The position numbers and the translations under genes were made by a program. The notes under the pieces are model-generated. The model was given only the letters and a program-made list of their open reading frames with translations. It did not search any database and was not told the DNA's origin. This document shows, in pieces, positions 1 through 64,000 of a stretch of DNA of 64,000 nucleotides (position 1 is its first letter; each line of letters opens with the position of its first letter). Source of the stretch: Hahella sp. KA22 (lineage in GTDB: Bacteria; Pseudomonadota; Gammaproteobacteria; Pseudomonadales; Oleiphilaceae); the NCBI RefSeq assembly GCF_004135205.1, contig NZ_CP035490.1, positions 1,116,001 to 1,180,000 on the forward strand, read 5' to 3'.

Positions 1-1
1 T

Positions 2-1294
2 GATCCGACGGCGTTCTTTAGCCGCAGCGGTAATGCCGCCTGCTACGGACCGACGCTGAAGTGGCAAAATCATCCTGATGCGGGGATGGGCGACCCTGGC
101 TCGGGCGAGTTGCCAAGTGGAGATCTGGGTATTTGGAGCGCCAGTACGTCAGACGGTGAAGCCTGTGCGGCGGCCCAGTTGAACGCGCGAATGCGGGATG
201 TCCAAGCGCGTGTAGGCATGGGGATGCTGACGTTGGCGGGCATGGTGGCGGTGTACGAGTCCACTGGCGCGACCTGGCCGGACGATATCAGCCCGGGAAC
301 GAGTGTCGATCTGACGGCTGAGCTGAATGCGTTGAGTCTGAGCCGTATGACCTTTAACAGTGCAGTCATGAGCCTGGATGCAGGCGGCTCTGTCTGGTCT
401 TACAGTTTGTCCGTGAGCTACGACGACGGATCTGGGGCGCGCAATATCTCCTTGAGCTTGCAGCATGCCATTACTGATCGTGATGCGGGCTTGTTCGAAG
501 GGCTTTTTTCCTATCTTGTAGAAGATGTCTTCGCCGGCGGTAATTGCGGGATGGGAGATAACAATGTCTCCCACAATGGCTCGGTGCATTACAAGAAAAC
601 GGGCTCCACCAACGTCACTTTGCAATCAAGAAGCGCCACAGCCTGTGGTTGGGCCAGTACGACGCCAGCGGCGGATATCCGGGACAATCTGGTTTCCTCC
701 ACGGTATTGAGCGATGCCTTTGCTGTCGATCCGGGTGGAGCGTGGGCGGATAATTTCAATGTATTTACTGCTGAGTTTAATACCGACAGTCTGCTGGGCC
801 TCTATTCCTATTCGTGGCAGGCGGGTTCAGGCGACTCCCATGCGCGGATTTTGGATATAGGTATAGAGACCACGGCCGGAGGCGAAGCCTACTTTGGTTT
901 TGGCGACAGAGTTCAGGATAGCCTGAGTGGTCAAATTAACGGATTTATCTGCAACTGGGCCGGTCCGGGAAATGATCATAGCCCGACTGACTTTAGTCAG
1001 TATGCGCAGAGACAGTTTCTGACCTATGACTCGGCCAGCGACAAGTACATCGTCTCCAGCGACGGCTCGTCCGACATTACCTATGCGCCAACCAACATCT
1101 GCATGTATGCCGGCGGCGCTTTCTTATATGACCGGGATCTGGATGGCGATCTAAGTGATGAAAACGCCAGCACCGTCAATGTTGTGGACGGCGGTTCGCC
1201 ACTGGATTTTGACTTAATGACAGTATCTGACTCGGAAGCCAATATTTGGGAGCATATTATCGCTCGCGGCTACAGTCTTCCCGTATATCCATGA
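2..1294 (+). CDS. Unrecognised protein, 5' end outside window
   Basis: The reading frame is open from the first complete codon of the window, so the gene begins upstream; about 430 residues are visible. No family is recognised. The visible part is rich in Gly, Ser, Asp and Asn with few Lys, contains several Cys (for example NCGMGDNN and FICNWAGPG) and has an acidic DRDLDGDLSDEN stretch, a composition typical of exported or surface proteins. No membrane segment is evident. An internal ATG at 86 is not needed as a start because the frame continues upstream. The stop lies 63 bases before the convergent rsmD stop. Function unknown. Confidence 0.75.
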   Translation, partial: DPTAFFSRSGNAACYGPTLKWQNHPDAGMGDPGSGELPSGDLGIWSASTSDGEACAAAQLNARMRDVQARVGMGMLTLAGMVAVYESTGATWPDDISPGTSVDLTAELNALSLSRMTFNSAVMSLDAGGSVWSYSLSVSYDDGSGARNISLSLQHAITDRDAGLFEGLFSYLVEDVFAGGNCGMGDNNVSHNGSVHYKKTGSTNVTLQSRSATACGWASTTPAADIRDNLVSSTVLSDAFAVDPGGAWADNFNVFTAEFNTDSLLGLYSYSWQAGSGDSHARILDIGIETTAGGEAYFGFGDRVQDSLSGQINGFICNWAGPGNDHSPTDFSQYAQRQFLTYDSASDKYIVSSDGSSDITYAPTNICMYAGGAFLYDRDLDGDLSDENASTVNVVDGGSPLDFDLMTVSDSEANIWEHIIARGYSLPVYP

Positions 1295-1324
1295 TAATCG
1301 CGTACTGAAGATGACAGCCTGATG

Positions 1325-1351
1325 GCGGCGCTCTTCGGTAGTGAGCGCCGC
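1325..1351. terminator. Hairpin between convergent genes
   Basis: A perfect 9-bp inverted repeat (GCGGCGCTC / GAGCGCCGC, loop of 9) lies between the convergent stops of the first gene and rsmD. There is no T-run on either side, so it may be a weak bidirectional or 3'-end stabilising hairpin. Confidence 0.45.
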
Positions 1352-1357
1352 TAAGAA

Positions 1358-1951
1358 TCAGTCTGGCTGGCGGACCAGACATAATGCATATTGCACTTGT
1401 CCGGCTGTCTTATGACGGGAAATAGCCCAGCCGGGAGGCAGTGGAAGCGGATTGAGCTCTACCTCCGCTTCGATGTACACATAAGCGTTTGCTGCCAGCA
1501 GTCTTCTTTCCGCCAGGATTTGCAGGGCGGGAGCAAGAAACTCTTTTCTGAAAGGCGGATCAAGAAATACAACCTCCCAGGGCTTGTTCGGCGACGCGGC
1601 TCTTAACCAACTCAGTGCGTCTGCGCTCGCCACGCTGGCGTTATCCGCACGTAAAAGCTGTATCTGGCTTTTCAAATGAGATGCAATCACTGGGCTTTGA
1701 TCAATAAAGGTCACATCCGCCGCGCCACGGGAAAGCGCCTCTAATCCCAGCGCGCCGCTGCCGCAGAATACATCCAGGCAGCGAGGTCCAGGAAATATGG
1801 GCATTAGCCAGTTGAATAGCGTTTCCCGCACCCGGTCTGGAGTCGGGCGCACGCCGTCTAAAGCGGGGAATGTCAGTTTTCTACCCCGGTGGGAGCCGCC
1901 GATAATGCGCAATTGACCCAACTCAGGGGCGGACTTGCCTTTATGTCTCAT
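1358..1951 (-). CDS. rsmD: 16S rRNA (guanine(966)-N2)-methyltransferase RsmD
   Basis: Predicted cytoplasmic SAM-dependent methyltransferase that modifies G966 of 16S rRNA in the small subunit. The 197-residue protein shows the family's N-terminal RIIGG and RPTPDRVRETLFNWL motifs, the SAM-binding loop DVFCGSGALG at residues 60-69, and the catalytic DPPF motif at 131-134, the signature of N-methylation of exocyclic amino groups. Length is normal for RsmD. It is divergent from ftsY, the arrangement widely seen in gammaproteobacteria, and the shared 168-base spacer should hold both promoters. Confidence 0.95.
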   Translation of the reverse strand: MRHKGKSAPELGQLRIIGGSHRGRKLTFPALDGVRPTPDRVRETLFNWLMPIFPGPRCLDVFCGSGALGLEALSRGAADVTFIDQSPVIASHLKSQIQLLRADNASVASADALSWLRAASPNKPWEVVFLDPPFRKEFLAPALQILAERRLLAANAYVYIEAEVELNPLPLPPGWAISRHKTAGQVQYALCLVRQPD

Positions 1952-2119
1952 GCTATGTGTGTGGTCCGAATGAAATGTAAATTACCAGGCGCTTAGGGCG
2001 TCACGTCCTCAATTTTTCCGCCTATATTTGGGCGCAGCGGAGCGGGTAGGGCCGTTAGCCTTGCGTACGAACATCGCAGGTTAATAGAATAGGGCCCCAT
2101 TTGCATCTTCGCCTAAGTT

Positions 2120-3265
2120 TTGGACATCTCTGATATGCATTCAATGATCAACTATGTGTTTATGGCCCTGATGGGGTTGTCGGTATTGTTATTTATCGCC
2201 GACATTCTGTCCCGTAGAAATAGCCTCCCGCGTCCGCGCCCATTTGAACTGAGTCCGCCTGAAACGCAGAAGCAAGCGGAAGCGAAGGGCGTAACGCCGG
2301 CAAAGACGCAGCCTGAGCCTGCAAAAGAGGTCGCTGCGCAAGAACCTTCCGGCGGATGGTTGACGAGAGTGCGCACAGGCTTGAGCAAAACCCGTGGCCA
2401 GTTCAGTCAGAACCTTATGGCGCTGTTCGCCGGTTCCAAGGCGATAGATGACGAGCTGTTGGAAGAAATCGAAACCCTGTTGTTATCCGCCGATGTGGGC
2501 ATTGAAGCCACGACGCAGATTACTCAGGCCATTACTGAAAAACTTGATCGTAACCAGTTAAAAGACTCATCTGCGCTCTATGAAGCTCTGAAAGAAGAGC
2601 TTCGCGGCCTGTTAGAGCCATGCTCCAGTCCTCTGCAAGTAGAAAACAAAACCCCTTATGTGATTCTGGTGGTGGGCGTGAACGGCGTCGGCAAGACCAC
2701 CACGATTGGCAAGCTGGCCAATAAGTTCCAGAAGGAAGGCCGCTCTGTCGTCCTGGCCGCCGGAGATACTTTCCGCGCCGCCGCTGTGGAACAGCTACAA
2801 GTTTGGGGTGAGCGCAACAATGTGCCGGTTATCGCGCAACATACCGGTGCGGACAGCGCCTCTGTCATTTTCGACGCGGTGCAGGCGGCCAAGTCGCGAG
2901 GAGTGGACGTTGTTATCGCTGATACGGCGGGACGTCTGCAGAACAAAGAGAATCTGATGTCCGAGCTGGAGAAAGTGGTTCGCGTCATCAAGAAGCATGA
3001 CCCGGAAGCGCCTCATGAGGTGTTGTTGGTGCTGGACGCAGGTACAGGACAGAATGCGTTGAGCCAGGCTCAGTTGTTCCGTCAGGCGGTCGGCGTCACC
3101 GGTATCGCCATCACCAAACTGGATGGCACGGCGAAAGGCGGTATCCTGTTCGCCATCGCCAAGCAGCATGGATTGCCGATCCGCTATATCGGCGTAGGGG
3201 AAGGTATTGACGATCTACGCCCATTCAACGCTAGCGAATTTGTGGATGCGCTGTTTGACGCATAA
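2120..3265 (+). CDS. ftsY: Signal recognition particle receptor FtsY
   Basis: SRP receptor GTPase that docks SRP-ribosome complexes at the inner membrane for co-translational insertion. The 381-residue protein has the NG domain with P-loop GVNGVGKTTT near residue 187, DTAGR near 267 and TKLDG near 332. The first codon is TTG at 2120; ATG codons at 2135 and 2144 in the same frame are alternative starts. Unlike E. coli FtsY, which has a long acidic region and no membrane segment, this one begins with a hydrophobic stretch at about residues 12-30 (YVFMALMGLSVLLFIADIL), followed by basic residues and a Pro/Glu-rich linker, so it may be membrane-anchored. First gene of ftsY-ftsE-ftsX. Confidence 0.95.
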   Translation: MDISDMHSMINYVFMALMGLSVLLFIADILSRRNSLPRPRPFELSPPETQKQAEAKGVTPAKTQPEPAKEVAAQEPSGGWLTRVRTGLSKTRGQFSQNLMALFAGSKAIDDELLEEIETLLLSADVGIEATTQITQAITEKLDRNQLKDSSALYEALKEELRGLLEPCSSPLQVENKTPYVILVVGVNGVGKTTTIGKLANKFQKEGRSVVLAAGDTFRAAAVEQLQVWGERNNVPVIAQHTGADSASVIFDAVQAAKSRGVDVVIADTAGRLQNKENLMSELEKVVRVIKKHDPEAPHEVLLVLDAGTGQNALSQAQLFRQAVGVTGIAITKLDGTAKGGILFAIAKQHGLPIRYIGVGEGIDDLRPFNASEFVDALFDA

Positions 3266-3308
3266 AACCGAGGCTTAAGAGCAAGGCGATGAGGCAAAGA
3301 GGAAACTT

Positions 3309-3986
3309 ATGATCGGCGACAGCATGATCCACTTTGATCGGGTCTCGAAACGCTACAGTGGCGGATTTGAAGCCCTGTCTGAGGTCAGCTTTTCATTGCG
3401 GCGCGGTGAGATGGCGTTTCTGACCGGGCACTCTGGCGCGGGCAAAAGCACGCTGCTGAAATTGATCATGCTTATGGAGCGTCCCAATCAGGGGCGCATT
3501 TATGTTGGCGGCCAGAATCTGGAGAAGTTTCCCCGCCGGCAAATTCCCTATTTCCGTCGCCATGTGGGGGTCGTGTTTCAGAACCATCACCTGCTGTTTG
3601 ATCGCACCGTATTTCAAAACGTCGCCTTGCCATTGGAAATTGCAGGCGTTTCTTCCCGGGAGATCGGAAGACGGGTTCGCGCGTCTCTGGATAAGGTAGG
3701 GCTGTTGAAGAAAGAAAATTCATTGCCCATCACCTTATCCGGAGGGGAGCAGCAGCGAGTGGGCATCGCCCGGGCGGTGGTGAACAAACCTGCATTGCTG
3801 CTCGCCGATGAGCCTACAGGGAACCTGGACCCTGAACTGTCCGCAGAGATCATGCGGCTGTTCCAGCAGTTTAACCAGGTTGGGGTGACCGTACTGATCG
3901 CCAGCCACGATCTGGCGTTGATCTCTCATATGAAACATCGCGTAATGCGACTGGATCATGGCCAACTGGTGGCCGGTCGCGGCTGA
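3309..3986 (+). CDS. ftsE: Cell division ATP-binding protein FtsE
   Basis: ATPase subunit of the FtsEX complex, which acts at the division septum to control periplasmic peptidoglycan hydrolases. The 225-residue protein has Walker A GHSGAGKS near residue 40, the signature LSGGEQQR near 143, Walker B LLLADEPT near 163 and a switch His in ASHDLAL. The start at 3309 has a good AGAGGAA ribosome site; a second ATG at 3324 is possible. It lies 43 bases after ftsY and 33 bases before ftsX, so the three are probably co-transcribed. Confidence 0.95.
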   Translation: MIGDSMIHFDRVSKRYSGGFEALSEVSFSLRRGEMAFLTGHSGAGKSTLLKLIMLMERPNQGRIYVGGQNLEKFPRRQIPYFRRHVGVVFQNHHLLFDRTVFQNVALPLEIAGVSSREIGRRVRASLDKVGLLKKENSLPITLSGGEQQRVGIARAVVNKPALLLADEPTGNLDPELSAEIMRLFQQFNQVGVTVLIASHDLALISHMKHRVMRLDHGQLVAGRG

Positions 3987-4019
3987 TTGAAATCTCCCGA
4001 GCGAAGAGAATAAAAGAAT

Positions 4020-5054
4020 ATGAAAGAAAACATACCGCGCGGAGCCAGCCCTTCAAGATCGGGTCGTAAACAGCCGCCTCCTCCGCCTGCCGAAGCGCCG
4101 CCGCGTCAGGGAGCCTCCGCCGGATTAGAGCAAAGCGGCCTGGAAGCCTACTTTGCCCACCACCGTCTGATCGCCCGCGACAGCTTAATGCGTCTGATAC
4201 GAAGTCCTTTGTCCAGTCTGATGACATGGCTGGTGATTGCTGTGGCGCTGGCTTTACCGTGCGGCTTGTTTGTCATGCTCGGCAATCTGGGCGGATTGAC
4301 GGAAGGGCTGGAGGGCGCCTCGCGGGTATCGCTTTATATGAAACTGGATGTGGATGATCAGGCTGCCTATAAATTGGCGCAGAAGCTTAAAGAACGTCCA
4401 GAGGTGCAGTCGATGCAGTTCATTAACCGCACTCAGGCGTTGGAGGAGTTCAAGTCTCTGTCTGGTTGGGGTGATGTACTGGCTTATCTGGATGATAACC
4501 CGTTGCCGGCGGTGATCGTATTGCAGCCCGCGCCGGAATACGGGCAAGCGGAAAAGGTGCAGGCTTTCACGGAAACGTTGTCCAAGCTTCCTGAAGTGGA
4601 CAATGTGCAATTGGATCTACAGTGGGTGAAGCGCTTGAATGCCTTGTTTGAAGTGCTGGGGCGCAGCACGCTGGCCATAGGAGCCTTATTGGGGCTGGCG
4701 GTCATTCTGATCATCGGCAACACTATCCGGCTGGCGATCGAGAACCGTAAAGACGAAATTCTGGTGGTTAAGCTGGTAGGGGGAACCGATCCTTTTGTGC
4801 GCAGACCGTTCTTGTATACCGGTTTTTGGTATGGCGTAGGCGGCGCTTTATTGGCTTGGTTACTGGTGAATATGGCGCTGCTCTGGCTGAGCGGACCGGT
4901 GAACCAGTTGGCGGCGTTGTATTACAGCAGCTTCAACTTGTCCGGCCTGTCTATTGAAGCCTCTTCCTTGCTGCTGCTGACAGGGTCTTTCCTGGGGTGC
5001 GGCGGCGCCTGGCTCGCGGTAAGACGGCATTTGGATGATATTGAACCTAAATGA
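4020..5054 (+). CDS. ftsX: Cell division protein FtsX
   Basis: Integral membrane partner of FtsE. The 344-residue protein has a Pro-rich cytoplasmic N-terminus (PPPPPAEAPP), a first membrane segment near residues 65-85, a periplasmic domain of about 130 residues that in the family contacts EnvC-type activators, and three further membrane segments in the C-terminal FtsX domain (near 220-240, 270-300 and 310-330). Four segments and this length match the family. It is last in the ftsYEX series and is followed by 241 bases before rpoH. Confidence 0.95.
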   Translation: MKENIPRGASPSRSGRKQPPPPPAEAPPRQGASAGLEQSGLEAYFAHHRLIARDSLMRLIRSPLSSLMTWLVIAVALALPCGLFVMLGNLGGLTEGLEGASRVSLYMKLDVDDQAAYKLAQKLKERPEVQSMQFINRTQALEEFKSLSGWGDVLAYLDDNPLPAVIVLQPAPEYGQAEKVQAFTETLSKLPEVDNVQLDLQWVKRLNALFEVLGRSTLAIGALLGLAVILIIGNTIRLAIENRKDEILVVKLVGGTDPFVRRPFLYTGFWYGVGGALLAWLLVNMALLWLSGPVNQLAALYYSSFNLSGLSIEASSLLLLTGSFLGCGGAWLAVRRHLDDIEPK

Positions 5055-5218
5055 CCAATTTTTAATATCGTCCAGCTATTGAAATAATGATAGCCGGCCT
5101 TAATTACAGTTAAGCCCTGTAATCCAGTGCGGGCGGCGGGCTTGATAGGAATAGGCTCGTAGAGACTTTCAGACGAGGAGGATAAAGTCGATTGTAATGT
5201 TACATTTCGTTACAATGA

Positions 5219-5246
5219 GGAACTTTAGACTGCGTTGGCAGTCCAA
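5219..5246 (+). promoter_or_regulatory. Candidate sigma-E type promoter for rpoH
   Basis: GGAACTT at 5219-5225 matches the -35 element of sigma-E (RpoE/AlgU) promoters and TCCAA at 5242-5246 fits the TCnAA-type -10 element, with a 16-base spacer. It lies 50 bases before the rpoH start. In E. coli one rpoH promoter is sigma-E dependent, so this is biologically plausible; it rests on motif reading only. Confidence 0.55.
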
Positions 5247-5295
5247 TCGTCAAGTGCTATATTTTCACGTCGAGTAAGATAATTGGAGATTTTGA

Positions 5296-6150
5296 ATGGG
5301 TACCAGTTTACGGCCTGTAGAAATGCTTGCTCCAGTAGGGAATCTGGAGGGATACGTTCACGCGGTAAACAGCATTCCTGTTCTCAGCGCTGAAGAAGAG
5401 CGCGAATTGGCGGAACGTTTCCACCAGAACGAGGACTTATACGCAGCCAGACAGTTGGTCATGGCTCATCTTCGCTTTGTGGTGCATATCGCCAAGAGTT
5501 ATTCCGGATACGGTCTGTCTCAGGCTGACTTGGTCCAGGAAGGGAATATTGGATTGATGAAAGCGGTTAAACGCTTCAACCCTGAGTTCGGCGTTCGTCT
5601 GGTTTCTTTCGCGGTGCACTGGATTAAAGCGGAAATCCACGAATTCATTTTGCGTAACTGGCGTATTGTCAAAGTGGCGACCACCAAAGCGCAACGCAAA
5701 CTGTTCTTTAACCTGCGCTCCGCCAAGAAGCGTCTGGCTTGGTTGACGAATGACGAAGCCAAAGCTGTTGCGGAGGACCTGGGCGTCGATACCCATGTTG
5801 TGCGGGAAATGGAAAGCCGATTGGCTGGCCAGGATACGTCTTTTGACGCTGGCGCGGATGAAGACGACGAAACGGCGTTCAAGGCTCCGGCGAACTATTT
5901 GGAAGATCGCCGCTATGATCCGGCGATGATGCTGGAAAATGAAAACTGGGAGGAAGACTCCAACAGCCGTCTCCACGACGCGCTCACCCAGTTGGATGAA
6001 CGCAGCAAAGACATCATTCAGAAGCGTTGGCTGGCTGAAAGTAAAGCCACCTTGCATGAGCTTGCCGATGAATACGGCGTTTCCGCTGAGCGTATACGCC
6101 AGCTGGAAAAGAACGCGATGAAGAAGGTCAAGCTGATGCTTGAAGCATAA
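5296..6150 (+). CDS. rpoH: RNA polymerase sigma factor RpoH (sigma-32)
   Basis: Heat-shock sigma factor directing RNA polymerase to chaperone and protease genes. The 284-residue protein has region 2 with [14 protein letters not shown] and the core-binding and -10 recognition helices ([15 protein letters not shown]), the RpoH-specific box QRKLFFNLR near residue 133, and region 4 with an HTH near the C-terminus ([15 protein letters not shown]). The start at 5296 has GGAG ten bases upstream. It follows ftsX, as in most gammaproteobacteria, but has its own upstream region and its own terminator. Confidence 0.97.
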
Positions 6151-6166
6151 GCGACGCCAGCTACTG

Positions 6167-6195
6167 AAAAAACCGCCGCATGGCGGTTTTTTTTT
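6167..6195 (+). terminator. Rho-independent terminator of rpoH
   Basis: An A-run, the stem ACCGCC / GGCGGT with a GCAT loop and nine T residues lie 17 bases after the rpoH stop. This is a canonical intrinsic terminator that separates rpoH from the next gene. Confidence 0.9.
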
Positions 6196-6232
6196 GCAGT
6201 GACTCTGCTGCTCTCTAAAGGAAACAATACCC

Positions 6233-7123
6233 ATGCATATCGCTTTTCTTGGCGTTGGCCTAATGGGCGCGCCCATGGTAGAGAATCTGTTAGGCGCTGG
6301 TTATTCCTTGACGCTATGGAACCGGACTCGCTCCAAGGCCGAGGCGTTTGCTGAGCGAGCCCATATCGCTGACGGGCCTGCGCAGGCGGTTAAAAAGGCG
6401 GATGTCGTTATTCTGATGCTGGAAAACGGCCCGGTGGTTGACGACATTTTGATGCGGCAGGGCGTTGCAGATGCTGTTCCGCCTGGGGCCTTGGTCATTG
6501 ATATGGGCTCTATTCCGCCGTCATTGGCGCGTAAGCACGCTAGTTATCTGCGAGCAAGAGATGTGGCCCACTTGGATGCCCCCGTTTCTGGCGGGACGGT
6601 AGGAGCGGCGCAGGCGACGTTATCGATCATGGTGGGGGGCGAGCGGAGTCAGTATGACAGAGCCCAGCCTGTCTTCGGCGCATTGGGCAAAACCACCTAC
6701 ATTGGTCCTCATGGCGCAGGACAACTGGCGAAGCTCGCTAATCAGGCGATTGTAGGCATCACCATTGGCGCGGTTGCCGAAGCTTTAATGCTGGCGGCCA
6801 AAGGCGGAGCAGATCCAGTGGCTGTGCGTGAAGCGTTGCTAGGAGGGTTCGCATCAAGCCGTATTCTGGATTTACACGGCCGCCGAATGCTGGAGCGCAA
6901 TTTCCAGCCTGGAGCGACAGCCAGAGTGCAGCACAAAGATTTGACCATGATCCTTGATGAGGCCAAAGCGGAGGGGTTAACTCTGCCCCTTACCGAACAG
7001 GTTTTCGAGGAATATCAGGCCTTGATGGAAGCCGGGCATGAAAATGTGGACCACAGTGGTCTATTGCTGCACATAGAGGCGCTTAATCAGGTTCGCCTTG
7101 ATGGAGAGCACAAGGATGCCTAA
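6233..7123 (+). CDS. 2-hydroxy-3-oxopropionate (tartronate semialdehyde) reductase family
   Basis: NAD(P)-dependent beta-hydroxyacid dehydrogenase of 296 residues. It has the N-terminal Rossmann motif GVGLMGAPM, the substrate-binding DAPVSGGTVGA motif near residue 121 and the catalytic-lysine region GAGQLAKLANQ near residue 165. The next gene is a hydroxypyruvate isomerase, which favours reduction of tartronate semialdehyde to glycerate (GlxR/GarR) over 3-hydroxyisobutyrate; a separate mmsB in a valine operon at 32 kb supports this division of labour. AAGGA precedes the start by 9 bases. Glyoxylate carboligase is not in the window, so the pathway is only partly visible. Confidence 0.8.
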   Translation: MHIAFLGVGLMGAPMVENLLGAGYSLTLWNRTRSKAEAFAERAHIADGPAQAVKKADVVILMLENGPVVDDILMRQGVADAVPPGALVIDMGSIPPSLARKHASYLRARDVAHLDAPVSGGTVGAAQATLSIMVGGERSQYDRAQPVFGALGKTTYIGPHGAGQLAKLANQAIVGITIGAVAEALMLAAKGGADPVAVREALLGGFASSRILDLHGRRMLERNFQPGATARVQHKDLTMILDEAKAEGLTLPLTEQVFEEYQALMEAGHENVDHSGLLLHIEALNQVRLDGEHKDA

Positions 7124-7883
7124 GTTCGCCGCCAACCTTTCTATGCTGTTTACGGACGTTCCCATTGCGGCGCGTTTTGCGGCGGCGGTCGAAGCTGGTT
7201 TCACGGAAGTTGAAATGCAGTTTCCTTATGCCTGGGATAAAGCTTTATTGTCCGCCAGCCGAGAAAAGGCCGGAGTCAGTGTGGTGCTGCATAACTTACC
7301 TGCTGGGGATTGGGATGCCGGTGAACGCGGAATTGCTTGCATTCCGGGGCGTGAGAGCGAGTTTAGGGAAGGGGTGGAATTGGCGATCGAATACGCGAAG
7401 GCTCTCGGCGCGCCCAGGTTGAACTGTCTGGCGGGGATAAAGCCAGCGTCAGTATGCGATGAGCAGGCATGGCTCACGCTGGTCGGGAATTTGCGCTACG
7501 CAGCGAAAAAGCTTGATGACGAGGGCATTGTGCTGACATTGGAAGCGATCAACAGCCTGGATGTCCCTGGTTTTCTGATCGACAGCACAGAAAAGGCGCT
7601 GCGTGCGATTCAGCTATTAGGTGTGAATAATATTAAATATCAATATGATATCTATCATATGCAAGTGATGGAGGGCGATCTGGTGCGGACCATCAAGCGC
7701 CACCTCGCCAATATCGGTCATATTCAGTTCGCCGATAATCCAGGACGTCATCAACCTGGGACTGGTGAAATCAACTTTGCATATATTTTCTCCCAGCTTG
7801 ATGAAATGGGTTATCAAGGGTGGGTGAGCGCAGAGTATATTCCCCTCGGAAATACGCGGGATACGCTGGGATGGTTGCAATAA
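7116..7883 (+). CDS. hyi: Hydroxypyruvate isomerase
   Basis: Predicted TIM-barrel isomerase interconverting hydroxypyruvate and tartronate semialdehyde in glyoxylate metabolism. From ATG 7116 the protein has 255 residues and begins MPKFAANLSMLF, as Hyi proteins do; GGAG lies 10 bases upstream. TTG 7098 and ATG 7101 would add six residues and seem less likely. Family features include LEAINSLDVPGFL, YDIYHMQVMEGD, the GHIQFADNPGRHQPGTGE segment carrying metal and substrate ligands, and SAEYIP near the end. It overlaps the reductase gene by 8 bases, implying translational coupling. Confidence 0.9.
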   Translation: MPKFAANLSMLFTDVPIAARFAAAVEAGFTEVEMQFPYAWDKALLSASREKAGVSVVLHNLPAGDWDAGERGIACIPGRESEFREGVELAIEYAKALGAPRLNCLAGIKPASVCDEQAWLTLVGNLRYAAKKLDDEGIVLTLEAINSLDVPGFLIDSTEKALRAIQLLGVNNIKYQYDIYHMQVMEGDLVRTIKRHLANIGHIQFADNPGRHQPGTGEINFAYIFSQLDEMGYQGWVSAEYIPLGNTRDTLGWLQ

Positions 7884-7896
7884 GGGGCTTCGCCCC
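7884..7896 (+). terminator. Short GC hairpin after hyi
   Basis: GGGGC-TTC-GCCCC immediately follows the hyi stop. The stem is short and followed by AAATTACTAAAT rather than a T-run, so termination is possible but weak. Confidence 0.4.
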
Positions 7897-8016
7897 CAAA
7901 TTACTAAATCTTAACTGGGCGTTTATTTACCCTGTACCTAGACTACGCAATGGGTAAATAATGAACTACCAGCTTAGTAAATTAACATCAGACGACGACT
8001 GGAGACTTGGAATTTA

Positions 8017-8823
8017 ATGGGCTGGTGGGGAAAAGTTATCGGCGGCGCATTTGGATATGCATTAGGCGGTCCCTTAGGGGGATTGCTCGGCGCTGCAATC
8101 GGACATAGTTTTGACGTCGGCGTACAGCGGATCGAATTAGAACCGCCGAACTGGGGCGCCGGTGACCAGGAGCGGGTGCAAACGGCCTTCTTCACCGCCG
8201 TGTTCAGCGTAATGGGGCATGTCGCCAAAGCTGATGGCCGCGTCAGTGAGGTGGAAATCCAGGCTGCGCGCCACATCATGGCGGGTATGCAATTGAATCC
8301 GGAGCAGGAAAAGTTGGCGATTGAATTATTCAATCGCGGTAAGCAGCCGGAGTTCGACCTGCAGGCGGTATTGCTCCAGTTCCGGGATGAATGCCATCGT
8401 CGCGCCAACTTACTGCAGATGTTCCTGGAAATACTGCTGGCGACTGCGCTGGCGGATCAGGATCTGCACGCCAATGAACAACGTATACTGCGTGAAGTGG
8501 CTGAAACTCTGGGATTCAGCCGTCATCAATTTGAAGGCTTGCTGGCGATGTCTATCGCCAGACAGCGATACGCCCAGGAAGGTTTCCACGCCGGCGCGAA
8601 AGAAAAAACGCCGAGTCTATCGGACGCTTACGCCGCGCTGGGAGTGAATGAAAACTCTACTGATGAAGAAATTAAGAAAGCCTACCGGCGTCTGATGAGT
8701 CAACACCATCCGGATAAGCTGGTGTCGAAGGGCCTGCCGGAGGAAATGGTTAAGATAGCGACGGAGAAAACTCAGGAGATCCGCACCGCCTACGAGCAAA
8801 TCAAGCGGGCGCGGGGCGGATGA
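8017..8823 (+). CDS. djlA: Co-chaperone DjlA-like protein (TerB + DnaJ)
   Basis: Membrane-anchored DnaK co-chaperone of 268 residues. A glycine-rich hydrophobic N-terminus (residues 6-30, GGAFGYALGGPLGGLLGAAIG) resembles the single dimerising membrane segment of DjlA. Next is a TerB-like helical domain (about 45-170, with VAKADGRVSEVE and ALADQDLHANEQ) and a C-terminal J domain (about 203-265) with the HPD motif in QHHPDKL near residue 231 that stimulates DnaK. Domain order and length match DjlA. It stands alone, with no clear operon partner. Confidence 0.9.
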   Translation: MGWWGKVIGGAFGYALGGPLGGLLGAAIGHSFDVGVQRIELEPPNWGAGDQERVQTAFFTAVFSVMGHVAKADGRVSEVEIQAARHIMAGMQLNPEQEKLAIELFNRGKQPEFDLQAVLLQFRDECHRRANLLQMFLEILLATALADQDLHANEQRILREVAETLGFSRHQFEGLLAMSIARQRYAQEGFHAGAKEKTPSLSDAYAALGVNENSTDEEIKKAYRRLMSQHHPDKLVSKGLPEEMVKIATEKTQEIRTAYEQIKRARGG

Positions 8824-8894
8824 GTTCGGACGCTGCTGGCAAGGAACTTCTGTTTCTGTAGTGGTATCAGGTAGTGAAGAGACGGGGATGAAAA

Positions 8895-9575
8895 ATGCGA
8901 GTTTTAGTTATTGAAGACGACAAAGATGTAGCTGCCTATCTGAGTAAGGGACTCAAAGAAAGCGGATATGTGGTGGACGCCACTGACAACGGAAAAACCG
9001 GCCTGCATATGGCCACGACCGAAAGTTATGATCTGCTGCTTGTGGATCGCATGTTGCCGGAGCTGGACGGCTTGTCCGTTGTGCGTATGCTGCGTGCGGG
9101 CGGCTCCAAAACACCGGTGCTGGTATTGAGCGCGCTTGGCGAAGTGGACGATCGCGTCCAGGGCTTACGCGCCGGCGGCGACGATTATCTGGTTAAACCC
9201 TTCTCCTTTAGCGAGCTATTGGCGCGTATCGAAGCTCTGCTACGTCGATCTCAGCAGCAACAGGACGTAGTCACCACGCTGAAAGTGGCGGATCTGGAAA
9301 TGGACCTGTTGGCGCGCACGGTCAAGCGCAATGGTTTATCCATTGATTTGCAGCCGCGGGAATTCCGTTTGCTGGAATACTTTATGCGCAATCCCGGTCA
9401 GGTTCTGACGCGCACCATGCTGCTGGAGAAAGTGTGGGATTATCACTTTGATCCGCAAACCAACGTTATCGATGTCCATATAAGCCGTCTGCGGGCCAAG
9501 ATCGATAAGGATTTTGAGACACCCTTGTTGCACACCATTCGTGGAGCAGGGTACGTCCTACGTGAAGCTGCCTAA
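8895..9575 (+). CDS. OmpR/PhoB-family response regulator
   Basis: DNA-binding response regulator of 226 residues. The receiver domain has the acidic pair in VIEDDKD, the phosphoacceptor Asp51 in LLLVDRMLPELDG and the conserved Lys in YLVKPFS near residue 101; a winged-helix domain follows (LEYFMRNPGQVLTRTMLLEKVWDY, then VIDVHISRLRAKID). GGGGATG precedes the start. The histidine kinase gene begins inside its last codons, so both are made as one operon. The signal and regulon are unknown. Confidence 0.92.
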   Translation: MRVLVIEDDKDVAAYLSKGLKESGYVVDATDNGKTGLHMATTESYDLLLVDRMLPELDGLSVVRMLRAGGSKTPVLVLSALGEVDDRVQGLRAGGDDYLVKPFSFSELLARIEALLRRSQQQQDVVTTLKVADLEMDLLARTVKRNGLSIDLQPREFRLLEYFMRNPGQVLTRTMLLEKVWDYHFDPQTNVIDVHISRLRAKIDKDFETPLLHTIRGAGYVLREAA

Positions 9576-10995
9576 GCTATTACGCACCTCGGCATTTCAG
9601 TTCGCAATATTGTACATGCTGCTCTTCGCAGCCTCTGTACTCTTCCTTCTAGGCTTCATTTACTGGGCGACGGTGGGTTTCATGTCCGCCCAGTTCGACG
9701 AAACCATCCAGGCTGAGATTCAAGGACTGGCTGAGCAATATCGCCGGCAGGGGCTGCGCGGTATGGTCAGCGTCATGAATGAGCGCGTACTGAACGATCC
9801 TCAAGGCGAATCATTGTATCTGTTGGTCAATTCCGACCTGCAGCCGCTGGCGGGCAATCTGAATGAGTGGCCTGCCCTGGTGGAGGATGAAGACGGCTGG
9901 ATCGGCTTTTATCTGAATCGTTCAGGGGGCCGCTTTGCAGCTCCCCACATGGCGCGCGCCCGGGTATTCACGCTAAGGGGCGGCTACCGCCTGTTAGTAG
10001 GACGGGATATTTTTGACCTTTTCCGGGTGCGGGAGTTAATCGAACGCTCACTGACCTGGGGGGTGGCCATTACCCTTGGATTAGCCTTTCTGGGGGGCGT
10101 GGCGTTGGCGAAAAGTACGCGACGGCGAATTGAAGCGATCACTCACACCAGCCGGCAGATTATGCAGGGTAACCTGTCATTGCGTGTTCCAGTACGCGGT
10201 TCTGGCGATGACTTTGACGAGCTGGCGGATCACTTGAATCGCATGCTGGACCAGATCGAAGCTCTGATGGCGGGAGTTCGTCATGTCTCCGACAACATCG
10301 CACATGATCTGCGAACGCCATTGACCCGTGTCCGCGGTCGTCTGGAGCTATTGTGTCAGAAGGATCTGCCTGAAGACGCCCGCGGTGTAGTGCAAGAAAT
10401 CATCGGTGAGGCGGATCAGCTATTACAGACGTTCAATGCGTTGCTGCGTATCGCGCGTATCGAATCTGGCGGCTACAGCGCCAACTTCTCCGAGGTGGAC
10501 TTGCATGGCCTGGTGGCTGACGCCGTTGAGCTGTATGAAGCCCTGGCGGCGGACAAGTCCCAGACGCTGTCGCTGGATCTCGCCCAAGGTATCATCGTGA
10601 AGGGCGACCGGGATTTATTGTTCCAGGCTATTGCTAACTTGCTGGATAACGCCATCAAATATACCCCAGTAAACGGCAATGTCGGTGTAAGGTTGCGGGC
10701 GTTTGATCAAGCTGTCATCAGCATATGGGATGAAGGTCCCGGTATTGCCGAAGACGAACGCGACAAGGTGGTGCAGCGGTTCTATCGGGTAGATAAGACG
10801 CGGGGTTTGCCGGGCAATGGATTGGGGTTGAGTATGGTGAAGGCTGTGTGCGAAATGCACAAAGGCGCGTTGGAGTTGAGGGATAACCAGCCTGGTTTGC
10901 GTGCTGAAATGAAGTTGCCTATACCCAAATCGCTGCCTGCTGCGTCCGCGCCGGAGCAGGATTTGGCGGGAAAAACACCAGCTTTGCCAAGCTGA
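9562..10995 (+). CDS. Sensor histidine kinase
   Basis: Inner-membrane kinase partner of the preceding regulator. From GTG 9562, which has GGAGCAGGG upstream and overlaps the regulator by 14 bases, the protein has 477 residues; an in-frame TTG at 9514 would add 16 residues but has no better ribosome site. It has two membrane segments (near 15-40 and 168-190) flanking a small periplasmic domain, a HAMP linker, a dimerisation helix with phospho-His near residue 248 (NIAHDLRTPLTR), and an ATPase domain with N box NLLDNAIKYTP, DEGPGI and GNGLGLSMVK. The Pro/Ala-rich tail is probably unstructured. Confidence 0.9.
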   Translation: MKLPKLLRTSAFQFAILYMLLFAASVLFLLGFIYWATVGFMSAQFDETIQAEIQGLAEQYRRQGLRGMVSVMNERVLNDPQGESLYLLVNSDLQPLAGNLNEWPALVEDEDGWIGFYLNRSGGRFAAPHMARARVFTLRGGYRLLVGRDIFDLFRVRELIERSLTWGVAITLGLAFLGGVALAKSTRRRIEAITHTSRQIMQGNLSLRVPVRGSGDDFDELADHLNRMLDQIEALMAGVRHVSDNIAHDLRTPLTRVRGRLELLCQKDLPEDARGVVQEIIGEADQLLQTFNALLRIARIESGGYSANFSEVDLHGLVADAVELYEALAADKSQTLSLDLAQGIIVKGDRDLLFQAIANLLDNAIKYTPVNGNVGVRLRAFDQAVISIWDEGPGIAEDERDKVVQRFYRVDKTRGLPGNGLGLSMVKAVCEMHKGALELRDNQPGLRAEMKLPIPKSLPAASAPEQDLAGKTPALPS

Positions 10996-11002
10996 CGCTG
11001 AG

Positions 11003-11034
11003 AGGAGAGGGAAAATCTCGCCTTTTCCTCTCCT
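11003..11034. terminator. Hairpin between convergent genes
   Basis: AGGAGAGG-G-AAAA pairs with TTTTCCTCTCCT (12 pairs, one bulged G, 7-base loop) just after the kinase stop and before the convergent 98-residue gene. It is probably a bidirectional terminator. Confidence 0.6.
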
Positions 11035-11065
11035 GCCGCTCTCTTCAATCGTACCCTGAGAAAAC

Positions 11066-11362
11066 TTAGTTCAGGCGGGATCTAATCAGGCTCAGAGTTT
11101 GTTTGAGCGGATAGGCGGCCGTTTCCAGGGTGGTGTTCACGAGTCCTTCCACTTGCCTGCGCGCCCGCTCAATTCTGGCCTTCTGCACGCCTACGCGAGC
11201 GCTGATGCTATCCAGTTCGCCTTCAAGATGCTTTTGCTCCGCCATGATGAACGCCAGGACGGCGTGGCGGTTTATTTTGTCTGTGACGCCGTAGTGTTCC
11301 AGTTGGTAGCCGATGTAATCGAGCCCGTTCAATGCATTATTGAGAATATCTTGGGTCTTCAT
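11066..11362 (-). CDS. Small helical protein of unknown function
   Basis: The 98-residue protein is almost entirely predicted helix, with heptad-like spacing (EQKHLEGELDSISARVGVQKARIERARRQVEGLV), so a short coiled coil is likely. There is no signal peptide or membrane segment. The start has AGGGAA about 10 bases upstream. Helical amphipathic proteins of this size include phasin-like granule proteins, but no family is recognised. It is transcribed in the same direction as the TetR gene next to it, separated by 133 bases. Confidence 0.7.
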   Translation of the reverse strand: MKTQDILNNALNGLDYIGYQLEHYGVTDKINRHAVLAFIMAEQKHLEGELDSISARVGVQKARIERARRQVEGLVNTTLETAAYPLKQTLSLIRSRLN

Positions 11363-11495
11363 GATGAATTTTTCCCTGGGCTGTCCGCTAGGATAGGTGA
11401 TGAGGTTGTGCTGAACCTACCTACAAAAAATAGAGGAGACAACCTAATTTTTCCATCCCGCCCCGTCCTTGCTGACCTCGCCTAAACTGAGCGCT

Positions 11496-12152
11496 TTAGC
11501 CTTGTTGTTCTCGGTGGCGATCCACAAATCGCTGCAACAGCAAATCCAGTATGTGCTCGTAGGTTTCCAGCGGCGTATCCGTCAAATAAGCAGTATTGCC
11601 TGTCAAATGAAGGCTGACCATGCCATGCAGCAGACTCCATAGTTCGATCAACATAGTGCGGCGCTGATCGCTGGATGCGTTTAGACCGACTCGATCTAGA
11701 ACCGACTGCAGACAAGTCTCAGCAAAATTGGCCACTTCCATGGAAAGCGCGTATTCCTGATTGGACAGAGGTTCTATGTCTGTGCCTTTGTATTCACGGA
11801 ATTTTGGCGCGTGAGAGGAGAACATTAGCTCATAATGCTCGGGCTGACTGAGTCCAAACTCAATGTAGCCGCGCATGATGGCGCGTCCGCGGGCGATGGC
11901 GTCTTGCTCAGCATCCGCTCTCTTCATCAGATAGGCGCGGAGCTTGCTGAAGCCCTGAATCATCAGGGTGACGTAGATTTCGTCTTTGCTTTGGTAGTAG
12001 TTATAGAGGTTCGGCGCGGTCATGCCGAGGGCTTTGCCAAGCCTGCGCATGGTGAGGGCGGCGAATCCTTCCTGAACGATGAGGCGCAGGGCCACATCGA
12101 GAATATTCCTTTTAAGTTGCTCAACTTCTTCGGGGGGCCTGACTGGGCGCAT
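11496..12152 (-). CDS. TetR/AcrR-family transcriptional regulator
   Basis: The 218-residue protein has an N-terminal helix-turn-helix of TetR type (residues about 10-55: ILDVALRLIVQEGFAALTMRRLGKALGMTA with NLYNYYQSKDEI) and a variable helical ligand domain. The C-terminal part resembles the TetR_C domain of YcdC/WHG-like regulators. Ligand and target are unknown. The upstream region towards 12685 is long and may include its own operator. The neighbour on that side is a membrane protein on the other strand, a possible regulated target. Confidence 0.88.
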   Translation of the reverse strand: MRPVRPPEEVEQLKRNILDVALRLIVQEGFAALTMRRLGKALGMTAPNLYNYYQSKDEIYVTLMIQGFSKLRAYLMKRADAEQDAIARGRAIMRGYIEFGLSQPEHYELMFSSHAPKFREYKGTDIEPLSNQEYALSMEVANFAETCLQSVLDRVGLNASSDQRRTMLIELWSLLHGMVSLHLTGNTAYLTDTPLETYEHILDLLLQRFVDRHREQQG

Positions 12153-12685
12153 TAGCTCTATCTAACCTGGGGTATTCCGATTGCATCAGATTAGTTCGTG
12201 ACAATAACAGCGGCGGAACCCTAAATTCAACTGTTGAATGCAGGAAAACGGGAATTTTTCATGATAGAAGTCAAGTATCCCTGAATATTATCTAAAAACA
12301 GAAAGTTAAGTCATATTTGCAAACTAATTTCGCCCTTTAAAAAAGGTTAATAATTAATCCACCTTGGGGCAATAAGCCATCCCGTAATCTTAGCTTCAAG
12401 GATGGTGAAAAGAAGGTTTCACCCAAACGCGCAAAGCACAGTGTTTTAAGTTTGTTTTTTGATATGTGCTTGTTGACGTAGTTGTTGTCCTGCCCTTGAG
12501 TGTTGTTTTTTTTAAGAGCGTTAGCCACTGCCTAGATTATCCCCTGTTTTGCAGGGGATTTTTTTTGTCCGCCGCGATAGAATTTGTCCCTGTACCAGCG
12601 CCTCAGCCCCTATTTCCGGTGGTCATCAAACAGGGGGATACGGCGTCAGTCAACACATTGTGCAGATACGGCAGTTATTTTTCTT
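12153..12685. other. 533-base gene-free region with an orphan terminator
   Basis: No convincing protein gene is present between the TetR gene and the membrane protein at 12686. The region is AT-rich up to about 12540. It contains a 7-bp hairpin (GGTGAAA / TTTCACC, 12404-12423), a wider CCATCC / GGATGG pairing around 12378-12406, and a strong terminator at 12539-12566. The + strand part before the terminator may be a small RNA. Confidence 0.6.
12539..12566 (+). terminator. Strong intrinsic terminator with no upstream gene
   Basis: ATCCCCTG-TTTTG-CAGGGGAT followed by eight T residues is a textbook rho-independent terminator on the + strand. The nearest + strand gene upstream ends at 10995, beyond two opposing genes, so the terminated transcript is probably an unannotated RNA starting after about 12160. 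Confidence 0.88.
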
Positions 12686-13123
12686 ATGACGTTGAATTTC
12701 CGAGCAGTCATTCTAGGAACCGTTTTTGATATTGGCGGCTCTTTTATCGCTTTCAATATTATTAGTGGCTTTTACTTGGCGATGATGCATGCAGGAGGCG
12801 CTTCCAAGGAAGAGTTGGAGGCCTTGATTGGTAACCCCAGCGACGCCTTTGAGCTAATGGCTATTCTGATGGGAGTGGGTATTGCCTTCGATGGCCTGGC
12901 GGGCTATCTGACGGCCAGAATGGCGGGGTTCCTGGAGTATTGGCACGTTTTGGCCATGTGGGGGCTGCTGACGGTTCTGCAGTTTGCGCTTAGTTCCGGA
13001 AGCGGGGAAAGCGACACAACCTTTATTCCCTCTTATGTGATCGTTGTGGGTTATGTCGGCGGTTTGATTGCGGCGTTCACCGGCGCTTATCTCTTCAAAA
13101 AAAGCAAGCGCGAGCGTCCATGA
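12686..13123 (+). CDS. Small membrane protein of unknown function
   Basis: From ATG 12686 the protein has 145 residues (MTLNFRAVILGTVFDIGGS) and four hydrophobic segments (about 7-28, 45-70, 80-97 and 110-130), ending in a basic KKSKRERP tail. A frame extension back to 12584 would add unlikely sequence just after the terminator and is rejected. The fold resembles small four-helix inner-membrane proteins; no family is recognised. It lies 29 bases before greB and may share its transcript. Confidence 0.75.
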   Translation: MTLNFRAVILGTVFDIGGSFIAFNIISGFYLAMMHAGGASKEELEALIGNPSDAFELMAILMGVGIAFDGLAGYLTARMAGFLEYWHVLAMWGLLTVLQFALSSGSGESDTTFIPSYVIVVGYVGGLIAAFTGAYLFKKSKRERP

Positions 13124-13152
13124 GCGCGTCGAGTTTATGGTGAGAACTTAAG

Positions 13153-13656
13153 ATGAGTCGTTATCGTCCTCCCAGCCCTCCGAAAGCCCGTTATATCACC
13201 TCGGAAGGCGAGCGCACCTTGCGCGAAGAGCTACAGTATTTGTGGAAAGTAAAACGCCCGGAAGTCACCAAGGCCGTGTCTGAAGCTGCGGCGATGGGCG
13301 ATCGCAGTGAAAACGCCGAATATATCTATGGCAAAAAACAACTGCGCGAGATAGATCGTCGCGTTCGCTACCTGACCAAGCGTTTGGATGAACTCAAGGT
13401 GGTGGACCGTCCCCCGGAAGACCAAAGCCGTGTGTATTTTGGCGCCTGGGTGACCTTGGAAGACGAAGAAGGAGATGAACATCGTTACCGCATCGTCGGG
13501 TCGGATGAGCTGGGCGCTCAAAAAGGTTACATCAGCGTTGACTCCCCGATGGCGAAGGCGCTGTTAAAGAAGCAAGTAGATGATGAAGTGATAGTGACGA
13601 CGCCTTCCGGCAGAAAGTCCTATTTTGTAATTGATATTGAATATTGCGGCGCGTAA
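13153..13656 (+). CDS. greB: Transcription elongation factor GreB
   Basis: The factor enters the RNA polymerase secondary channel and stimulates cleavage of backtracked RNA. The 167-residue protein has the N-terminal coiled coil (residues about 15-85) with the acidic tip region ERTLREELQYL and GDRSENAEYIYGKKQLREIDRR, and the C-terminal FKBP-like domain (about 90-160: YFGAWVTLEDEEGDEHRYRIVG). The KKQLREIDRRVRYL spacing and the length distinguish GreB from GreA. Confidence 0.95.
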   Translation: MSRYRPPSPPKARYITSEGERTLREELQYLWKVKRPEVTKAVSEAAAMGDRSENAEYIYGKKQLREIDRRVRYLTKRLDELKVVDRPPEDQSRVYFGAWVTLEDEEGDEHRYRIVGSDELGAQKGYISVDSPMAKALLKKQVDDEVIVTTPSGRKSYFVIDIEYCGA

Positions 13657-13679
13657 AGCGTTTGGTTCCGCGGGTGACT

Positions 13680-14645
13680 ATGATGTATGCGACTGCGCCA
13701 CAGGCGCCTGTTCAGAGAAGTAAGTTTCATTGGATGTTCGGCTTGGCGTTTGTCGCGGGGCTGTATTTGTTGTTTGCGGATGTGGGGCCTCACAAAAGCT
13801 CCTCCATGCTGTACAACGCGCTTTGGGATTTTGGTCATGTCGTCTGGACCGCCGTTGTGGTGGCGTTGGCGCTGCGTCTCCCGCAGATACGCCGATTCGG
13901 CGCCAATAGATTGTGGTTGCTGACGCCTGTGGCGGCGTTTGTATTCGCTGGCGTGGTGGAATTGATTCAGGCGCAGATCGGCCGCTCTCCCTCCTGGGGA
14001 GATGTGTTCGCTGATGTCGCTGGCGCCCTGATGGGATTAATGCTGGTGATGCCGTCGGAAGGCGTACGCCATCGTTCTTTCGTCGTCATGCGTTGTCTTT
14101 TGGCTATCGCTGCGTTTTTGTACACCTGCTTGCCGGTGGCGAAGGCGGTTAATATCTCACTACATCAAAGCGCAGAGTTCCCTGTATTGGCGGATTTTGA
14201 AACCGCCCGCGATCGTCAGCGCTGGACGGGACGGGTGATCAAGCTCACCCGGGAGCGCGCGAGCCACGGCGAGCAGGCGCTGTATATCGAGTTGCGTAAA
14301 CAGGATGTATTCCCGGGAGCGTCTTTCATTGAATTTCCTCGCGACTGGACAGGCTATTCCAAACTGTCGTTTTCCGTGTACGCAGAGAAAGACATGCATG
14401 TAGCCGTTCGTTTGGACGATGGGTTCTATTTGGACATGCCGACGGACAAGTTTGAAGACCGGGTTAATATTCGTCTTCAGGCAAAGAAGGGATGGAATCA
14501 TTACACCCTGGATTTTGACGAATGGACCATGACCAAATCTGGTCGTCGTCTGGATGTATCCGATGTGCGCAACTTCTTCATCTTTACGACCCATGATTAC
14601 GGCGCCAAGTGGATGATTGTCGATAACATCCGGCTGGAAAAGTAA
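13680..14645 (+). CDS. VanZ-like membrane protein with C-terminal sugar-binding-like domain
   Basis: From ATG 13680 (ATG 13683 also possible) the protein has 321 residues. The N-terminal part has four membrane segments in VanZ-like arrangement, including the VELIQAQIGRSPSWGDVFADVAGALMG motif near residue 90. After the last segment (about residue 155) comes an extracytoplasmic domain of about 165 residues rich in beta-strand character (FIEFPRDWTGYSKLSFSV, HVAVRLDDG, WMIVDNIRL), resembling galactose-binding-like or carbohydrate-binding folds. It follows greB by 23 bases. A role in cell-envelope polysaccharide is a guess; function is unknown. Confidence 0.75.
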   Translation: MMYATAPQAPVQRSKFHWMFGLAFVAGLYLLFADVGPHKSSSMLYNALWDFGHVVWTAVVVALALRLPQIRRFGANRLWLLTPVAAFVFAGVVELIQAQIGRSPSWGDVFADVAGALMGLMLVMPSEGVRHRSFVVMRCLLAIAAFLYTCLPVAKAVNISLHQSAEFPVLADFETARDRQRWTGRVIKLTRERASHGEQALYIELRKQDVFPGASFIEFPRDWTGYSKLSFSVYAEKDMHVAVRLDDGFYLDMPTDKFEDRVNIRLQAKKGWNHYTLDFDEWTMTKSGRRLDVSDVRNFFIFTTHDYGAKWMIVDNIRLEK

Positions 14646-14750
14646 TTCACCTTGTGAACTTGGTCACGAATGACGGCGAAAGGCGGTGAACCCGCCTGCG
14701 CCGTCCATAGAATAGGACGGTACCCTGATCACTATTTGCTGGGGATAGTC

Positions 14751-15125
14751 ATGTTCACAACAAGAAAAATACTATTGTCTGTTACCGCATCCATTTGCTT
14801 CTGTGCTCAGGCGATGGCGGCGGAAGCCCCTGTCGTTGAGGCGGGGTATAAAGACAAGTCGACATTGGAAACCTTTCCTTTGCAGTCTCTGGACTCTACC
14901 GCCTTATCCGCTGCAGTCATCGGCGGTTCTTTGGATGCTCCCGCGGCGGGAGAAGAGACTGATGCGCCTTTGGAGCTAAAGGACCGCACTGCGCAAGCTG
15001 GAAAAAGAGAAATGCAGGATGAGTTTCGTGATATATCTATACCCGCTGAAGCGCCGCAGCCTCGCTTCACGCCAGTAACGCCGACGACTCATGTTTACGA
15101 TTATCTGATTACCACAGAGCGCTAA
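14751..15125 (+). CDS. Exported protein of unknown function
   Basis: ATG 14751 has GGGGATAG seven bases upstream and yields a 124-residue protein with a signal peptide (MFTTRKILLSVTASICFC, cleavage likely after AQAMA). An in-frame ATG at 14670 would add 27 residues before the signal peptide and is rejected. The mature part is acidic, low in complexity and probably disordered. No family is recognised. Confidence 0.7.
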   Translation: MFTTRKILLSVTASICFCAQAMAAEAPVVEAGYKDKSTLETFPLQSLDSTALSAAVIGGSLDAPAAGEETDAPLELKDRTAQAGKREMQDEFRDISIPAEAPQPRFTPVTPTTHVYDYLITTER

Positions 15126-15126
15126 C

Positions 15127-15160
15127 TGCAGGCCCGAAGATCGTCGTTAGGCGGGCTGCA
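15127..15160. terminator. Inverted repeat between convergent genes
   Basis: TGCA-G-GCCCG pairs with CGGGC-TGCA around a 15-base loop, spanning the gap between the exported protein gene and the stop of the convergent integrase-domain gene. There is no T-run. It may act as a bidirectional 3' hairpin. Confidence 0.4.
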
Positions 15161-15464
15161 TATCATCCAGTCCTGGCAGTGGCTTTTTCAGCACATCCTG
15201 ATACATAAAACGCAATGCTTTCAGAGCCTGTTTGCAGCGTGCGGGTGAAGCGCTCAGCGTTGTCGCGACATAGCGCAGAAAGCGACGCACGTCTTTTTCG
15301 CCAAGCTCTTTTGGACTGCGATTTTGATTAAAGGAAATGAAGCGATAAATCCAATGCAGGTAAGAGTGCTCTGTGCGGGGACTGAAGCCCTGCGACTCAA
15401 TCGCCTGCTTCAATTGGCAGATAAATTCAGGTTCGTTCGGCAACAGTAATTCAGCAGTTTCCAT
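15147..15464 (-). CDS. Free-standing tyrosine-integrase N-terminal (SAM-like) domain
   Basis: The 105-residue protein matches only the N-terminal DNA-binding domain of tyrosine recombinases, particularly the integron-integrase type: QAIESQGFSPRTEHSYLHWIYRFISF followed by VRRFLRYVATTLSASPARCKQALKALRFMYQDVL. The catalytic domain with Arg...His-x-x-Arg...Tyr is absent and there is no room for it downstream. The frame is intact with a GAGG site 10 bases before ATG, and the protein ends at a normal stop, so it looks like a functional small gene rather than a fragment. It may bind DNA without recombining it; role unknown. Confidence 0.75.
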   Translation of the reverse strand: METAELLLPNEPEFICQLKQAIESQGFSPRTEHSYLHWIYRFISFNQNRSPKELGEKDVRRFLRYVATTLSASPARCKQALKALRFMYQDVLKKPLPGLDDMQPA

Positions 15465-15664
15465 TACGATAACCTCGCTGGTTCTTCTTTTTATAATTAT
15501 CCCTGAATTCTATTACAACGAAATGTTGCCTGCAAAGTTGGTTTGATGAAGCTTTTGCAAACTTTTGCCGGTTGATTTATTTGTTAGGCTTTCAGGCGCT
15601 GAGGCGGGCGTAATCGGAGCGAGACAAGGGGAAACGAACGCAGCGCCCGTTTCCCGGCAAGCGC

Positions 15665-15937
15665 TTAGCTGTAGCGCTTTTTCAGATCGGCGATGACATC
15701 CACATAGCGTTGCATGGCTTCATCTTTGGACACCCCTTGCAGCTTCGCCCAGGCATCGTATTTTGCACGTCCCACGAAATCCATCATACCGGGACGGGAA
15801 CCACTGACATCCCCCTCGCTGGCCTGTTTGAACAGCGCATACATTTCCAGCTTCATTTCATTGGAGGGAGAGAAGTCGCCCTCAGCGGTTTTGACATAAT
15901 TGAGCGCTTCTTCGAACGCTTTTTGTAAGTCACTCAT
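15665..15937 (-). CDS. Acyl-CoA-binding protein
   Basis: Small cytoplasmic carrier of long-chain acyl-CoA. From ATG 15937 the protein has 90 residues and shows the four-helix ACBP signature: FEEALNYVKTAEGDFSPSNEMKLEMYALFKQASEGD, then MMDFVGRAKYDAWAKLQGVSKDEAMQRYVDVI. The conserved Tyr, Lys and Trp of the ligand pocket are present. AAGGA lies about 9 bases upstream of this start; an extension to 16006 is unlikely. Confidence 0.95.
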   Translation of the reverse strand: MSDLQKAFEEALNYVKTAEGDFSPSNEMKLEMYALFKQASEGDVSGSRPGMMDFVGRAKYDAWAKLQGVSKDEAMQRYVDVIADLKKRYS

Positions 15938-16066
15938 TGCATAGTCCTTAACTGTTTGGGTGTGAAAGGGCATTATAGCCCGGCGGCAAAACTGACTGAA
16001 GGTCATTTACCCCCTCTGTGATCGGTTTCGTCGCCTGGGGCCCAATAATAAACGCAGGTAAAGAAC

Positions 16067-16549
16067 ATGAATAAATTAATGTCTATTGTCAGCAAAATTA
16101 ATTTGTTGCCGGAGGTCGCCCGTAGCAGAGCCTTATCTCTGTTTTTCGGCAAAATGGTCAAGTACGCGGGGACCACGGGGATCGTGGTGGAAGAGCTTAC
16201 CCAGCGCCGTTGCATTATTACACTGAAAAATCGTCGCGCCGTGCGAAATCATATTGGCTCCGTGCACGCTGTCGCCAATGCGTTGATTGCAGAGTCGGCC
16301 ACGGGCTTCCTGGTGGGGATGAACGTGCCGGATCACGCCGTTCCTGTTATCAAAACCATGAAGCTGGACTATGTGAAGCGGGCGAAAGGCGATATGCGCG
16401 CGGAAGCCCATTTGACGGAAGAACAAATACACGCCATTCAGACGCTTGAAAAGGGCGAGGTAACGGTAGCGGTCGCCATCACCGACAGCGAAGACAAAGA
16501 GCCGGTCATGGCGGAAATGATCTGGGCCTGGACGCCTAAGCGGCGCTGA
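16067..16549 (+). CDS. DUF4442 hot-dog-fold protein (thioesterase-like)
   Basis: The 160-residue protein has the hot-dog pattern of the DUF4442/YiiD C-terminal family: a helix with AGTTGIVVEELTQRRCIITLKNRRAVRNHIGSVHAVANALIAE, where NHIGS-HAVA lies in the place of the thioesterase active-site helix, followed by strands. Such proteins are related to acyl-CoA thioesterases; proximity to the acyl-CoA-binding protein, which is divergent from it, suggests acyl-CoA chemistry. Substrate unknown. Confidence 0.85.
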   Translation: MNKLMSIVSKINLLPEVARSRALSLFFGKMVKYAGTTGIVVEELTQRRCIITLKNRRAVRNHIGSVHAVANALIAESATGFLVGMNVPDHAVPVIKTMKLDYVKRAKGDMRAEAHLTEEQIHAIQTLEKGEVTVAVAITDSEDKEPVMAEMIWAWTPKRR

Positions 16550-16700
16550 TCGCCCTCCGTCGCAATAGTCTATTCCTGTTGGGCGAGATGCGGCTAGCGC
16601 CCGTCAGGCCGCCGCACTAGAATGGAGTCATCGCAACAGACGTCTGCGTCGCCCGGACGTTTTTCATTGCGTTTGATCGTAGTAAGTCGCGGAGGACATT

Positions 16701-18521
16701 TTGCCAGACCAACAACACCATACTGACCGTACTGAAACCGCCAACGAACGGTATGACTGGCGGCGAATCCGGAATATGGTGCTGGCGTATAAACCGCAGT
16801 TGGCGAGGGCGAATTTGATTGCGGTGCTGGCCACATTGGCGGCGGTTCCCGTGCCGCTGTTATTGCCTTTACTGGTGGATGAGGTGTTGCTGGAGCAACC
16901 CGGTCCGGTGATTGCGCTGATCAACCAGTATTCACCTGAGACTTTACATGGGGCGGCGTTTTACATTGGCGTCATGGTCTTCGCCGCTCTGGTCTTGCGC
17001 TCTTTTTCACTGCTCATGAATGTGTGGCAGGGCAGGCAGTTCGCCAGTATTTCCAAAGATATCATTTGCCGTATCCGGCAGGATCTATTGAGCCGGCTCA
17101 GCAGCATCTCCATGGCCGAGTATGAAGTCATGGGGAGCGGCGCGGTGGCCTCCCGTTATGTGACCGACCTCAATACCATCGATCAATTCATCGGTAGCTC
17201 GGTCAGCCGTTTGCTGGTGGCGTTGCTGACGATAGTTGGCACTGCGGTGGTGTTATTGTGGGTGCACTGGCAGTTGGCGCTGCTGATTCTGTTTTTTAAT
17301 CCCTTCGTGATCTATCTGACCACGCGCCTCGGTAAAAAGGTCAAAGAACTCAAGCGCCGGGAAAACCAGGCGTTGGAGTTGTTTCAGGAGGCGCTGACGG
17401 AAACGCTGGACGGGATTCATCAGATCCGCGCCGCAAACCGCGAACAGCATTACATTCGCCGTCTATTGGATCACGCCTGGGGCGTTCGTAATCACGCGGT
17501 GCAGTATGAATGGAAGAGCGACGCCGCCAACCGAGTCAGCTTTATGCTGTTTCTGTTTGGAGTGGATCTGTTTCGCGCCGCCGCCATGCTGACAGTGTTT
17601 TACTCCGACCTGAGTATTGGTCATATGTTCGCGATATTCGGCTACCTCTGGTTCATGATGGCGCCGGTGCAGGATATTTTGAGCATGCAGTACAGTTTCT
17701 ATGCGGCCAATGCGGCGTTGGGACGAATTAATCAATTGTTGCAGTTGCGGCGGGAACCGGTCTATCCGCCGCAAACCAACCCCTTTGCCGGAAAAAGGAC
17801 CGTCGCGCTGGATGTGGATAATGTGCATTTTTCCTATGGCGATGGCCCTGATGTGTTGCAGGGCGTGTCTTTGCATATCCATCCAGGGGAGAAGGCGGCG
17901 CTCGTTGGCGCCAGCGGCGGGGGGAAATCCACTCTGGTGCAGGTGCTGTTAGGAATGTATTCGCCCTCCCAGGGCTCCGTCCGGTTCGATGGCGTTCCAA
18001 TTCAACGGATAGGGCATCATCGAGTGCGTGAGCATGTGGTCACGGTATTGCAGCATCCCACGTTGTTCAATGACAGCCTGCGACAGAATTTGACGATGGG
18101 ACGACCGCATACTGACGCGCAACTCTGGCAGGCGTTGGAAGTGGCGCAACTGAAGGCGGTAGTGGAGAACTTACCGAAGGGGCTGGATACCTTGGTCGGT
18201 CGTCAAGGCGTCAGGCTGTCCGGCGGGCAGCGGCAGCGAGTGGCGATCGCCCGGATGATTCTGGCTGACCCGCAAGTGGTGATTCTGGATGAGGCCACAT
18301 CTGCTTTGGACGCGGAAACCGAGTACAACTTGCATCGGGAGTTGGCGGACTTCCTCGATCAGCGCACCACACTGATCATTGCCCACCGTCTCAGCGCTGT
18401 GAAACAGGCGGACCGCGTCTACGTATTTGAAGACGGCCGCATTGCCGAGGAAGGCAAACACGAAGAGCTGTTGCAGCAAAGAGGTTTGTATGCGCAGCTT
18501 TACGGCGAGCGTCAGCACTAA
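16701..18521 (+). CDS. ABC exporter, fused membrane and ATPase domains
   Basis: The 606-residue half-transporter has six membrane segments in the first 330 residues and a nucleotide-binding domain with Walker A GASGGGKST near residue 400, signature LSGGQRQR near 508, Walker B VVILDEATSALD and a switch His in IIAHRLSAV. The start is TTG 16701 with GGAGG six bases upstream. The EEGKHEELL motif near the end is typical of MsbA/MDR-type exporters. No dedicated substrate gene lies nearby; the small DUF2007 gene follows by 40 bases. Confidence 0.92.
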   Translation: MPDQQHHTDRTETANERYDWRRIRNMVLAYKPQLARANLIAVLATLAAVPVPLLLPLLVDEVLLEQPGPVIALINQYSPETLHGAAFYIGVMVFAALVLRSFSLLMNVWQGRQFASISKDIICRIRQDLLSRLSSISMAEYEVMGSGAVASRYVTDLNTIDQFIGSSVSRLLVALLTIVGTAVVLLWVHWQLALLILFFNPFVIYLTTRLGKKVKELKRRENQALELFQEALTETLDGIHQIRAANREQHYIRRLLDHAWGVRNHAVQYEWKSDAANRVSFMLFLFGVDLFRAAAMLTVFYSDLSIGHMFAIFGYLWFMMAPVQDILSMQYSFYAANAALGRINQLLQLRREPVYPPQTNPFAGKRTVALDVDNVHFSYGDGPDVLQGVSLHIHPGEKAALVGASGGGKSTLVQVLLGMYSPSQGSVRFDGVPIQRIGHHRVREHVVTVLQHPTLFNDSLRQNLTMGRPHTDAQLWQALEVAQLKAVVENLPKGLDTLVGRQGVRLSGGQRQRVAIARMILADPQVVILDEATSALDAETEYNLHRELADFLDQRTTLIIAHRLSAVKQADRVYVFEDGRIAEEGKHEELLQQRGLYAQLYGERQH

Positions 18522-18561
18522 GCTGGCTTCTGACGATATTTTGTGATGAAAGGAGAAATCT

Positions 18562-18873
18562 GTGCGTCAGGTCTATGAAGCCGCCAATGCCTTGGAAGCC
18601 CACATGATTAAAGGCGTATTGGAGCAGTCCGGCGTTGCGGGGTTTATCGACGGTGAGTTTTTGCAGGGCGGAATGGGAGAATTGCCGGCGGCGGGGTTGG
18701 TGAGAATTTCCGTTAATGACGTGGATTACGAGCAGGCCCGTTCAATCCTGCGGGATTGGGAAAACTCCCAAGTGCAAGAAGCGCATACTCCGGCCAGTCA
18801 CTTTACCGGGTGGATCGGCATCTTTTTGTTTGGCTTCATCACAGGATTAGTCACTGCGTTTTGGCTGATGTAA
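18562..18873 (+). CDS. DUF2007 protein with C-terminal membrane segment
   Basis: The 103-residue protein begins at GTG 18562 with AGGAG upstream. Residues 1-70 match the DUF2007 (putative signal-transducing) domain: VYEAANALEAHMIKGVLEQSGVAGFIDGE and VRISVNDVDYEQARSIL. A membrane segment follows at about 80-102 (WIGIFLFGFITGLVTAFWL), so it is tail-anchored. Function is not established. It is probably co-transcribed with the ABC exporter and convergent with the helicase gene, with only 6 bases between stops. Confidence 0.8.
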   Translation: MRQVYEAANALEAHMIKGVLEQSGVAGFIDGEFLQGGMGELPAAGLVRISVNDVDYEQARSILRDWENSQVQEAHTPASHFTGWIGIFLFGFITGLVTAFWLM

Positions 18874-18879
18874 TTCGCG

Positions 18880-21132
18880 TCACCCACCCAGAGAACTGAA
18901 ATACAGATGGGCGCTTTTCTTGCTGAAATTCATCTTGCGTCCATCCTCAAACTTCACCTGAAAGGCGTCGTCTAGATCGGCGATGACTTCACCTTCGCCG
19001 AGGATGCTGTGGCGCACTCGATCACCGGACCAGATCTGCTCAGGCTCCTTTGCGGCGGTCTGCGCTGGTTGTTCATAATTAACGTCGTGCCATTCGAGAT
19101 AGCGAGTGGCGATGGGGGTTAAGCGTTGCGTCGATTCGTAATGGGTTGAATCGTTGCTTTTTGACTGCTTGCGCTGAGCCAGAAACGCGCCCACGGTCGT
19201 GGAAACGTCAATGCTGGCTTCTCTAACAAAGCGGCTGGGTTTGTCATCTTTGCTGAGCGCGGCCTTGCCGTTCAGGGTTGGGGTGAACAGATACAGGGCT
19301 TCTTTGGCTCGGGTCATGGCCACATACAGTAGACGTCGTTCCGCTTGCAGATGATCAACGATGTCTTCGCCACCGCGCATGCTGTAAGGAAGATATTGCT
19401 CATTCAGCCCGATGATCATCACCACAGGCCACTCCAGGCCTTTAGTGCGATGCATGGTGGATAAGGTGACGCCGCCTTGCTGCTTCTGCGCCCCGGCCAG
19501 CCGCCGCAGTTCATCGAAATGTTGTAGCGTCTCCAATGACGGCAGGTTCAGCGTAGCGAGGTAATGCTCAATGCCGAGCACATTATTAATGCGCTCGTCA
19601 GCGGTTTCATGAGTAAGAGCAAGCTCCTCAAGGGTTTTGAACAACTCGGTATCGTCAATATAAAAGCGCACGATATCCGCGGCGGAACCTTTCATTTTCG
19701 GTAGCAGGCTCCAAGCTTGAGCGGTGCGCTTCAACTTGCGTTTTTGCAGGGCATGGAGTGAGTCAGGAATCCATTCCAACAGCTGATCGCCCCAGTGAGC
19801 GTCGTGTTGCGCCAGTATATGCGCCAGCTCGCGCAGGGTGTCGTCCTTCAACCCCACATGAGGGAAGCGCAGCAGACCGGCGAGCACTTCCGCTCGTTTG
19901 TTTTCCTCCAGCAGACTTAGCCGTCCTGACGCCATTTCCAGCACATATTGGATGTGCATGACTTCCCGATTCGCCAGAGCGCCTTTATCTCCGTCAATAC
20001 GATAGGGGATGCGATGGGCCAGAAGGGCCAGCTCAATGGGCACGGCCTGGGACCAGACTCTGAATAAAATGGCGATCTCTTCCGGCTCGCAGCCGCTGTT
20101 GAGCAACCGTCCTAATTGCAGCACCAGCTGGCGCGTTTCATCACCACCCTGCAGAACATTGACCTCAGTGTCGGGAGTCCCCGTGTGGGAGCGACATAGA
20201 ACATCCTTGCGCCCATGATTGTGAGTAATCAGGTGATTGGCGAGCAAGGCGACTTTATGGCCATAGCGGAACGTGTAAGAAAGAGTGAATTCACGAGGAC
20301 TTTCAAACTCCTCCGCGAAACGATTGAGAATAAACTCAGGCTGCGCGCCGCGAAACTCGTAGATGGTTTGATCAGGATCGCCCACAACGGTGACCCGGGC
20401 GCGTTTACCTGCGATATAACGCAGCAGTAAGTGCTGAATCTCGTTGGTGTCCTGGTATTCGTCCACCAGAATCACATCCATTTTATCCGCCACCAGCTTC
20501 ACCAGATCCGGTGATTCCTGCAGACATTTGACCGGCTCGTAAAGCATGTCGGCGAAACTGATGCGCGCATGTGACTTGCGCCAGGCTTCAAAGCCGTTGA
20601 CGACGTCAATGAGAAACGCGAGCTCTTTGCGGTACTCCAATTGTTCGAATACGGTCTGCAATGGCAGCAGCGATGTCTTGCTCATATCCAGCAGACGAGA
20701 AGCCAGTTCGATGTATTCTTTCTTGTTGCGTTTTACGCTGTCCTGGTGTGATTCGGGCGCGTGCCGACGCAGCAATTGCCAGAGCTGGAAGTGAATCTCC
20801 TGGTCCGACAGCACTTGCCCTGCAAACGCAGGCAGCGCGCCTTCGCGGATAAAGCGTTGATACAGGCGTAATCCCATCGCATGGTAAGTGCGAACTTCCG
20901 GCAGCTCGCGATAATGTGAGCTCACCACTTCGCGCAGCTTACGCTCGAAATCCTCTTTGGCGGCGCGGTTGAACATCAATATCAAAATACGGCGCGGGTC
21001 ATGTCCCTGGTCCATCAGATGATGGATTCGGTGAGCGAGAGTGGTTGTTTTGCCGCTGCCGGCGACGGCGGTGATAACGCTGTGCTCAAAGCCGGACTGA
21101 ATGATCCGCTGCTGCTCTTCGGTTAACTGCAT
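18880..21132 (-). CDS. UvrD/Rep-type ATP-dependent DNA helicase
   Basis: Superfamily 1A helicase of 750 residues acting in DNA repair or replication restart. It has motif I AVAGSGKTTTLAHRI near residue 20, motif II LVDEYQDTN near 217, VVGDPDQTIYEFRGA, and C-terminal motifs TMHRTKGLEWPVV and RRLLYVAMTRAKE. The last 60 residues form a Tudor/UvrD-C-like tail (GDRVRHSILGEGEVIADLDDAFQVKFEDG) like the PcrA/UvrD RNA-polymerase-binding module. Sequence and length differ from classical UvrD and Rep, so it is an additional paralogue. It is monocistronic. Confidence 0.92.
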   Translation of the reverse strand: MQLTEEQQRIIQSGFEHSVITAVAGSGKTTTLAHRIHHLMDQGHDPRRILILMFNRAAKEDFERKLREVVSSHYRELPEVRTYHAMGLRLYQRFIREGALPAFAGQVLSDQEIHFQLWQLLRRHAPESHQDSVKRNKKEYIELASRLLDMSKTSLLPLQTVFEQLEYRKELAFLIDVVNGFEAWRKSHARISFADMLYEPVKCLQESPDLVKLVADKMDVILVDEYQDTNEIQHLLLRYIAGKRARVTVVGDPDQTIYEFRGAQPEFILNRFAEEFESPREFTLSYTFRYGHKVALLANHLITHNHGRKDVLCRSHTGTPDTEVNVLQGGDETRQLVLQLGRLLNSGCEPEEIAILFRVWSQAVPIELALLAHRIPYRIDGDKGALANREVMHIQYVLEMASGRLSLLEENKRAEVLAGLLRFPHVGLKDDTLRELAHILAQHDAHWGDQLLEWIPDSLHALQKRKLKRTAQAWSLLPKMKGSAADIVRFYIDDTELFKTLEELALTHETADERINNVLGIEHYLATLNLPSLETLQHFDELRRLAGAQKQQGGVTLSTMHRTKGLEWPVVMIIGLNEQYLPYSMRGGEDIVDHLQAERRLLYVAMTRAKEALYLFTPTLNGKAALSKDDKPSRFVREASIDVSTTVGAFLAQRKQSKSNDSTHYESTQRLTPIATRYLEWHDVNYEQPAQTAAKEPEQIWSGDRVRHSILGEGEVIADLDDAFQVKFEDGRKMNFSKKSAHLYFSSLGG

Positions 21133-21248
21133 GCTCGCCTGATAGTGGTGGTTGGAGAGACCGGGCTTATTGGCCCCTGATCGAGGGGCCTAAGTTTAAC
21201 CACAGGAGAGGTTGGCCTCCAGCCTAATTTCAGACGTGGGTGGTGGGA

Positions 21249-21536
21249 TTATCCGTTGTTGCGGGATTTGTCTATATGGCCCAGTGACTTATCTGGACAG
21301 GCGGCGTCCCGGACTATCTGTTTAAGCGTGGCGACATCGGGAAAGCCGCCATTTACGCTGCGATCCCAGATAGTCTCTGCGTCGCACAGTATCTTGAATT
21401 CGCCTTTACCGGCGGGAATCAGGGCGACTTCTTCCAGTTCGTCAGTAAATGTCGTCAGCAATTCCTGCGCCATCCAGGCGGAACGCAGCAGCCAGCCGCA
21501 CAAAGGGCAGTAACGTATGGATATTTTGGGTTTCAT
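21249..21536 (-). CDS. SelT/SelW/SelH-like (Rdx) thioredoxin-fold protein
   Basis: The 95-residue protein begins with ISIRYCPLCGW, the CxxC redox motif (Cys10 and Cys13) of the Rdx family in which one Cys is often selenocysteine; here both are Cys codons. The family's LIPAGKGEFKI and GGFPDVATLKQIVRD segments are present. It probably acts in thiol redox control. It is a single gene with an AT-rich region upstream. Confidence 0.88.
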   Translation of the reverse strand: MKPKISIRYCPLCGWLLRSAWMAQELLTTFTDELEEVALIPAGKGEFKILCDAETIWDRSVNGGFPDVATLKQIVRDAACPDKSLGHIDKSRNNG

Positions 21537-21774
21537 GGTGTGGTCCGCATATTCCTCATAAGTTTTTCCCTATTATAAATTGCAGGTGAGTCGATGATGA
21601 GAGTGCGGTAAGCATTGTCGGACGCCTGTATTTCCAACGCGAATAATAATTAAGACATACGCAGCGGCATAGGAAACAAACATGCTTTGCATTCGATACC
21701 GTCAACTCCCCCTGTTTTCTCTCTTTTACGCCAGCAGGACTGGCGTTGAAACTACTTGGACGTTATTGGCGAAA

Positions 21775-22437
21775 ATGCTGTACGCGCTGTCGATCAGCGT
21801 TTTTGTAAGCGCCTGTACTTCACCCCCGTCGCAACAGCAAACTGCGGTGCTTACGGCGGAGCAGCCGACGGAAGTCATTGTCGCGGCGCAGCAGGGCGAC
21901 CAGGGGCGTCTGCGCAGTTTGCTGACCTCGGGCAGTCCTGTGAATGTCGTGGCGCCAGTGGGTTCCGCTTTGGATGTCGCGGCTCACAATGGCGATACGG
22001 AAGCAGTGATCGCATTGCTGCGAGCAGGGGCTGATCCTAATGTGGGGCTTCGCGCGGGTGCGCCTTCACCCTTGCACTACCTGGCTGAGCGGGGCGACGC
22101 CACTGGCGTAAAGGTGCTGGCGGCGGCCGGCGCCAAGCTGGACTACCCGATGGCGAATGGCGCCACAGCCCTGGCGCTGGCGGTGCAAAATGGCCATCTA
22201 TCCACCGCCAAGGCGCTGATAAAGGCGGGCGCTGACGTCAATGTCGTCTATGCGGGCCGGTCTCTGTTGATGTATGTGGTGGAGCAGAACTCTCTATTGA
22301 TGGCGCAGTTGCTGGTTGACGCCGGCGTTGACGTTAACTACCGCAACGCCACTGGCGATTCAGCGCTGAGCACAGCGCAACGCAAGGGCTTGCAGGACCT
22401 GCAAATGCTATTGTTGCAATCAGGAGCTCGCTCCTAG
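21775..22437 (+). CDS. Ankyrin-repeat lipoprotein
   Basis: From ATG 21775 the 220-residue protein has a lipoprotein signal peptide (MLYALSISVFVSAC, lipobox VSAC), so the mature protein should be anchored to a membrane by Cys14. An in-frame ATG at 21682 would bury the signal peptide and is rejected. At least four ankyrin repeats follow (AAQQGDQGRLRSLLTSG, AAHNGDTEAVIALLRAGADPN, LAVQNGHLSTAKALIKAGADVN, VVEQNSLLMAQLLVDAGVDVN), a protein-binding surface. The partner is unknown. Confidence 0.85.
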   Translation: MLYALSISVFVSACTSPPSQQQTAVLTAEQPTEVIVAAQQGDQGRLRSLLTSGSPVNVVAPVGSALDVAAHNGDTEAVIALLRAGADPNVGLRAGAPSPLHYLAERGDATGVKVLAAAGAKLDYPMANGATALALAVQNGHLSTAKALIKAGADVNVVYAGRSLLMYVVEQNSLLMAQLLVDAGVDVNYRNATGDSALSTAQRKGLQDLQMLLLQSGARS

Positions 22438-22552
22438 CTGCGGTTGGATAAAAATTGAACTGCGTCCTAGACTGATAAAGGGCGCAGAAAATAACAATCA
22501 GCGTGGCGTTCGCCCATTTCAATACGCTGCGGTGTTGGTCGGGATCAGGTTT

Positions 22553-24622
22553 ATGTGCGTATCTCCTGGACGAAGTCTGGGGGTGTTCGTCGCCGTCGGC
22601 GTCCTTTACGTGATGCTGGCGTGTAACGGAGTGTCTGCGATAACCCCTGGTATTCATGATGCAACCCGTCGCGTGTTGTTCATCAGTTCGTATCATCCAC
22701 AGTTCCCCACGTTTTCTGAGCAGGTCAGGGGGCTCAACAGCGCCTTCGATGGACAGAACATTGAACTCGATATCGAGTTCATGGACAGCAAGCGCCTCAG
22801 CACTCCCGAACACTACCAACGCTTTTACGAGTTATTGAAGGGAAAGTTACAAGCGCTGCCTTCCTATGAGCTGTTGATCGTGGGCGATGATAATGCGCTT
22901 CACTTTGCTCTGGAGCGCCAAGCGGAGCTCTTCGCCGCAACGCCAATCGTCTTTTTCGGCGTCAACGATGCGAGGCTTGCTGCAAGCCTCAGTGGGAGAA
23001 GTGGGGTGACTGGCGTTGTTGAGGCTATTTCAATGGACGACACGGTGCAGTTAATGCGGCGCTTATATGGCGACAAGGCGCCGATTACCGTAATTACGGA
23101 CGCGACTACCACCGGGCGTAACGATCTGCGTAGTTTTATTCACTTCATGACGAGAAGTCAGGATCGCAATTTTCGGGTGTTGTCATTGGAGCAACTGAGT
23201 TTTGGCGAGCTTTATGCGGAGCTGCGTGCGATACCCGTCAGTGATCCTGTGCTCTTGATCTCTCTGTTTCGGGACAAGAGTGGCGCAACCCTTGAGTTTC
23301 AGAAAAGCCTGTCTTTGATCCGCAATCACCTGAAAGCGCCGCTGTTTCATTTATGGATGCATGGTATTGGCCAAGGCATTCTGGGAGGGAAAGTCGTCTC
23401 TCATTTCGAACAGGCGCGCGTCGCCGCCAATATTGGACTGCGGGCGCTCAAAGGTGAAAGGGTTGGCGATATCCCGGTCGTGACCGATAGCCCAAACCGT
23501 TACGTGTTTGATTATCGTGAGATGCTGCGGTTTGATATTGGAGAGGATGAGTTGCCGCCGGACAGTGTATTGCTGTTTCGACCGGTGACTCTGTATCAGC
23601 AGCACAAGGCGTTGTTTTGGGGCGTGGTGCTGATCGTGGGCTTTCTCGCTTTATTGGTTATGCTGCTGATCGTCAGTTTACGCATGCGAGTGCGAACCCA
23701 ACGTGAAGTCATGAAGATCAATGTGGACCTGGAGTCCAAGGTAAAGGAGCGCACGGAACAACTGGAGGAGAAAAACACGCAGCTTAGTCTGGTGCAGGCG
23801 ATCGCCCAATTAGGCTCTTTTGAGTATCTGCCTGAGCAATGGAGCGTATGCTGCAACGCGGAGTTTTGCTCTATGGTAGGGTTGCCCTTTGAAGCCAGGA
23901 GCCTCAGCGTTGAAACCTTCATGAGCTTTATACATCCGTCGGATCGGGACGAACTGCGTAACGCGACGGAGCGCGCCTTGAAGATCAATCAACCTTTTCA
24001 CGGTTGCCTGCGTACTATCCGGAAAGACGGCTCTCTCTGTTATTTCAATTACACTAGCCGTCCTATCAGCCATCGGGATGGGCGTACGTCCATTTTGGGG
24101 TCAGTGATCGACGTCACTCAGCTGAAAGAGGCGGAGTCCCGCTTCAAAGAAATGGCGAACCATGATGACCTGACTGGCCTCGCCAATCGGCGTCTGTTGG
24201 ATGAACTGTTCACCAAGGCGGAACATATGGCTCGACGGTGTGCGAATGAAATTGTGGTTCTGTACTGCGATCTGGATAAGTTCAAGCCGATCAATGATCA
24301 ATACGGACATGATGTCGGCGATGCGGTGCTGGTGGCGGTGGCGCAGCGCTTGCGGGAAAGCTTTCGCGAGTCCGATACGGTGGCGCGAATTGGGGGCGAC
24401 GAGTTTGTCGTTCTGTTGAATGGTCACTGCTCCAAAGATCAACTCCACGGCATCATCCACAAGACCAAGCACAGCCTGCGCGGTCCTATTCATATCAAAA
24501 ACGTCAGTTGTAACCTGGATGTCAGCATTGGGTACGCCGCCTATCCAGGAGACGGCGTTTGCCTTGACACATTGTTGAACGTGGCGGACAGCAGGATGTA
24601 CCAGGAAAAGCAATATTCGTGA
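22553..24622 (+). CDS. Membrane diguanylate cyclase with ABC-substrate-binding-like sensor and PAS domain
   Basis: From ATG 22553 (GGGATCAGG upstream; GTG 22532 possible) the protein has 689 residues. It has an N-terminal signal/membrane segment, a periplasmic domain of about 300 residues beginning RRVLFISSYHPQFPTFSEQV, which resembles ABC-type substrate-binding proteins, a membrane segment near 355-380, a coiled coil, a PAS domain (about 410-515), and a GGDEF domain with intact GGDEF near residue 613. It should make c-di-GMP in response to a periplasmic ligand; the ligand is unknown. No obvious I-site RxxD was verified. Confidence 0.88.
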   Translation: MCVSPGRSLGVFVAVGVLYVMLACNGVSAITPGIHDATRRVLFISSYHPQFPTFSEQVRGLNSAFDGQNIELDIEFMDSKRLSTPEHYQRFYELLKGKLQALPSYELLIVGDDNALHFALERQAELFAATPIVFFGVNDARLAASLSGRSGVTGVVEAISMDDTVQLMRRLYGDKAPITVITDATTTGRNDLRSFIHFMTRSQDRNFRVLSLEQLSFGELYAELRAIPVSDPVLLISLFRDKSGATLEFQKSLSLIRNHLKAPLFHLWMHGIGQGILGGKVVSHFEQARVAANIGLRALKGERVGDIPVVTDSPNRYVFDYREMLRFDIGEDELPPDSVLLFRPVTLYQQHKALFWGVVLIVGFLALLVMLLIVSLRMRVRTQREVMKINVDLESKVKERTEQLEEKNTQLSLVQAIAQLGSFEYLPEQWSVCCNAEFCSMVGLPFEARSLSVETFMSFIHPSDRDELRNATERALKINQPFHGCLRTIRKDGSLCYFNYTSRPISHRDGRTSILGSVIDVTQLKEAESRFKEMANHDDLTGLANRRLLDELFTKAEHMARRCANEIVVLYCDLDKFKPINDQYGHDVGDAVLVAVAQRLRESFRESDTVARIGGDEFVVLLNGHCSKDQLHGIIHKTKHSLRGPIHIKNVSCNLDVSIGYAAYPGDGVCLDTLLNVADSRMYQEKQYS

Positions 24623-24700
24623 TCAATTGTAATACTCGGGGAACCTTCGGCCAGCCGCCCGGTCTAACTGTGCAATTCAATATATCTAGAGGAAATAACA

Positions 24701-25153
24701 ATGCCGAACGCGTTAATCATGCCTTTTCAATGGGGAATCAAGGCAGTGGAGATGTTGCAACCAGTTTACTTGCTGGCCATCCGGATTTACTTGGCGAAAA
24801 TCTATTTCATGTCCGGAATGACCAAGATAAAGAGCTGGAGCACCACATTGGCGTTGTTCGAGTATGAGTATTCCGTTCCTGTTGTTTCTCCCGCTTTCGC
24901 CGCGTACTCCTCTACGGCGGTTGAGCTGATCTGCTCCGTTCTGTTGGTGGTGGGCCTGGGCGCCCGCGTCGGCGCGGCTGGCTTGTTGGCGTTGAGTATT
25001 GTTGGTATCTACTCAGCGGCTGAGTTAATTGGCGCCGTGGGAGTGAAAGAGCTACTGTTCTGGGGTGGGTTGCTATCTGTGATTGTCGCCTACGGTCCTG
25101 GTTTACTGTCTGCGGATCATTGGCTACGTAAACGTTATTTGCCGACCGCCTGA
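24701..25153 (+). CDS. DoxX-family membrane protein
   Basis: The 150-residue protein has four membrane segments of DoxX type, with the conserved RIYLAKIYFMSGMTKIKSW segment near residue 28. A GAGGA ribosome site precedes ATG. DoxX proteins are commonly encoded with DUF692/DUF2063/DUF2282 genes, which lie next to it on the opposite strand here, so it is probably part of the bufferin-type locus. Its biochemical role in that setting is not established. It is convergent with the DUF2063 gene and separated from it by a shared terminator. Confidence 0.88.
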   Translation: MPNALIMPFQWGIKAVEMLQPVYLLAIRIYLAKIYFMSGMTKIKSWSTTLALFEYEYSVPVVSPAFAAYSSTAVELICSVLLVVGLGARVGAAGLLALSIVGIYSAAELIGAVGVKELLFWGGLLSVIVAYGPGLLSADHWLRKRYLPTA

Positions 25154-25169
25154 TTTTAACTATCGATCG

Positions 25170-25199
25170 AAAAAAGGAGCTTAAACAGCTCCCTTTTTT
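25170..25199. terminator. Bidirectional terminator between doxX and the DUF2063 gene
   Basis: An A-run, GGAGC-TTAAACA-GCTCC and a T-run form an intrinsic terminator usable from both strands between two convergent transcripts. Confidence 0.85.
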
Positions 25200-25204
25200 A
25201 ATGC

Positions 25205-25960
25205 TTAAGGAATATATCCGGCGATAAATCCGCCTTGAATGCATTGTTGAAGTAATGCGCCCAAGTCGACATCTGGGAAGTTCTCGGCGAATCGCTCACA
25301 CACCTCTTCAAAGTCAGAGAGTTCCTCTATGAGCTGCAGAAAACGGAAAGTGGGCGCGTCTAAAGGATCTATTCTGGCGCTCCATCCCGGACGCCAGACC
25401 ATCAAATGAAAGTTGTCCTCAGATAACTCGACGGAGGCAAGATCTCCACCGGGTTGATGCGCGGCCCATATTTCATGCGCCGGATAAGCGCATTGCAAAA
25501 GCGTGGCGTTTGCAGGCAGGCGAAACTGTAGCGGAAGACCCTGAGCGCAGTAGTCATTGAACTGCGCCCAGTCATCACTGACATGATCGTCCGCTTCTTC
25601 CGCAATATGGATCAGCAACTCCAGCTTGGCTACATCAGTAAGAAATTCGATATGTTGAAGAGGCGTAAAATCAGCGAGAAAGGCGACAAATGCGGCGCCA
25701 AACTCTGTGAAGGAGTTTTCTTTAGAGGGAACTTCTGCAAAATAGCGGCGACACGTCGCGCGGAAGCACTCTTCTCCTAACAGTTCCTGGCAGACTGGAA
25801 ACATAGTCTGCAAAGCGCGGACATGGGTTTCACGTAGACTGTCGCGATAGATATCCACACAGGTGCGTGCGCTCAAGCTGGTTTTGTCCTTGACCTGCAA
25901 GCACTCGCCTTGCTGGCGAATCTCCGCGAGCATACTGAGTTGTAAATCACGCAACGACAT
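25205..25960 (-). CDS. bufC: DUF2063 protein, BufC-like partner of DUF692 enzyme
   Basis: The 251-residue protein starts [12 protein letters not shown] and has the DUF2063 'putative DNA-binding' N-terminal domain (VDIYRDSLRETHVRALQTMFPVCQELLGEECFRATCRRYFAE) and a C-terminal domain ending in LGALLQQCIQGGFIAGYI. In bufferin-type systems the homologous BufC acts with the DUF692 enzyme as a partner for peptide binding; DNA binding is an old automatic label. It overlaps bufB by 14 bases, so the two are translationally coupled. Confidence 0.88.
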   Translation of the reverse strand: MSLRDLQLSMLAEIRQQGECLQVKDKTSLSARTCVDIYRDSLRETHVRALQTMFPVCQELLGEECFRATCRRYFAEVPSKENSFTEFGAAFVAFLADFTPLQHIEFLTDVAKLELLIHIAEEADDHVSDDWAQFNDYCAQGLPLQFRLPANATLLQCAYPAHEIWAAHQPGGDLASVELSEDNFHLMVWRPGWSARIDPLDAPTFRFLQLIEELSDFEEVCERFAENFPDVDLGALLQQCIQGGFIAGYIP

Positions 25961-26801
25961 CTACTTCCTCCAACATGCGCTGAGCGATTGCGGCCTCGGC
26001 GGCGACTTCTTCAAAGCCGGGAATATCATTATCCCGCTCAATAAGAGTCGGTCTTGCGCCAATGGTTCTCAGGGCGTATTCATACAAATCCCAGACGTGC
26101 TGGTCCACCGGGGCTCCGTGGGTATCAAGGAGGTGGGTCTTCTTGTCTTCGAATCCCGCCAAATGGTATTCCGCTACGCGTTGCGCAGGAATCGCGTCGA
26201 TATAAGTGCGCGGGTCAAATTCATGATTGATGGCGCTGACGTAGATATTATTGATGTCGAGTAACAGCAGGCAATCCGCTTCTTCGGCAATCTGACGCAG
26301 AAAATCCCACTCGCTCATGCAAGAGCTGTCATAAGTGAGATAACTGGACACGTTTTCCAGCAGAATGCGGGTCTCAAAAGTATCCTGCACGATTTTTATG
26401 CGTTCAGCGACATGGCGTATGGTTTCCTCCGTATATGGCAGCGGCATGAGTTCATGCAAATCGACGCCGTGGACAGAGGTCCAACAAAGATGTTCTGAGA
26501 TCCAGGCCGGGCGTAACTCACGGCTCAAGGTTTGGAGTTTGCGTAAATAGTCCTTATCTAACGGCTCTGTGCCGCCTAAAGACATTCCGACGCCGTGTAA
26601 TGTGACAGGGTAGTTAGAGGCGATATCAAGCAGACGCTTTTTAGCTACGCCGCCAGCAGTCAGGTAGTTGTCGGTGAGGGCTTCGAACCAGGGGAGAGAA
26701 GGGCGTTTTTCGAGGATATGACCGAAGTGGCAAGAGCGGAGGCCGATTCCCGCTCCGGAAATCGGCCCAGTCGCCTGCCGCCAAAGCGGCATTGGAATCA
26801 T
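25947..26801 (-). CDS. bufB: DUF692 multinuclear iron enzyme, BufB-like
   Basis: The 284-residue TIM-barrel protein of the DUF692 (MNIO) family shows the conserved ligand regions [73 protein letters not shown] and DTHGAPVD. Enzymes of this family use two or three iron ions to modify cysteine residues of ribosomally made peptides; in bufferins they form thiooxazole-type heterocycles. The substrate should be the peptide encoded immediately upstream, with which the gene overlaps by 4 bases. Confidence 0.93.
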
Positions 26802-27049
26802 GACTTAACTTTGCCGCCTGACAGTTTTTCGCAAGTACCGGCGGGAACGTAGATCCACTCATCAGATGCATTGTCTGCTGTAGACTGGCCTGCACAACCA
26901 TGGCTGCCTGCGGCGCAATCATTCATGCCAGCTTTTACGACGCCAGCGCATTTTTCGAAACCGGGCTTGGCTGCGTTTGCGGAACCTGCAACGCCCAGAG
27001 CGAGAACGGCTGCGATAGCGGTGGCTGCGGCAGTATTTTTAGCTTTCAT
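26798..27049 (-). CDS. bufA1: DUF2282 precursor peptide, bufferin-1-like
   Basis: The 83-residue precursor has a clear Sec signal peptide (residues 1-26, [20 protein letters not shown], cleavage after SANA) and a mature part with four cysteines at 34, 45, 52 and 73 in the family contexts EKCAG, NDCAAG, HGCAGQ and GTCEK, and [11 protein letters not shown]2282 proteins are bufferin precursors: exported peptides whose modified cysteines bind copper and protect the cell. First gene of bufA1-bufB-bufC. A copper-responsive promoter is expected in the 125 bases upstream, but no operator could be identified. Confidence 0.93.
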
Positions 27050-27174
27050 CTACTTTATCCTTTAACTGATTTGGTTTGATAAATTGCAATGCACTGAATG
27101 TTTGGTGCTGGCAATTTTGACCTGCTGCGAAGAAAAAAGTTCACAACACTTCTGCAACGAAGCCAATTCTTTGA

Positions 27175-27465
27175 TTAACTTTCCTTAACCAGCAGTTTTC
27201 GACGGCGTATAACCTTCACTTCTGTTCGGGTCGGCTGCGACGAATTCTGGGCTGGGTATCGGGAATTATAGGGCCTGGCGTGTTGGCGGGCTAGAATGGT
27301 TTCACGGGCGGATCGTATAAGCGCACACAGTGTGGTCGGGTCCATACTGGTTGGCACGTTGAATGGCGTTATCTGGCTGAGCTCGCCACCAGTGAGTTTA
27401 AATGCGACCTTTAAGCCTGAGCTGTGCTCAGCCTCCTGCATGATAGAGTCTATCTCCCAATCCAT
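27175..27465 (-). CDS. Short protein of unknown function
   Basis: The 96-residue protein has an excellent GGAGGGG ribosome site 5 bases before ATG, which supports it as a real gene. The N-terminal half (residues 1-50) looks folded and acidic; the C-terminal third is basic and rich in Arg, Lys and Gln (TRTEVKVIRRRKLLVKES) and may contact nucleic acid. No family is recognised. It lies 125 bases upstream of bufA1 in the same direction, so it could be in the same transcript, though the gap may carry a separate promoter. Confidence 0.6.
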   Translation of the reverse strand: MDWEIDSIMQEAEHSSGLKVAFKLTGGELSQITPFNVPTSMDPTTLCALIRSARETILARQHARPYNSRYPAQNSSQPTRTEVKVIRRRKLLVKES

Positions 27466-27663
27466 ATTTCCCCTCCAACTTAAAGTCTGAGTCCTAACCG
27501 CCGGAATCTAAACGGTTAATAAAACTTGAGATTGTAGGGAGATTTCCCGGATTTACATCAGGAACATGGACGAGTGCGTTCTGTCTGAACTGCCTATGAC
27601 TTAGGCTTATAAAGAGAGGATATTAGTGAGAAAGCAATAAGGGGTAAGCGGCTTTGGGCTGAC

Positions 27664-27698
27664 AAATAAAAATGCGGAGGGGCCGAAGCCCATCCGCA
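27664..27698 (-). terminator. Intrinsic terminator of hcp
   Basis: On the minus strand TGCGGA-T-GGGC-TTCG-GCCC-C-TCCGCA (one mismatch, stable TTCG loop) is followed by TTTTTATTT, 27 bases after the hcp stop. It separates hcp from the genes that follow. Confidence 0.85.
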
Positions 27699-27724
27699 CT
27701 CTCTGCTGGTTAGCGAAAAAACTA

Positions 27725-28213
27725 TTACAGTTTTTTGCCAGCTTCCAGGTCGTAACCAACGCGCTCTGGAGTCTTGCCAGCGTGCTTCTTGTCAGAAGCA
27801 GTGTAAGACATAGTCACTTTAGAGAAGCTCAGAGATACTGACTCGCTAGGAGCGGACTCTGCGCCAGCGGAAACGCTGTAGCTGCTGATCATTACGTCTT
27901 CCATTTCGTAGGAAACGTATTTTTCGATTTTGTCAGCTTGGGTGCGAACGATGTCGACCACAACTTTAACGCCAGCAGTACCAGTCAAAGACTCTTTGAA
28001 CAGACCGGAAGAAGCGCTGTCCATCAGCTTGGAAACGGAGATTTCGCTGATGCTAGGACGAGTAGCTTCGCGGTTGGACATATGGCCTGCTTCCATAGTG
28101 ATGTGGCGACCAACGCCGAATTGGAAGCTGTCCAGACGAATCCAGTCTTTGTAGCCTTCAGCAGTTACGTTGCCTTTAACTTTCAGACCGTCGTAGTTCA
28201 TGTAAATAGCCAT
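27725..28213 (-). CDS. hcp: Hcp-family type VI secretion tube protein
   Basis: Hcp forms the hexameric rings of the type VI secretion tube and is exported with or as effector. The 162-residue protein shows the family pattern: MAIYMNYDGLKVKGNVTAEGY, DSFQFGVGR, REATRPSISEISVSKLMDSAS and VSLSFSKVTMSY. AGGGAA lies upstream of ATG. No other type VI gene (tssB, tssC, vgrG, clpV) is in the window, so it is an orphan hcp, as many species have besides the main cluster. It has its own terminator and a TATAAT -10 on the minus strand about 45 bases upstream. Confidence 0.95.
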   Translation of the reverse strand: MAIYMNYDGLKVKGNVTAEGYKDWIRLDSFQFGVGRHITMEAGHMSNREATRPSISEISVSKLMDSASSGLFKESLTGTAGVKVVVDIVRTQADKIEKYVSYEMEDVMISSYSVSAGAESAPSESVSLSFSKVTMSYTASDKKHAGKTPERVGYDLEAGKKL

Positions 28214-28257
28214 GGTGTATTCCCTATTCTGTAGTTTACGAATGTTTTGTGATCGAC

Positions 28258-28263
28258 ATTATA
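28258..28263 (-). promoter_or_regulatory. Candidate -10 element for hcp
   Basis: A perfect TATAAT on the minus strand lies about 45 bases before the hcp start. A matching -35 at the normal spacing is weak, so regulation by an activator is possible. Confidence 0.45.
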
Positions 28264-28413
28264 TAAAGCGTCTATCTATCGAAAATGCCGTCAAAAAATT
28301 TCATGAAAAAGTAATTTTTTTCAGAGGCCAGCGGCATCCCGTTGAGACAGCATAATAGAGAAGAGGGTTAAACGTGGCAATACGTAAAATCCTTATTTTT
28401 TAATAAGTTAAAT

Positions 28414-28643
28414 CGACTCTGACACTATTTTACTGTAGGTGGAGTACGACTTCTACTTCACTCTGATGGCTTTATTTTGAGCAAACCAAGTTCACTCTGA
28501 CCCTATTTATTTTGCTGTAAGTGTAATGATGTCCTTAAATTACTTATATGTCTGTGGCTTCACTCTGTCCCCATTTTTTAAATCACTCTGACACTATTTA
28601 ATTTGGTCTGATACAACTTCCATATCTTCACTCTGAGTCTTAT
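28414..28643 (+). repeat. Six degenerate copies of a TTCACTCTGACCCTATTT-type repeat
   Basis: Copies start at about 28414, 28457, 28491, 28559, 28582 and 28627. The shared core is ACTCTGA, usually TTCACTCTGA, followed by CACTATTT, CCCTATTT, TCCCCATTT or a diverged end. Spacing is irregular (23-68 bases) and all copies are in the same orientation. Their reverse complement (AAATAGGGTCAGAGTGAA) is a motif I recall next to REP-associated Y1 transposase genes in gammaproteobacteria; no transposase gene is present here. Confidence 0.75.
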
Positions 28644-28895
28644 TAATTGAAATTATTTTTATGCCCATTCATAAAGGGTGTTGTAACTGAAATAAAACCA
28701 ATCAAAAGGCATAATCCTATTGTTTTATCTGGTAGATATTAATAATGAATTTAAGTTGGATTTTGCCTGTGTGATGAATGGGCTGTATGTATTTTATTCA
28801 GCTTTGGGCGTAAGAAATAAAGAGTGTAAGAAACAGGTAACGGAAGAGAACGAAATTATTCGCGAACGGAATTGACTGAAGGAGAGTGGTTCATT

Positions 28896-28924
28896 CGAGA
28901 AGACTGGTCGTCACCAGCTTCTCG
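28896..28924. terminator. Hairpin across the kinase stop codon
   Basis: CGAGAAG-A-CTGGT pairs with ACCAG-CTTCTCG around a CGTC loop (12 pairs, one bulge), overlapping the kinase stop. There is no T-run, so this could be a 3' stabilising hairpin rather than a terminator. Confidence 0.4.
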
Positions 28925-31565
28925 AGGTCAGCGTGAGCGGCTCGAAAGCGCCGGACTTGTTGAGCTGAAGAGCCCAGACGTTTTCGCTGGCCTGATGATC
29001 AATGGAACTGAAAGAGATTAATTCTCCAATGCCGAGGTCAATATCTTTCAGGCTTTCCAGCGTAGATACCATTGTTTCTGTATCGAAGTTGCGGCCAGCC
29101 CGCTGTAAGGCTTCAGTAAATAGCGAGGCGGCTAGATAACCTTCAAGGGATTGCGCGTCAGGTTTGTGGTCAGGGAAGTAGCGCTGCATAGCCTGACGAT
29201 GGCGCAGGACGCCGGTTGCATACGAATGCACTGGAGGGGTTGCCTGGGTTGCGATAAGTCCGGCTGTGTGCGGCGCTTCCAGACTTTTTAAGTCTTTCGC
29301 CAGAGCATCCGTGCTGGCGGAAGATACGACGGCGACCTGTCCTTCCCAACCTGCTTTGCGGATGCGGTTGATTGTTCTCGCTGTGGCGGCATGGTTGCCG
29401 ATAATGACCAGAGCCTGTAGTTCACTTTGCTCTTTGAGAAAAAGACGAGCAGGGCCTTCGACCTGTTCTATATAGGGTTGGTAAGTGAACTGCGGAATAT
29501 CCCGAGCGTGGACATTATAGAAAGCGAGAGCCCGCTCCATACCCGCAAGTCCGTCACGTCCAGAGGCGGTGTCTTCATAAAGCACGGCGATCCGGCTGGG
29601 CTCAACTTCCTGGATATCCACAAAGTGGCGCACGATAGCGAAGGTTTCATCTGCATATCCGATCCGGAAATTAAAAACGTAACGATCAGGGGGATTGCGG
29701 CGTAACGCAGCCGCGCCGGATTGTACGCCGATCACCAGCGTCTGTTGCTCCATAATCGCCGGGAGGAGGACTTCCGGCGCGCCAATATTGCCAATAAGAG
29801 CAAATGAGCCATTCTGTGATAGCAGAGTTTGCATGTTGATACGGGACTTTAGTGGCTGATTCGCGTCGTCGAAGGCCTGTAATGTCAACATACGCCCATG
29901 TATACCGCCGTTGGCGTTGAGTTCTTCAAAACGGGCCTGTACTCCACGTCTGGCGGAGCTGCCTTGCGCTTGGCCCTCTTCACTTATCGGGGCGCTCATG
30001 CCGATGCGAATCTCATTCTCGTTCACACCCCGTGGCGCGGACCAACCATTAAGCTCTGCGTTCAGATCGGACAGCTGGTAGCGTACTTTGGGCGATAACA
30101 GGCTGGCGGATAGCAAGCCCATGACGATGGCGGCCCCCGCGAAAAAGTATTTAACTGCGGCAGGGATGCGGAATGCAGTACGCCTCTTCGACTCTTGCGC
30201 CTGCGGCAATTGCGTTGCAATGCCGGAATGAGACTGGCTGGTTGAGCCGGATGTTCCGTTACGAGTGAGATGAAGCGACTTGGTCAGTGTGGTTGAATCT
30301 ACTTCAATAGGCTGACTGAAGGCGCGCTCTTCTCTTGAATGAGCGGGGTCAACCAGCGTCGCCGGGTTCATATCCTCTACATGGCCGATGGCGCCGGCGG
30401 CTTTAAAGGCGGATTGAAACTTTTTCGCCTGACTTAGGCTCAGGTTCTTGCGAACAATAATTCGCCTGCCGCTGAACATTTTTTTCAGACCTGCGTCACT
30501 GATAGAAAACTTGGTTTTCAGTTTTTTCAGGACGATGGCGCGTTCGACGCCTTCCGCCAGTTCGCCTGCAAAGACAAACGCGTAAGTCGTCAGGTTGACC
30601 AGCTTCAGGCCGTGATCATTGCTGTTGCGTACGGCGTTGCGCGCCCGCAATTGCAGATCGCGGACCATATCAAGGCAGCTTTCGTAGCGATCAGCAGGGG
30701 CAATCGCCATGGCTTTGGTGAGCACCGGCTCCAGTATTTTATTGCGCGGGTCAGCCAGTTCCTTATCGCTTAAGGGCTGCGGCAGGTATTTGCGCTGCTG
30801 CGCCATGATTTGGTGGTGCGTCTCGCCATTAAAAGGACGCTCGCCCGTGATGCAGTAATAAAGGACGGCGCCGAGCGCATAGATATCCGCGCGTCCGTCG
30901 ATGTCTTTCGAACTGTCGATCTGTTCCGGGGCGAGATAGCCCGGCGTACCGACCACCAGGCCCATTTGGGTGTACTGCAGATCCTGCTCTTCCAGGGGTT
31001 TGCTGATGCCGAAGTCGAGCAGCTTGGCGACGGAATGATTGCCCGATACCTTGGCCACCATGATGTTGCCGGGCTTGAGATCACGATGGACGATATTGAG
31101 CTGATGCGCTGCCTGCAGACCTGCGGCCATCTGTTCGATCAGCCAGACGACATTTTCCAGCGGCAGTCCGTTCCCATGCTTTTCCATCAGGTCGGACAGG
31201 ACTTCTCCTTGCAGGAACTCAGCCACCAGATACAGCATATTGTCTTCGGTTGCGCCGAAGTCGAATACCTGCATGACATTGGGGTGGTTGAGCTGACTGG
31301 CGATGCGGGCTTCGCGATAGAAGAGTTGGATATAGCCCACATTGGGAGCGCCTGAGCGCAATACTTTGACGACGACCAGCCGGTCCAGCGACAACTGACG
31401 GGCGACATAAACCCGGCTCATGCCGCCATCGGCCAGGAGATACTCCAGGCGGTACATGCCTTTAAGCACGCGGCCGATCATTGAGTCGGCGGCGTTATAG
31501 CCTGTGGCGTCCTCGAACGAGGCGGGCGCCGGAGTGTCTGTTGTGAACTTTGCAATAGCCGTCAT
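28911..31565 (-). CDS. Ser/Thr protein kinase fused to a periplasmic amino-acid-binding-like sensor domain
   Basis: From ATG 31565 (AGGGA upstream) the protein has 884 residues. The N-terminal half is a Hanks-type kinase with Gly loop ADGGMSRVYVA, catalytic Lys in VVVKVLR, VHRDLKPGN, DFGIS and GTPGYLAPEQ, all catalytic residues intact. Residues about 330-410 contain helical units resembling the ribosomal L7/L12-like fold (LSLSQAKKFQSAFKAAGAIGHVE). A membrane segment lies near 468-490. The C-terminal 380 residues match branched-chain amino-acid periplasmic-binding proteins (IRIGMSAPISEEGQAQGSSA, LEGYLAASLFTEAL). A ligand-sensing transmembrane kinase is inferred; ligand and targets are unknown. 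Confidence 0.9.
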   Translation of the reverse strand: MTAIAKFTTDTPAPASFEDATGYNAADSMIGRVLKGMYRLEYLLADGGMSRVYVARQLSLDRLVVVKVLRSGAPNVGYIQLFYREARIASQLNHPNVMQVFDFGATEDNMLYLVAEFLQGEVLSDLMEKHGNGLPLENVVWLIEQMAAGLQAAHQLNIVHRDLKPGNIMVAKVSGNHSVAKLLDFGISKPLEEQDLQYTQMGLVVGTPGYLAPEQIDSSKDIDGRADIYALGAVLYYCITGERPFNGETHHQIMAQQRKYLPQPLSDKELADPRNKILEPVLTKAMAIAPADRYESCLDMVRDLQLRARNAVRNSNDHGLKLVNLTTYAFVFAGELAEGVERAIVLKKLKTKFSISDAGLKKMFSGRRIIVRKNLSLSQAKKFQSAFKAAGAIGHVEDMNPATLVDPAHSREERAFSQPIEVDSTTLTKSLHLTRNGTSGSTSQSHSGIATQLPQAQESKRRTAFRIPAAVKYFFAGAAIVMGLLSASLLSPKVRYQLSDLNAELNGWSAPRGVNENEIRIGMSAPISEEGQAQGSSARRGVQARFEELNANGGIHGRMLTLQAFDDANQPLKSRINMQTLLSQNGSFALIGNIGAPEVLLPAIMEQQTLVIGVQSGAAALRRNPPDRYVFNFRIGYADETFAIVRHFVDIQEVEPSRIAVLYEDTASGRDGLAGMERALAFYNVHARDIPQFTYQPYIEQVEGPARLFLKEQSELQALVIIGNHAATARTINRIRKAGWEGQVAVVSSASTDALAKDLKSLEAPHTAGLIATQATPPVHSYATGVLRHRQAMQRYFPDHKPDAQSLEGYLAASLFTEALQRAGRNFDTETMVSTLESLKDIDLGIGELISFSSIDHQASENVWALQLNKSGAFEPLTLTSRSW

Positions 31566-31887
31566 CAACGTCCCTATTCAGATCTGGACAAATTATTCTG
31601 TCTCCCATCCGGACAAAAGCGGGGTGGGCGCGTTGACGCCGGAGGATTCCGCGGAGACTGAAGGATGGTTTTGGATTCCAACTGCCGGGCCAAAAAGTGT
31701 GGCCGGAATCTGTTCAAAGTCGATTCAACTTTGATCAGTTTTTATCTTGCCTGATATTCTCTCATATTTATTTAGTGAGTATGGTCTAGGCTATTCGGGT
31801 GAGGCGCGGGAGCCCATGAAATGGGGCTTCCATGAAAAATAAAGGCGGCATTCAGGCCGCCTTTTTTGACGAGATTTTACAAAGTTG
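31566..31887. other. Intergenic region between kinase and mmsB
   Basis: The 322-base gap contains the kinase upstream region (31566 to about 31800) and the mmsB terminator. No small gene or clear promoter motif could be supported. Confidence 0.5.
31838..31868 (-). terminator. Terminator of the valine-degradation operon
   Basis: AAGGCGGC-CTGAAT-GCCGCCTT on the minus strand is followed by TATTTTT, about 20 bases after the mmsB stop. The other strand also has a T-run, so it may work in both directions, but no + strand gene ends here. Confidence 0.8.
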
Positions 31888-32778
31888 TCACGTTTTGTCT
31901 GCGAATAATTTTTGGATGCTGGAGAAGTCCAGCAGTCCGGACCCTTGTCTGCTGTGCGCTTGATACAGCGACTTGGCCAGGCCGCCCATCGGCGTGCTGG
32001 AACGGCTTTGAATCGCGGCTTCTAACGCCAGGCCGAGATCCTTGTTCATCAGATTAACGGCGAAGCCGCCTTCATACTCGCGCCCGGCCGGCGCGTTATC
32101 CATAACGCCGGGATAGGGGTTGTAAAGTTCCAAAGACCAGTTTCTGCCTGAGCTTTTCAACATGATGTCGGAAAGCACCTTGGGATCAAGTCCCAGATTG
32201 ACGCCCAGCTGAAGCGCTTCCGCAGTACCGATCATGTGAACGGCCAACAGCATATTGTTGCAGATCTTCGCAGCTTGCCCGGCCCCGTGATCGCCTGCGT
32301 GAAACAGGTTTTTACCCATTGCTGACAGAGCTGGCTGAGCTTTTTCCAGGTCCTGAGGCGAGCCTCCGATAATAAAGGTCAGCGTTCCCGCCGTGGCTCC
32401 AGCAGTGCCGCCGGAAACTGGCGCGTCCAACATGGCGAAGCCTTTTTTGCTGGCTTCCGCAGCGATGCGGCGAGATGTCTCTGGCGCGATGGTGGAACAA
32501 TCGATCAGCAGAGGACGCTCCTCAAGCTGGGTTAACAGGCCGTTCTCGCCTAGATAGACAGCTTCAGAGTGCTCACTGGCCGGCAACATAGTAATTACCG
32601 CATCGACGCCTTGGGCGGCCTCCAGGGCGCTGCCGCAAGCGGTGGCGCCCGCCTTCTCTGCGGCGGAGACTGCATCTTTGACTAAGTCGAAAACACGTAA
32701 CTCAAATCCGGCTTTCAGCAGGTTGTGAGCCATGGGGCCACCCATGTGCCCGAGGCCGATAAATCCGATAGTTTTCAT
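31888..32778 (-). CDS. mmsB: 3-hydroxyisobutyrate dehydrogenase
   Basis: NAD-dependent oxidation of 3-hydroxyisobutyrate to methylmalonate semialdehyde, a late step of valine breakdown. The 296-residue protein has the Rossmann motif GLGHMGGPM, DAPVSGGTAGA near residue 120, and the catalytic Lys in GAGQAAKICNNM near 171; the C-terminal GALDFSS-like segment (SGLLDFSSIQKLF) is typical of MmsB. Last gene of the operon that starts at mmsA. Confidence 0.95.
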   Translation of the reverse strand: MKTIGFIGLGHMGGPMAHNLLKAGFELRVFDLVKDAVSAAEKAGATACGSALEAAQGVDAVITMLPASEHSEAVYLGENGLLTQLEERPLLIDCSTIAPETSRRIAAEASKKGFAMLDAPVSGGTAGATAGTLTFIIGGSPQDLEKAQPALSAMGKNLFHAGDHGAGQAAKICNNMLLAVHMIGTAEALQLGVNLGLDPKVLSDIMLKSSGRNWSLELYNPYPGVMDNAPAGREYEGGFAVNLMNKDLGLALEAAIQSRSSTPMGGLAKSLYQAHSRQGSGLLDFSSIQKLFADKT

Positions 32779-32844
32779 GGTTTCCCTCCAGATTGTTATT
32801 TTTGTCTGGGTGATTAATTGAAGGACCGGAGCCCTCGCGTGTGC

Positions 32845-33966
32845 TTACAGTACAGCTAAGTCATGCAAGGGATTAACGTCCCAAGGGGAAGAGAAGAATT
32901 CATCCACCCACGCTACAGGAACATCCGCAAACGACGGATAGCGCCATTGCGGTTTGAAGTCTTTATCAATGAGCAGGGCTCGCACGCCTTCGCGGAACTC
33001 GGGGTGCATCGTACACTGCACCGCCATAATCAGTTCACGTTTGAATACGTCGGGCAAGCTCAGGCCGCCGCCCTCATGAATTTGCCGCCATACCAGGTGC
33101 GCGGTGGTCGGGCAGCCGTTACGCAGAGATTTCTGCGCTTTGCCAACCCATTCATCCACGGTGGGGTAGTTCAGAATGGCGTCCACCACCTGAGTGACGG
33201 AGTCGCCCTGGGTAACCTGCTTGATCATGGCGCGATGCTGCGCCACCTGTCCGCCCGGGCGTTGCGACTGATGCTGCTCATTCCAGGAGCGCAACAGTTG
33301 CGTGACGCGGGTATGGTTACTTTCAGGGCTGCTCCAGGAGGTTCTGGTTAGCGCTTGTAGAAAGGCTTCCTTCTGTGCATGGGGCAAAAAGCCGTCGGCC
33401 CAACCCAGTTCAAGCGCATCGGCGGCGTTACAGGCGGCGCCGGTTAAGCCCAGATAAAGGCCTGCTCCGTCGGGCATGCGATTGAGGAACCAAGTGCCGC
33501 CGACATCGGGAAAGAGCCCGATGGTGACTTCAGGCATGGCGATACGGGAAGACTCCGTGACAATTCGGTGACTGGCTCCGGCCATTAGACCCAAACCGCC
33601 GCCCATGACGATGCCGTTGCCCCAGCAGACGACAGGTTTAGGATAGACGTGTATGAGGTAGTCGAGACGGTATTCCCGTGTGAAGAACTCTTCTGCATAA
33701 GCGGGAGGACCTTCGCCTGCGTCGCACATGGATTCATACATTTGCACGATATCGCCGCCGGCGCAGAAGGCTTTATCGCCCGCTCCCTGCATAAATACCG
33801 CGACGATTTTGTCGTCCAGCCGCCATTCCTGCATGACGCTGTACATCGACTCGATCATGCTCAGCTTCAACGCGTTGAGCGATTTCTCCACGTTCAGGGT
33901 GATCACGCCGATGCGGTGACCATCGCTGCATTCGCGTTCTTCGAATAAAACAGGTTTTTCGCTCAT
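32845..33966 (-). CDS. 3-hydroxyisobutyryl-CoA hydrolase
   Basis: Crotonase-fold thioesterase that releases free 3-hydroxyisobutyrate from its CoA ester in valine catabolism. From ATG 33966 the protein has 373 residues; an in-frame ATG at 33981 adds five residues but lacks a ribosome site, whereas GAGAG precedes 33966. Family marks are DKAFCAGGDIVQMYES with the oxyanion-hole residues, GNGIVMGGGLGLMAGASHRI, PEVTIGLFPDVGGTWFL and the C-terminal PEFREGVRALLIDKDFKPQWR. The length excludes a simple enoyl-CoA hydratase. Confidence 0.93.
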   Translation of the reverse strand: MSEKPVLFEERECSDGHRIGVITLNVEKSLNALKLSMIESMYSVMQEWRLDDKIVAVFMQGAGDKAFCAGGDIVQMYESMCDAGEGPPAYAEEFFTREYRLDYLIHVYPKPVVCWGNGIVMGGGLGLMAGASHRIVTESSRIAMPEVTIGLFPDVGGTWFLNRMPDGAGLYLGLTGAACNAADALELGWADGFLPHAQKEAFLQALTRTSWSSPESNHTRVTQLLRSWNEQHQSQRPGGQVAQHRAMIKQVTQGDSVTQVVDAILNYPTVDEWVGKAQKSLRNGCPTTAHLVWRQIHEGGGLSLPDVFKRELIMAVQCTMHPEFREGVRALLIDKDFKPQWRYPSFADVPVAWVDEFFSSPWDVNPLHDLAVL

Positions 33967-34008
33967 TCCTCTCTCTTCCATCTATTCAACATTGTCAGAT
34001 GTCGCCCT

Positions 34009-34791
34009 TTAGCGGTTTTTCCATTGCGGCGAGCGTTTGCCGAGGAAGGCGTTGACGCCCTCTTTCTGGTCTTCGGTATCAAACAGATCTACAAACAGCT
34101 CTCTTTCTACCGGCAGGCCCATACGCTGCGGCGCGCTACGGGCGGACTGAATCAGCTCTTTACAGGCGCGTACTGCGGGCGGGCTCTGACGCGCGACTTT
34201 TTCCGCCCAGGCCAGTGCGGTCTCGCGGGCGGCGCCTTTTTCCACGACCGCTTCCACCAGTCCGATATTAAGCGCGGTTTCAGCGTTGACTCGCTCACCC
34301 ATCAATATCATGCGTTTCGCCCAGCCTTCGCCGACCAGCCAGGGTAGATTCTGTGTGCCTCCCGCGCAGGGCAGCAGGCCGACGCTGGCTTCGGGCAACG
34401 CCATTTGCGCATGAGTCTCGGCGATGCGCAGGTCGCAGGCGAGCACGCACTCCAAGCCGCCGCCCATGGCGTAGCCGTTGATTGCAGCGATGGATACGCC
34501 GCGGTAGTTGGATAGGGTTTCGAAGGCTTCGCCAAAGATACGCGCCATATGGCGAGCTCTGGCTTTGTCTCCATCGGAGAACAGGTTCAGGTCTGCGCCG
34601 GCGGAGAAGAATTTTTCGCCTTGCCCGGTGATCACCAGCGCATAAACGTCTTTGTTGTCATTGAGTTGCTGAATTAACGCCTTGAGCGCCGGCAGACTGG
34701 TTTCATCCCAGGTGTTGGCGGGCGGGTTGGCGATAGTGAGCACGGCGGTGCGCTCAATGATTTCAAGTTGGAGTTTCTCTGTGCCTGTCAT
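34009..34791 (-). CDS. Enoyl-CoA hydratase of the valine operon
   Basis: Hydrates methacrylyl-CoA to 3-hydroxyisobutyryl-CoA, inferred from operon position. The 260-residue crotonase has oxyanion residues in FFSAGADLNLF and AAINGYAMGGGLECVLACDLRI, and PEASVGLLPCAGGTQNLPWLVG. The second catalytic Glu of canonical hydratases lies in the expected region (LPEAS). It overlaps the acyl-CoA dehydrogenase stop by one base (TAATG). Confidence 0.9.
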   Translation of the reverse strand: MTGTEKLQLEIIERTAVLTIANPPANTWDETSLPALKALIQQLNDNKDVYALVITGQGEKFFSAGADLNLFSDGDKARARHMARIFGEAFETLSNYRGVSIAAINGYAMGGGLECVLACDLRIAETHAQMALPEASVGLLPCAGGTQNLPWLVGEGWAKRMILMGERVNAETALNIGLVEAVVEKGAARETALAWAEKVARQSPPAVRACKELIQSARSAPQRMGLPVERELFVDLFDTEDQKEGVNAFLGKRSPQWKNR

Positions 34792-35951
34792 TAGCGAATA
34801 GTCTCCATGGCGTGTTCGAGGAGTAGGCGGCGTGCGATGATGACGCGCATGATTTCGTTGGTTCCTTCCAGAATCTGGTGCACCCGGCTGTCGCGAACGA
34901 AGCGTTCCAGCGGATATTCCTTGATGTAGCCATAGCCGCCGTGGATTTGCAATGCGTCATTGCAGACCTTGAAGCCGGCGTCTGTCGCGAAGCGTTTGGC
35001 CATGGCGCTATAGGTGGAGGCTTCCGGGTGTTTGGAGTCCAGCTTGAACGCTGCGAGTCGCACCATCTGCCGGGCCGCCACCAAATCTGTGGCCATATCC
35101 GCCAGTTTGAATTGCAGCGCCTGAAAGTCGGACAGCTTGCGCCCGAACTGCTCTCGCTCCTGCATATAACGCTGTGCGGTTTCCAGCGCCGCCTGGGCGG
35201 TGCCGATGGAACAGGTTGCGATATTAATGCGACCGCCATCGAGTCCCATCATCGCAAATTTGAAGCCTTCGCCTTCCGCGCCAAGGCGGTTGGTCTGGGG
35301 AATACGCACATTATCGAATGTAATCGCGCGCGTGGGCTGACTGTTCCAGCCCATTTTGTCTTCCTTACGGCCGTAGGTGACGCCGGAGGCGTCAGCGGGC
35401 ACGACCAGCGCGGACACGCCTTTGGCGCCGGGTTCACCGGTGCGCGCCATCACCACCAGCACATCCGTGCTGCCAGCGCCGGAAATAAACATCTTGGAGC
35501 CGTTGATAACGTAGTCGGAGCCGTCTTTCTTCGCAGAGGTGCGCAAAGAGGCGGCGTCTGAACCTGCGTTGGGCTCAGTGAGGCAATAGGAAGCCAGCAG
35601 CTCGCCGGAGACCAATTTGGGCAGCCAGGCCTGACGCAGCTCATCATGGCCGAAGCTGGCGATCATCCAGGTGGCCATGTTGTGAATGGTCAGGTAAGCG
35701 GTGGTGGAGGTGCAGCCGCGTGACAGCTCTTCGAAGATGATCGAGCTGTCCAGACGGGGCAGGCCGAGGCCACCCCATTCCTCCGGGGTATACAGGGACA
35801 GAAAGCCCATTTCGCCGGCTTTGCGGATTGTCTCCACAGGGAAGTGGGCGGTGGCGTCCCACTCGGCGGCGTGGGGCGCCAGTTCTTTCTCGGCGAAGGC
35901 GCGGGCGCTGTCGCGGAAAGCAATTTGCTGTTCGGATAGTTCAAAATTCAC
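34791..35951 (-). CDS. Acyl-CoA dehydrogenase (probable isobutyryl-CoA dehydrogenase)
   Basis: FAD-dependent dehydrogenase of 386 residues oxidising isobutyryl-CoA to methacrylyl-CoA. It shows the family signatures SYCLTEPNAGSDAASL near residue 125, GSKMFISGAGSTDV, RKEDKMGWNSQPTRAITF, and the C-terminal LQIHGGYGYIKEYPLERFVRDSRVHQILEGTNEIMRVII with the catalytic Glu in EGTNEI. Substrate assignment rests on the neighbouring valine genes. Confidence 0.93.
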   Translation of the reverse strand: MNFELSEQQIAFRDSARAFAEKELAPHAAEWDATAHFPVETIRKAGEMGFLSLYTPEEWGGLGLPRLDSSIIFEELSRGCTSTTAYLTIHNMATWMIASFGHDELRQAWLPKLVSGELLASYCLTEPNAGSDAASLRTSAKKDGSDYVINGSKMFISGAGSTDVLVVMARTGEPGAKGVSALVVPADASGVTYGRKEDKMGWNSQPTRAITFDNVRIPQTNRLGAEGEGFKFAMMGLDGGRINIATCSIGTAQAALETAQRYMQEREQFGRKLSDFQALQFKLADMATDLVAARQMVRLAAFKLDSKHPEASTYSAMAKRFATDAGFKVCNDALQIHGGYGYIKEYPLERFVRDSRVHQILEGTNEIMRVIIARRLLLEHAMETIR

Positions 35952-35989
35952 GATACATACACTCTTAACAGTTGCCTATCACCGCATCC

Positions 35990-37486
35990 TTACCGCATTT
36001 GAATGGTCAGGTTCGGGCCTTGCACTTCTTCGCCGTGATGGAACCAACGGCTGATCACGGTTTTGGTCTCGGTGTAGAAACGCACCGCCTGTTTGCCGTA
36101 GGCATGCTGGTCGCCATAGAAAGAGTTGCGCCAGCCGGTGAAGGAGAAGAAGGGGAGAGGCACAGGGATAGGGATGTTGATGCCGACTTGTCCCACTTGC
36201 ACATTGCGCTGGAAGTGACGCGCCGCCCCGCCGGAGTTGGTGAACAGCGAGACGCCATTGCCGAAGGGGTTGTCGTTGATCAGCTTGAGGGCGTCGTCAA
36301 TGGTGTCCACTTGCATGGCGAGCAGCACTGGCCCGAAGATTTCCTCACGATAGATCGTCATATCCGGGGTGACTTTGCTGAACAGCGTTGGACCGACCCA
36401 GTTGCCTTCCGGGAAGTCAGGATGGGTGAAGCTGGAGCCGTCGAGAAGACATTCCGCGCCTTCTTCTTTCCCCTTGGCGAGCAGCCCCAATACGCGATCT
36501 CTGGAGCCGCGACTGATCAGCGGGCCGTAGCCTGCAGCTTCGTCGTTCCAGGCGCCGGGCTTCACTTCCGCCATAGAAGCTTTGAGTTCGTCCAGCCACT
36601 GTGCGGATTCGCCGACGAATACCGCGACGGAGATGGCCATGCAGCGTTGCCCAGCAGCGCCGACGGAGGCGCCGGTCAGATGCGAGATAACCTGTTTCTT
36701 GTCCGCATCCGGCATGATGACCATGTGGTTTTTGGCGCCGGTCATACATTGCACTCGCTTCAGGTGCTGTGTGCCGGTGCGATAGATATGCTGCCCGACA
36801 GGCGCTGAGCCGACGAAGGAGATGGCTTTGATATCTGGATGCGTCAGCAGCATGTCCACTTGTTCGCGATCGCCATGCAGGACTTGCAGCACACCTTTGG
36901 GGAAGCCCGCTTCGTCGAACAATTGCGCGATGCGCATTGGCGTCAAAGGGTCCTGCTCGGAAGGCTTAAGTACAAAAGTGTTGCCGCAGGCCAGCGCCAT
37001 GGGGAACATCCACAGGGGGATCATCGCCGGGAAATTGAACGGCGTGATGCCGGCGCAAACGCCAAGCGGATGCATGTAGGAGCTGGTATCGATATCCCGC
37101 GCCACGTTCTCAACGGTTTCGCCCATCATCATTGAAGGGATGTTGCAGGCATGTTCCACGACTTCAATGCCGCGCCATACGTCGCCTTTGGCGTCGGCGA
37201 AAATCTTTCCGGTTTCCTGGCTGAGAATTTCTGCGATTTCGTCCTGGTTCTGCTTGAGAAGTTGCACGAACTTCATCATCAGACGCGCCCTTTCGATGAC
37301 GGGGACGTCCTTCCAGGTTTCGAAGGCCTGTTTGGCGCTGGCCACCGCCCGGTTGACTTCGTCCGGAGTGGCGCAGGGAGTGTTGGCCAGATTTAGCTGC
37401 GTGGCCGGATTCAGGTTCGGGATGTGGCGGGTGGCTGCGCTTTCCGTAAATGAGCCGTCTATATATAACGGGACCCTGGTTTGCAT
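35990..37486 (-). CDS. mmsA: Methylmalonate-semialdehyde dehydrogenase (acylating)
   Basis: Converts methylmalonate semialdehyde to propionyl-CoA, the final valine-specific step. The 498-residue aldehyde dehydrogenase has [20 protein letters not shown] with the NAD-binding region, the catalytic Cys in GQRCMAIS near residue 285 and EIFGPVL near 382. The CoA-dependent MmsA type is indicated by [26 protein letters not shown] and [13 protein letters not shown]. First gene of the operon; a strong candidate operator lies upstream at 37661. Confidence 0.96.
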
Positions 37487-37900
37487 TTTGGGACTCCTTG
37501 TAATCTTATTTTTATGGATAGAATGAGCCTGCTCTGGAAGATGTCACACTGTCTTCCTCTACGCTCTGAGCCTTGGCTCGCATAGGGCCATTCTAGACCT
37601 TATGGCGGCGCAACGGCATTGCAGAATCCACCACGGGAATTAGCCATAACCGCCAAGAGGTAACGTAAATGCGTTATTTAAAAAGAGAAAATCGTGTGGC
37701 TGTGGGCGCTAAACGGAATAGCCGGGAAACGTTTAAAGGAAGCGGCGGCAGCGCGAAGGGCCCGGAGTATGAGAGTAAACGCTGTTAAGTTTTTAGAGCT
37801 CCCAAGTAGTTGCATTTTGAGAGTGAAGGGGCGGTCTGGAGAAGTAAGGACAGCAACTGACATTGAGTCAGTTGCTTGAGTAATCTGGACGAGTGTCCGA
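37487..37900. other. 414-base region upstream of mmsA
   Basis: The stretch between mmsA and the small gene at 37901 holds the mmsA upstream region and an imperfect palindrome at 37661-37676. Short frames on both strands at 37678-37879 lack ribosome sites and resemble chance frames. Confidence 0.5.
37661..37676. promoter_or_regulatory. Candidate operator upstream of the valine operon
   Basis: TAACGTAAATGCGTTA is an interrupted palindrome (TAACG / CGTTA arms), 175 bases upstream of mmsA. ACGTTA/TAACGT half-sites occur in MerR-type LiuR operators of branched-chain amino-acid catabolism genes, which makes this a reasonable but unproven candidate. Confidence 0.3.
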
Positions 37901-38074
37901 TCAGGCGTCAGCGGTGGAGGAGGCTCCTGTGTCTCCCGCTTCGACGGTGGCTGCGTCGCGCTTTTCCTGCGCGCGCTTGATCATGTGGTTAAGTACGGTG
38001 CGAACAGTATAGGTTATGCCGAACAACGTCAGGGCCGCAGCTAGAGTTGATTCGATAGGCGCTTCCAATAACAT
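37901..38074 (-). CDS. 57-residue membrane protein
   Basis: A short frame with GGGAGA six bases before ATG 38074 encodes 57 residues: a hydrophobic segment (about 4-26, EAPIESTLAAALTLFGITYT), then a basic stretch (MIKRAQEKR) and an acidic Ala/Ser/Thr tail. The pattern fits a single-pass inner-membrane protein with a cytoplasmic tail. No family is recognised. A perfect 11-bp inverted repeat lies just upstream. Confidence 0.65.
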   Translation of the reverse strand: MLLEAPIESTLAAALTLFGITYTVRTVLNHMIKRAQEKRDAATVEAGDTGASSTADA

Positions 38075-38101
38075 GGTTTCTCCCGAGATTTAAGATGAAA
38101 A

Positions 38102-38139
38102 CTTTGGTTAGCGCACTGACTGCATCGAGCTAACCAAAG
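38102..38139. promoter_or_regulatory. Perfect 11-bp inverted repeat before the small membrane protein gene
   Basis: CTTTGGTTAGC and GCTAACCAAAG are separated by 16 bases, 28 bases upstream of the small gene's start. In the minus direction the repeat is followed by TTTTC, so it could be an attenuator or operator in the leader. No ligand or regulator is apparent. Confidence 0.5.
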
Positions 38140-38313
38140 CTTTCCTCCTGTGTGTTAGTGAAAATTTAACGTTCTCAAGGAGTAAACGGCTGTTCGAAAA
38201 AGCGGCCGCAGAATAACCAATTAGAGCGGGCGGTTCAAGGCGGAGCTTTGTTAAATTGTGCAAAGCTTGGCCTTTTTGATGCTTTTGTGTACAAGGATAA
38301 AAGTGGCAAGTTT

Positions 38314-39069
38314 ATGTTTTTTATGAAGAAATTCATTAGTTATTGGGCAATGCCGTTACCTCTTGCTTTGCTGATCTCATTTATTGCGCTAATGATGTTG
38401 ATCAGGGGACGCAGACGAAAATTGGCGCTGGGAATGCTCGGCGTGGTTTGGCTGGGATTGTTCACCATCAGCACCCCCTGGTTCTCTGACAAGGTGATGG
38501 AGCCGCTGGAGAGTCAGTATCCGCCCTACGCCGGTCAGGAGGTGCGCTATGTGGTGGTGCTGGGCGGTTATCATGAGACGGATTTGAGCCTTCCTATCAC
38601 CAGTTATATAGAGGGCGATGCGATATATCGCATTATTGAGGGAATACGGGTGGCTCTGCTTAATCCGGAGGCGAGGCTGCTGGTGTCCGGCTATGCGCGT
38701 ACGGACCCTCTCTCTAATGCGGAAGCCTACGCGAGATTGGCGGAGTCGCTGGGCTTTCCCCGTGAACGGATCGATCTGCAGGAAGATCCACGGGATACCC
38801 ATGAAGAGGCCCTGGCGGCGCAGGCGCGCATGGGGGATCAGCCTTTCGCGCTGGTGACCTCGGCTTATCATATGCCCCGGGCGATGCAGCTATTTGAAGG
38901 CGTGGGACTGCATCCTATTCCGGCGCCCACAGGACATACCATCAAACATCATCGGGAACTGGACTGGCGACGCTTTCGGCCGGCGCTTGGCGGACTGGCC
39001 GCGACACAGAAGGCCTGGCACGAGTATTTAGGCGCGTTGTGGGCCAATCTGGTCGCAAGCATAAATTGA
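38314..39069 (+). CDS. elyC: ElyC/YdcF-family envelope biogenesis protein
   Basis: From ATG 38314 (ATG 38323 also possible) the protein has about 251 residues. Two membrane segments near the N-terminus carry the MPLPLALLIS motif typical of ElyC, followed by the DUF218 domain with VVVLGGYHE, YARTDPLSNAEAYA, DTHEEALAAQA, VTSAYHMPRAMQLFEGVG and TGHTIKHH. ElyC in E. coli affects peptidoglycan and lipid-carrier recycling at low temperature. Its frame extends back to 38248 without a better start. Confidence 0.9.
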   Translation: MFFMKKFISYWAMPLPLALLISFIALMMLIRGRRRKLALGMLGVVWLGLFTISTPWFSDKVMEPLESQYPPYAGQEVRYVVVLGGYHETDLSLPITSYIEGDAIYRIIEGIRVALLNPEARLLVSGYARTDPLSNAEAYARLAESLGFPRERIDLQEDPRDTHEEALAAQARMGDQPFALVTSAYHMPRAMQLFEGVGLHPIPAPTGHTIKHHRELDWRRFRPALGGLAATQKAWHEYLGALWANLVASIN

Positions 39070-39192
39070 AATGGATCAAAAAACGGGTGTGTCTCCCGAC
39101 GCACCGTGGCGGCGATGCTATGCTTAAAACATTCTCGCTTTGAAGATGTTGACGCACGCTTCCTACTAGATTTCAAACTGAGCTGAAGACTG

Positions 39193-40842
39193 ATGTTTAA
39201 CAGGGAATATCGCAACGCACGCTTCCTGATAGTGGACGGCAATACCCAATTGCGTCTGGCTCTGGAGAAAATGCTGAAATCATTCGGCGCCTGGTACATA
39301 GATATGGCGGCGGATGGCGATGAGGCTATCAACAAGTGCGAGCATGGACTGTTCGACGTCGTCATCTGTGACTACCAGCTTTCGGGCAGAAATGGCCAGC
39401 ATGTTCTGGAAGAGCTGCGGGAGCGCAAAATTCTGCGTTACACCTCCTTGTTTGTCATGATGTCGGCGGAAACCACCCGGGAAATGGTGCTCGCGGCCAT
39501 TGACCATCAACCTGACGCTTACATCAACAAGCCGATTACTTCCGATGTCCTGAAGCAGCGTCTGGATAACCTGCTGGTGGACAACGAGGTGTTATACGAG
39601 TTGAAGCACGCCATTGATATGGAGCGCTGGAGCGAAGCGATTTCCCGCTGTGAAGAAAAAATCGCCCGCGGCAGCAAATATCTGCGCTGGTGTGAAAAAA
39701 CCGTGGCGGAGCTGTACTTCCAGACCGGCGCGCTCAATGAGGCGCTGCGGGTGTATCAACAGGTGCTGTCGGAGCGCACGCTGATCTGGGCGCAGGTCGG
39801 GGTGGCCAGAGTCTATATCGCCCAGGCGGATTACGACTTAGCGGAAGAATTACTGCGCAAGGTGGTGGAGGCGGCGCCAAACTGTCTGGTGGCCTATGAT
39901 TTGCTGGCGCGGGTGTTGGTGGACACGCATCGGGGTAAAGAAGCGCAGGAATGGCTGGTGGATGCGGTGGGTTTATCGCCGACGGCCATCCTCAGACATG
40001 CCAGGCTGGGGGATATCGCCTGGGAAAATCAGGATGTGGACTGCGCAGTGGAGGCGTTTCGTAATGCTGTTGAGCTGGGACGCAAAAGCATCTTCGATCG
40101 GCTCGACAACCATCTGGGATTTTCCCGTAGTCTCTGTGAACGCGCCGGCGCGCAACCAAAAGTCATGCGTGAAGCGGCGCTGCAGGAAACCTTTGAAGTT
40201 CTGCGCAATATGGACGAGCGCTTTGTCATGAACGACACCGCTCGTTTTCAATATGAAGTGGTGGCGGCGAAGGCCTGTTGCATGCTGAAGCATGAAGAGG
40301 AGCGGGACGAGCGACTGGCGCAAGCGGAGACCCTGTATCAATCTGTTGGATTCAACCTGCCTAGCTCACGGGTCATGGAGTACGCTCAGGTGCTGCTGGC
40401 CAGTGGTAAAGATCTGGAGGCTGAGTTCATTCTGTCGCAATTATCCTTGATGCACGGGGATGAGCCTGAGCTGCAAAAACGAATTGAAGAAATGCGCGAC
40501 GAGCCGGTCAGTCCGGCGGCGCGCCAAAAAGCGGCGGAATTGAACAAACAGGGGATTAGACTGGCCGAACAGGAGGACTTTAAAGGCGCTGTCGCGGCCT
40601 TTAACGAGGCGCTGGAGTATTCCGCCAGACATCCCGCCTTAAACCTGAATCTGGCTCAGGTATTGTTGAAGCAGCTGAGTTCCTCTCCCGGCGACGGCGC
40701 AGCGCGTAGAGCCTGCGCCGCCTGTTTTGACCGGATTGTGCATATCAAGCCCACGCACAAGCAATATCCCCGTTTTCAACACTTGCGCACTAAATTCGAT
40801 GGCGCCCATGGCGGCGGCGTCGAGGCGCATAGCGCGGGATAA
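39193..40842 (+). CDS. Response-regulator receiver protein with TPR output
   Basis: The 549-residue protein has an N-terminal receiver domain with phosphoacceptor Asp60 in VVICDYQLSGRNG and Lys in INKPIT near residue 114; the usual first acid pair is reduced to VDGN, which may change metal binding. Residues about 125-545 form tetratricopeptide-like helical repeats (NEALRVYQQVLSERTLIWAQVGVARVYIAQADYDLAEELL and others), a protein-interaction output rather than DNA binding. Its partner kinase and target are unknown. Confidence 0.88.
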   Translation: MFNREYRNARFLIVDGNTQLRLALEKMLKSFGAWYIDMAADGDEAINKCEHGLFDVVICDYQLSGRNGQHVLEELRERKILRYTSLFVMMSAETTREMVLAAIDHQPDAYINKPITSDVLKQRLDNLLVDNEVLYELKHAIDMERWSEAISRCEEKIARGSKYLRWCEKTVAELYFQTGALNEALRVYQQVLSERTLIWAQVGVARVYIAQADYDLAEELLRKVVEAAPNCLVAYDLLARVLVDTHRGKEAQEWLVDAVGLSPTAILRHARLGDIAWENQDVDCAVEAFRNAVELGRKSIFDRLDNHLGFSRSLCERAGAQPKVMREAALQETFEVLRNMDERFVMNDTARFQYEVVAAKACCMLKHEEERDERLAQAETLYQSVGFNLPSSRVMEYAQVLLASGKDLEAEFILSQLSLMHGDEPELQKRIEEMRDEPVSPAARQKAAELNKQGIRLAEQEDFKGAVAAFNEALEYSARHPALNLNLAQVLLKQLSSSPGDGAARRACAACFDRIVHIKPTHKQYPRFQHLRTKFDGAHGGGVEAHSAG

Positions 40843-40858
40843 CCATCGGCCGTTGCGC

Positions 40859-41860
40859 TCAGATCCAGCCTCGTAAATGCTGCTCACAGAGTTCCTGTAA
40901 CAGTTCGATATGCTCCGGCTCGGCATTTAAGGCGGGGATATAATGAAAATCCTTGCCGCCAGCCTGTTCATACAGCCCCCGGTTTTCTTCTTCGATTTCC
41001 TCCAGCGTCTCCAGGCAATCTGCGGAGAAGCCGGGGCAGATGACGTCCAAGGCTTCGCAGCCGTTGGCGCCCAGCTCGGTAACGGTGGCGTCGGTGTAAG
41101 GCTTCAGCCACTCTGCCGTTCCCACTCGGGATTGAAAGCTCATCAGCCATTGGGATTCATCCAGCTTCAACGCTCTGGCTACGGCAAGGGCGGTTTCCTC
41201 AGCATCACGACGGTAAGGATCGCCCTTTTCCACGTAGGCTTTGGGCAGCCCGTGAAAGGAGAACAATAATTTGCCCTGACGACCTCGCACCCGCCAGTGG
41301 GCGCGCACGCTATCCACCAGGGATGAGATATAGGCGGGATGATTGTGATAGCGCTTCACGAAGCGAAGCTCCGGAATATCGCGCATCTTCGCCAGGGCCT
41401 GAGCCAGAGCGTCAAAGCTGGCGGCAGTGGTGGTGGCGGAGTATTGCGGATACAAGGGCAGCACAAGTACCTTTTCGATGCCCTGGCGTTGCAGCGCCGC
41501 GAGCTTGTCCGGCAGGGATGGCGCGCCATAGGTCATGGCGAAATCCACCAGCACACGGGCGCCCAGCTCTTGTCCCAATGCGTTTTGCAGTCCGCAGGCC
41601 TGTTGTTGCGTGATGGTTTTGATTGGCGAGCCCTTGGGCGTCCAGATTTTGCGATAGTTGGGAATGAGTTTTCTGGGGCGCAAACGGAGAATGACCAGAT
41701 TCAGGATCGCCCACCAGATCAGGCGCGGGACCTCGATCACTCTGGGATCGCTGAGGAACTGCTTCAGGTAACGGCGTATGGCGGGGGCGTCTGGGGCGTC
41801 CGGCGTGCCCAGGTTGACAAGCAGCACGGCGCTCCGGGTGTTATCGGGACTAATGATCAT
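40859..41860 (-). CDS. hemH: Ferrochelatase
   Basis: Inserts iron into protoporphyrin IX in the last step of haem synthesis. The 333-residue protein has AVLLVNLGTPDAPDAPAIRRYLKQFLSDPRV at the start, LLFSFHGLPKAYVEKGDPY with the catalytic His, FQSRVGTAEWLKPYTD, and the VICPGFSADCLETLEEIEEENR segment near the end with the second metal-side residues. Length matches bacterial HemH. hemB lies 6.5 kb away and belongs to the same pathway. Confidence 0.96.
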   Translation of the reverse strand: MIISPDNTRSAVLLVNLGTPDAPDAPAIRRYLKQFLSDPRVIEVPRLIWWAILNLVILRLRPRKLIPNYRKIWTPKGSPIKTITQQQACGLQNALGQELGARVLVDFAMTYGAPSLPDKLAALQRQGIEKVLVLPLYPQYSATTTAASFDALAQALAKMRDIPELRFVKRYHNHPAYISSLVDSVRAHWRVRGRQGKLLFSFHGLPKAYVEKGDPYRRDAEETALAVARALKLDESQWLMSFQSRVGTAEWLKPYTDATVTELGANGCEALDVICPGFSADCLETLEEIEEENRGLYEQAGGKDFHYIPALNAEPEHIELLQELCEQHLRGWI

Positions 41861-42159
41861 TCAGATAGGCATTCCAGCTAAGGGATATTAATTTTATATC
41901 GGGAGAGCGCTTTGAAAACTGCAATGCGTCAATGCAAGCGCGCAGTTTGAATATTTACAATTGCGATCCCGAGTGTATGGCGTTGAATTATAGCGCCTTC
42001 GCAGAACGAAATGTGTCTACGCTTCCCATGCGCGGACGGATCATTTTCGACGTCCAGACAACCGTTCAAGCATAAGTTTTTGGCGGCTGGTGGGCGGCGA
42101 GCGACCTATGCTATAAAGGCTTGACAAAAATTCCAACACTCCAAGAAGGAGAATTACTG
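41861..42159. other. Divergent promoter region, hemH and cytochrome c gene
   Basis: The region holds upstream sequence of hemH and the cytochrome gene, including an imperfect hairpin (AAACTGC / GCAGTTT around 41918-41950). TGCTATAAAG near 42109-42118 looks like an extended -10 for the cytochrome gene. Confidence 0.45.
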
Positions 42160-42483
42160 ATGAGAGTAGCCAAGAAAGTCCCTTTAATCCTGGCCGGCAT
42201 GGCTTCCATACTGCTTTCCGTGTCCGCACACGCGGCGGACGCAGCAGCGGGCAAAGCCAAGTCTGCAGTCTGCGCGGCATGCCACGGCGCGGACGGCAAG
42301 GCCGTTATCCCAACTTATCCCAACCTGGCGGGCCAGAACGAGCAGTATCTGGTGGAGGCGTTGAAAGCCTACCGCAGCAAAAACCGTAATGGCGGTCAGG
42401 CGGTTATCATGCAAGGTCAGGCGGCGGCGCTGTCTGACGACGATATCGCCAACTTGGCTGCGTATTTCTCCGGCCTGAAGTAA
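42160..42483 (+). CDS. Small periplasmic cytochrome c (c553/c4-like)
   Basis: From ATG 42160 (AAGAAGGAG upstream) the protein has 107 residues with a Sec signal ([18 protein letters not shown], cleavage after AHA) and one haem-binding CAACH motif near residue 43, and a Met ligand candidate in [27 protein letters not shown]. One-haem class I cytochromes of this kind carry electrons to terminal oxidases or peroxidases. An in-frame start at 42121 is rejected because it would precede the ribosome site. Confidence 0.9.
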
Positions 42484-42494
42484 CCTGACCTTTC

Positions 42495-42520
42495 GCGCAG
42501 CCGCGGATCAACGGCTGCGC
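42495..42520 (+). terminator. GC-rich hairpin after the cytochrome gene
   Basis: GCGCAGCCG / CGGCTGCGC with an 8-base loop lies 12 bases after the stop. The following bases (TTGTCC) are a weak T-tract. Confidence 0.5.
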
Positions 42521-42689
42521 TTGTCCCGCTCCAACCACTTTCAAGTCCCAGATTTCCGCCGCTTTTCCTTCGTTCTCCCATATATCTTCACGGTTCAGGC
42601 GCTTTCCTTTCTTGAGCTTGTCTTTACGCCATGGATAATTAGCGCCGTTACGCTGATTATCGCTGCCAAAGGAGTTAAAACAGGGCGTT

Positions 42690-43517
42690 ATGACAGAACA
42701 GACAGTCAGACAGCAAACCGATGTGACGGCAGCCGATTTTGATTCCGGGGAATATATGCCTATCAAGGGCGAGCGTCCTATCGTCGCCAGGGCCCGTGAA
42801 TTTTCCAGCGGATATCGGGTTACGCCGCATAAACACGAGTGTTGCCAGCTTATTTTCGCCACGTCTGGCGTGATGGAGCTGGTCACCGACGAGGGGGTAT
42901 GGCTGATACCCCCGCAACGGGCGGTGTGGATGCCGCCCAATGTGGAGCATGGCATGCGCGCCCGTGGCGACGTGTCCCTGCGCACTATGTACATCCAGCC
43001 CCATGCCTGTCCCGTGAGCTTTCCGCAAAAGCCGCGCACGCTGCAGATATCGCCGTTGCTGAGGGAGTTGATCATTCGCGCGATGCGAGTTCCCAGCAAT
43101 TACGACGAAGGTGGTCGGGATGGCCGTATTATGTCCTTGATTTTGGAGGAAATTGAATGGTCTGATGAGCGCCCGTTACGACTTCCCGCCACCCGCGATT
43201 CCCGCTTGCAGAACCTGTGTCGGGCTATCCTGGCCAACCCGGCTGATCCGCGCGAGCTGAAAGATTGGTCGACTGTAATCGGGGCGTCCGAACGTACGCT
43301 TTCCCGTTTGTTTCGCAATGAGCTGGGCGTGTCTTATCAATACTGGCGCCAGCAAGTCGCCGCGCTCAACGCAATCCCCCGTCTCGCCGCCGGCGACCCG
43401 GTGACACTGATCGCTGCGGATCTTGGCTACGAAACGCCGGGCGCCTTTTCCGCTATGTTTCGACGCATTATGGGCGTCGCTCCCAGTCTTTATTTTCAGC
43501 GCCAACCAGAAAGCTGA
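42690..43517 (+). CDS. AraC-family regulator with cupin sensor domain
   Basis: The 275-residue protein has an N-terminal cupin-like ligand domain (YRVTPHKHECCQLIFATSGVMELVTDEGVWLIPPQRAVWMPP) and a C-terminal AraC DNA-binding domain with two helix-turn-helix motifs (LKDWSTVIGASERTLSRLFRNE and TLIAADLGYETPGAFSAMFRRIMGVAP). It precedes a transporter and three metabolic genes on the same strand and is a likely regulator of them. The inducer is unknown. Confidence 0.9.
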   Translation: MTEQTVRQQTDVTAADFDSGEYMPIKGERPIVARAREFSSGYRVTPHKHECCQLIFATSGVMELVTDEGVWLIPPQRAVWMPPNVEHGMRARGDVSLRTMYIQPHACPVSFPQKPRTLQISPLLRELIIRAMRVPSNYDEGGRDGRIMSLILEEIEWSDERPLRLPATRDSRLQNLCRAILANPADPRELKDWSTVIGASERTLSRLFRNELGVSYQYWRQQVAALNAIPRLAAGDPVTLIAADLGYETPGAFSAMFRRIMGVAPSLYFQRQPES

Positions 43518-43651
43518 CTTTTTATTAGGTTTGTCCGGTTCGGCGTAAACATTGGCTTCTCTCAGGAAGTAGGGCGGGCTGCACAGGCGTAGGATGCAAA
43601 TCATCGGCCTGCGCAGATCAGGTCCCCCGATAGTCTTTCTGAGAGTAAGCC

Positions 43652-44572
43652 ATGGCCGCTGTTGCTTCCCGCGATCGCAAGCGTTATCTGACGCTCATCC
43701 TTATCTCAACCTTTCTGTTTGGATCTTCCTTTCCAGCCACCAAGGCGGTGCTGACGGAGGTTTCGCCGTTGTGGGCGGTGTGTCTGCGTTTTCTGGCGGC
43801 GGCGTTGTCCATCACGCCATTGCTGATCTGGCGGGGAGACTTCGGCGGGCGCTTAAAGCTCAAACCCGTGGTCTGGGGACAGGTGATCGTCATTGGTCTT
43901 TTGCAAACCACTGGCTCTATGGCCTTCCTCAATTTAGGGCTGCAATCCATCGCGCCGCCTAAGGCCGCGATATTAATGGCTTGCGCGCCGCTGATCGTCG
44001 CTGTCATGGCCCGGCTTATCCTGCGCGAAACGGTATTTGCGTTGGCGTACGCCGGCATGGGAGTAGCTCTGTTTGGCGTAGCGCTGTGCCTGGGACTCGA
44101 CAGTATCGGAAGCAGCGCCTTAGGCGTTGGCGAACTGCTGGTCATATGCGGCGCGTTTTGTTGGGCGGCGGCGACGGTAGCGATCAAGAAGTTCGCGCCT
44201 GAACTCGACGTCTGGGCGCTGTCTTTTTGGCAGATGTTAATCGGGGCGATCGCGTTGGCGCTGATCGCCTTACTGAATGGAGAACCATTTGGCGCTCCGG
44301 TCAGTTTGTCTGTCTGGGGCGCATTTGCGTGGCTCGCCATTCCGGCGACCACCGGAGCGATGGGGCTTTGGTTTCAGGTTTTGCGGCTGGGCAGCGCTGT
44401 GCACGCCAGCGGCTTTTTGTTCCTGTCTCCTTTGTTCGCCACCTTAATTACTTTCGCTCTTACAGGAAACCTGCTCACTATGCGGGAAATCGCAGGAGGC
44501 GTGTTAATTGGAGCCGGCATATATCTGGCCTCGCTGCCGCAACGCGGCGAGGCGTCGGCATCCTGTACCTGA
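43652..44572 (+). CDS. EamA/DMT-family transporter
   Basis: The 306-residue protein has ten membrane segments arranged as two EamA repeats of five (first beginning LTLILISTFLFGSSFPATKAVL, second beginning GVGELLVICGAFCWAAATVAIKKFAPELD). DMT transporters export or import small metabolites. The operon context suggests movement of the substrate or product of the following enzymes. AGAGTAAG precedes ATG. Confidence 0.92.
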   Translation: MAAVASRDRKRYLTLILISTFLFGSSFPATKAVLTEVSPLWAVCLRFLAAALSITPLLIWRGDFGGRLKLKPVVWGQVIVIGLLQTTGSMAFLNLGLQSIAPPKAAILMACAPLIVAVMARLILRETVFALAYAGMGVALFGVALCLGLDSIGSSALGVGELLVICGAFCWAAATVAIKKFAPELDVWALSFWQMLIGAIALALIALLNGEPFGAPVSLSVWGAFAWLAIPATTGAMGLWFQVLRLGSAVHASGFLFLSPLFATLITFALTGNLLTMREIAGGVLIGAGIYLASLPQRGEASASCT

Positions 44573-44602
44573 TTAATCATTGCTTTGTATGGAATCTGAA
44601 AA

Positions 44603-45454
44603 GTGAACAAGCTGATTATTACTGCTGCGGTTAACGGCGGCATCACCAGCCGTCAGAAAAATCCTGGAGTGCCTTACACTCCGGAAGAAATCGCTCAAGC
44701 GGTGTACGACTGCTGGAACGCAGGCGCTTCAATCGCACACATCCACGCGCGTAACGATGACGGCAGTCCCAGTTACAGCGCGGAGGTTTACGGAGAGATC
44801 GTGCAGCGCATCCGGGATCGCTGCGACATACTCATTAACCTGAGCACTTCAGGCTTGAACCTGCCTGCAGACTTGCCCAAGAACGAAGCCTGGAATCACC
44901 TGCGTTACAGACCGGAGATCGCTTCTTTCAATTGCGGCTCCGTCAACCACGGCGACAAACCTTTTATCAATCCCCCTGCATTGGTTCGCGAGCTGGCGCT
45001 GGACATGCGTGAGTATGACGTGAAGCCGGAGATTGAGGTGTATCACAGCGGCGTGATCAATGAATCGCTGTTGCTGCGTAATGAGGGCTTCTTATCCGGC
45101 CCATTGTATTTCACCTTCGCGCTGGGAATTCGCGGCGGCGCCGCGGCAACCTGCAAGAACCTGCTGCACTTCGCGGAGAGCATCCCGGAAGACAGTGTCT
45201 GGACCGCCTTGGGAATAGGTAAGGACCAGCTCCCTGTCAATCTGCACACGATCCTGCTGGGCGGACATGTCCGTACCGGTATGGAAGATAACGTGTACTA
45301 CAGCTACAAAGAGCTGGCCCGGGATAACGCCCAACTGGTGGAGCGCATCGCCCGCTTTTCACTGGAAACCGGCAGACAGATCGCCTCGCCGGACGAGGCG
45401 AGAATGATGCTGGGCATTAAGGTTTCGCAAAACGCAGCGGCTTCAGTCGCCTAA
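44603..45454 (+). CDS. Beta-keto acid cleavage enzyme (BKACE, DUF849)
   Basis: The 283-residue TIM-barrel enzyme begins at GTG 44603, 31 bases after the transporter. BKACE enzymes condense a beta-keto acid with acetyl-CoA to give acetoacetate and a new CoA ester, using a divalent zinc. Metal-ligand positions are visible as the HIHARNDDGSPSY motif near residue 49 and GGHVRTGMEDNVYYS near 222; EVYHSGVINE and LGIRGGAAATCKNL complete the family pattern. The CoA product depends on the active-site pocket, which cannot be read with confidence from sequence. Confidence 0.93.
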   Translation: MNKLIITAAVNGGITSRQKNPGVPYTPEEIAQAVYDCWNAGASIAHIHARNDDGSPSYSAEVYGEIVQRIRDRCDILINLSTSGLNLPADLPKNEAWNHLRYRPEIASFNCGSVNHGDKPFINPPALVRELALDMREYDVKPEIEVYHSGVINESLLLRNEGFLSGPLYFTFALGIRGGAAATCKNLLHFAESIPEDSVWTALGIGKDQLPVNLHTILLGGHVRTGMEDNVYYSYKELARDNAQLVERIARFSLETGRQIASPDEARMMLGIKVSQNAAASVA

Positions 45455-45476
45455 CGCTAGTTTAAGGGAGTAAACA

Positions 45477-46136
45477 ATGAATCCACATATGAAAACCCCA
45501 GTCACTTTCTTAGGCGATATGTCCGGTGAGGCGGAAGTCGCCGTAGTGTTGCTGCATGGGCGTCGGCAAACCGAAGAAGACACATTCCGCGTGGGCGAGC
45601 GCATCGGCTTGGATAACGTGCTGTACGCCTTGCCTTCGGCGCAGGAAAGAACCTGGTATCCCCACGGCTTTATGGCGGCGCTGGAAGACAACCAGCCATG
45701 GCTGAATTATGGCCTGGAGACCTTGGCGGCGACCGTTGCAGCCTTGGAAGAGCGAGGATTTTCCCGTCACAAGATCGTGTTTATGGGCTTCTCGCAAGGC
45801 GCCTGTCTGGCGGCGGAGTTCGTTTACCGCAATCCTGATCGTTGGGGCGGTTTGGTGGCCTTTACCGGTGGTCTGTTCGGACCTAAAGGCATGATTTGGG
45901 AAGGCGCGGGAAGCTTTGACGAGATGCCCGTATTCCTGGGAACCAGCGATGTTGACAGCTGGGTGCCGCTGGAGCGTGTGCGCGACTCCGCGGAGGTATT
46001 CATAAATATGGGAGCGAGTGTTGATATGCGCGTCTATCCAGGCATGGAGCACAAAGTCAACCGGGATGAACTGGAGGCTGCAAGGGCGATGTTGTCGAAG
46101 ATGCTCGTCCAGGAAACCGCCGTGGAGTGCGCATAA
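45477..46136 (+). CDS. Alpha/beta hydrolase, phospholipase/carboxylesterase type
   Basis: The 219-residue esterase has nucleophile GFSQGAC near residue 105 (Ser within G-x-S-x-G), an Asp in TSDVDSWVP and a C-terminal His in GMEHKVNRDE. It belongs to the dienelactone-hydrolase-like carboxylesterase (Abhydrolase_2) group. Its position between BKACE and a thiolase suggests hydrolysis of a CoA ester or of an activated precursor, inferred from context only. GGGAG lies upstream of ATG, and its stop overlaps the next start by one base. Confidence 0.9.
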   Translation: MNPHMKTPVTFLGDMSGEAEVAVVLLHGRRQTEEDTFRVGERIGLDNVLYALPSAQERTWYPHGFMAALEDNQPWLNYGLETLAATVAALEERGFSRHKIVFMGFSQGACLAAEFVYRNPDRWGGLVAFTGGLFGPKGMIWEGAGSFDEMPVFLGTSDVDSWVPLERVRDSAEVFINMGASVDMRVYPGMEHKVNRDELEAARAMLSKMLVQETAVECA

Positions 46137-47338
46137 TGAGCGAAGCTTATATCTGTGACGCCGTACGTACGCCGATTGGAAGATACGCGGGCGCTTTGGC
46201 CGGAGTCAGGGCGGATGATCTTGGCGCGATTCCTTTACGCGCCATCCTGGAAAGAAACGCAGGCCTGGATGAAGGCGTTGTCGAAGAAATTGTATTCGGC
46301 TGCGCCAATCAGGCGGGAGAAGATAACCGCAATGTCGCCAGAATGAGCGCATTGCTGGCCGGGTTCCCCGTTACGACGCCGGCTATGACGGTTAACCGTC
46401 TATGTGGTTCTGGTATGGAAGCTGTGGCCAGTGTGGCGCGGGCGATCAAATGTGGAGAGCTAGGGCTGGGGATTGCCGGCGGCGTTGAGTCCATGTCGCG
46501 GGCGCCTTTTGTTTTGCCCAAGTCTGAGCAAGGATTCAGCCGTAACATGGAGGTATACGACACCACTATCGGCTGGCGTTTTGTGAACCCGTTGATGAAA
46601 GCGCAGTACGGCGTCGACTCTATGCCTGAGACCGCGGAAAACGTGGCGGTGCAGTATGGCGTTGGCAGGGAAGACCAGGACGCGTTTGCGTTGCGTAGTC
46701 AGGAACGTTATGCCGACGCTAGGGCGCGAGGTGCTTTTGATCGTGAAATTGTTCCTGTCATGGTTGAGCGTCGTAAGCAGCCTGCTTTAATCGTGGACAG
46801 CGACGAACATCCGCGAGCGACAACTCTTGAAAAACTGGCGCAATTGAGACCGTTGTTTGGCGAGGGCGGCACTGTCACCGCTGGCAATGCGTCCGGCGTT
46901 AACGATGGCGCGGCGGCTATTTTGCTTGCTTCAGGAGCGATGGTGGACCGCCAGCACTTGCGGCCGTTGGCCAGAATCGTGGCGTTCGCCAGCGCTGGCG
47001 TCGAGCCCAGGGTAATGGGGATCGGCCCGGTTCCGGCGGTGAACAAAGCATTGGCGCTGGCTGGGCTAAGCATCGAAGACATGGATTTGATCGAGCTGAA
47101 TGAAGCGTTTGCTTCCCAGGGCATCGCGGTGTTGAGGGAGTTGGGCGTGAAGGACGACGCCGAGCATGTGAACCCGAATGGCGGCGCTATCGCCCTTGGA
47201 CATCCTCTGGGCATGAGCGGCGCGCGCATCGTGGGAACCGCCGCCCACTATTTGCAAGCGCATAATTTGCGCTATGCATTGTGCACTATGTGTGTTGGTG
47301 TAGGGCAAGGCGTTGCAATGGTGCTGGAGCGGGTTTAA
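46136..47338 (+). CDS. Thiolase (acetyl-CoA C-acetyltransferase family)
   Basis: The 400-residue protein has the catalytic residues of the thiolase family: nucleophilic Cys90 in NRLCGSGMEAV, His356 in GGAIALGHPLG and Cys386 in CTMCVGVGQG. Similarity to PcaF/AtoB-like degradative thiolases (LCGSGMEAVASVARAI, GNASGVNDGAAAILL) suggests cleavage of a 3-ketoacyl-CoA. ATG 46136 overlaps the hydrolase stop by one base. With BKACE and the hydrolase it would process acetoacetyl- or other keto-acyl-CoA; the exact pathway is unknown. Confidence 0.93.
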   Translation: MSEAYICDAVRTPIGRYAGALAGVRADDLGAIPLRAILERNAGLDEGVVEEIVFGCANQAGEDNRNVARMSALLAGFPVTTPAMTVNRLCGSGMEAVASVARAIKCGELGLGIAGGVESMSRAPFVLPKSEQGFSRNMEVYDTTIGWRFVNPLMKAQYGVDSMPETAENVAVQYGVGREDQDAFALRSQERYADARARGAFDREIVPVMVERRKQPALIVDSDEHPRATTLEKLAQLRPLFGEGGTVTAGNASGVNDGAAAILLASGAMVDRQHLRPLARIVAFASAGVEPRVMGIGPVPAVNKALALAGLSIEDMDLIELNEAFASQGIAVLRELGVKDDAEHVNPNGGAIALGHPLGMSGARIVGTAAHYLQAHNLRYALCTMCVGVGQGVAMVLERV

Positions 47339-47379
47339 CCCGCTCTGAAATTAAATAATCGAAGAGAGGAAAACGGATC

Positions 47380-48363
47380 ATGGCGCAGGCTTCTTTTCCA
47401 GTGGCTCGCCCCCGGCGTCTACGTCGCAATAACTCAATACGCGATCTGGTGCGGGAGACGGCGTTGCAGGTGGAGGATTTGGTGTACCCCCTGTTTGTCA
47501 TCCCCGGCGTTCAGCAGCGTGAGACGGTCGCTTCTATGCCCGGAGTTGAGCGGCTGTCGCCGGACTTGGCGGTGGAGCTATGCGTTGGCGCCTGGGGTAA
47601 TGGCGTGAAGGCGGTGCTGTTGTTTGGTCTGCCTGGGCATAAAGACCCGCAGGGCCGTAGCGCCTGGGAAGACGGGCCGGTGCAGCAGGCGTTGCGGCTG
47701 ATCCGGCAGGCGGCGCCAGGACTGACGCTGATCACGGATGTCTGTCTATGCCAGTATGCGGCGCACGGTCATTGCGGCGTGCTTTGCGGCGATGGCGTAG
47801 ATAACGATCGCACTCTGGATCTGTTGGCCAAGGTGGCCTTGAGCCACGCGCGAGCAGGCGCTGACGTGGTTGCTCCCGCCGCCATGATGGACGGTCAGGT
47901 GGCGGCGATTCGGCGTGCGCTGGACGCAGACGGATTCCAAGACGTATCCGTCATGTCCTACGCAGTGAAGTACGCATCCGCTTTTTATGGGCCCTTTCGG
48001 GATGCGGCGGATTCCGCACCCGCCGGCGGCGATCGCAAGCACTATCAGATGGACCCGGCCAACGTGCGTGAAGCAATGCGGGAGGCGGAGCTGGACGCAG
48101 CGGAAGGCGCCGATTTCCTGATGGTGAAGCCGGCGTTGGCGTACCTGGATGTGCTGCGTAAACTTCGCGACCGGTTCGACCTGCCCATGGCGGCTTATAA
48201 CGTCAGCGGCGAGTACGCCATGGTGAAAGCTGCGGCGGCCAACGGTTGGATTGATGAACGCAGCGTGGTGTTGGAAACCTTGCTGAGTATGAAACGGGCG
48301 GGCGCGGACATGATTATCAGCTATCACGCCCTGGATGCGGCGCGTTGGCTGCAGGAAACCTGA
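47380..48363 (+). CDS. hemB: Delta-aminolevulinic acid dehydratase
   Basis: Condenses two 5-aminolevulinate molecules to porphobilinogen in haem synthesis. The 327-residue protein has the zinc-binding Cys cluster DVCLCQYAAHGHCG near residue 125, the first active-site Lys in SYAVKYASAFYGPF near 196 and the Schiff-base Lys in FLMVKPALAYLD near 250. The Cys-rich loop makes it the zinc-dependent type. It follows the thiolase gene by 41 bases, which may be chance rather than a shared function. Confidence 0.97.
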   Translation: MAQASFPVARPRRLRRNNSIRDLVRETALQVEDLVYPLFVIPGVQQRETVASMPGVERLSPDLAVELCVGAWGNGVKAVLLFGLPGHKDPQGRSAWEDGPVQQALRLIRQAAPGLTLITDVCLCQYAAHGHCGVLCGDGVDNDRTLDLLAKVALSHARAGADVVAPAAMMDGQVAAIRRALDADGFQDVSVMSYAVKYASAFYGPFRDAADSAPAGGDRKHYQMDPANVREAMREAELDAAEGADFLMVKPALAYLDVLRKLRDRFDLPMAAYNVSGEYAMVKAAAANGWIDERSVVLETLLSMKRAGADMIISYHALDAARWLQET

Positions 48364-48385
48364 TCTCTGACTTCTGAACCTCTGG

Positions 48386-48566
48386 GCGCTGGCGGCTCGC
48401 CGCCAGCGCTTCTCCTTGCTATTAATCAGGCAGACAAATAGCTTCCTTCTATTTGTCTGCAACGACAGGGCCTGCACATGTCAGGCCCTGTCTCCCGCGG
48501 CTTAACGCCGCGCAGGCGCGTCCATGCGCCTGATGATTAACATGCCAATATCATTGCCATGTTAAT
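48386..48566. repeat. Six consecutive inverted repeats between hemB and ppnN
   Basis: Back-to-back perfect or near-perfect stems fill the convergent gap: 48386-48409 (10 bp, loop CTCG), 48430-48460 (12 bp, loop 7), 48464-48492 (11 bp, loop 7), 48496-48512 (6 bp, loop TTAAC), 48513-48532 (7 bp, loop 6) and 48536-48566 (9 bp outer stem plus 3 bp inner). From the second to the sixth the spacers are only 0-3 bases. There is no T-run, so they are not simple intrinsic terminators. One transcript could fold into a chain of hairpins. Confidence 0.85.
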
Positions 48567-48581
48567 AGCAAGGACGCATTC

Positions 48582-49949
48582 TTAATCCACAATGCGATAG
48601 CTGGGTACGTATTTGCTGCCCGGCAATTTCATCCGCTGTTGTTTCACGAAAGACTCCAGCAATGATCCGAAAGAGCCGACGATGGTTTTGTCGCCGCTGA
48701 TTTCGAATGGTCCCAGACGCTCCACCAGCTGCACGCCTTCTTCCTTGACGTTGCCGGATACGATGCCGGAAAACGCCCGTCGCAGATTCGCCGCCAGATC
48801 ATGAATCGGCTGTTCGCGATGTAACGCCAGCGCACGCATGCTCTCGTGGGTCGGCTGGAAGGGATGCTGGAATTCGGGCTGAACCTTCAGCAACCAGTTG
48901 TAGTAGTAGGCATCGCTGGAGCCCTTGCGGTGGTAAGTCACGTCCTGAATGCCTTTCTTCATTTCCAGGGCGACCAGTTCGGGGTCGTCGATGATGATGC
49001 GGTAACGACGTTGAGCGGCTTTCCCCAGGGTCAGGCCGATAAATTCGTTGATCTGGCCGAAATACTCTTCGTTTTTCTTGGCTCCGGCGAAAATCACCGG
49101 GAAGGGCAGTGAATCGTTCTCGGGATTGAGCAGAATGCCTAAGAGGTACAGGATTTCCTCCGCCGTACCCGCGCCGCCAGGGAAAACTACGATACCGTGA
49201 CCCAGACGCACGAAGGCTTCCAGGCGCTTTTCGATATCCGGCAGAATCACCAGCTCGTTGACGATGGGGTTCGGCGATTCGGCGGCGATGATGCCCGGCT
49301 CGGTCAAACCAATATAGCGTCCGGTCTGAATGCGCTGTTTGGCGTGGGCGATTGTGGCGCCTTTCATCGGCCCCTTCATGGCGCCGGGGCCGCAGCCGGT
49401 GCAGATATCCAGTCCACGCAGCCCCAGGGAGTGTCCGACTTCTTTGGTGAAGTCGTACTCGTCCCGGCTGATGGAATGGCCTCCCCAGCACACGACGATG
49501 TTGGGGTAACGACGTGGAATCAATACGCCGGCGTTCCGCAGCATATGGAAAATAAAGTTGGTGATGTCCTCGCCGTTGTTCAGATTCAGCTGCGTGTTGT
49601 GAGACAGCACGTTGTTGGCGTAAATGATGTCGCGCAGCACGGCGTAGAGGTGCTCTTGTATCCCCTTGATCATCTTGCCGTCGACAAACGCATTGTGAGG
49701 CGCGTTGATGACCTCCAGCTTGATGCCGCGGGCCTGTTGAATAAGCTGGATATCGAAATCGGCGAACTCAGCCAGAATGGTGTTGGGGTCGTCGGACTCG
49801 TTGCCGCAGTTTAATACGGCCAGAGCGCATTGCCGGAACAGGCGATACACGCCGCGATTGCTGCGGTCCTTCAACAGGTTGACTTCGTGTTGTGAGACCA
49901 GATCGAGGCTGCCTTCCGGGGCGATGCGTGCGGTTATTTTGTTACTCAT
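48582..49949 (-). CDS. ppnN: Nucleotide 5'-monophosphate nucleosidase PpnN
   Basis: Cleaves purine and pyrimidine nucleoside monophosphates to base and ribose 5-phosphate and is controlled by (p)ppGpp in E. coli. The 455-residue protein has the central LOG-like Rossmann domain with CWGGHSISRDEYDF, GLRGLDICTGCGPGAMKGPMKGA near residue 175 and VVFPGGAGTAEEI near 262 (the PGGxGTxxE signature), flanked by N- and C-terminal PpnN-specific domains that distinguish it from short LOG proteins. It is divergent from thiI. Confidence 0.93.
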   Translation of the reverse strand: MSNKITARIAPEGSLDLVSQHEVNLLKDRSNRGVYRLFRQCALAVLNCGNESDDPNTILAEFADFDIQLIQQARGIKLEVINAPHNAFVDGKMIKGIQEHLYAVLRDIIYANNVLSHNTQLNLNNGEDITNFIFHMLRNAGVLIPRRYPNIVVCWGGHSISRDEYDFTKEVGHSLGLRGLDICTGCGPGAMKGPMKGATIAHAKQRIQTGRYIGLTEPGIIAAESPNPIVNELVILPDIEKRLEAFVRLGHGIVVFPGGAGTAEEILYLLGILLNPENDSLPFPVIFAGAKKNEEYFGQINEFIGLTLGKAAQRRYRIIIDDPELVALEMKKGIQDVTYHRKGSSDAYYYNWLLKVQPEFQHPFQPTHESMRALALHREQPIHDLAANLRRAFSGIVSGNVKEEGVQLVERLGPFEISGDKTIVGSFGSLLESFVKQQRMKLPGSKYVPSYRIVD

Positions 49950-50331
49950 ATCTATATCTTTCCTTTTCTAATACTTCTACTTGCCGGCGTTGCCGGCGGT
50001 TCCGATTCCGGCGGACGGCTGTGGGAGCAAGCCAGAGCCTGACGGCGTGAGCAGGCGTGACTGTGGCGACGCTGCAATGCCAATAGAGCCTAATCTGCTA
50101 TTGTTATCATTTATAAGGACCCATCCGGGAGCAGGGTTATGTAAGGATGACCAGCGCGGCGCAGGTAAGCGGGTTTTCCGGATGGAGTCTAAATAGTAAG
50201 TCGTCCGGGCGAAGTTGGCTATCACTCCCTGGCGTTGTCCGCGCAGGGGGATTTTTGGCGATCGGCCCATGCATGACAGGGGGAATGATAGTAGAATAGC
50301 GCCCCCGCTGAGATTTGGATCAGGCCAGATT
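49950..50331. other. Divergent region between ppnN and thiI
   Basis: The 382-base spacer carries both promoters. TAGAAT near 50291 is a plausible -10 for thiI. The thiI frame stays open back to 50215 but there is no ribosome site there. No small gene is seen. Confidence 0.45.
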
Positions 50332-51783
50332 ATGAAGTTTCTCGTCAAATTATTTCCCGAAATCACAATTAAAAGTAAACCGGTGCGTAAGGATCTGGTC
50401 AAGCAGTTACGCATAAATATTCGTCGCGTATTGCGTCAAATTGACGAAAACGTGGTGGTTGAAGGATCTTGGGACAAAATTGAAGTCTTGTTGCCGGACG
50501 CGGACGAGCGCACCAGTAAACGGGCGATTGAAGCCCTGCAAAGGGTGTCTGGAATCACTAACTTCCTGGTGGTGCATGAATATCCCCTGGCGGATTTCCA
50601 TACCATCTACCTGAATGCGAAAGCCCTTTACGAAGAGCAACTGGAAGGCAAACGCTTCCAGGTGCGGGTCAAGCGCGCCGGCAAGCATGATTTCACCTCC
50701 ATGGATCTGGAGCGCTACGTCGGCGGCGGACTGCGTCAGCACACCAAGGCGGCGGGCGTGGACCTGTCGAACCCGGAAGTCATCATTTCCATCGAAGTGC
50801 GCGATGATAAATATTATCTGGTGGAGAAACGCTACGAAGGGCTGGGCGGGTATCCCGTCGGCGGCCTGGAGCCAGTGGTGTCCCTGATGTCCGGTGGCTA
50901 CGATTCCGGCGTGGCGAGCTACCTGACCATGAAACGAGGCATGCGCACTCACTTTTGCTTCTTCAACCTGGGTGGAACCGCTCACGAAGTGGGTGTGAAG
51001 CAGGCGGCGCTGTATTTGTGGGAGAAGTACGGCGGCGGCCAGCGAGTTAAATTCATCACGGTGCCTTTTGAAGGCGTAGTGGCGGAAATTCTGGACAAGA
51101 TCTATCACTCCAACATGGGCGTAGTACTGAAGCGCATGATGCTGCGGGCGGCGACCCAGGTCGCGCGTGATCTGTCCGCCACGGCGCTGGTTACCGGCGA
51201 GTGTGTGGCGCAGGTGTCCAGTCAGACCCTGACCAACCTGAACGTTATTGACTCCGCTACCGATATGCTGGTGCTGCGTCCGCTGATCGTCACTGACAAG
51301 CAGGATATTATCCGCATGGCCGGCCAGATTGGCGTGGAAGAGTTCGCCCGCAACATGCCGGAATACTGTGGCGTCATTTCTGATCGCCCCACCACCAAAG
51401 CGCGGGATTATCGCATTGAGAACGATGAGAAGCGGTTCGATATGCAAGTGCTGGAGCAGGCGCTGGCTAACCGCCGGGCGATTAACATCGACGAGATCAT
51501 GCAGTCGGAACTGACGGTGGATGAAGTGGAAGTGGTGTCGACGCCTTCGCTGGACGATGTGATTATCGACATCCGTCACCCCAACGAGCAGGAGAAGGCG
51601 CCGCTGATGCTGACCAACAACAAAATCCTGCAGGTGCCTTTCTACGAGTTGGAGAGCCGCATGCAGGAGCTGGACGAAGAAACCCGCTACCTGCTGTTCT
51701 GCGACAAAGGCGTTATGAGTCAGTTGCACGCAAGCCATCTCAATGGAAACGGGCGTAAAGTGCTGGTATATCGGCCGCTTTAA
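50332..51783 (+). CDS. thiI: tRNA sulfurtransferase ThiI with rhodanese domain
   Basis: Makes 4-thiouridine at position 8 of tRNA and supplies sulfur for thiamine thiazole. From ATG 50332 the protein has 483 residues: a ferredoxin-like and THUMP domain (about 1-165), an adenylating PP-loop domain with LMSGGYDSGVAS near residue 184, and a C-terminal rhodanese domain with the persulfide-forming Cys457 in LLFCDKGVMSQ. This is the enterobacterial full-length type that performs both functions. An upstream in-frame ATG at 50215 would add an improbable basic N-terminus. Confidence 0.95.
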   Translation: MKFLVKLFPEITIKSKPVRKDLVKQLRINIRRVLRQIDENVVVEGSWDKIEVLLPDADERTSKRAIEALQRVSGITNFLVVHEYPLADFHTIYLNAKALYEEQLEGKRFQVRVKRAGKHDFTSMDLERYVGGGLRQHTKAAGVDLSNPEVIISIEVRDDKYYLVEKRYEGLGGYPVGGLEPVVSLMSGGYDSGVASYLTMKRGMRTHFCFFNLGGTAHEVGVKQAALYLWEKYGGGQRVKFITVPFEGVVAEILDKIYHSNMGVVLKRMMLRAATQVARDLSATALVTGECVAQVSSQTLTNLNVIDSATDMLVLRPLIVTDKQDIIRMAGQIGVEEFARNMPEYCGVISDRPTTKARDYRIENDEKRFDMQVLEQALANRRAINIDEIMQSELTVDEVEVVSTPSLDDVIIDIRHPNEQEKAPLMLTNNKILQVPFYELESRMQELDEETRYLLFCDKGVMSQLHASHLNGNGRKVLVYRPL

Positions 51784-52955
51784 CCGTATTCGTTCTCACG
51801 GAAGCGCTGCTGGATTTCTTCAATTTGAGTGCGGCAGTCCATCAGCGCCAACACACATCCCTTATCTAGTTTGGCGCCCGCCAGCCGCTTGAGTTCAGCG
51901 AAGGCTTTATCATTACTCCAGGCGGGCTTGTAGGGGCGGGCGCTGGTAAGCGCGTCGAAGACGTCGGCGACGCTGACGATGCGGGACTCAATGGGAATGT
52001 CCTCGCCGCGCAGATGCTCGGGATAGCCCCCTCCATCCAGCGTTTCATGGTGATACAGCACGATATTGCGCAGCATGTTCACATGACTGACGCCATTGAG
52101 GCCGTAGTTATCAATTAAGGCGTCCACCAGCTCGTGCCCGTACATCGGGTGGCGACGCATTTCATCCAGTTCTTCTTCCTCCAGCCGACCTGGTTTTAGC
52201 AATATGCTGTCGGGCACTTTTATTTTGCCGAGATCATGCAAGGGCGCGAACAGGCAAATGTGCTCCACATACTCGTCGGAGAAGCCATGTTTCGGCGCAA
52301 GTCGCGCGGCGATCAGCCTGGAATAGCGCGCCATGCGTTCAAGATGGCCGCCTGTTTCGGGGTCGCGGGAGTGGGTCAGCAGCATGGCTGATTTGACGGT
52401 GGCGATCAGCGTGCGGATGTTGCTGCGCTCGTTGTACACGATCAGAGTGATCATGTGTCCGATCATATCCATATCCACCAGCGCCCGGCCCTGAAAGCAG
52501 TCTTTTTCCGCACCGTTGAAAAACACGAAGCCGAGAAAGCGCTCGTTGTAGCGCATAGGAAAGGTGTAAGAGGCGTGAAAACCCGCTTTCAGCAGGGCTT
52601 CCGTGTGCTGGGTTGGATTCTCTCCTCCACCCAGTTCATCGCCGATATCATTGATGACGCGGATGAACCTGTTGTCTTTCATATGTTGCAGGGAGGTCAC
52701 TTCGTGCAGCGCCGTCTGATAGTGCTCCAGCAGTGGATGACTGGAACCGGCGGAGGCGAAGGTTTTGAGCTGATCCTGCAAGGCGTCGTAAATGGCGATG
52801 GCGATGCGGCAGATGTAAGGATAGGTCTGCTGGAGGTTTTCCAGCAGATAGTCCAGTTTTTGCTGTACGCTGCCCTGATGGTTGAGGATATCCAGAGAAT
52901 CCGGCTGATACTCGCTGGCCACAAACATTCTCCCGGTTTGTCGATGTAACTCCAT
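51780..52955 (-). CDS. HD-GYP domain protein, probable c-di-GMP phosphodiesterase
   Basis: The 391-residue protein has an N-terminal GAF-like sensor (about 20-185) and an HD-GYP domain with HDLGKIKVPD near residue 240, HPMYGHELV and HHETLDGGGYPEHLRGEDIP near 298, so all metal ligands and the GYP motif are present; hydrolysis of c-di-GMP is expected. No transmembrane segment is visible. It is convergent with thiI, with overlapping stops (TTAA). Confidence 0.92.
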   Translation of the reverse strand: MELHRQTGRMFVASEYQPDSLDILNHQGSVQQKLDYLLENLQQTYPYICRIAIAIYDALQDQLKTFASAGSSHPLLEHYQTALHEVTSLQHMKDNRFIRVINDIGDELGGGENPTQHTEALLKAGFHASYTFPMRYNERFLGFVFFNGAEKDCFQGRALVDMDMIGHMITLIVYNERSNIRTLIATVKSAMLLTHSRDPETGGHLERMARYSRLIAARLAPKHGFSDEYVEHICLFAPLHDLGKIKVPDSILLKPGRLEEEELDEMRRHPMYGHELVDALIDNYGLNGVSHVNMLRNIVLYHHETLDGGGYPEHLRGEDIPIESRIVSVADVFDALTSARPYKPAWSNDKAFAELKRLAGAKLDKGCVLALMDCRTQIEEIQQRFRENEYG

Positions 52956-53031
52956 TAAAGCTCCGCAGGAGCGCGGATACTTAAAGTGTAGTCGAGATCA
53001 GGAGCCTGGCTCTGGAATTGTATCTGGCCGC

Positions 53032-53529
53032 TTAGTTGTACTGATAAGGCTCGAAGGCGTCCGCCTGCATGCTGTAGCCACTCTCCGCCAGCTCACTGCT
53101 GACCGTCTCCACGCTAATCGCCCCGGATACCCAGAACGCATCGTAGAGGTAGTCCAGCGGTAACGGTTTCTTTTTGGCTTTGACGTAAACGATCTGGTTA
53201 GAGGGCGGCGGCGGTACGTGGATGCATGCGCCCATGTACGGCACCAGCAGGAACTCAGTCACCCCGCTTTCGTCGCCTTCCAAAGGCACTGCAAAGCCCG
53301 CAATGCGAACTTTCTGCTTGTTCAGCTCCGGCACGATTGGCGCGTTGGCCTGGGGCGGCGGCTCCATGGCGATCTGGCCATGCTCCACGGTTCCGCTAAC
53401 GGTTTTTTGCTGCGCGGACTTGGGGATTAGGTCCTGCCATTGAACGGTCTTGAAATCCTCCGCGAGTACGCCGCCGGAAAACAGGGAGGAGAATGCGAGC
53501 GCGAGCAGCGTCGAGAGCAATCTGTTCAT
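53032..53529 (-). CDS. DUF3299 exported lipoprotein-like protein, zinc locus
   Basis: The 165-residue protein has a signal peptide (MNRLLSTLLALAFSSLFSGG, cleavage after VLA) and the DUF3299 domain with RIAGFAVPLEGDESGVTEFLLVPYMGACIHVPPPPSNQIV near residues 75-113. Homologues commonly lie beside a Zur-controlled DUF2796-ABC operon, as in Pseudomonas aeruginosa PA4063-PA4066, which this locus resembles by recall. It is divergent from that operon and the Zur-like palindrome lies between. Biochemical function is not established. Confidence 0.88.
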   Translation of the reverse strand: MNRLLSTLLALAFSSLFSGGVLAEDFKTVQWQDLIPKSAQQKTVSGTVEHGQIAMEPPPQANAPIVPELNKQKVRIAGFAVPLEGDESGVTEFLLVPYMGACIHVPPPPSNQIVYVKAKKKPLPLDYLYDAFWVSGAISVETVSSELAESGYSMQADAFEPYQYN

Positions 53530-53711
53530 AAATATCCTATGGAATCAGTAGTTTCGTCAAAACGTGGAAAGGCGATCCAGACCGCCGACAGCCGTTCCCA
53601 ACCCTGGCCAGGCGCAACACCATGCAACAGCAAGTGCAACACATTGTATGGCTGCGCGAATCCAAGATTAACTTTTTTGAATTAAATTCGCCCTATAACA
53701 ATTTCGTTTCG

Positions 53712-53727
53712 TTATGTTATAACATAA
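53712..53727. promoter_or_regulatory. Zur-like palindromic operator
   Basis: TTATGTTATAACATAA is a perfect 16-bp palindrome, matching the central TGTTATANNATAACA-type core of zinc-uptake regulator sites. It lies 48 bases upstream of the DUF2796 gene and 183 bases upstream of the divergent DUF3299 gene. It strongly suggests repression under zinc sufficiency. Confidence 0.75.
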
Positions 53728-53774
53728 AAAATCAAGCGGAAGAATCACTCTCTAAGTTCAGGAGCATTAAATTT

Positions 53775-54374
53775 ATGAGTTATAGAAATCGCCTGTGGGT
53801 CGGTATGATGGTGTTAGCGGCCAGCCAGTTTGCGCACGCCGAAGAATTTGAGCAGCATGGGGCGCATGTACATGGCGCGGCGACCATGAATCTGGCGCTG
53901 GAAGAGGGAAATCTGGTTGTGGAGCTGGAAAGCCCCGCGATGAACCTGGTGGGGTTTGAACATGCTCCCGCTACCGACGCAGAGCGTCAGCAAGTGGAGA
54001 AGGCGGCGGTTTTGCTGAACAAGGGCGAAGAGCTGTTTGGCCTGACCCCGGCCGCAGGTTGTAAGCTGCTGTCGGCGGAAGTGGATGGCGATGTATTCGA
54101 ATACGACGAAGATGGCGGCAAGCATGAGGAAGCGGCTCACGATGAGCATGAACACGGTGATGACGAAGATGATCATGACCATCATGAACACGGCCACTCC
54201 GATATCGACGCCTCATACATCTTCGAGTGCGGCGCCGCGGGCAAGCTCACTTCAGTGGACGTTTTGTTGTTCAAGCATTTCCCAGGCCTGAAAGATCTCG
54301 ACGTACAGGTGATTGGACCGAAGGGGCAGACCGCCATAGAGCTGAGCCCGGAAAAACATCAGATTAATTTGTAA
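53775..54374 (+). CDS. zrgA: DUF2796 (ZrgA-like) His-rich periplasmic zinc protein
   Basis: From ATG 53775 the protein has 199 residues with a signal peptide (SYRNRLWVGMMVLAASQFA, cleavage after AHA). It has EQHGAHVHGAATMNLALEEGNLVVELESPAMNLVGFEH near the start, and a His/Asp/Glu-rich loop near 120-145 (HEEAAHDEHEHGDDEDDHD), which probably binds zinc. Homologues include ZrgA, a Zur-controlled zinc-uptake component. A frame extension back to 53622 crosses the Zur-like operator, so it is rejected. First gene of an ABC operon. Confidence 0.92.
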   Translation: MSYRNRLWVGMMVLAASQFAHAEEFEQHGAHVHGAATMNLALEEGNLVVELESPAMNLVGFEHAPATDAERQQVEKAAVLLNKGEELFGLTPAAGCKLLSAEVDGDVFEYDEDGGKHEEAAHDEHEHGDDEDDHDHHEHGHSDIDASYIFECGAAGKLTSVDVLLFKHFPGLKDLDVQVIGPKGQTAIELSPEKHQINL

Positions 54375-54391
54375 GTAGTGAGAATGGCGTC

Positions 54392-55165
54392 ATGCAGAAT
54401 GTAAGCGAACCCGCCATCGCGCCAGAGCGAGACGCGGCGGTTCAACCTGCGCCGACCCGCGCCCTTGTGCAGCTGGAAGGTCTAAAGTTTCGTTGGCCCG
54501 GGGGCGATGACGATGTGCTGGATATTCCTGAGCTGCAGGTGCGGGAGGGAGAACGCATCTTTCTGCGCGGCGCCAGCGGTAGTGGCAAAACGACGCTGCT
54601 AAGCCTGCTTGGAGGCGTGATTCAGCCCAGGGAGGGAAGCATCAAGGTGATGGATTCTGAACTGAGCGCGCTCGGCGCTTCAAGCCGGGATAGTTTCAGG
54701 GCGGACAACATCGGCTTCATTTTTCAGATGTTTAATCTGATTCCTTACTTGTCGCTGGTGGATAACGTGACGTTGTCCTGCCGCTTCTCCAAGGCGCGGC
54801 GACAACGAGTGGGCGCTCGCGGCGTCAGTTTGACGCAGGAAGCGGAGCGCTTGCTGTCTCATTTGCGTCTGGATGTCGGCAAACTCGGGCGCAGGCCGGT
54901 GACTGACCTTAGTGTGGGGCAGCAACAACGGGTCGCCGTGGCGCGGGCCCTGATCGGCTCGCCTGGGCTGATCATCGCCGATGAACCTACTTCAGCTCTG
55001 GATGCGGACGCCCGTGTGGCGTTTATCGAACTGCTGTTTCAGGAAGTGGCCGCCAGTGGATCGACGCTGGTGTTTGTCAGTCATGATCCCGCTTTGCAGG
55101 ACCTGTTTGACCGCACGGTCAGCCTGGCGGAAATCAATCGCGCTTATCAGCCAATGGAATCTTGA
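54392..55165 (+). CDS. ABC transporter ATP-binding protein of the zinc locus
   Basis: The 257-residue MacB/LolD-like ATPase has Walker A GASGSGKTTLL near residue 54, signature LSVGQQQR near 170 (S-V-G-Q instead of S-G-G-Q), Walker B LIIADEPTSALD near 190 and switch His in SHDPAL. It lies 17 bases after the DUF2796 gene and overlaps nothing, and pairs with the FtsX-like permease downstream. Such pairs work as mechanotransmission or export systems; whether it moves zinc is inferred from the operator. Confidence 0.9.
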   Translation: MQNVSEPAIAPERDAAVQPAPTRALVQLEGLKFRWPGGDDDVLDIPELQVREGERIFLRGASGSGKTTLLSLLGGVIQPREGSIKVMDSELSALGASSRDSFRADNIGFIFQMFNLIPYLSLVDNVTLSCRFSKARRQRVGARGVSLTQEAERLLSHLRLDVGKLGRRPVTDLSVGQQQRVAVARALIGSPGLIIADEPTSALDADARVAFIELLFQEVAASGSTLVFVSHDPALQDLFDRTVSLAEINRAYQPMES

Positions 55166-55185
55166 CCTGCGGGAGCCGCTTTTTG

Positions 55186-56439
55186 ATGTCTATTTACAGT
55201 TTGACGTTACGCAGCCTGTTGAATCGCAAGACAACGGCGCTGCTGACTATTTTCTCCATCGCCGTCAGCGTCATGCTTTTGTTGGGCGTGGACAACATTC
55301 GTCGGGAAGCCAAAGCGGGTTTCGCCAACACAATTTCCGGCGCTGACCTGATTGTGGGCGCTCGCAGCGGCTCCGTGCAGCTCTTGCTGTACTCGGTTTT
55401 CCGCATCGGCAACGCCACCAACAATATTTCCTGGCATAGCTATCAGGAAGTGGCCGGCATGAAACGGGTGAAATGGACCATCCCGTTGTCGTTAGGCGAC
55501 TCACATCGCGGCTATCGCGTGCTGGGCACCAATACGGATTACTTTGCACACTTCCGCTACGGGGCCAAGCGTGAGCTGGCGTTTAGCGACGGCGGCCGTT
55601 TCGATGATGTATACGACGCCGTATTAGGCGCGGAAGTGGCGGAGAAACTTGGCTATAAGCTTGGCCAATCCATTGTGATATCTCACGGCGCAGGCGAAGT
55701 GAGTTTCGCCAATCACGATGATAAGCCTTTCAAAGTAGTCGGTATTTTGAAAAAGACCGGCACTCCGGTGGATCGCACCGTACATGTCTCCCTGGAAGGC
55801 ATTGAAGCCATCCATTTGGGGTGGGATAGCGGCGCCCCCAGTGGGTCGATTAGCGCGGAGCAGGCGCGGCATGCGGACTTACAGCCCAAGCTGATAACCG
55901 CCTTTCTGGTTGGACTGGACTCTAAAATCGCCACCTTCACTCTGCAAAGGGCGATCAATAATTATCGCGGCGAGCCGTTGCTGGCGATCCTGCCGGGAGT
56001 GGCGCTGCAGGAGCTATGGAGCATGATGGGCGTGGCGGAGGTGGCTTTGCTCGCTGTCTCGGCATTTGTCGTCGCGACTGGCTTGATCGGCATGTTGACG
56101 GTAATCTGGTCAGGGTTGAACGAACGCCGTCGGGAAATGGCCATTCTGCGTTCCGTCGGCGCCAGGCCGCGGCACATTTTCGTTCTACTGATGATCGAGG
56201 CCGGTTTGATGGCGGTTTGCGGCGTGCTGGTCGGTGTTGCAATGCTGTTCCTGACGTTGTTCGCCGCTCAGCCTGTGCTGGAGAATTATTTCGGCCTGTT
56301 TATCGGCGTGGACCCGCTGACCATGGATAACCTCGCCGTCCTGGGCGGCATCATCCTGGCGGGCGTATTAATCGGAGCGGCGCCGGCCTATCGGGCTTAT
56401 CGCTATTCTCTGGCGGACGGAATGACAATTAGAACATGA
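55186..56439 (+). CDS. FtsX/MacB-like ABC permease of the zinc locus
   Basis: From ATG 55186 (GGGAG upstream) the protein has 417 residues. There is an N-terminal membrane segment (MSIYSLTLRSLLNRKTTALLTIFSIAVSVMLLLGV), a large periplasmic domain and three membrane segments in the C-terminal FtsX domain, with NERRREMAILRSVGARPRHIFVLLMIEAG typical of MacB/LolC permeases. An extension to 55162 is less likely. Its stop overlaps the hydrolase start (ATGA). Confidence 0.9.
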   Translation: MSIYSLTLRSLLNRKTTALLTIFSIAVSVMLLLGVDNIRREAKAGFANTISGADLIVGARSGSVQLLLYSVFRIGNATNNISWHSYQEVAGMKRVKWTIPLSLGDSHRGYRVLGTNTDYFAHFRYGAKRELAFSDGGRFDDVYDAVLGAEVAEKLGYKLGQSIVISHGAGEVSFANHDDKPFKVVGILKKTGTPVDRTVHVSLEGIEAIHLGWDSGAPSGSISAEQARHADLQPKLITAFLVGLDSKIATFTLQRAINNYRGEPLLAILPGVALQELWSMMGVAEVALLAVSAFVVATGLIGMLTVIWSGLNERRREMAILRSVGARPRHIFVLLMIEAGLMAVCGVLVGVAMLFLTLFAAQPVLENYFGLFIGVDPLTMDNLAVLGGIILAGVLIGAAPAYRAYRYSLADGMTIRT

Positions 56440-57257
56440 GACAATCCTGGGCTAAGGCGCGAACATTCATGTGGGCTCTTATCAGCACTCTTTTGCTTAT
56501 CTGCTTTTCCGGCGCGGCGTTCTTCTGGTTATATCAGGACCGGATGATCTTCTTTCCGCAGCCGGTGGATGCGGGCAATCGCAGCAGATTGAAGTCCATA
56601 GAGTTTAAGTTTGAGCATGATGGCGTGACCTTATCCGGGTGGTTTCAGCGGGGAGAGATTTCTGCGCGTAAGCCGTTGCTGCTGTACTTTGGCGGCAATG
56701 GCGAAGAGGTATCCTGGAACGCCTGGGAGATGGAAAAGCTACCAGTGGAGTCATTTCTGCTGATGAACTACCGGGGCTATGGCGACAGCGAGGGCTCACC
56801 GGGGGAAGAGGCGTTGGTGGGCGACGCGGTCGCCTTATATGACCATCTCACGCGCAAACTGAAAATCGACCCTCAACATATCGTTCTGCTGGGACGTAGT
56901 CTGGGTTCCGGCGTGGCGGTGCAGCTGGCGGATCGCCGTCCGGTGCGGGCGGTGGTGTTGGCCACGCCATTTGACAGTCTGGCCGCCGTCGGCAAGCGAC
57001 ATTATCCCTGGCTGCCGGTCGGCCTGCTGGTGCGTCATCCTTTCAATTCACTGGCGCATGCGGCGACGATCAAAGCGCCTGCGCTGGCTTTGCTGGCGGG
57101 GAGAGACCGGGTTGTGCCCATGGAGCACGGGCAGCGCCTGATGGCGGCGTGGGGCGGTTCGCAACGGACAGTCACGCTGGATCGCGCGGATCACAACGAC
57201 ATCAGTATGTATCCAGAATACTGGCGTGCGATCAGTCAGTTTATTGAGAGTCTTTAA
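56436..57257 (+). CDS. Membrane-anchored alpha/beta hydrolase
   Basis: The 273-residue protein has one N-terminal membrane segment (about 10-32) and a hydrolase domain with LLYFGGNGEE, the nucleophile in LLGRSLGSGVAV near residue 155, the Asp in LAGRDRVVP near 222 and His in LDRADHNDIS. It resembles the ABHD13/YfhR-type family of inner-membrane hydrolases. It is translationally coupled with the ABC permease (4-base overlap), and its role in the zinc operon is unknown. Confidence 0.88.
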   Translation: MRQSWAKARTFMWALISTLLLICFSGAAFFWLYQDRMIFFPQPVDAGNRSRLKSIEFKFEHDGVTLSGWFQRGEISARKPLLLYFGGNGEEVSWNAWEMEKLPVESFLLMNYRGYGDSEGSPGEEALVGDAVALYDHLTRKLKIDPQHIVLLGRSLGSGVAVQLADRRPVRAVVLATPFDSLAAVGKRHYPWLPVGLLVRHPFNSLAHAATIKAPALALLAGRDRVVPMEHGQRLMAAWGGSQRTVTLDRADHNDISMYPEYWRAISQFIESL

Positions 57258-57263
57258 ATCCTC

Positions 57264-57289
57264 AGGAACTGTTCTTACGGATAGTTCCT
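57264..57289. terminator. Hairpin between convergent genes
   Basis: AGGAACT / AGTTCCT with a 12-base loop lies just after the hydrolase stop, before the convergent diguanylate cyclase gene. No T-run follows, so the termination role is uncertain. Confidence 0.4.
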
Positions 57290-57332
57290 ATCCCTGGGCG
57301 TAACCATCATCGCCGCTGGATACAGGCCTTGA

Positions 57333-59075
57333 TCAGCTTTCAGCGGCAACCAGACTTTCTTTCGATATATCCGACTCCCGGCGCGGGGCGCAGGAGCGAT
57401 AATCCACCACTCTGTTCCGGCCTTGCTGTTTCGCTGTGTAGAGCGCGTAGTCCGCACGTTCGAACAGCTTGTTGGGGCAGTCGAATTCGTCGTGATCCAT
57501 GCTTGCTACGCCGACGCTGATGGACAGCTTGTAGCCGGACTCGGTTTCTTCCGCCACTTTGACTCTGAGGCGATTGGCCAGGCTCATGGCGGCTTCGTGA
57601 TCTGTATTGGGCAGGATGACTGCGAACTCTTCGCCGCCATATCGGCAGGGGCAGTTCGGCTTACGTACGCCTTTCGCCAGTATGCGGGCGACTTCCTTCA
57701 ACGCATGGTCGCCGACGTTGTGGCCGTAGGTGTCGTTGAACTGTTTGAAGCAGTCGATATCGATGACCAGCAGAGTCAGTGGCTGTTTGCTCTGTTGGGC
57801 GCGATGAAATTCTGTTGCGAACTTGTCGTCGAAATGGCGGCGGTTGAACAGGCCGGTGAGGGCGTCTGTGTAGGTTTTGCGTTGCAGCTCGTTGACCCGG
57901 CTGCTCAGCGCCAGAGACAGCAATACCATTTCCGTCAGTGAGCCAATCTGGAAACCATTCTGGGTCAGCACGTTATGGGGCAGCAGGCCAAAGGTTTTCA
58001 GCATGTAGGCCAGCACGCCGATCAACAGCGCCGTCCAGGCGGTCATGTAATAGCGCGCAGGGCGCGATCCCGCCATTAACGCCAGTACGCCCATCAACAA
58101 TAATTGAGCGGCGATGACGAAGGTCAGCAGGGATATCGGCACGATCATCGTGTGGTAGGTAAAGAACGGCGTACAGGCCAGGCTGATCAGCATCAGCCAC
58201 TCCAGCACTCTGGCGGCGAAGTCGGTTCGGGGCGCAATTTGCTGCGTCACCAGAATCGAGCGGGCGAATTGTAACGCTCCGAGCAAAGAAAGAATCAGCA
58301 GGATCAACAGGCTGTGATTGGCGAACCAGGGAAAGTTCGGCCATAAAAACTGAAAAGTCAGTCCGTTATGCACCGCCATATACAGGCCATAACTGGTGAC
58401 GTACAGCAGATAGTGGGCGAAAGTGCGGTCGCGAACCGCGATAAACATGAAAAAGTTATAGATAACGAGGACCAGGAAGCCGCCGTAGTAAGCGCCATAA
58501 GCTAGCTGCTCCTTGCCGATGTGCTCCAGCAGCGCGTCTGGCGCATACAGGGACAGGCCGATGTTCATGGAGCCGTCGCTGCTGAAGCGCATGTAGTAGG
58601 TGTGGGACGCATTGGCCGGCAGCTTCAGAGGAAACAAGTAGTCGCGATGCTCGACGTCTCTGGAGTAGAAAGAAAGGCGATCGCCTGTGGCGTGGCGTTT
58701 CCAGGCTCCACCCGCCAGGGGCTCCCAAAGCGTCAGGTGATCAATCAAGGGATAGTCCTGACGCAGCGTGACCGCTAACTCTTCCGCTGTCGTGTTTTTC
58801 AGTGTAAACCTGACCCACCAGGCGGACTCAGAAAAACCAAAATTAGGAGACTGGCCTCCCGTGGATTTAAAGCGGTCGGCGAAATCAGGGGAACTGACTT
58901 CTTCAAAACGCAGGGATTGCGATGGGTCCTCCAGCAACGCCAGATGCGGCGTCAGCCCAGCCATGTCGAGGCCTTTGTCCACGTTGAACGGAGACACGCC
59001 ATCGGCCGCCTCCAGACTTTGGGCAAAAAGCAACACAAACACTAAGCAAGCTAGCGTATAGCTATGGCGAGGCAT
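57333..59075 (-). CDS. 7TM-DISM diguanylate cyclase
   Basis: The 580-residue protein has a signal peptide, a periplasmic 7TMR-DISMED2 domain (about 40-180, with FRFTLKNTTAEELAVTLRQDYPLIDHLTLW-type pattern), seven membrane segments (about 190-400) and a GGDEF domain with GGEEF near residue 480, in YGGEEFAVILPN. A catalytically active cyclase responding to a carbohydrate-like or other extracellular signal is expected. Stretch DALTGLFNRRHFDDK opens the catalytic domain. Signal ligand unknown. Confidence 0.9.
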   Translation of the reverse strand: MPRHSYTLACLVFVLLFAQSLEAADGVSPFNVDKGLDMAGLTPHLALLEDPSQSLRFEEVSSPDFADRFKSTGGQSPNFGFSESAWWVRFTLKNTTAEELAVTLRQDYPLIDHLTLWEPLAGGAWKRHATGDRLSFYSRDVEHRDYLFPLKLPANASHTYYMRFSSDGSMNIGLSLYAPDALLEHIGKEQLAYGAYYGGFLVLVIYNFFMFIAVRDRTFAHYLLYVTSYGLYMAVHNGLTFQFLWPNFPWFANHSLLILLILSLLGALQFARSILVTQQIAPRTDFAARVLEWLMLISLACTPFFTYHTMIVPISLLTFVIAAQLLLMGVLALMAGSRPARYYMTAWTALLIGVLAYMLKTFGLLPHNVLTQNGFQIGSLTEMVLLSLALSSRVNELQRKTYTDALTGLFNRRHFDDKFATEFHRAQQSKQPLTLLVIDIDCFKQFNDTYGHNVGDHALKEVARILAKGVRKPNCPCRYGGEEFAVILPNTDHEAAMSLANRLRVKVAEETESGYKLSISVGVASMDHDEFDCPNKLFERADYALYTAKQQGRNRVVDYRSCAPRRESDISKESLVAAES

Positions 59076-59283
59076 TTGGCCATCTCCAAAAAGTTGACTA
59101 ACTTATGTTCCTTTGGAAGAAATAGCTTCCATGCCCTCTCCTAGCTTACGCCGGAGGAAAGGCGCAATAGTCGGTTAGTATCACCAATAAAGGCCGCATT
59201 GTCGACTTAACGGCAGGCTGTTGCAAGCCCCCTTTGTAGGCCCCTTTTCTTCACCGTCAGATGCTGCAAGCGCCATTCGGCGC

Positions 59284-61602
59284 TTAGTTTGCGGAGACTG
59301 TCGCGCATCCGGGAGACCTGAATTCCACTGGCGTTTCCGGCGCATCACGATGCACTTTCAGATACTCGATAATCGCCATACGTTGCTTCTCTGTGAGCAG
59401 GGGACCGATGACGCCTTTGGGCAGCGGATTAGCCTCCGAGTCCCGCAGGAACGCACGCCAGTCCGTCACGGAGGCGGAGAACGCGTGACCGCTGTTGCTG
59501 TTGCCGGGTAACCGGGTATCGAACCAAAAGCCGTTGGCGTCCGCGCCCTGTGGCGGCTGTGAAACGAAGCCGACGCGTTGGGGATCAAAATCTCGATAGC
59601 CCACCTGAAAACGGTTTTCCCGCTGCTCGGGTGGCGATAACAACTGATAGAGATTAGGCACCGAACCGTTGTGCAGAAAGGGCGGCGTCGCCCAGACTCC
59701 CGCCAGAGGACGCGGTTTATAGCCTGCGACTTCCTGCGGCAGGTCAAGCGTGCCGAACCCCTCCAGGCATTGACGTTGCGCATAGTCGATATTGTTGTCG
59801 GCGTAGTAGCGGTTTTTCACCATGACGCCAATGAGATTCAATGCCAAACCTTCAGACAGTCTGTGGATGTCCTGCTTCGCCAGCAGGTTGTCGATGTCTT
59901 TGGTTCCCTGTTGAGTGAGTCTTAACAATTTCCCGTTAAGGCAGAGCAAGTCGCAGCTTTCCACGTAATGGGGACGATAGGACGTTTTCGAGGAAGCGCT
60001 ATCTTCTGGCGTGGACAGACTGTTTAGCGCTGTTGCAATAGCGGTGAAATCGCCAATCGGCGCCACGACGGGAATGATGTCGTTGGCGGGATAAGCGGCC
60101 AGCAGCTCCGGCAACTCGCCGAGAGGCAGCTCCCGCTCCTGGCGCAGTGCGATGATCTGTCTCAGTCCGGCGCGCACCTCGCGGATCAGACGTTGCGTAA
60201 ACAAAGGGCGTAAGGCGTCATCGATATCCTGATTGCTCAATCCGGTCGCAGACAGGTCATAGTGCTTGTCGATAAAGGCCTGGGCGGCGCTGGGATCGGT
60301 GCCGACCACGCTGAGCGGCGCCACGGATATCATCCATTCCGACCAGGGGGCGGGTTTCAGAGGAGCATTGATCTCCAGGTCGGCGGTGTTCGCCTCATGG
60401 GGGCCATGACATCCCTGGCAGTAGCGTCGGAAGAGTCCTTCGCCCTGGGCGACGAGGTCTTGATCCACGGGACCGAATACTTCTTCCGGCCAAGTGGGCG
60501 CTTTGAGCGTTTGCAATGCGCTTTCAATACGGGCGAGATCTTCGATACGCACGGCGCTGTGGAAGCGTTCGCCGGGAGGGACCGGGGAGCCGTCGGGGTT
60601 CACCAGATCAATGCGCGCGCCGACGCCAAGCGCCTCACCAATATTGCGCGCCAGAGGCTGCGCCACCGAACCGTTATACTGCACCCAGTTGAACTTCCAT
60701 ATATCCCACAGGTAGGGATAGCTGACTGGCGCTGCGCCGACTTGATAATTGGACGCGCTCAAGTGGTCGCCGAACAGGGTATTGCCGATGCGGCCCAGGG
60801 CGTCGGTGCGGCCGTAACCTTCGTCCACCGGGTAGAGTTTACGCAGAGGGTTATTCTGGCCCGCGCCGACAAATCCGCCGACACTGCTCCACAAGGCGGA
60901 GCGCAGCTCATCTTTGCCTTCGGGGTAGCGATCACTCAGCACTTTCTGCGCAAAGCGGTCGAATTTCCAGGGATTGACGGCGGTATAAAACAGAGAGGCC
61001 ACCAACGTCGGCGCGAACGCGCCGCGCTCCATGCTGGTGAGCGCGTGCATGGCGGGACCGCCGTCGACGCGCACGGCGTAACGAACGCCATCGCGTTGAT
61101 AATGCAGTTCACCGCTATGGCAGGCGGCGCAGGAGACATCCAGAACGTCTTCGCCGATTGCAGGATCAAGGTGTTTGCTGAAACCCAACGGAAGCTGGTC
61201 AGGATTGGCTGCGCTGGGGACGGGATCGACGATAAAGCGGAAAAGCCGCATGCGTTCCGGGTCCGCCAGGCGTTGTTCGCTGAAAGGCTCCTCCAGGTGT
61301 ATGAACCAGTTATAACGCACCGCGCCAGCGGATGCGCCCTGGGGCATGGAAACTCCTTGGGGAGTGTAGTAGTAAAGCTCCCGCAAGGAGGCGTTGTCGC
61401 CATCCCAGCCCTGATCCAGATACACATATTTATCGACGGGCTCCGCCGCCGGCAGGCTGTTATTGGGATACAGCACAAACCAGGCGAACCCGGCGCATGC
61501 GGCGACGACCAATACAATAATGGCGAGCGTTAGCCACTTGATCAGTCGCAGCGGCGCGCTGCGTTTTTGCTGGACAAACTTCATACTTCCCTTGGAGGTC
61601 AT
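59284..61602 (-). CDS. Large di-heme c-type cytochrome, RoxA/di-heme peroxidase-like, membrane anchored
   Basis: The 772-residue protein has an uncleaved N-terminal membrane segment (about 22-46) and two haem-binding motifs, CAACH near residue 160 and CQGCH near 400. The pattern DQGWDG...RYNWFIHLEEPFSEQRL...LPLGFSKHLD and the C-terminal PLAGVWATPPFLHNGSVPNLYQLLSPPEQR match di-heme cytochromes of the RoxA/RoxB rubber-oxygenase and MauG/peroxidase-related group. The start at 61602 has GGAAAGGA upstream. It lies 39 bases after a paralogous cytochrome gene. Substrate unknown. Confidence 0.85.
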   Translation of the reverse strand: MTSKGSMKFVQQKRSAPLRLIKWLTLAIIVLVVAACAGFAWFVLYPNNSLPAAEPVDKYVYLDQGWDGDNASLRELYYYTPQGVSMPQGASAGAVRYNWFIHLEEPFSEQRLADPERMRLFRFIVDPVPSAANPDQLPLGFSKHLDPAIGEDVLDVSCAACHSGELHYQRDGVRYAVRVDGGPAMHALTSMERGAFAPTLVASLFYTAVNPWKFDRFAQKVLSDRYPEGKDELRSALWSSVGGFVGAGQNNPLRKLYPVDEGYGRTDALGRIGNTLFGDHLSASNYQVGAAPVSYPYLWDIWKFNWVQYNGSVAQPLARNIGEALGVGARIDLVNPDGSPVPPGERFHSAVRIEDLARIESALQTLKAPTWPEEVFGPVDQDLVAQGEGLFRRYCQGCHGPHEANTADLEINAPLKPAPWSEWMISVAPLSVVGTDPSAAQAFIDKHYDLSATGLSNQDIDDALRPLFTQRLIREVRAGLRQIIALRQERELPLGELPELLAAYPANDIIPVVAPIGDFTAIATALNSLSTPEDSASSKTSYRPHYVESCDLLCLNGKLLRLTQQGTKDIDNLLAKQDIHRLSEGLALNLIGVMVKNRYYADNNIDYAQRQCLEGFGTLDLPQEVAGYKPRPLAGVWATPPFLHNGSVPNLYQLLSPPEQRENRFQVGYRDFDPQRVGFVSQPPQGADANGFWFDTRLPGNSNSGHAFSASVTDWRAFLRDSEANPLPKGVIGPLLTEKQRMAIIEYLKVHRDAPETPVEFRSPGCATVSAN

Positions 61603-61641
61603 ATCCTTTCCTTTCGCACCTGTTTCGTTCTTATTGCGTTG

Positions 61642-63405
61642 TTATAGAGACTTCAGATATTCGAGCAGCGCTTGCTTTTCATCAGCGCTCAGATCCACGC
61701 CAAACGCGTGTCCTGCATTGCTGTTTCCGGGCAGGCGCGTGTCGAACAGCGTGGCGCCGGGAACCTGCTCTGTGCTGACGCCGACCTTAACGGGATCGAA
61801 CTCACGATCGCCCACATAGAATGTTTGCGGGCGTTGTTCCGGCGGCAGCAGTAGTGATTGCAGATTGGGGACGGAGCCGTTATGCAAATAGGGCGCGGAC
61901 GACCAGACGCCATCCAGCGGGCGTCCTTTGTAATAGCGTGGAATCGCCGCCGCGTCAGGCTTGCCGCTGGGATGTGAGGCTTCCGCCACATCCAGAGTGG
62001 CGGCGATGGGGTGACGCACGATAGCCCCGATGGCGGCGTGAATGACCAGCTTGATGCTGGGCTCCGTCGCTCCGAGCGCCGCGCCGCCGAATACCATCAG
62101 CTTACGTCCCTGATAAGGTCCGCTTTGTGCGCTGGCGCGCAGGAAATTCATGGCCATTTTAGGGTCGGTGCCAACTTCATCAAGCGGCGTCAGAGCGACA
62201 CTGATCTTCGCGTCAGGCGCGGTGTGGCCCGTCAGCGTATGGCAGGAGAGACAGCGTTCCGCATATAGACTGCGCCCTTGTTCTACTCGTTGCGTATCCA
62301 ACTTACCAAGAATCGATTCCGGCCACTTCGGCGCCTGCAGGGCTTCATTGCGCTTTTGAATATCGCCCAGATTGCCGAAATTGACGCTGCTGGGATAACC
62401 GGGCAACTCGCTGTGACCATCCACAGTCGCCGCGCCGTATACCGCCAGCGCGGTAGTCACGTTTTGCGCCAGAGGCCCCGGGGCGGCGTTGCTGGCGGAG
62501 CCGTTCCACTGCACCAGATCCATACGCGGGGTGCCCCACAGTACTGGAAAGCTGACCGGCGCATCGGGCGAGCGTCGGTTTTCCGGTTGATGCGTGATTT
62601 CAGAGGTGACCACATTAAAGATCTGCCCGAACGCATCCAGCCTTCCGCGACCGTAGGGAACCTCAGTGCTGTTCATAGCGAAACGCTCGGAGAAATAGTC
62701 CAGACGCAGCTGCAGGTCTGCTTTCAGTTGTGCCTCTGTTTCAACCAATAACGCTTTTTTGAAGCGGGAGAATTTCTCGGGTTGCGCCAGTGTTGCTTGT
62801 ACGCTGTCGCGAATAGCGAATTCCAGGCCGCTGTAGTTGATCAGCGCTGAGCCGCCGTCAATACGGATGCTTTTTCCTTTATAACGCACTTCCGCCGTGT
62901 GGCAGGCGGCGCATCCTAATCCCGCCCAGGCGACTCCGTTGGCGTCCACATCTTTGGCGAAGCCCACAGGCAATGCGTCGGGGTTGTGTTCGGAAGCCGG
63001 CGCGCTCAGGAATCCCAGTTCATCCATATGCGCAGCGGTCAGGAACGGCGCTGCGTTATCCGCCTGTTCCAAATGTAGAAGCCAGTCATAGGGAACGATG
63101 CGTGAACCGAAAGAGGCGAACTGAGCCTGGTCCCGGGTGGCGTTGGACCAGCCTTGTTGCAAATGAACCACCTCTGGCGCATTCCCCGGCCCAGTTTTAG
63201 GTGCGTCAGGCGTTGTGTCCGTGGCCTCTTCCGTCTGACGACAGGCGGCGACGCTGAGTAGCAGCGCCAGCGCGCATACCGCCAGAACCAGGCGCCGCGC
63301 ACGCAGTGAGGGAGAACTGGAGAGTGGCGATTGGGCGTCGCCGGGTAATAAGGAATGTCTGGGCAAGGCGCGTAGTAAGCCCCGGCCGAATGAACAGCAA
63401 AGCAT
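61642..63405 (-). CDS. Di-heme c-type cytochrome lipoprotein, RoxA/di-heme peroxidase-like
   Basis: The 587-residue protein is paralogous to the next cytochrome. Its N-terminus is long and basic, then has a hydrophobic run with lipobox (LVLAVCALALLLSVAAC), so it is probably lipidated at the Cys near residue 54. Haem motifs are CAACH near 165 and CLSCH near 388. The segments VVHLQQGWSNATRDQAQF, PYDWLLHLEQAD, LPVGFAKDVDANGV and WSSAPYLHNGSVPNLQSLLLPPEQR fit the RoxA/di-heme peroxidase group. The exact start codon is uncertain, since no strong ribosome site precedes ATG 63405. Confidence 0.83.
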   Translation of the reverse strand: MLCCSFGRGLLRALPRHSLLPGDAQSPLSSSPSLRARRLVLAVCALALLLSVAACRQTEEATDTTPDAPKTGPGNAPEVVHLQQGWSNATRDQAQFASFGSRIVPYDWLLHLEQADNAAPFLTAAHMDELGFLSAPASEHNPDALPVGFAKDVDANGVAWAGLGCAACHTAEVRYKGKSIRIDGGSALINYSGLEFAIRDSVQATLAQPEKFSRFKKALLVETEAQLKADLQLRLDYFSERFAMNSTEVPYGRGRLDAFGQIFNVVTSEITHQPENRRSPDAPVSFPVLWGTPRMDLVQWNGSASNAAPGPLAQNVTTALAVYGAATVDGHSELPGYPSSVNFGNLGDIQKRNEALQAPKWPESILGKLDTQRVEQGRSLYAERCLSCHTLTGHTAPDAKISVALTPLDEVGTDPKMAMNFLRASAQSGPYQGRKLMVFGGAALGATEPSIKLVIHAAIGAIVRHPIAATLDVAEASHPSGKPDAAAIPRYYKGRPLDGVWSSAPYLHNGSVPNLQSLLLPPEQRPQTFYVGDREFDPVKVGVSTEQVPGATLFDTRLPGNSNAGHAFGVDLSADEKQALLEYLKSL

Positions 63406-63601
63406 TGTGTACAGTCCTGGATGTCCCTGAAAAGCGGATTGGTATCTTTAATTGTTATCGCCGCCAGTTAACTAACGATGTACTGATCGGCCGTACGCAA
63501 AATGAATGTCCTCTGCGTACGCATTAACTATAGTTCATGTTTCTGTGAAACCGTGAGAGTTTATTGCTTATTTTTCAGAGAGTTGTTCAAAAAATGATAA
63601 A

Positions 63602-63632
63602 TTTTCATGAATTTGTCATGCAAGGTTGATAT
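63602..63632 (+). promoter_or_regulatory. Candidate Pho box and -10 upstream of the phytase-like gene
   Basis: TTTTCAT-GAAT-TTGTCAT (63602-63619) matches the 7-4-7 direct repeat CTGTCAT-n4-CTGTCAT of PhoB sites with three mismatches. A TGATAT element follows at the spacing typical of PhoB-controlled promoters (about 63627-63632). The annotated target gene begins at 63669. Confidence 0.5.
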
Positions 63633-63668
63633 CAGAGGAGGGCTTAACGTCTTCTTTAAGGAATCACT

Positions 63669-64000
63669 ATGCGAACATTTTTCAGTAAGGGCGCATTTGC
63701 GTTCTGTTTGAGCGCTATTGTCGCCACTGCGTCAGCGCAGGAAGAACTGGTGGGCGCGCTGGCCTATTCGGTGATAAAGAAACTCGATAATGGCGTGGAA
63801 GTCCGCAATGGCGGCTTCGGTTCCGCCATGACTGCGCATCCCTTGAAACCCAGCCACTTCTACGTTTTGACGGATCGCGGTCCCAATGTGGACTTTGAGG
63901 GTCCTGAGGGGAAAGGTAAGAAGTTTCCTGTGCCGGGTTACTCTCCTCGTATTGCTGAAGTTGAGCGCCTGGACACTGGCGAGCTGCGAATTGTGCGCAC
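63669..64000 (+). CDS. Phytase-esterase-like exported protein, 3' end outside window
   Basis: ATG 63669, with AAGGA seven bases upstream, opens a frame that runs to the window edge (110 codons). It begins with a signal peptide (MRTFFSKGAFAFCLSAIVAT, cleavage after ASA). The mature part shows GGFGSAMTAHPLKPSHFYVLTDRGPNVDF and PGYSPRIAEVERLDTGELRI, the opening of the 'esterase-like activity of phytase' beta-propeller family. It may release phosphate or another group from an extracellular substrate. A candidate Pho box precedes it. Confidence 0.85.
   Translation, partial: MRTFFSKGAFAFCLSAIVATASAQEELVGALAYSVIKKLDNGVEVRNGGFGSAMTAHPLKPSHFYVLTDRGPNVDFEGPEGKGKKFPVPGYSPRIAEVERLDTGELRIVR

Follow-up and report, generated by a model that had tools for sequence, protein, structure and literature searches.

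Positions 48386-48566 of the window, that is, of the whole stretch of 64,000 nucleotides that was analysed, lie between the genes hemB and ppnN. The hemB gene, coding for delta-aminolevulinic acid dehydratase, occupies positions 47380 to 48363 on the forward strand (Pfam ALAD, E 7.7e-144), and ppnN, coding for pyrimidine/purine nucleotide 5'-monophosphate nucleosidase, positions 48582 to 49949 on the reverse strand (Pfam PpnN_C, E 1.2e-52). The Pfam matches and the strands of both genes confirmed that they are convergent, as initially annotated. The ppnN product shares 99% identity with its counterpart in Hahella sp. HN01 (L009).

The initial annotation described a train of six inverted repeats in this gap. 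All six stems were recovered from the sequence, and they were found not to constitute a single train: five of them belong to one element of 144 bp, whereas stem 1 (48386-48396/48399-48409, 11 bp) is a separate hairpin of the gap, placed outside the element. The element, MITE-like and built around five hairpins in tandem, extends from position 48422 to 48565 on the forward strand and is bordered by the left TA (48420-48421) and the right TA (48566-48567) of a target-site duplication, with one TA at the empty sites of relatives and two at filled sites. Hairpins 1 to 4, read on the same strand, are formed by 12 bp (48430-48441/48449-48460), 11 bp (48464-48474/48482-48492), 6 bp (48496-48501/48507-48512, with a loop that varies between subfamilies), and 7 bp (48513-48519/48526-48532), respectively. 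Hairpin 5, also on the forward strand (48536-48549/48553-48566), has arms of 14 nt that are 93% complementary; it consists of the right end of the element and an inverted, near-identical copy of that end, and extends one base into the right TA. An additional enclosing inverted repeat, 48413-48432/48555-48574 (20 nt, 85%), was absent from the initial list and is due to the element ends together with the near-palindromic target site.

The region 48370-48580 is tightly folded on both strands. The forward strand gave a folding energy of -112.1 kcal/mol against a mean of -64.5 for shuffled sequences (z -10.8), and the reverse strand a z of -9.7; none of 200 shuffles was as good in either case. These values, together with the dozens of near-identical copies described below, refute a chance run of inverted repeats, which the initial annotation had already judged improbable and to which we assign practically no probability. 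The T-run reported as missing was indeed missing: no terminator-like site was detected on either strand of 48340-48620, and an intrinsic terminator, defined as a GC-rich hairpin followed by a T-run, was rejected for this interval.

Stem 1 has a history of its own. The hairpin 48386-48409 was kept, though altered in sequence, in HN01/G005, G002, and G001, none of which carries the element in the gap (G000 to G006 designate seven Hahella genomes, G000 being that of the window). Hairpin 48386-48409 is possibly a shared transcription end of hemB and ppnN, though it has no T-run. In G001 this hairpin showed, by eye, an apparent change of a G-C to an A-T pair. Also in G001 (L192, approximately 2295-2715), a truncated copy of the element was located within the 3' part of hemB and was followed by unrelated sequence, so that approximately the last 25 codons of the gene are seemingly cut off from the rest; a rearrangement at the element is possible there.

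The element was found dispersed throughout the genome of the window (6.96 Mb, one contig). Of 160 candidates, 40 were scored, and all of these aligned at 95-100% identity along some 150 bp, with edges mostly at the same two points. A 31-base internal pattern, with up to three mismatches allowed, occurred at 79 places of this genome (41 forward, 38 reverse), and the reversed control of the pattern at none. A total of 87 near-full-length copies (75 + 12) were read in it. The set of full-length copies from four Hahella genomes comprised 126 sequences, 75 from the own genome, 22 from G002, 20 from G001, and 9 from G005, and TA was present at both ends of 111 of them; loci L215, L234, and L235, being duplicates of other loci, were excluded from this count and from that of the 91 distinct copies considered below (raw tally 114 of 129). 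The bases before the left TA were T in 59/126 copies, R in 95/126, and Y in 111/126, and those after the right TA were R in 101/126, Y in 98/126, and A in 55/126. Judged from these bases, the target would be a TA within a loose, roughly palindromic site, about TRY-TA-RYA.

Copies of different ages appear to coexist. The copy between hemB and ppnN is one of seven identical copies in its genome, and its insertion therefore belongs to a recent burst. Older copies occupy matching sites in two or three species (L132/L240, L174/L241, and L149/L232/L238). At two further loci of the own genome, L141 and L170, copies lie directly beside or within partial copies of the same element.

Empty sites were available at two loci. 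The hemB-ppnN gap of HN01, G005, and G002 lacks the element and contains one TA within a near-palindrome, and that of the window reads TA-element-TA, its right-hand bases differing from those of the relatives by substitution. The HN01 sequence equals that of G005 at this gap and the two may be the same strain, so the gap provides two independent comparisons; G001 was too divergent here to serve as an empty site. At the second locus, L129, one TA was found in G005, G001, and G002 and TA-element-TA in the own genome, again with an adjoining substitution. The TA is present once in relatives and twice in the own genome at both loci, which establishes the target-site duplication. At L129 the insertion interrupts the final sense codon of the gene upstream; the amino acid of this codon is unchanged, and a new stop contributed by the element follows it directly. 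In the relatives this upstream frame runs open for 647-648 codons up to its stop, and in the own genome it is open over the whole stretch examined.

The ends of the element resemble those of an insertion sequence (IS) resident in the same genome. The IS630-type transposase domain DDE_3 (PF13358) was detected at six places of the own genome, five of which represent a single IS, approximately 1.1 kb long, with three intact frames of 348 amino acids and two broken ones. Eight ends of this IS were read, and they vary around TATTAAYCCGGCAYCGATATA. The left terminal sequence of the element, TA included (48420-48443, forward strand), was identical to the nearest IS end in 18 of 24 positions, and the right one, TA included (48544-48567, reverse strand), in 20 of 24. 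When all 4557 TA-starting 24-mers of the window, on both strands, were compared with the eight IS ends, the two element ends ranked as the top two, and the next best reached 16/24. The left and right ends share TATTAA and GGCA and agree with each other in only 14 of 24 positions, so the terminal inverted repeats are weak. The core of the element showed no convincing similarity to the IS, the best match being the right end itself (E 0.002). As 144 bp is far too short for a transposase of 348 amino acids, the element does not carry its own. The same IS630-family IS yields miniature derivatives, as deduced from a 66-bp element (G000:C1:3276174-3276239; L276:305-370) in which two IS ends stand face to face with TA at both ends. 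The own genome also encodes, at L110:979-2022, a second, distant IS630-family transposase of 348 amino acids, 34% identical to the first; another TA-targeting transposase, for example this one, may be the helper.

Of the seven Hahella genomes, the element was abundant in four, decayed in one (G006), and not found in two. The covariance model matched 137 times in G000, 78 in G001, at least 150 in G002, 48 in G005, five in G006, and not at all in G003 and G004; 150 candidates were scored per genome, all of which matched in G002, and the 137 matches of the own genome may include partial matches or matches of the palindromic hairpins on the opposite strand. The DNA search matched five of 38 genomes, the own genome included, all from the same genus, and in a wider draw of 145 genomes of the order, with up to five candidates scored per genome, only the own genome matched. 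No match was obtained in phage records (query 48380-48580), in plasmid records (query 48420-48567), or in viral contigs (one exact 21-base pattern), in collections that may omit records near the genome of the window. Within the genomes and records searched, only part of the genus Hahella carries the element.

The distribution of the transposase broadly parallels that of the element. An intact frame was present in G000 (three), G001 (three), and G002 (one). In the draft genome G005 the transposase was represented by nothing longer than short pieces of its N and C termini; at least five of these lay no more than a few bases from the end of a contig, as would be anticipated for a repeat in a draft assembly. 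G003 contained a single fragment of 42 residues (62% identical), and G004 and G006 gave no match. G006, with five decayed element matches and no transposase match, can be reconciled with this pattern only by assuming loss of the helper in that genome.

The gene context of the copies was determined with a second-order coding model trained on the window, which, in 99% of leave-one-out tests, ranked true 300-bp segments above the best-scoring false frame; a fifth-order model was too weak. For 33 of the 75 own copies a flanking gene was called on each side; 19 of these copies lie between tandem, eight between convergent, and six between divergent genes. The called sides facing the element comprised 53 gene ends and 41 gene starts. 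Taken as raw counts, on the 33 copies called, these numbers show no excess of convergent gene pairs around the element.

Variation within the hairpin core was compared between paired and unpaired positions. Across 91 distinct copies, the mean minor-allele fraction was 0.028 at paired and 0.093 at unpaired positions (Mann-Whitney p 0.0004), although the higher unpaired variation is partly due to subfamily differences that fall in loops. The alignment, the covariance model, and the test for two-sided changes were based on 46 of 87 distinct sequences of 146-149 bases. In these 46 sequences, two-sided changes were found in nine of 49 pairs, against a mean of 2.1 in shuffles, none of 500 of which had as many; this shuffle control leaves the relatedness of the copies in. 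Slid versions of the structure had two to five pairs with two-sided change, and one of them (-3) reached a covariation score of 0.039, compared with 0.037 for the true structure, which weakens the covariation evidence. Pairing was broken in 180 of 4451 cells, which counts against strong constraint, and pair 122-142 (element numbering, TA included) was C-A in 24 of 91 sequences. The lower variability of the stems and the excess of two-sided changes suggest that the core may be maintained and, with these caveats, some maintenance of pairing may be assumed. The Rfam search recommended in the initial annotation gave no class match: no family reached the gathering threshold in the window, and at a relaxed threshold the best match scored 17.4 bits against a cut-off of 70. 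One pair of orthologous copies, L270 of the own genome and L239 of G005, has two changes in common in the 3' arm of hairpin 2, and only L270 has the matching 5' arm, where several bases differ together from L239 (by eye); this pair is a candidate for template switching or conversion.

Dispersal, fixed ends, doubling of the TA with respect to relatives, and IS630-like ends were all observed, and we conclude with high confidence that most of the run of hairpins is a single copy of a MITE, a non-autonomous transposable element, of the IS630/RUP type. Both designations, MITE and RUP-like, are based on features, and mobilisation in trans is proposed from the sequence. The transposase of the resident IS would bind the element ends in trans and excise the element, which would then insert at a TA inside a loosely palindromic target. 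The copy between hemB and ppnN represents a recent insertion between convergent genes, adjoining a hairpin that was already there. The five-hairpin core probably rides along, and may stay paired via selection or via template switching from arm to arm. Among the explanations initially offered, a hotspot of inserted palindromes came nearest, with the correction that a single palindrome-rich mobile element of 144 bp was inserted.

A bidirectional terminator cassette for hemB and ppnN would agree with the location between convergent genes and with folding on both strands. The lack of any terminator-like site and of a convergent excess among the copies called on both sides makes such a role unlikely, and hairpin 48386-48409 already exists in relatives without the element in the gap; we consider this explanation very improbable. 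A 3' end stabiliser for both genes, also suggested initially, was not upheld as the purpose of the element, which is missing from the gap in relatives and shows no convergent excess among the copies called on both sides. More broadly, the hairpins could be a structured RNA, or an element of mRNA 3' ends, whose spread is owed to its usefulness in RNase III processing, stabilisation, or transcript insulation. The reduced variation of the stems, the two-sided changes, and the strong fold on both strands speak for it. Against it stand the absence of an Rfam family at threshold, of any excess in orientation or of convergent genes among the copies called on both sides, and of the element itself at two orthologous sites in relatives; the evidence from variation is lessened by the relatedness kept in the shuffles, by the slid version and the broken cells, and by the subfamily share of the unpaired variation. 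This origin is doubtful, and of the initial proposal of a structured non-coding RNA there stands a possible structure with less variable stems and two-sided changes, and not membership of an Rfam family.

The pairing of the hairpins could instead be kept perfect by DNA mechanics, through template switching from one arm to the other or through conversion among copies, and not by functional selection. This is a reasonable possibility, to which we give somewhat less than an even chance: the shared 3' arm changes of L270 and L239, matched in the 5' arm of L270 only, favour it, but they constitute a single clear case, and conversion of L239 back to the family sequence explains it equally well. That the core of five hairpins is actively maintained as a module aiding the persistence of the element, either as RNA that shields neighbouring genes or is excised from transcripts, or as single-stranded DNA that aids the copying of the element, seems to us rather unlikely; if true, the element would be a MITE that carries structure as its cargo, and template switching from arm to arm would have perfected its hairpins.

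With the MITE as the preferred reading, a run of hairpins is explained as one mobile element and tied to its likely helper IS in the same genome. The Hahella element offers a clean system, with young copies, an intact helper, empty sites, and genomes with and without the element, in which to study the spread of structured MITEs and the reasons for the lasting pairing of their hairpins. An intergenic train of hairpins should be checked for dispersal before it is read as a regulatory RNA. No description of such an element in Hahella was found among the titles and abstract openings listed, and an earlier mention is possible.

According to the sources cited here, MITEs range from 50 to 500 bp and their transcripts typically form stable stem-loops (PMC10969869); the element, with 144 bp and many dispersed copies, has the size and dispersal of a MITE. 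Dispersed palindromes are shared with REP/BIME sequences (PMC2817692). A REP/BIME array was rejected, since there is no single repeated palindrome, as was noted initially, and TA duplication and IS630-like ends are found instead. The Correia/NEMIS elements of Neisseria are likewise small MITEs with TA ends and structured transcripts (PMC2229807), and transcripts bearing Correia elements are cut by RNase III (PMC10969869); their terminal repeat is described as 24 bp long (PMC2229807), whereas the ends of the Hahella element agree in 14/24 positions. CIR elements of Caulobacter and Brucella, compared by description, have separate 5' and 3' stem-loops, no end-to-end stem, and terminal TA (PMC2229807), with two arms where the Hahella element has five hairpins. 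By described features, the nearest known system would be RUP, the repeat unit of pneumococcus, with IS630-Spn1: RUP is 107 bp long, has about 110 copies per genome, and is proposed to be moved by IS630-Spn1 in S. pneumoniae (PMC3049150, PMC2229807). Both are small and tightly folded, with TA ends and ends like those of a resident IS630 element (PMC3049150, PMC2229807). RUP differs in its host and in being over-represented between convergent genes (PMC3049150), an excess not seen among the called copies of the Hahella element; the latter has five separate hairpins, and its ends do not form the main duplex. The kind of element is already known, and the Hahella family is an addition to the small bacterial repeats and not a site-specific regulator.
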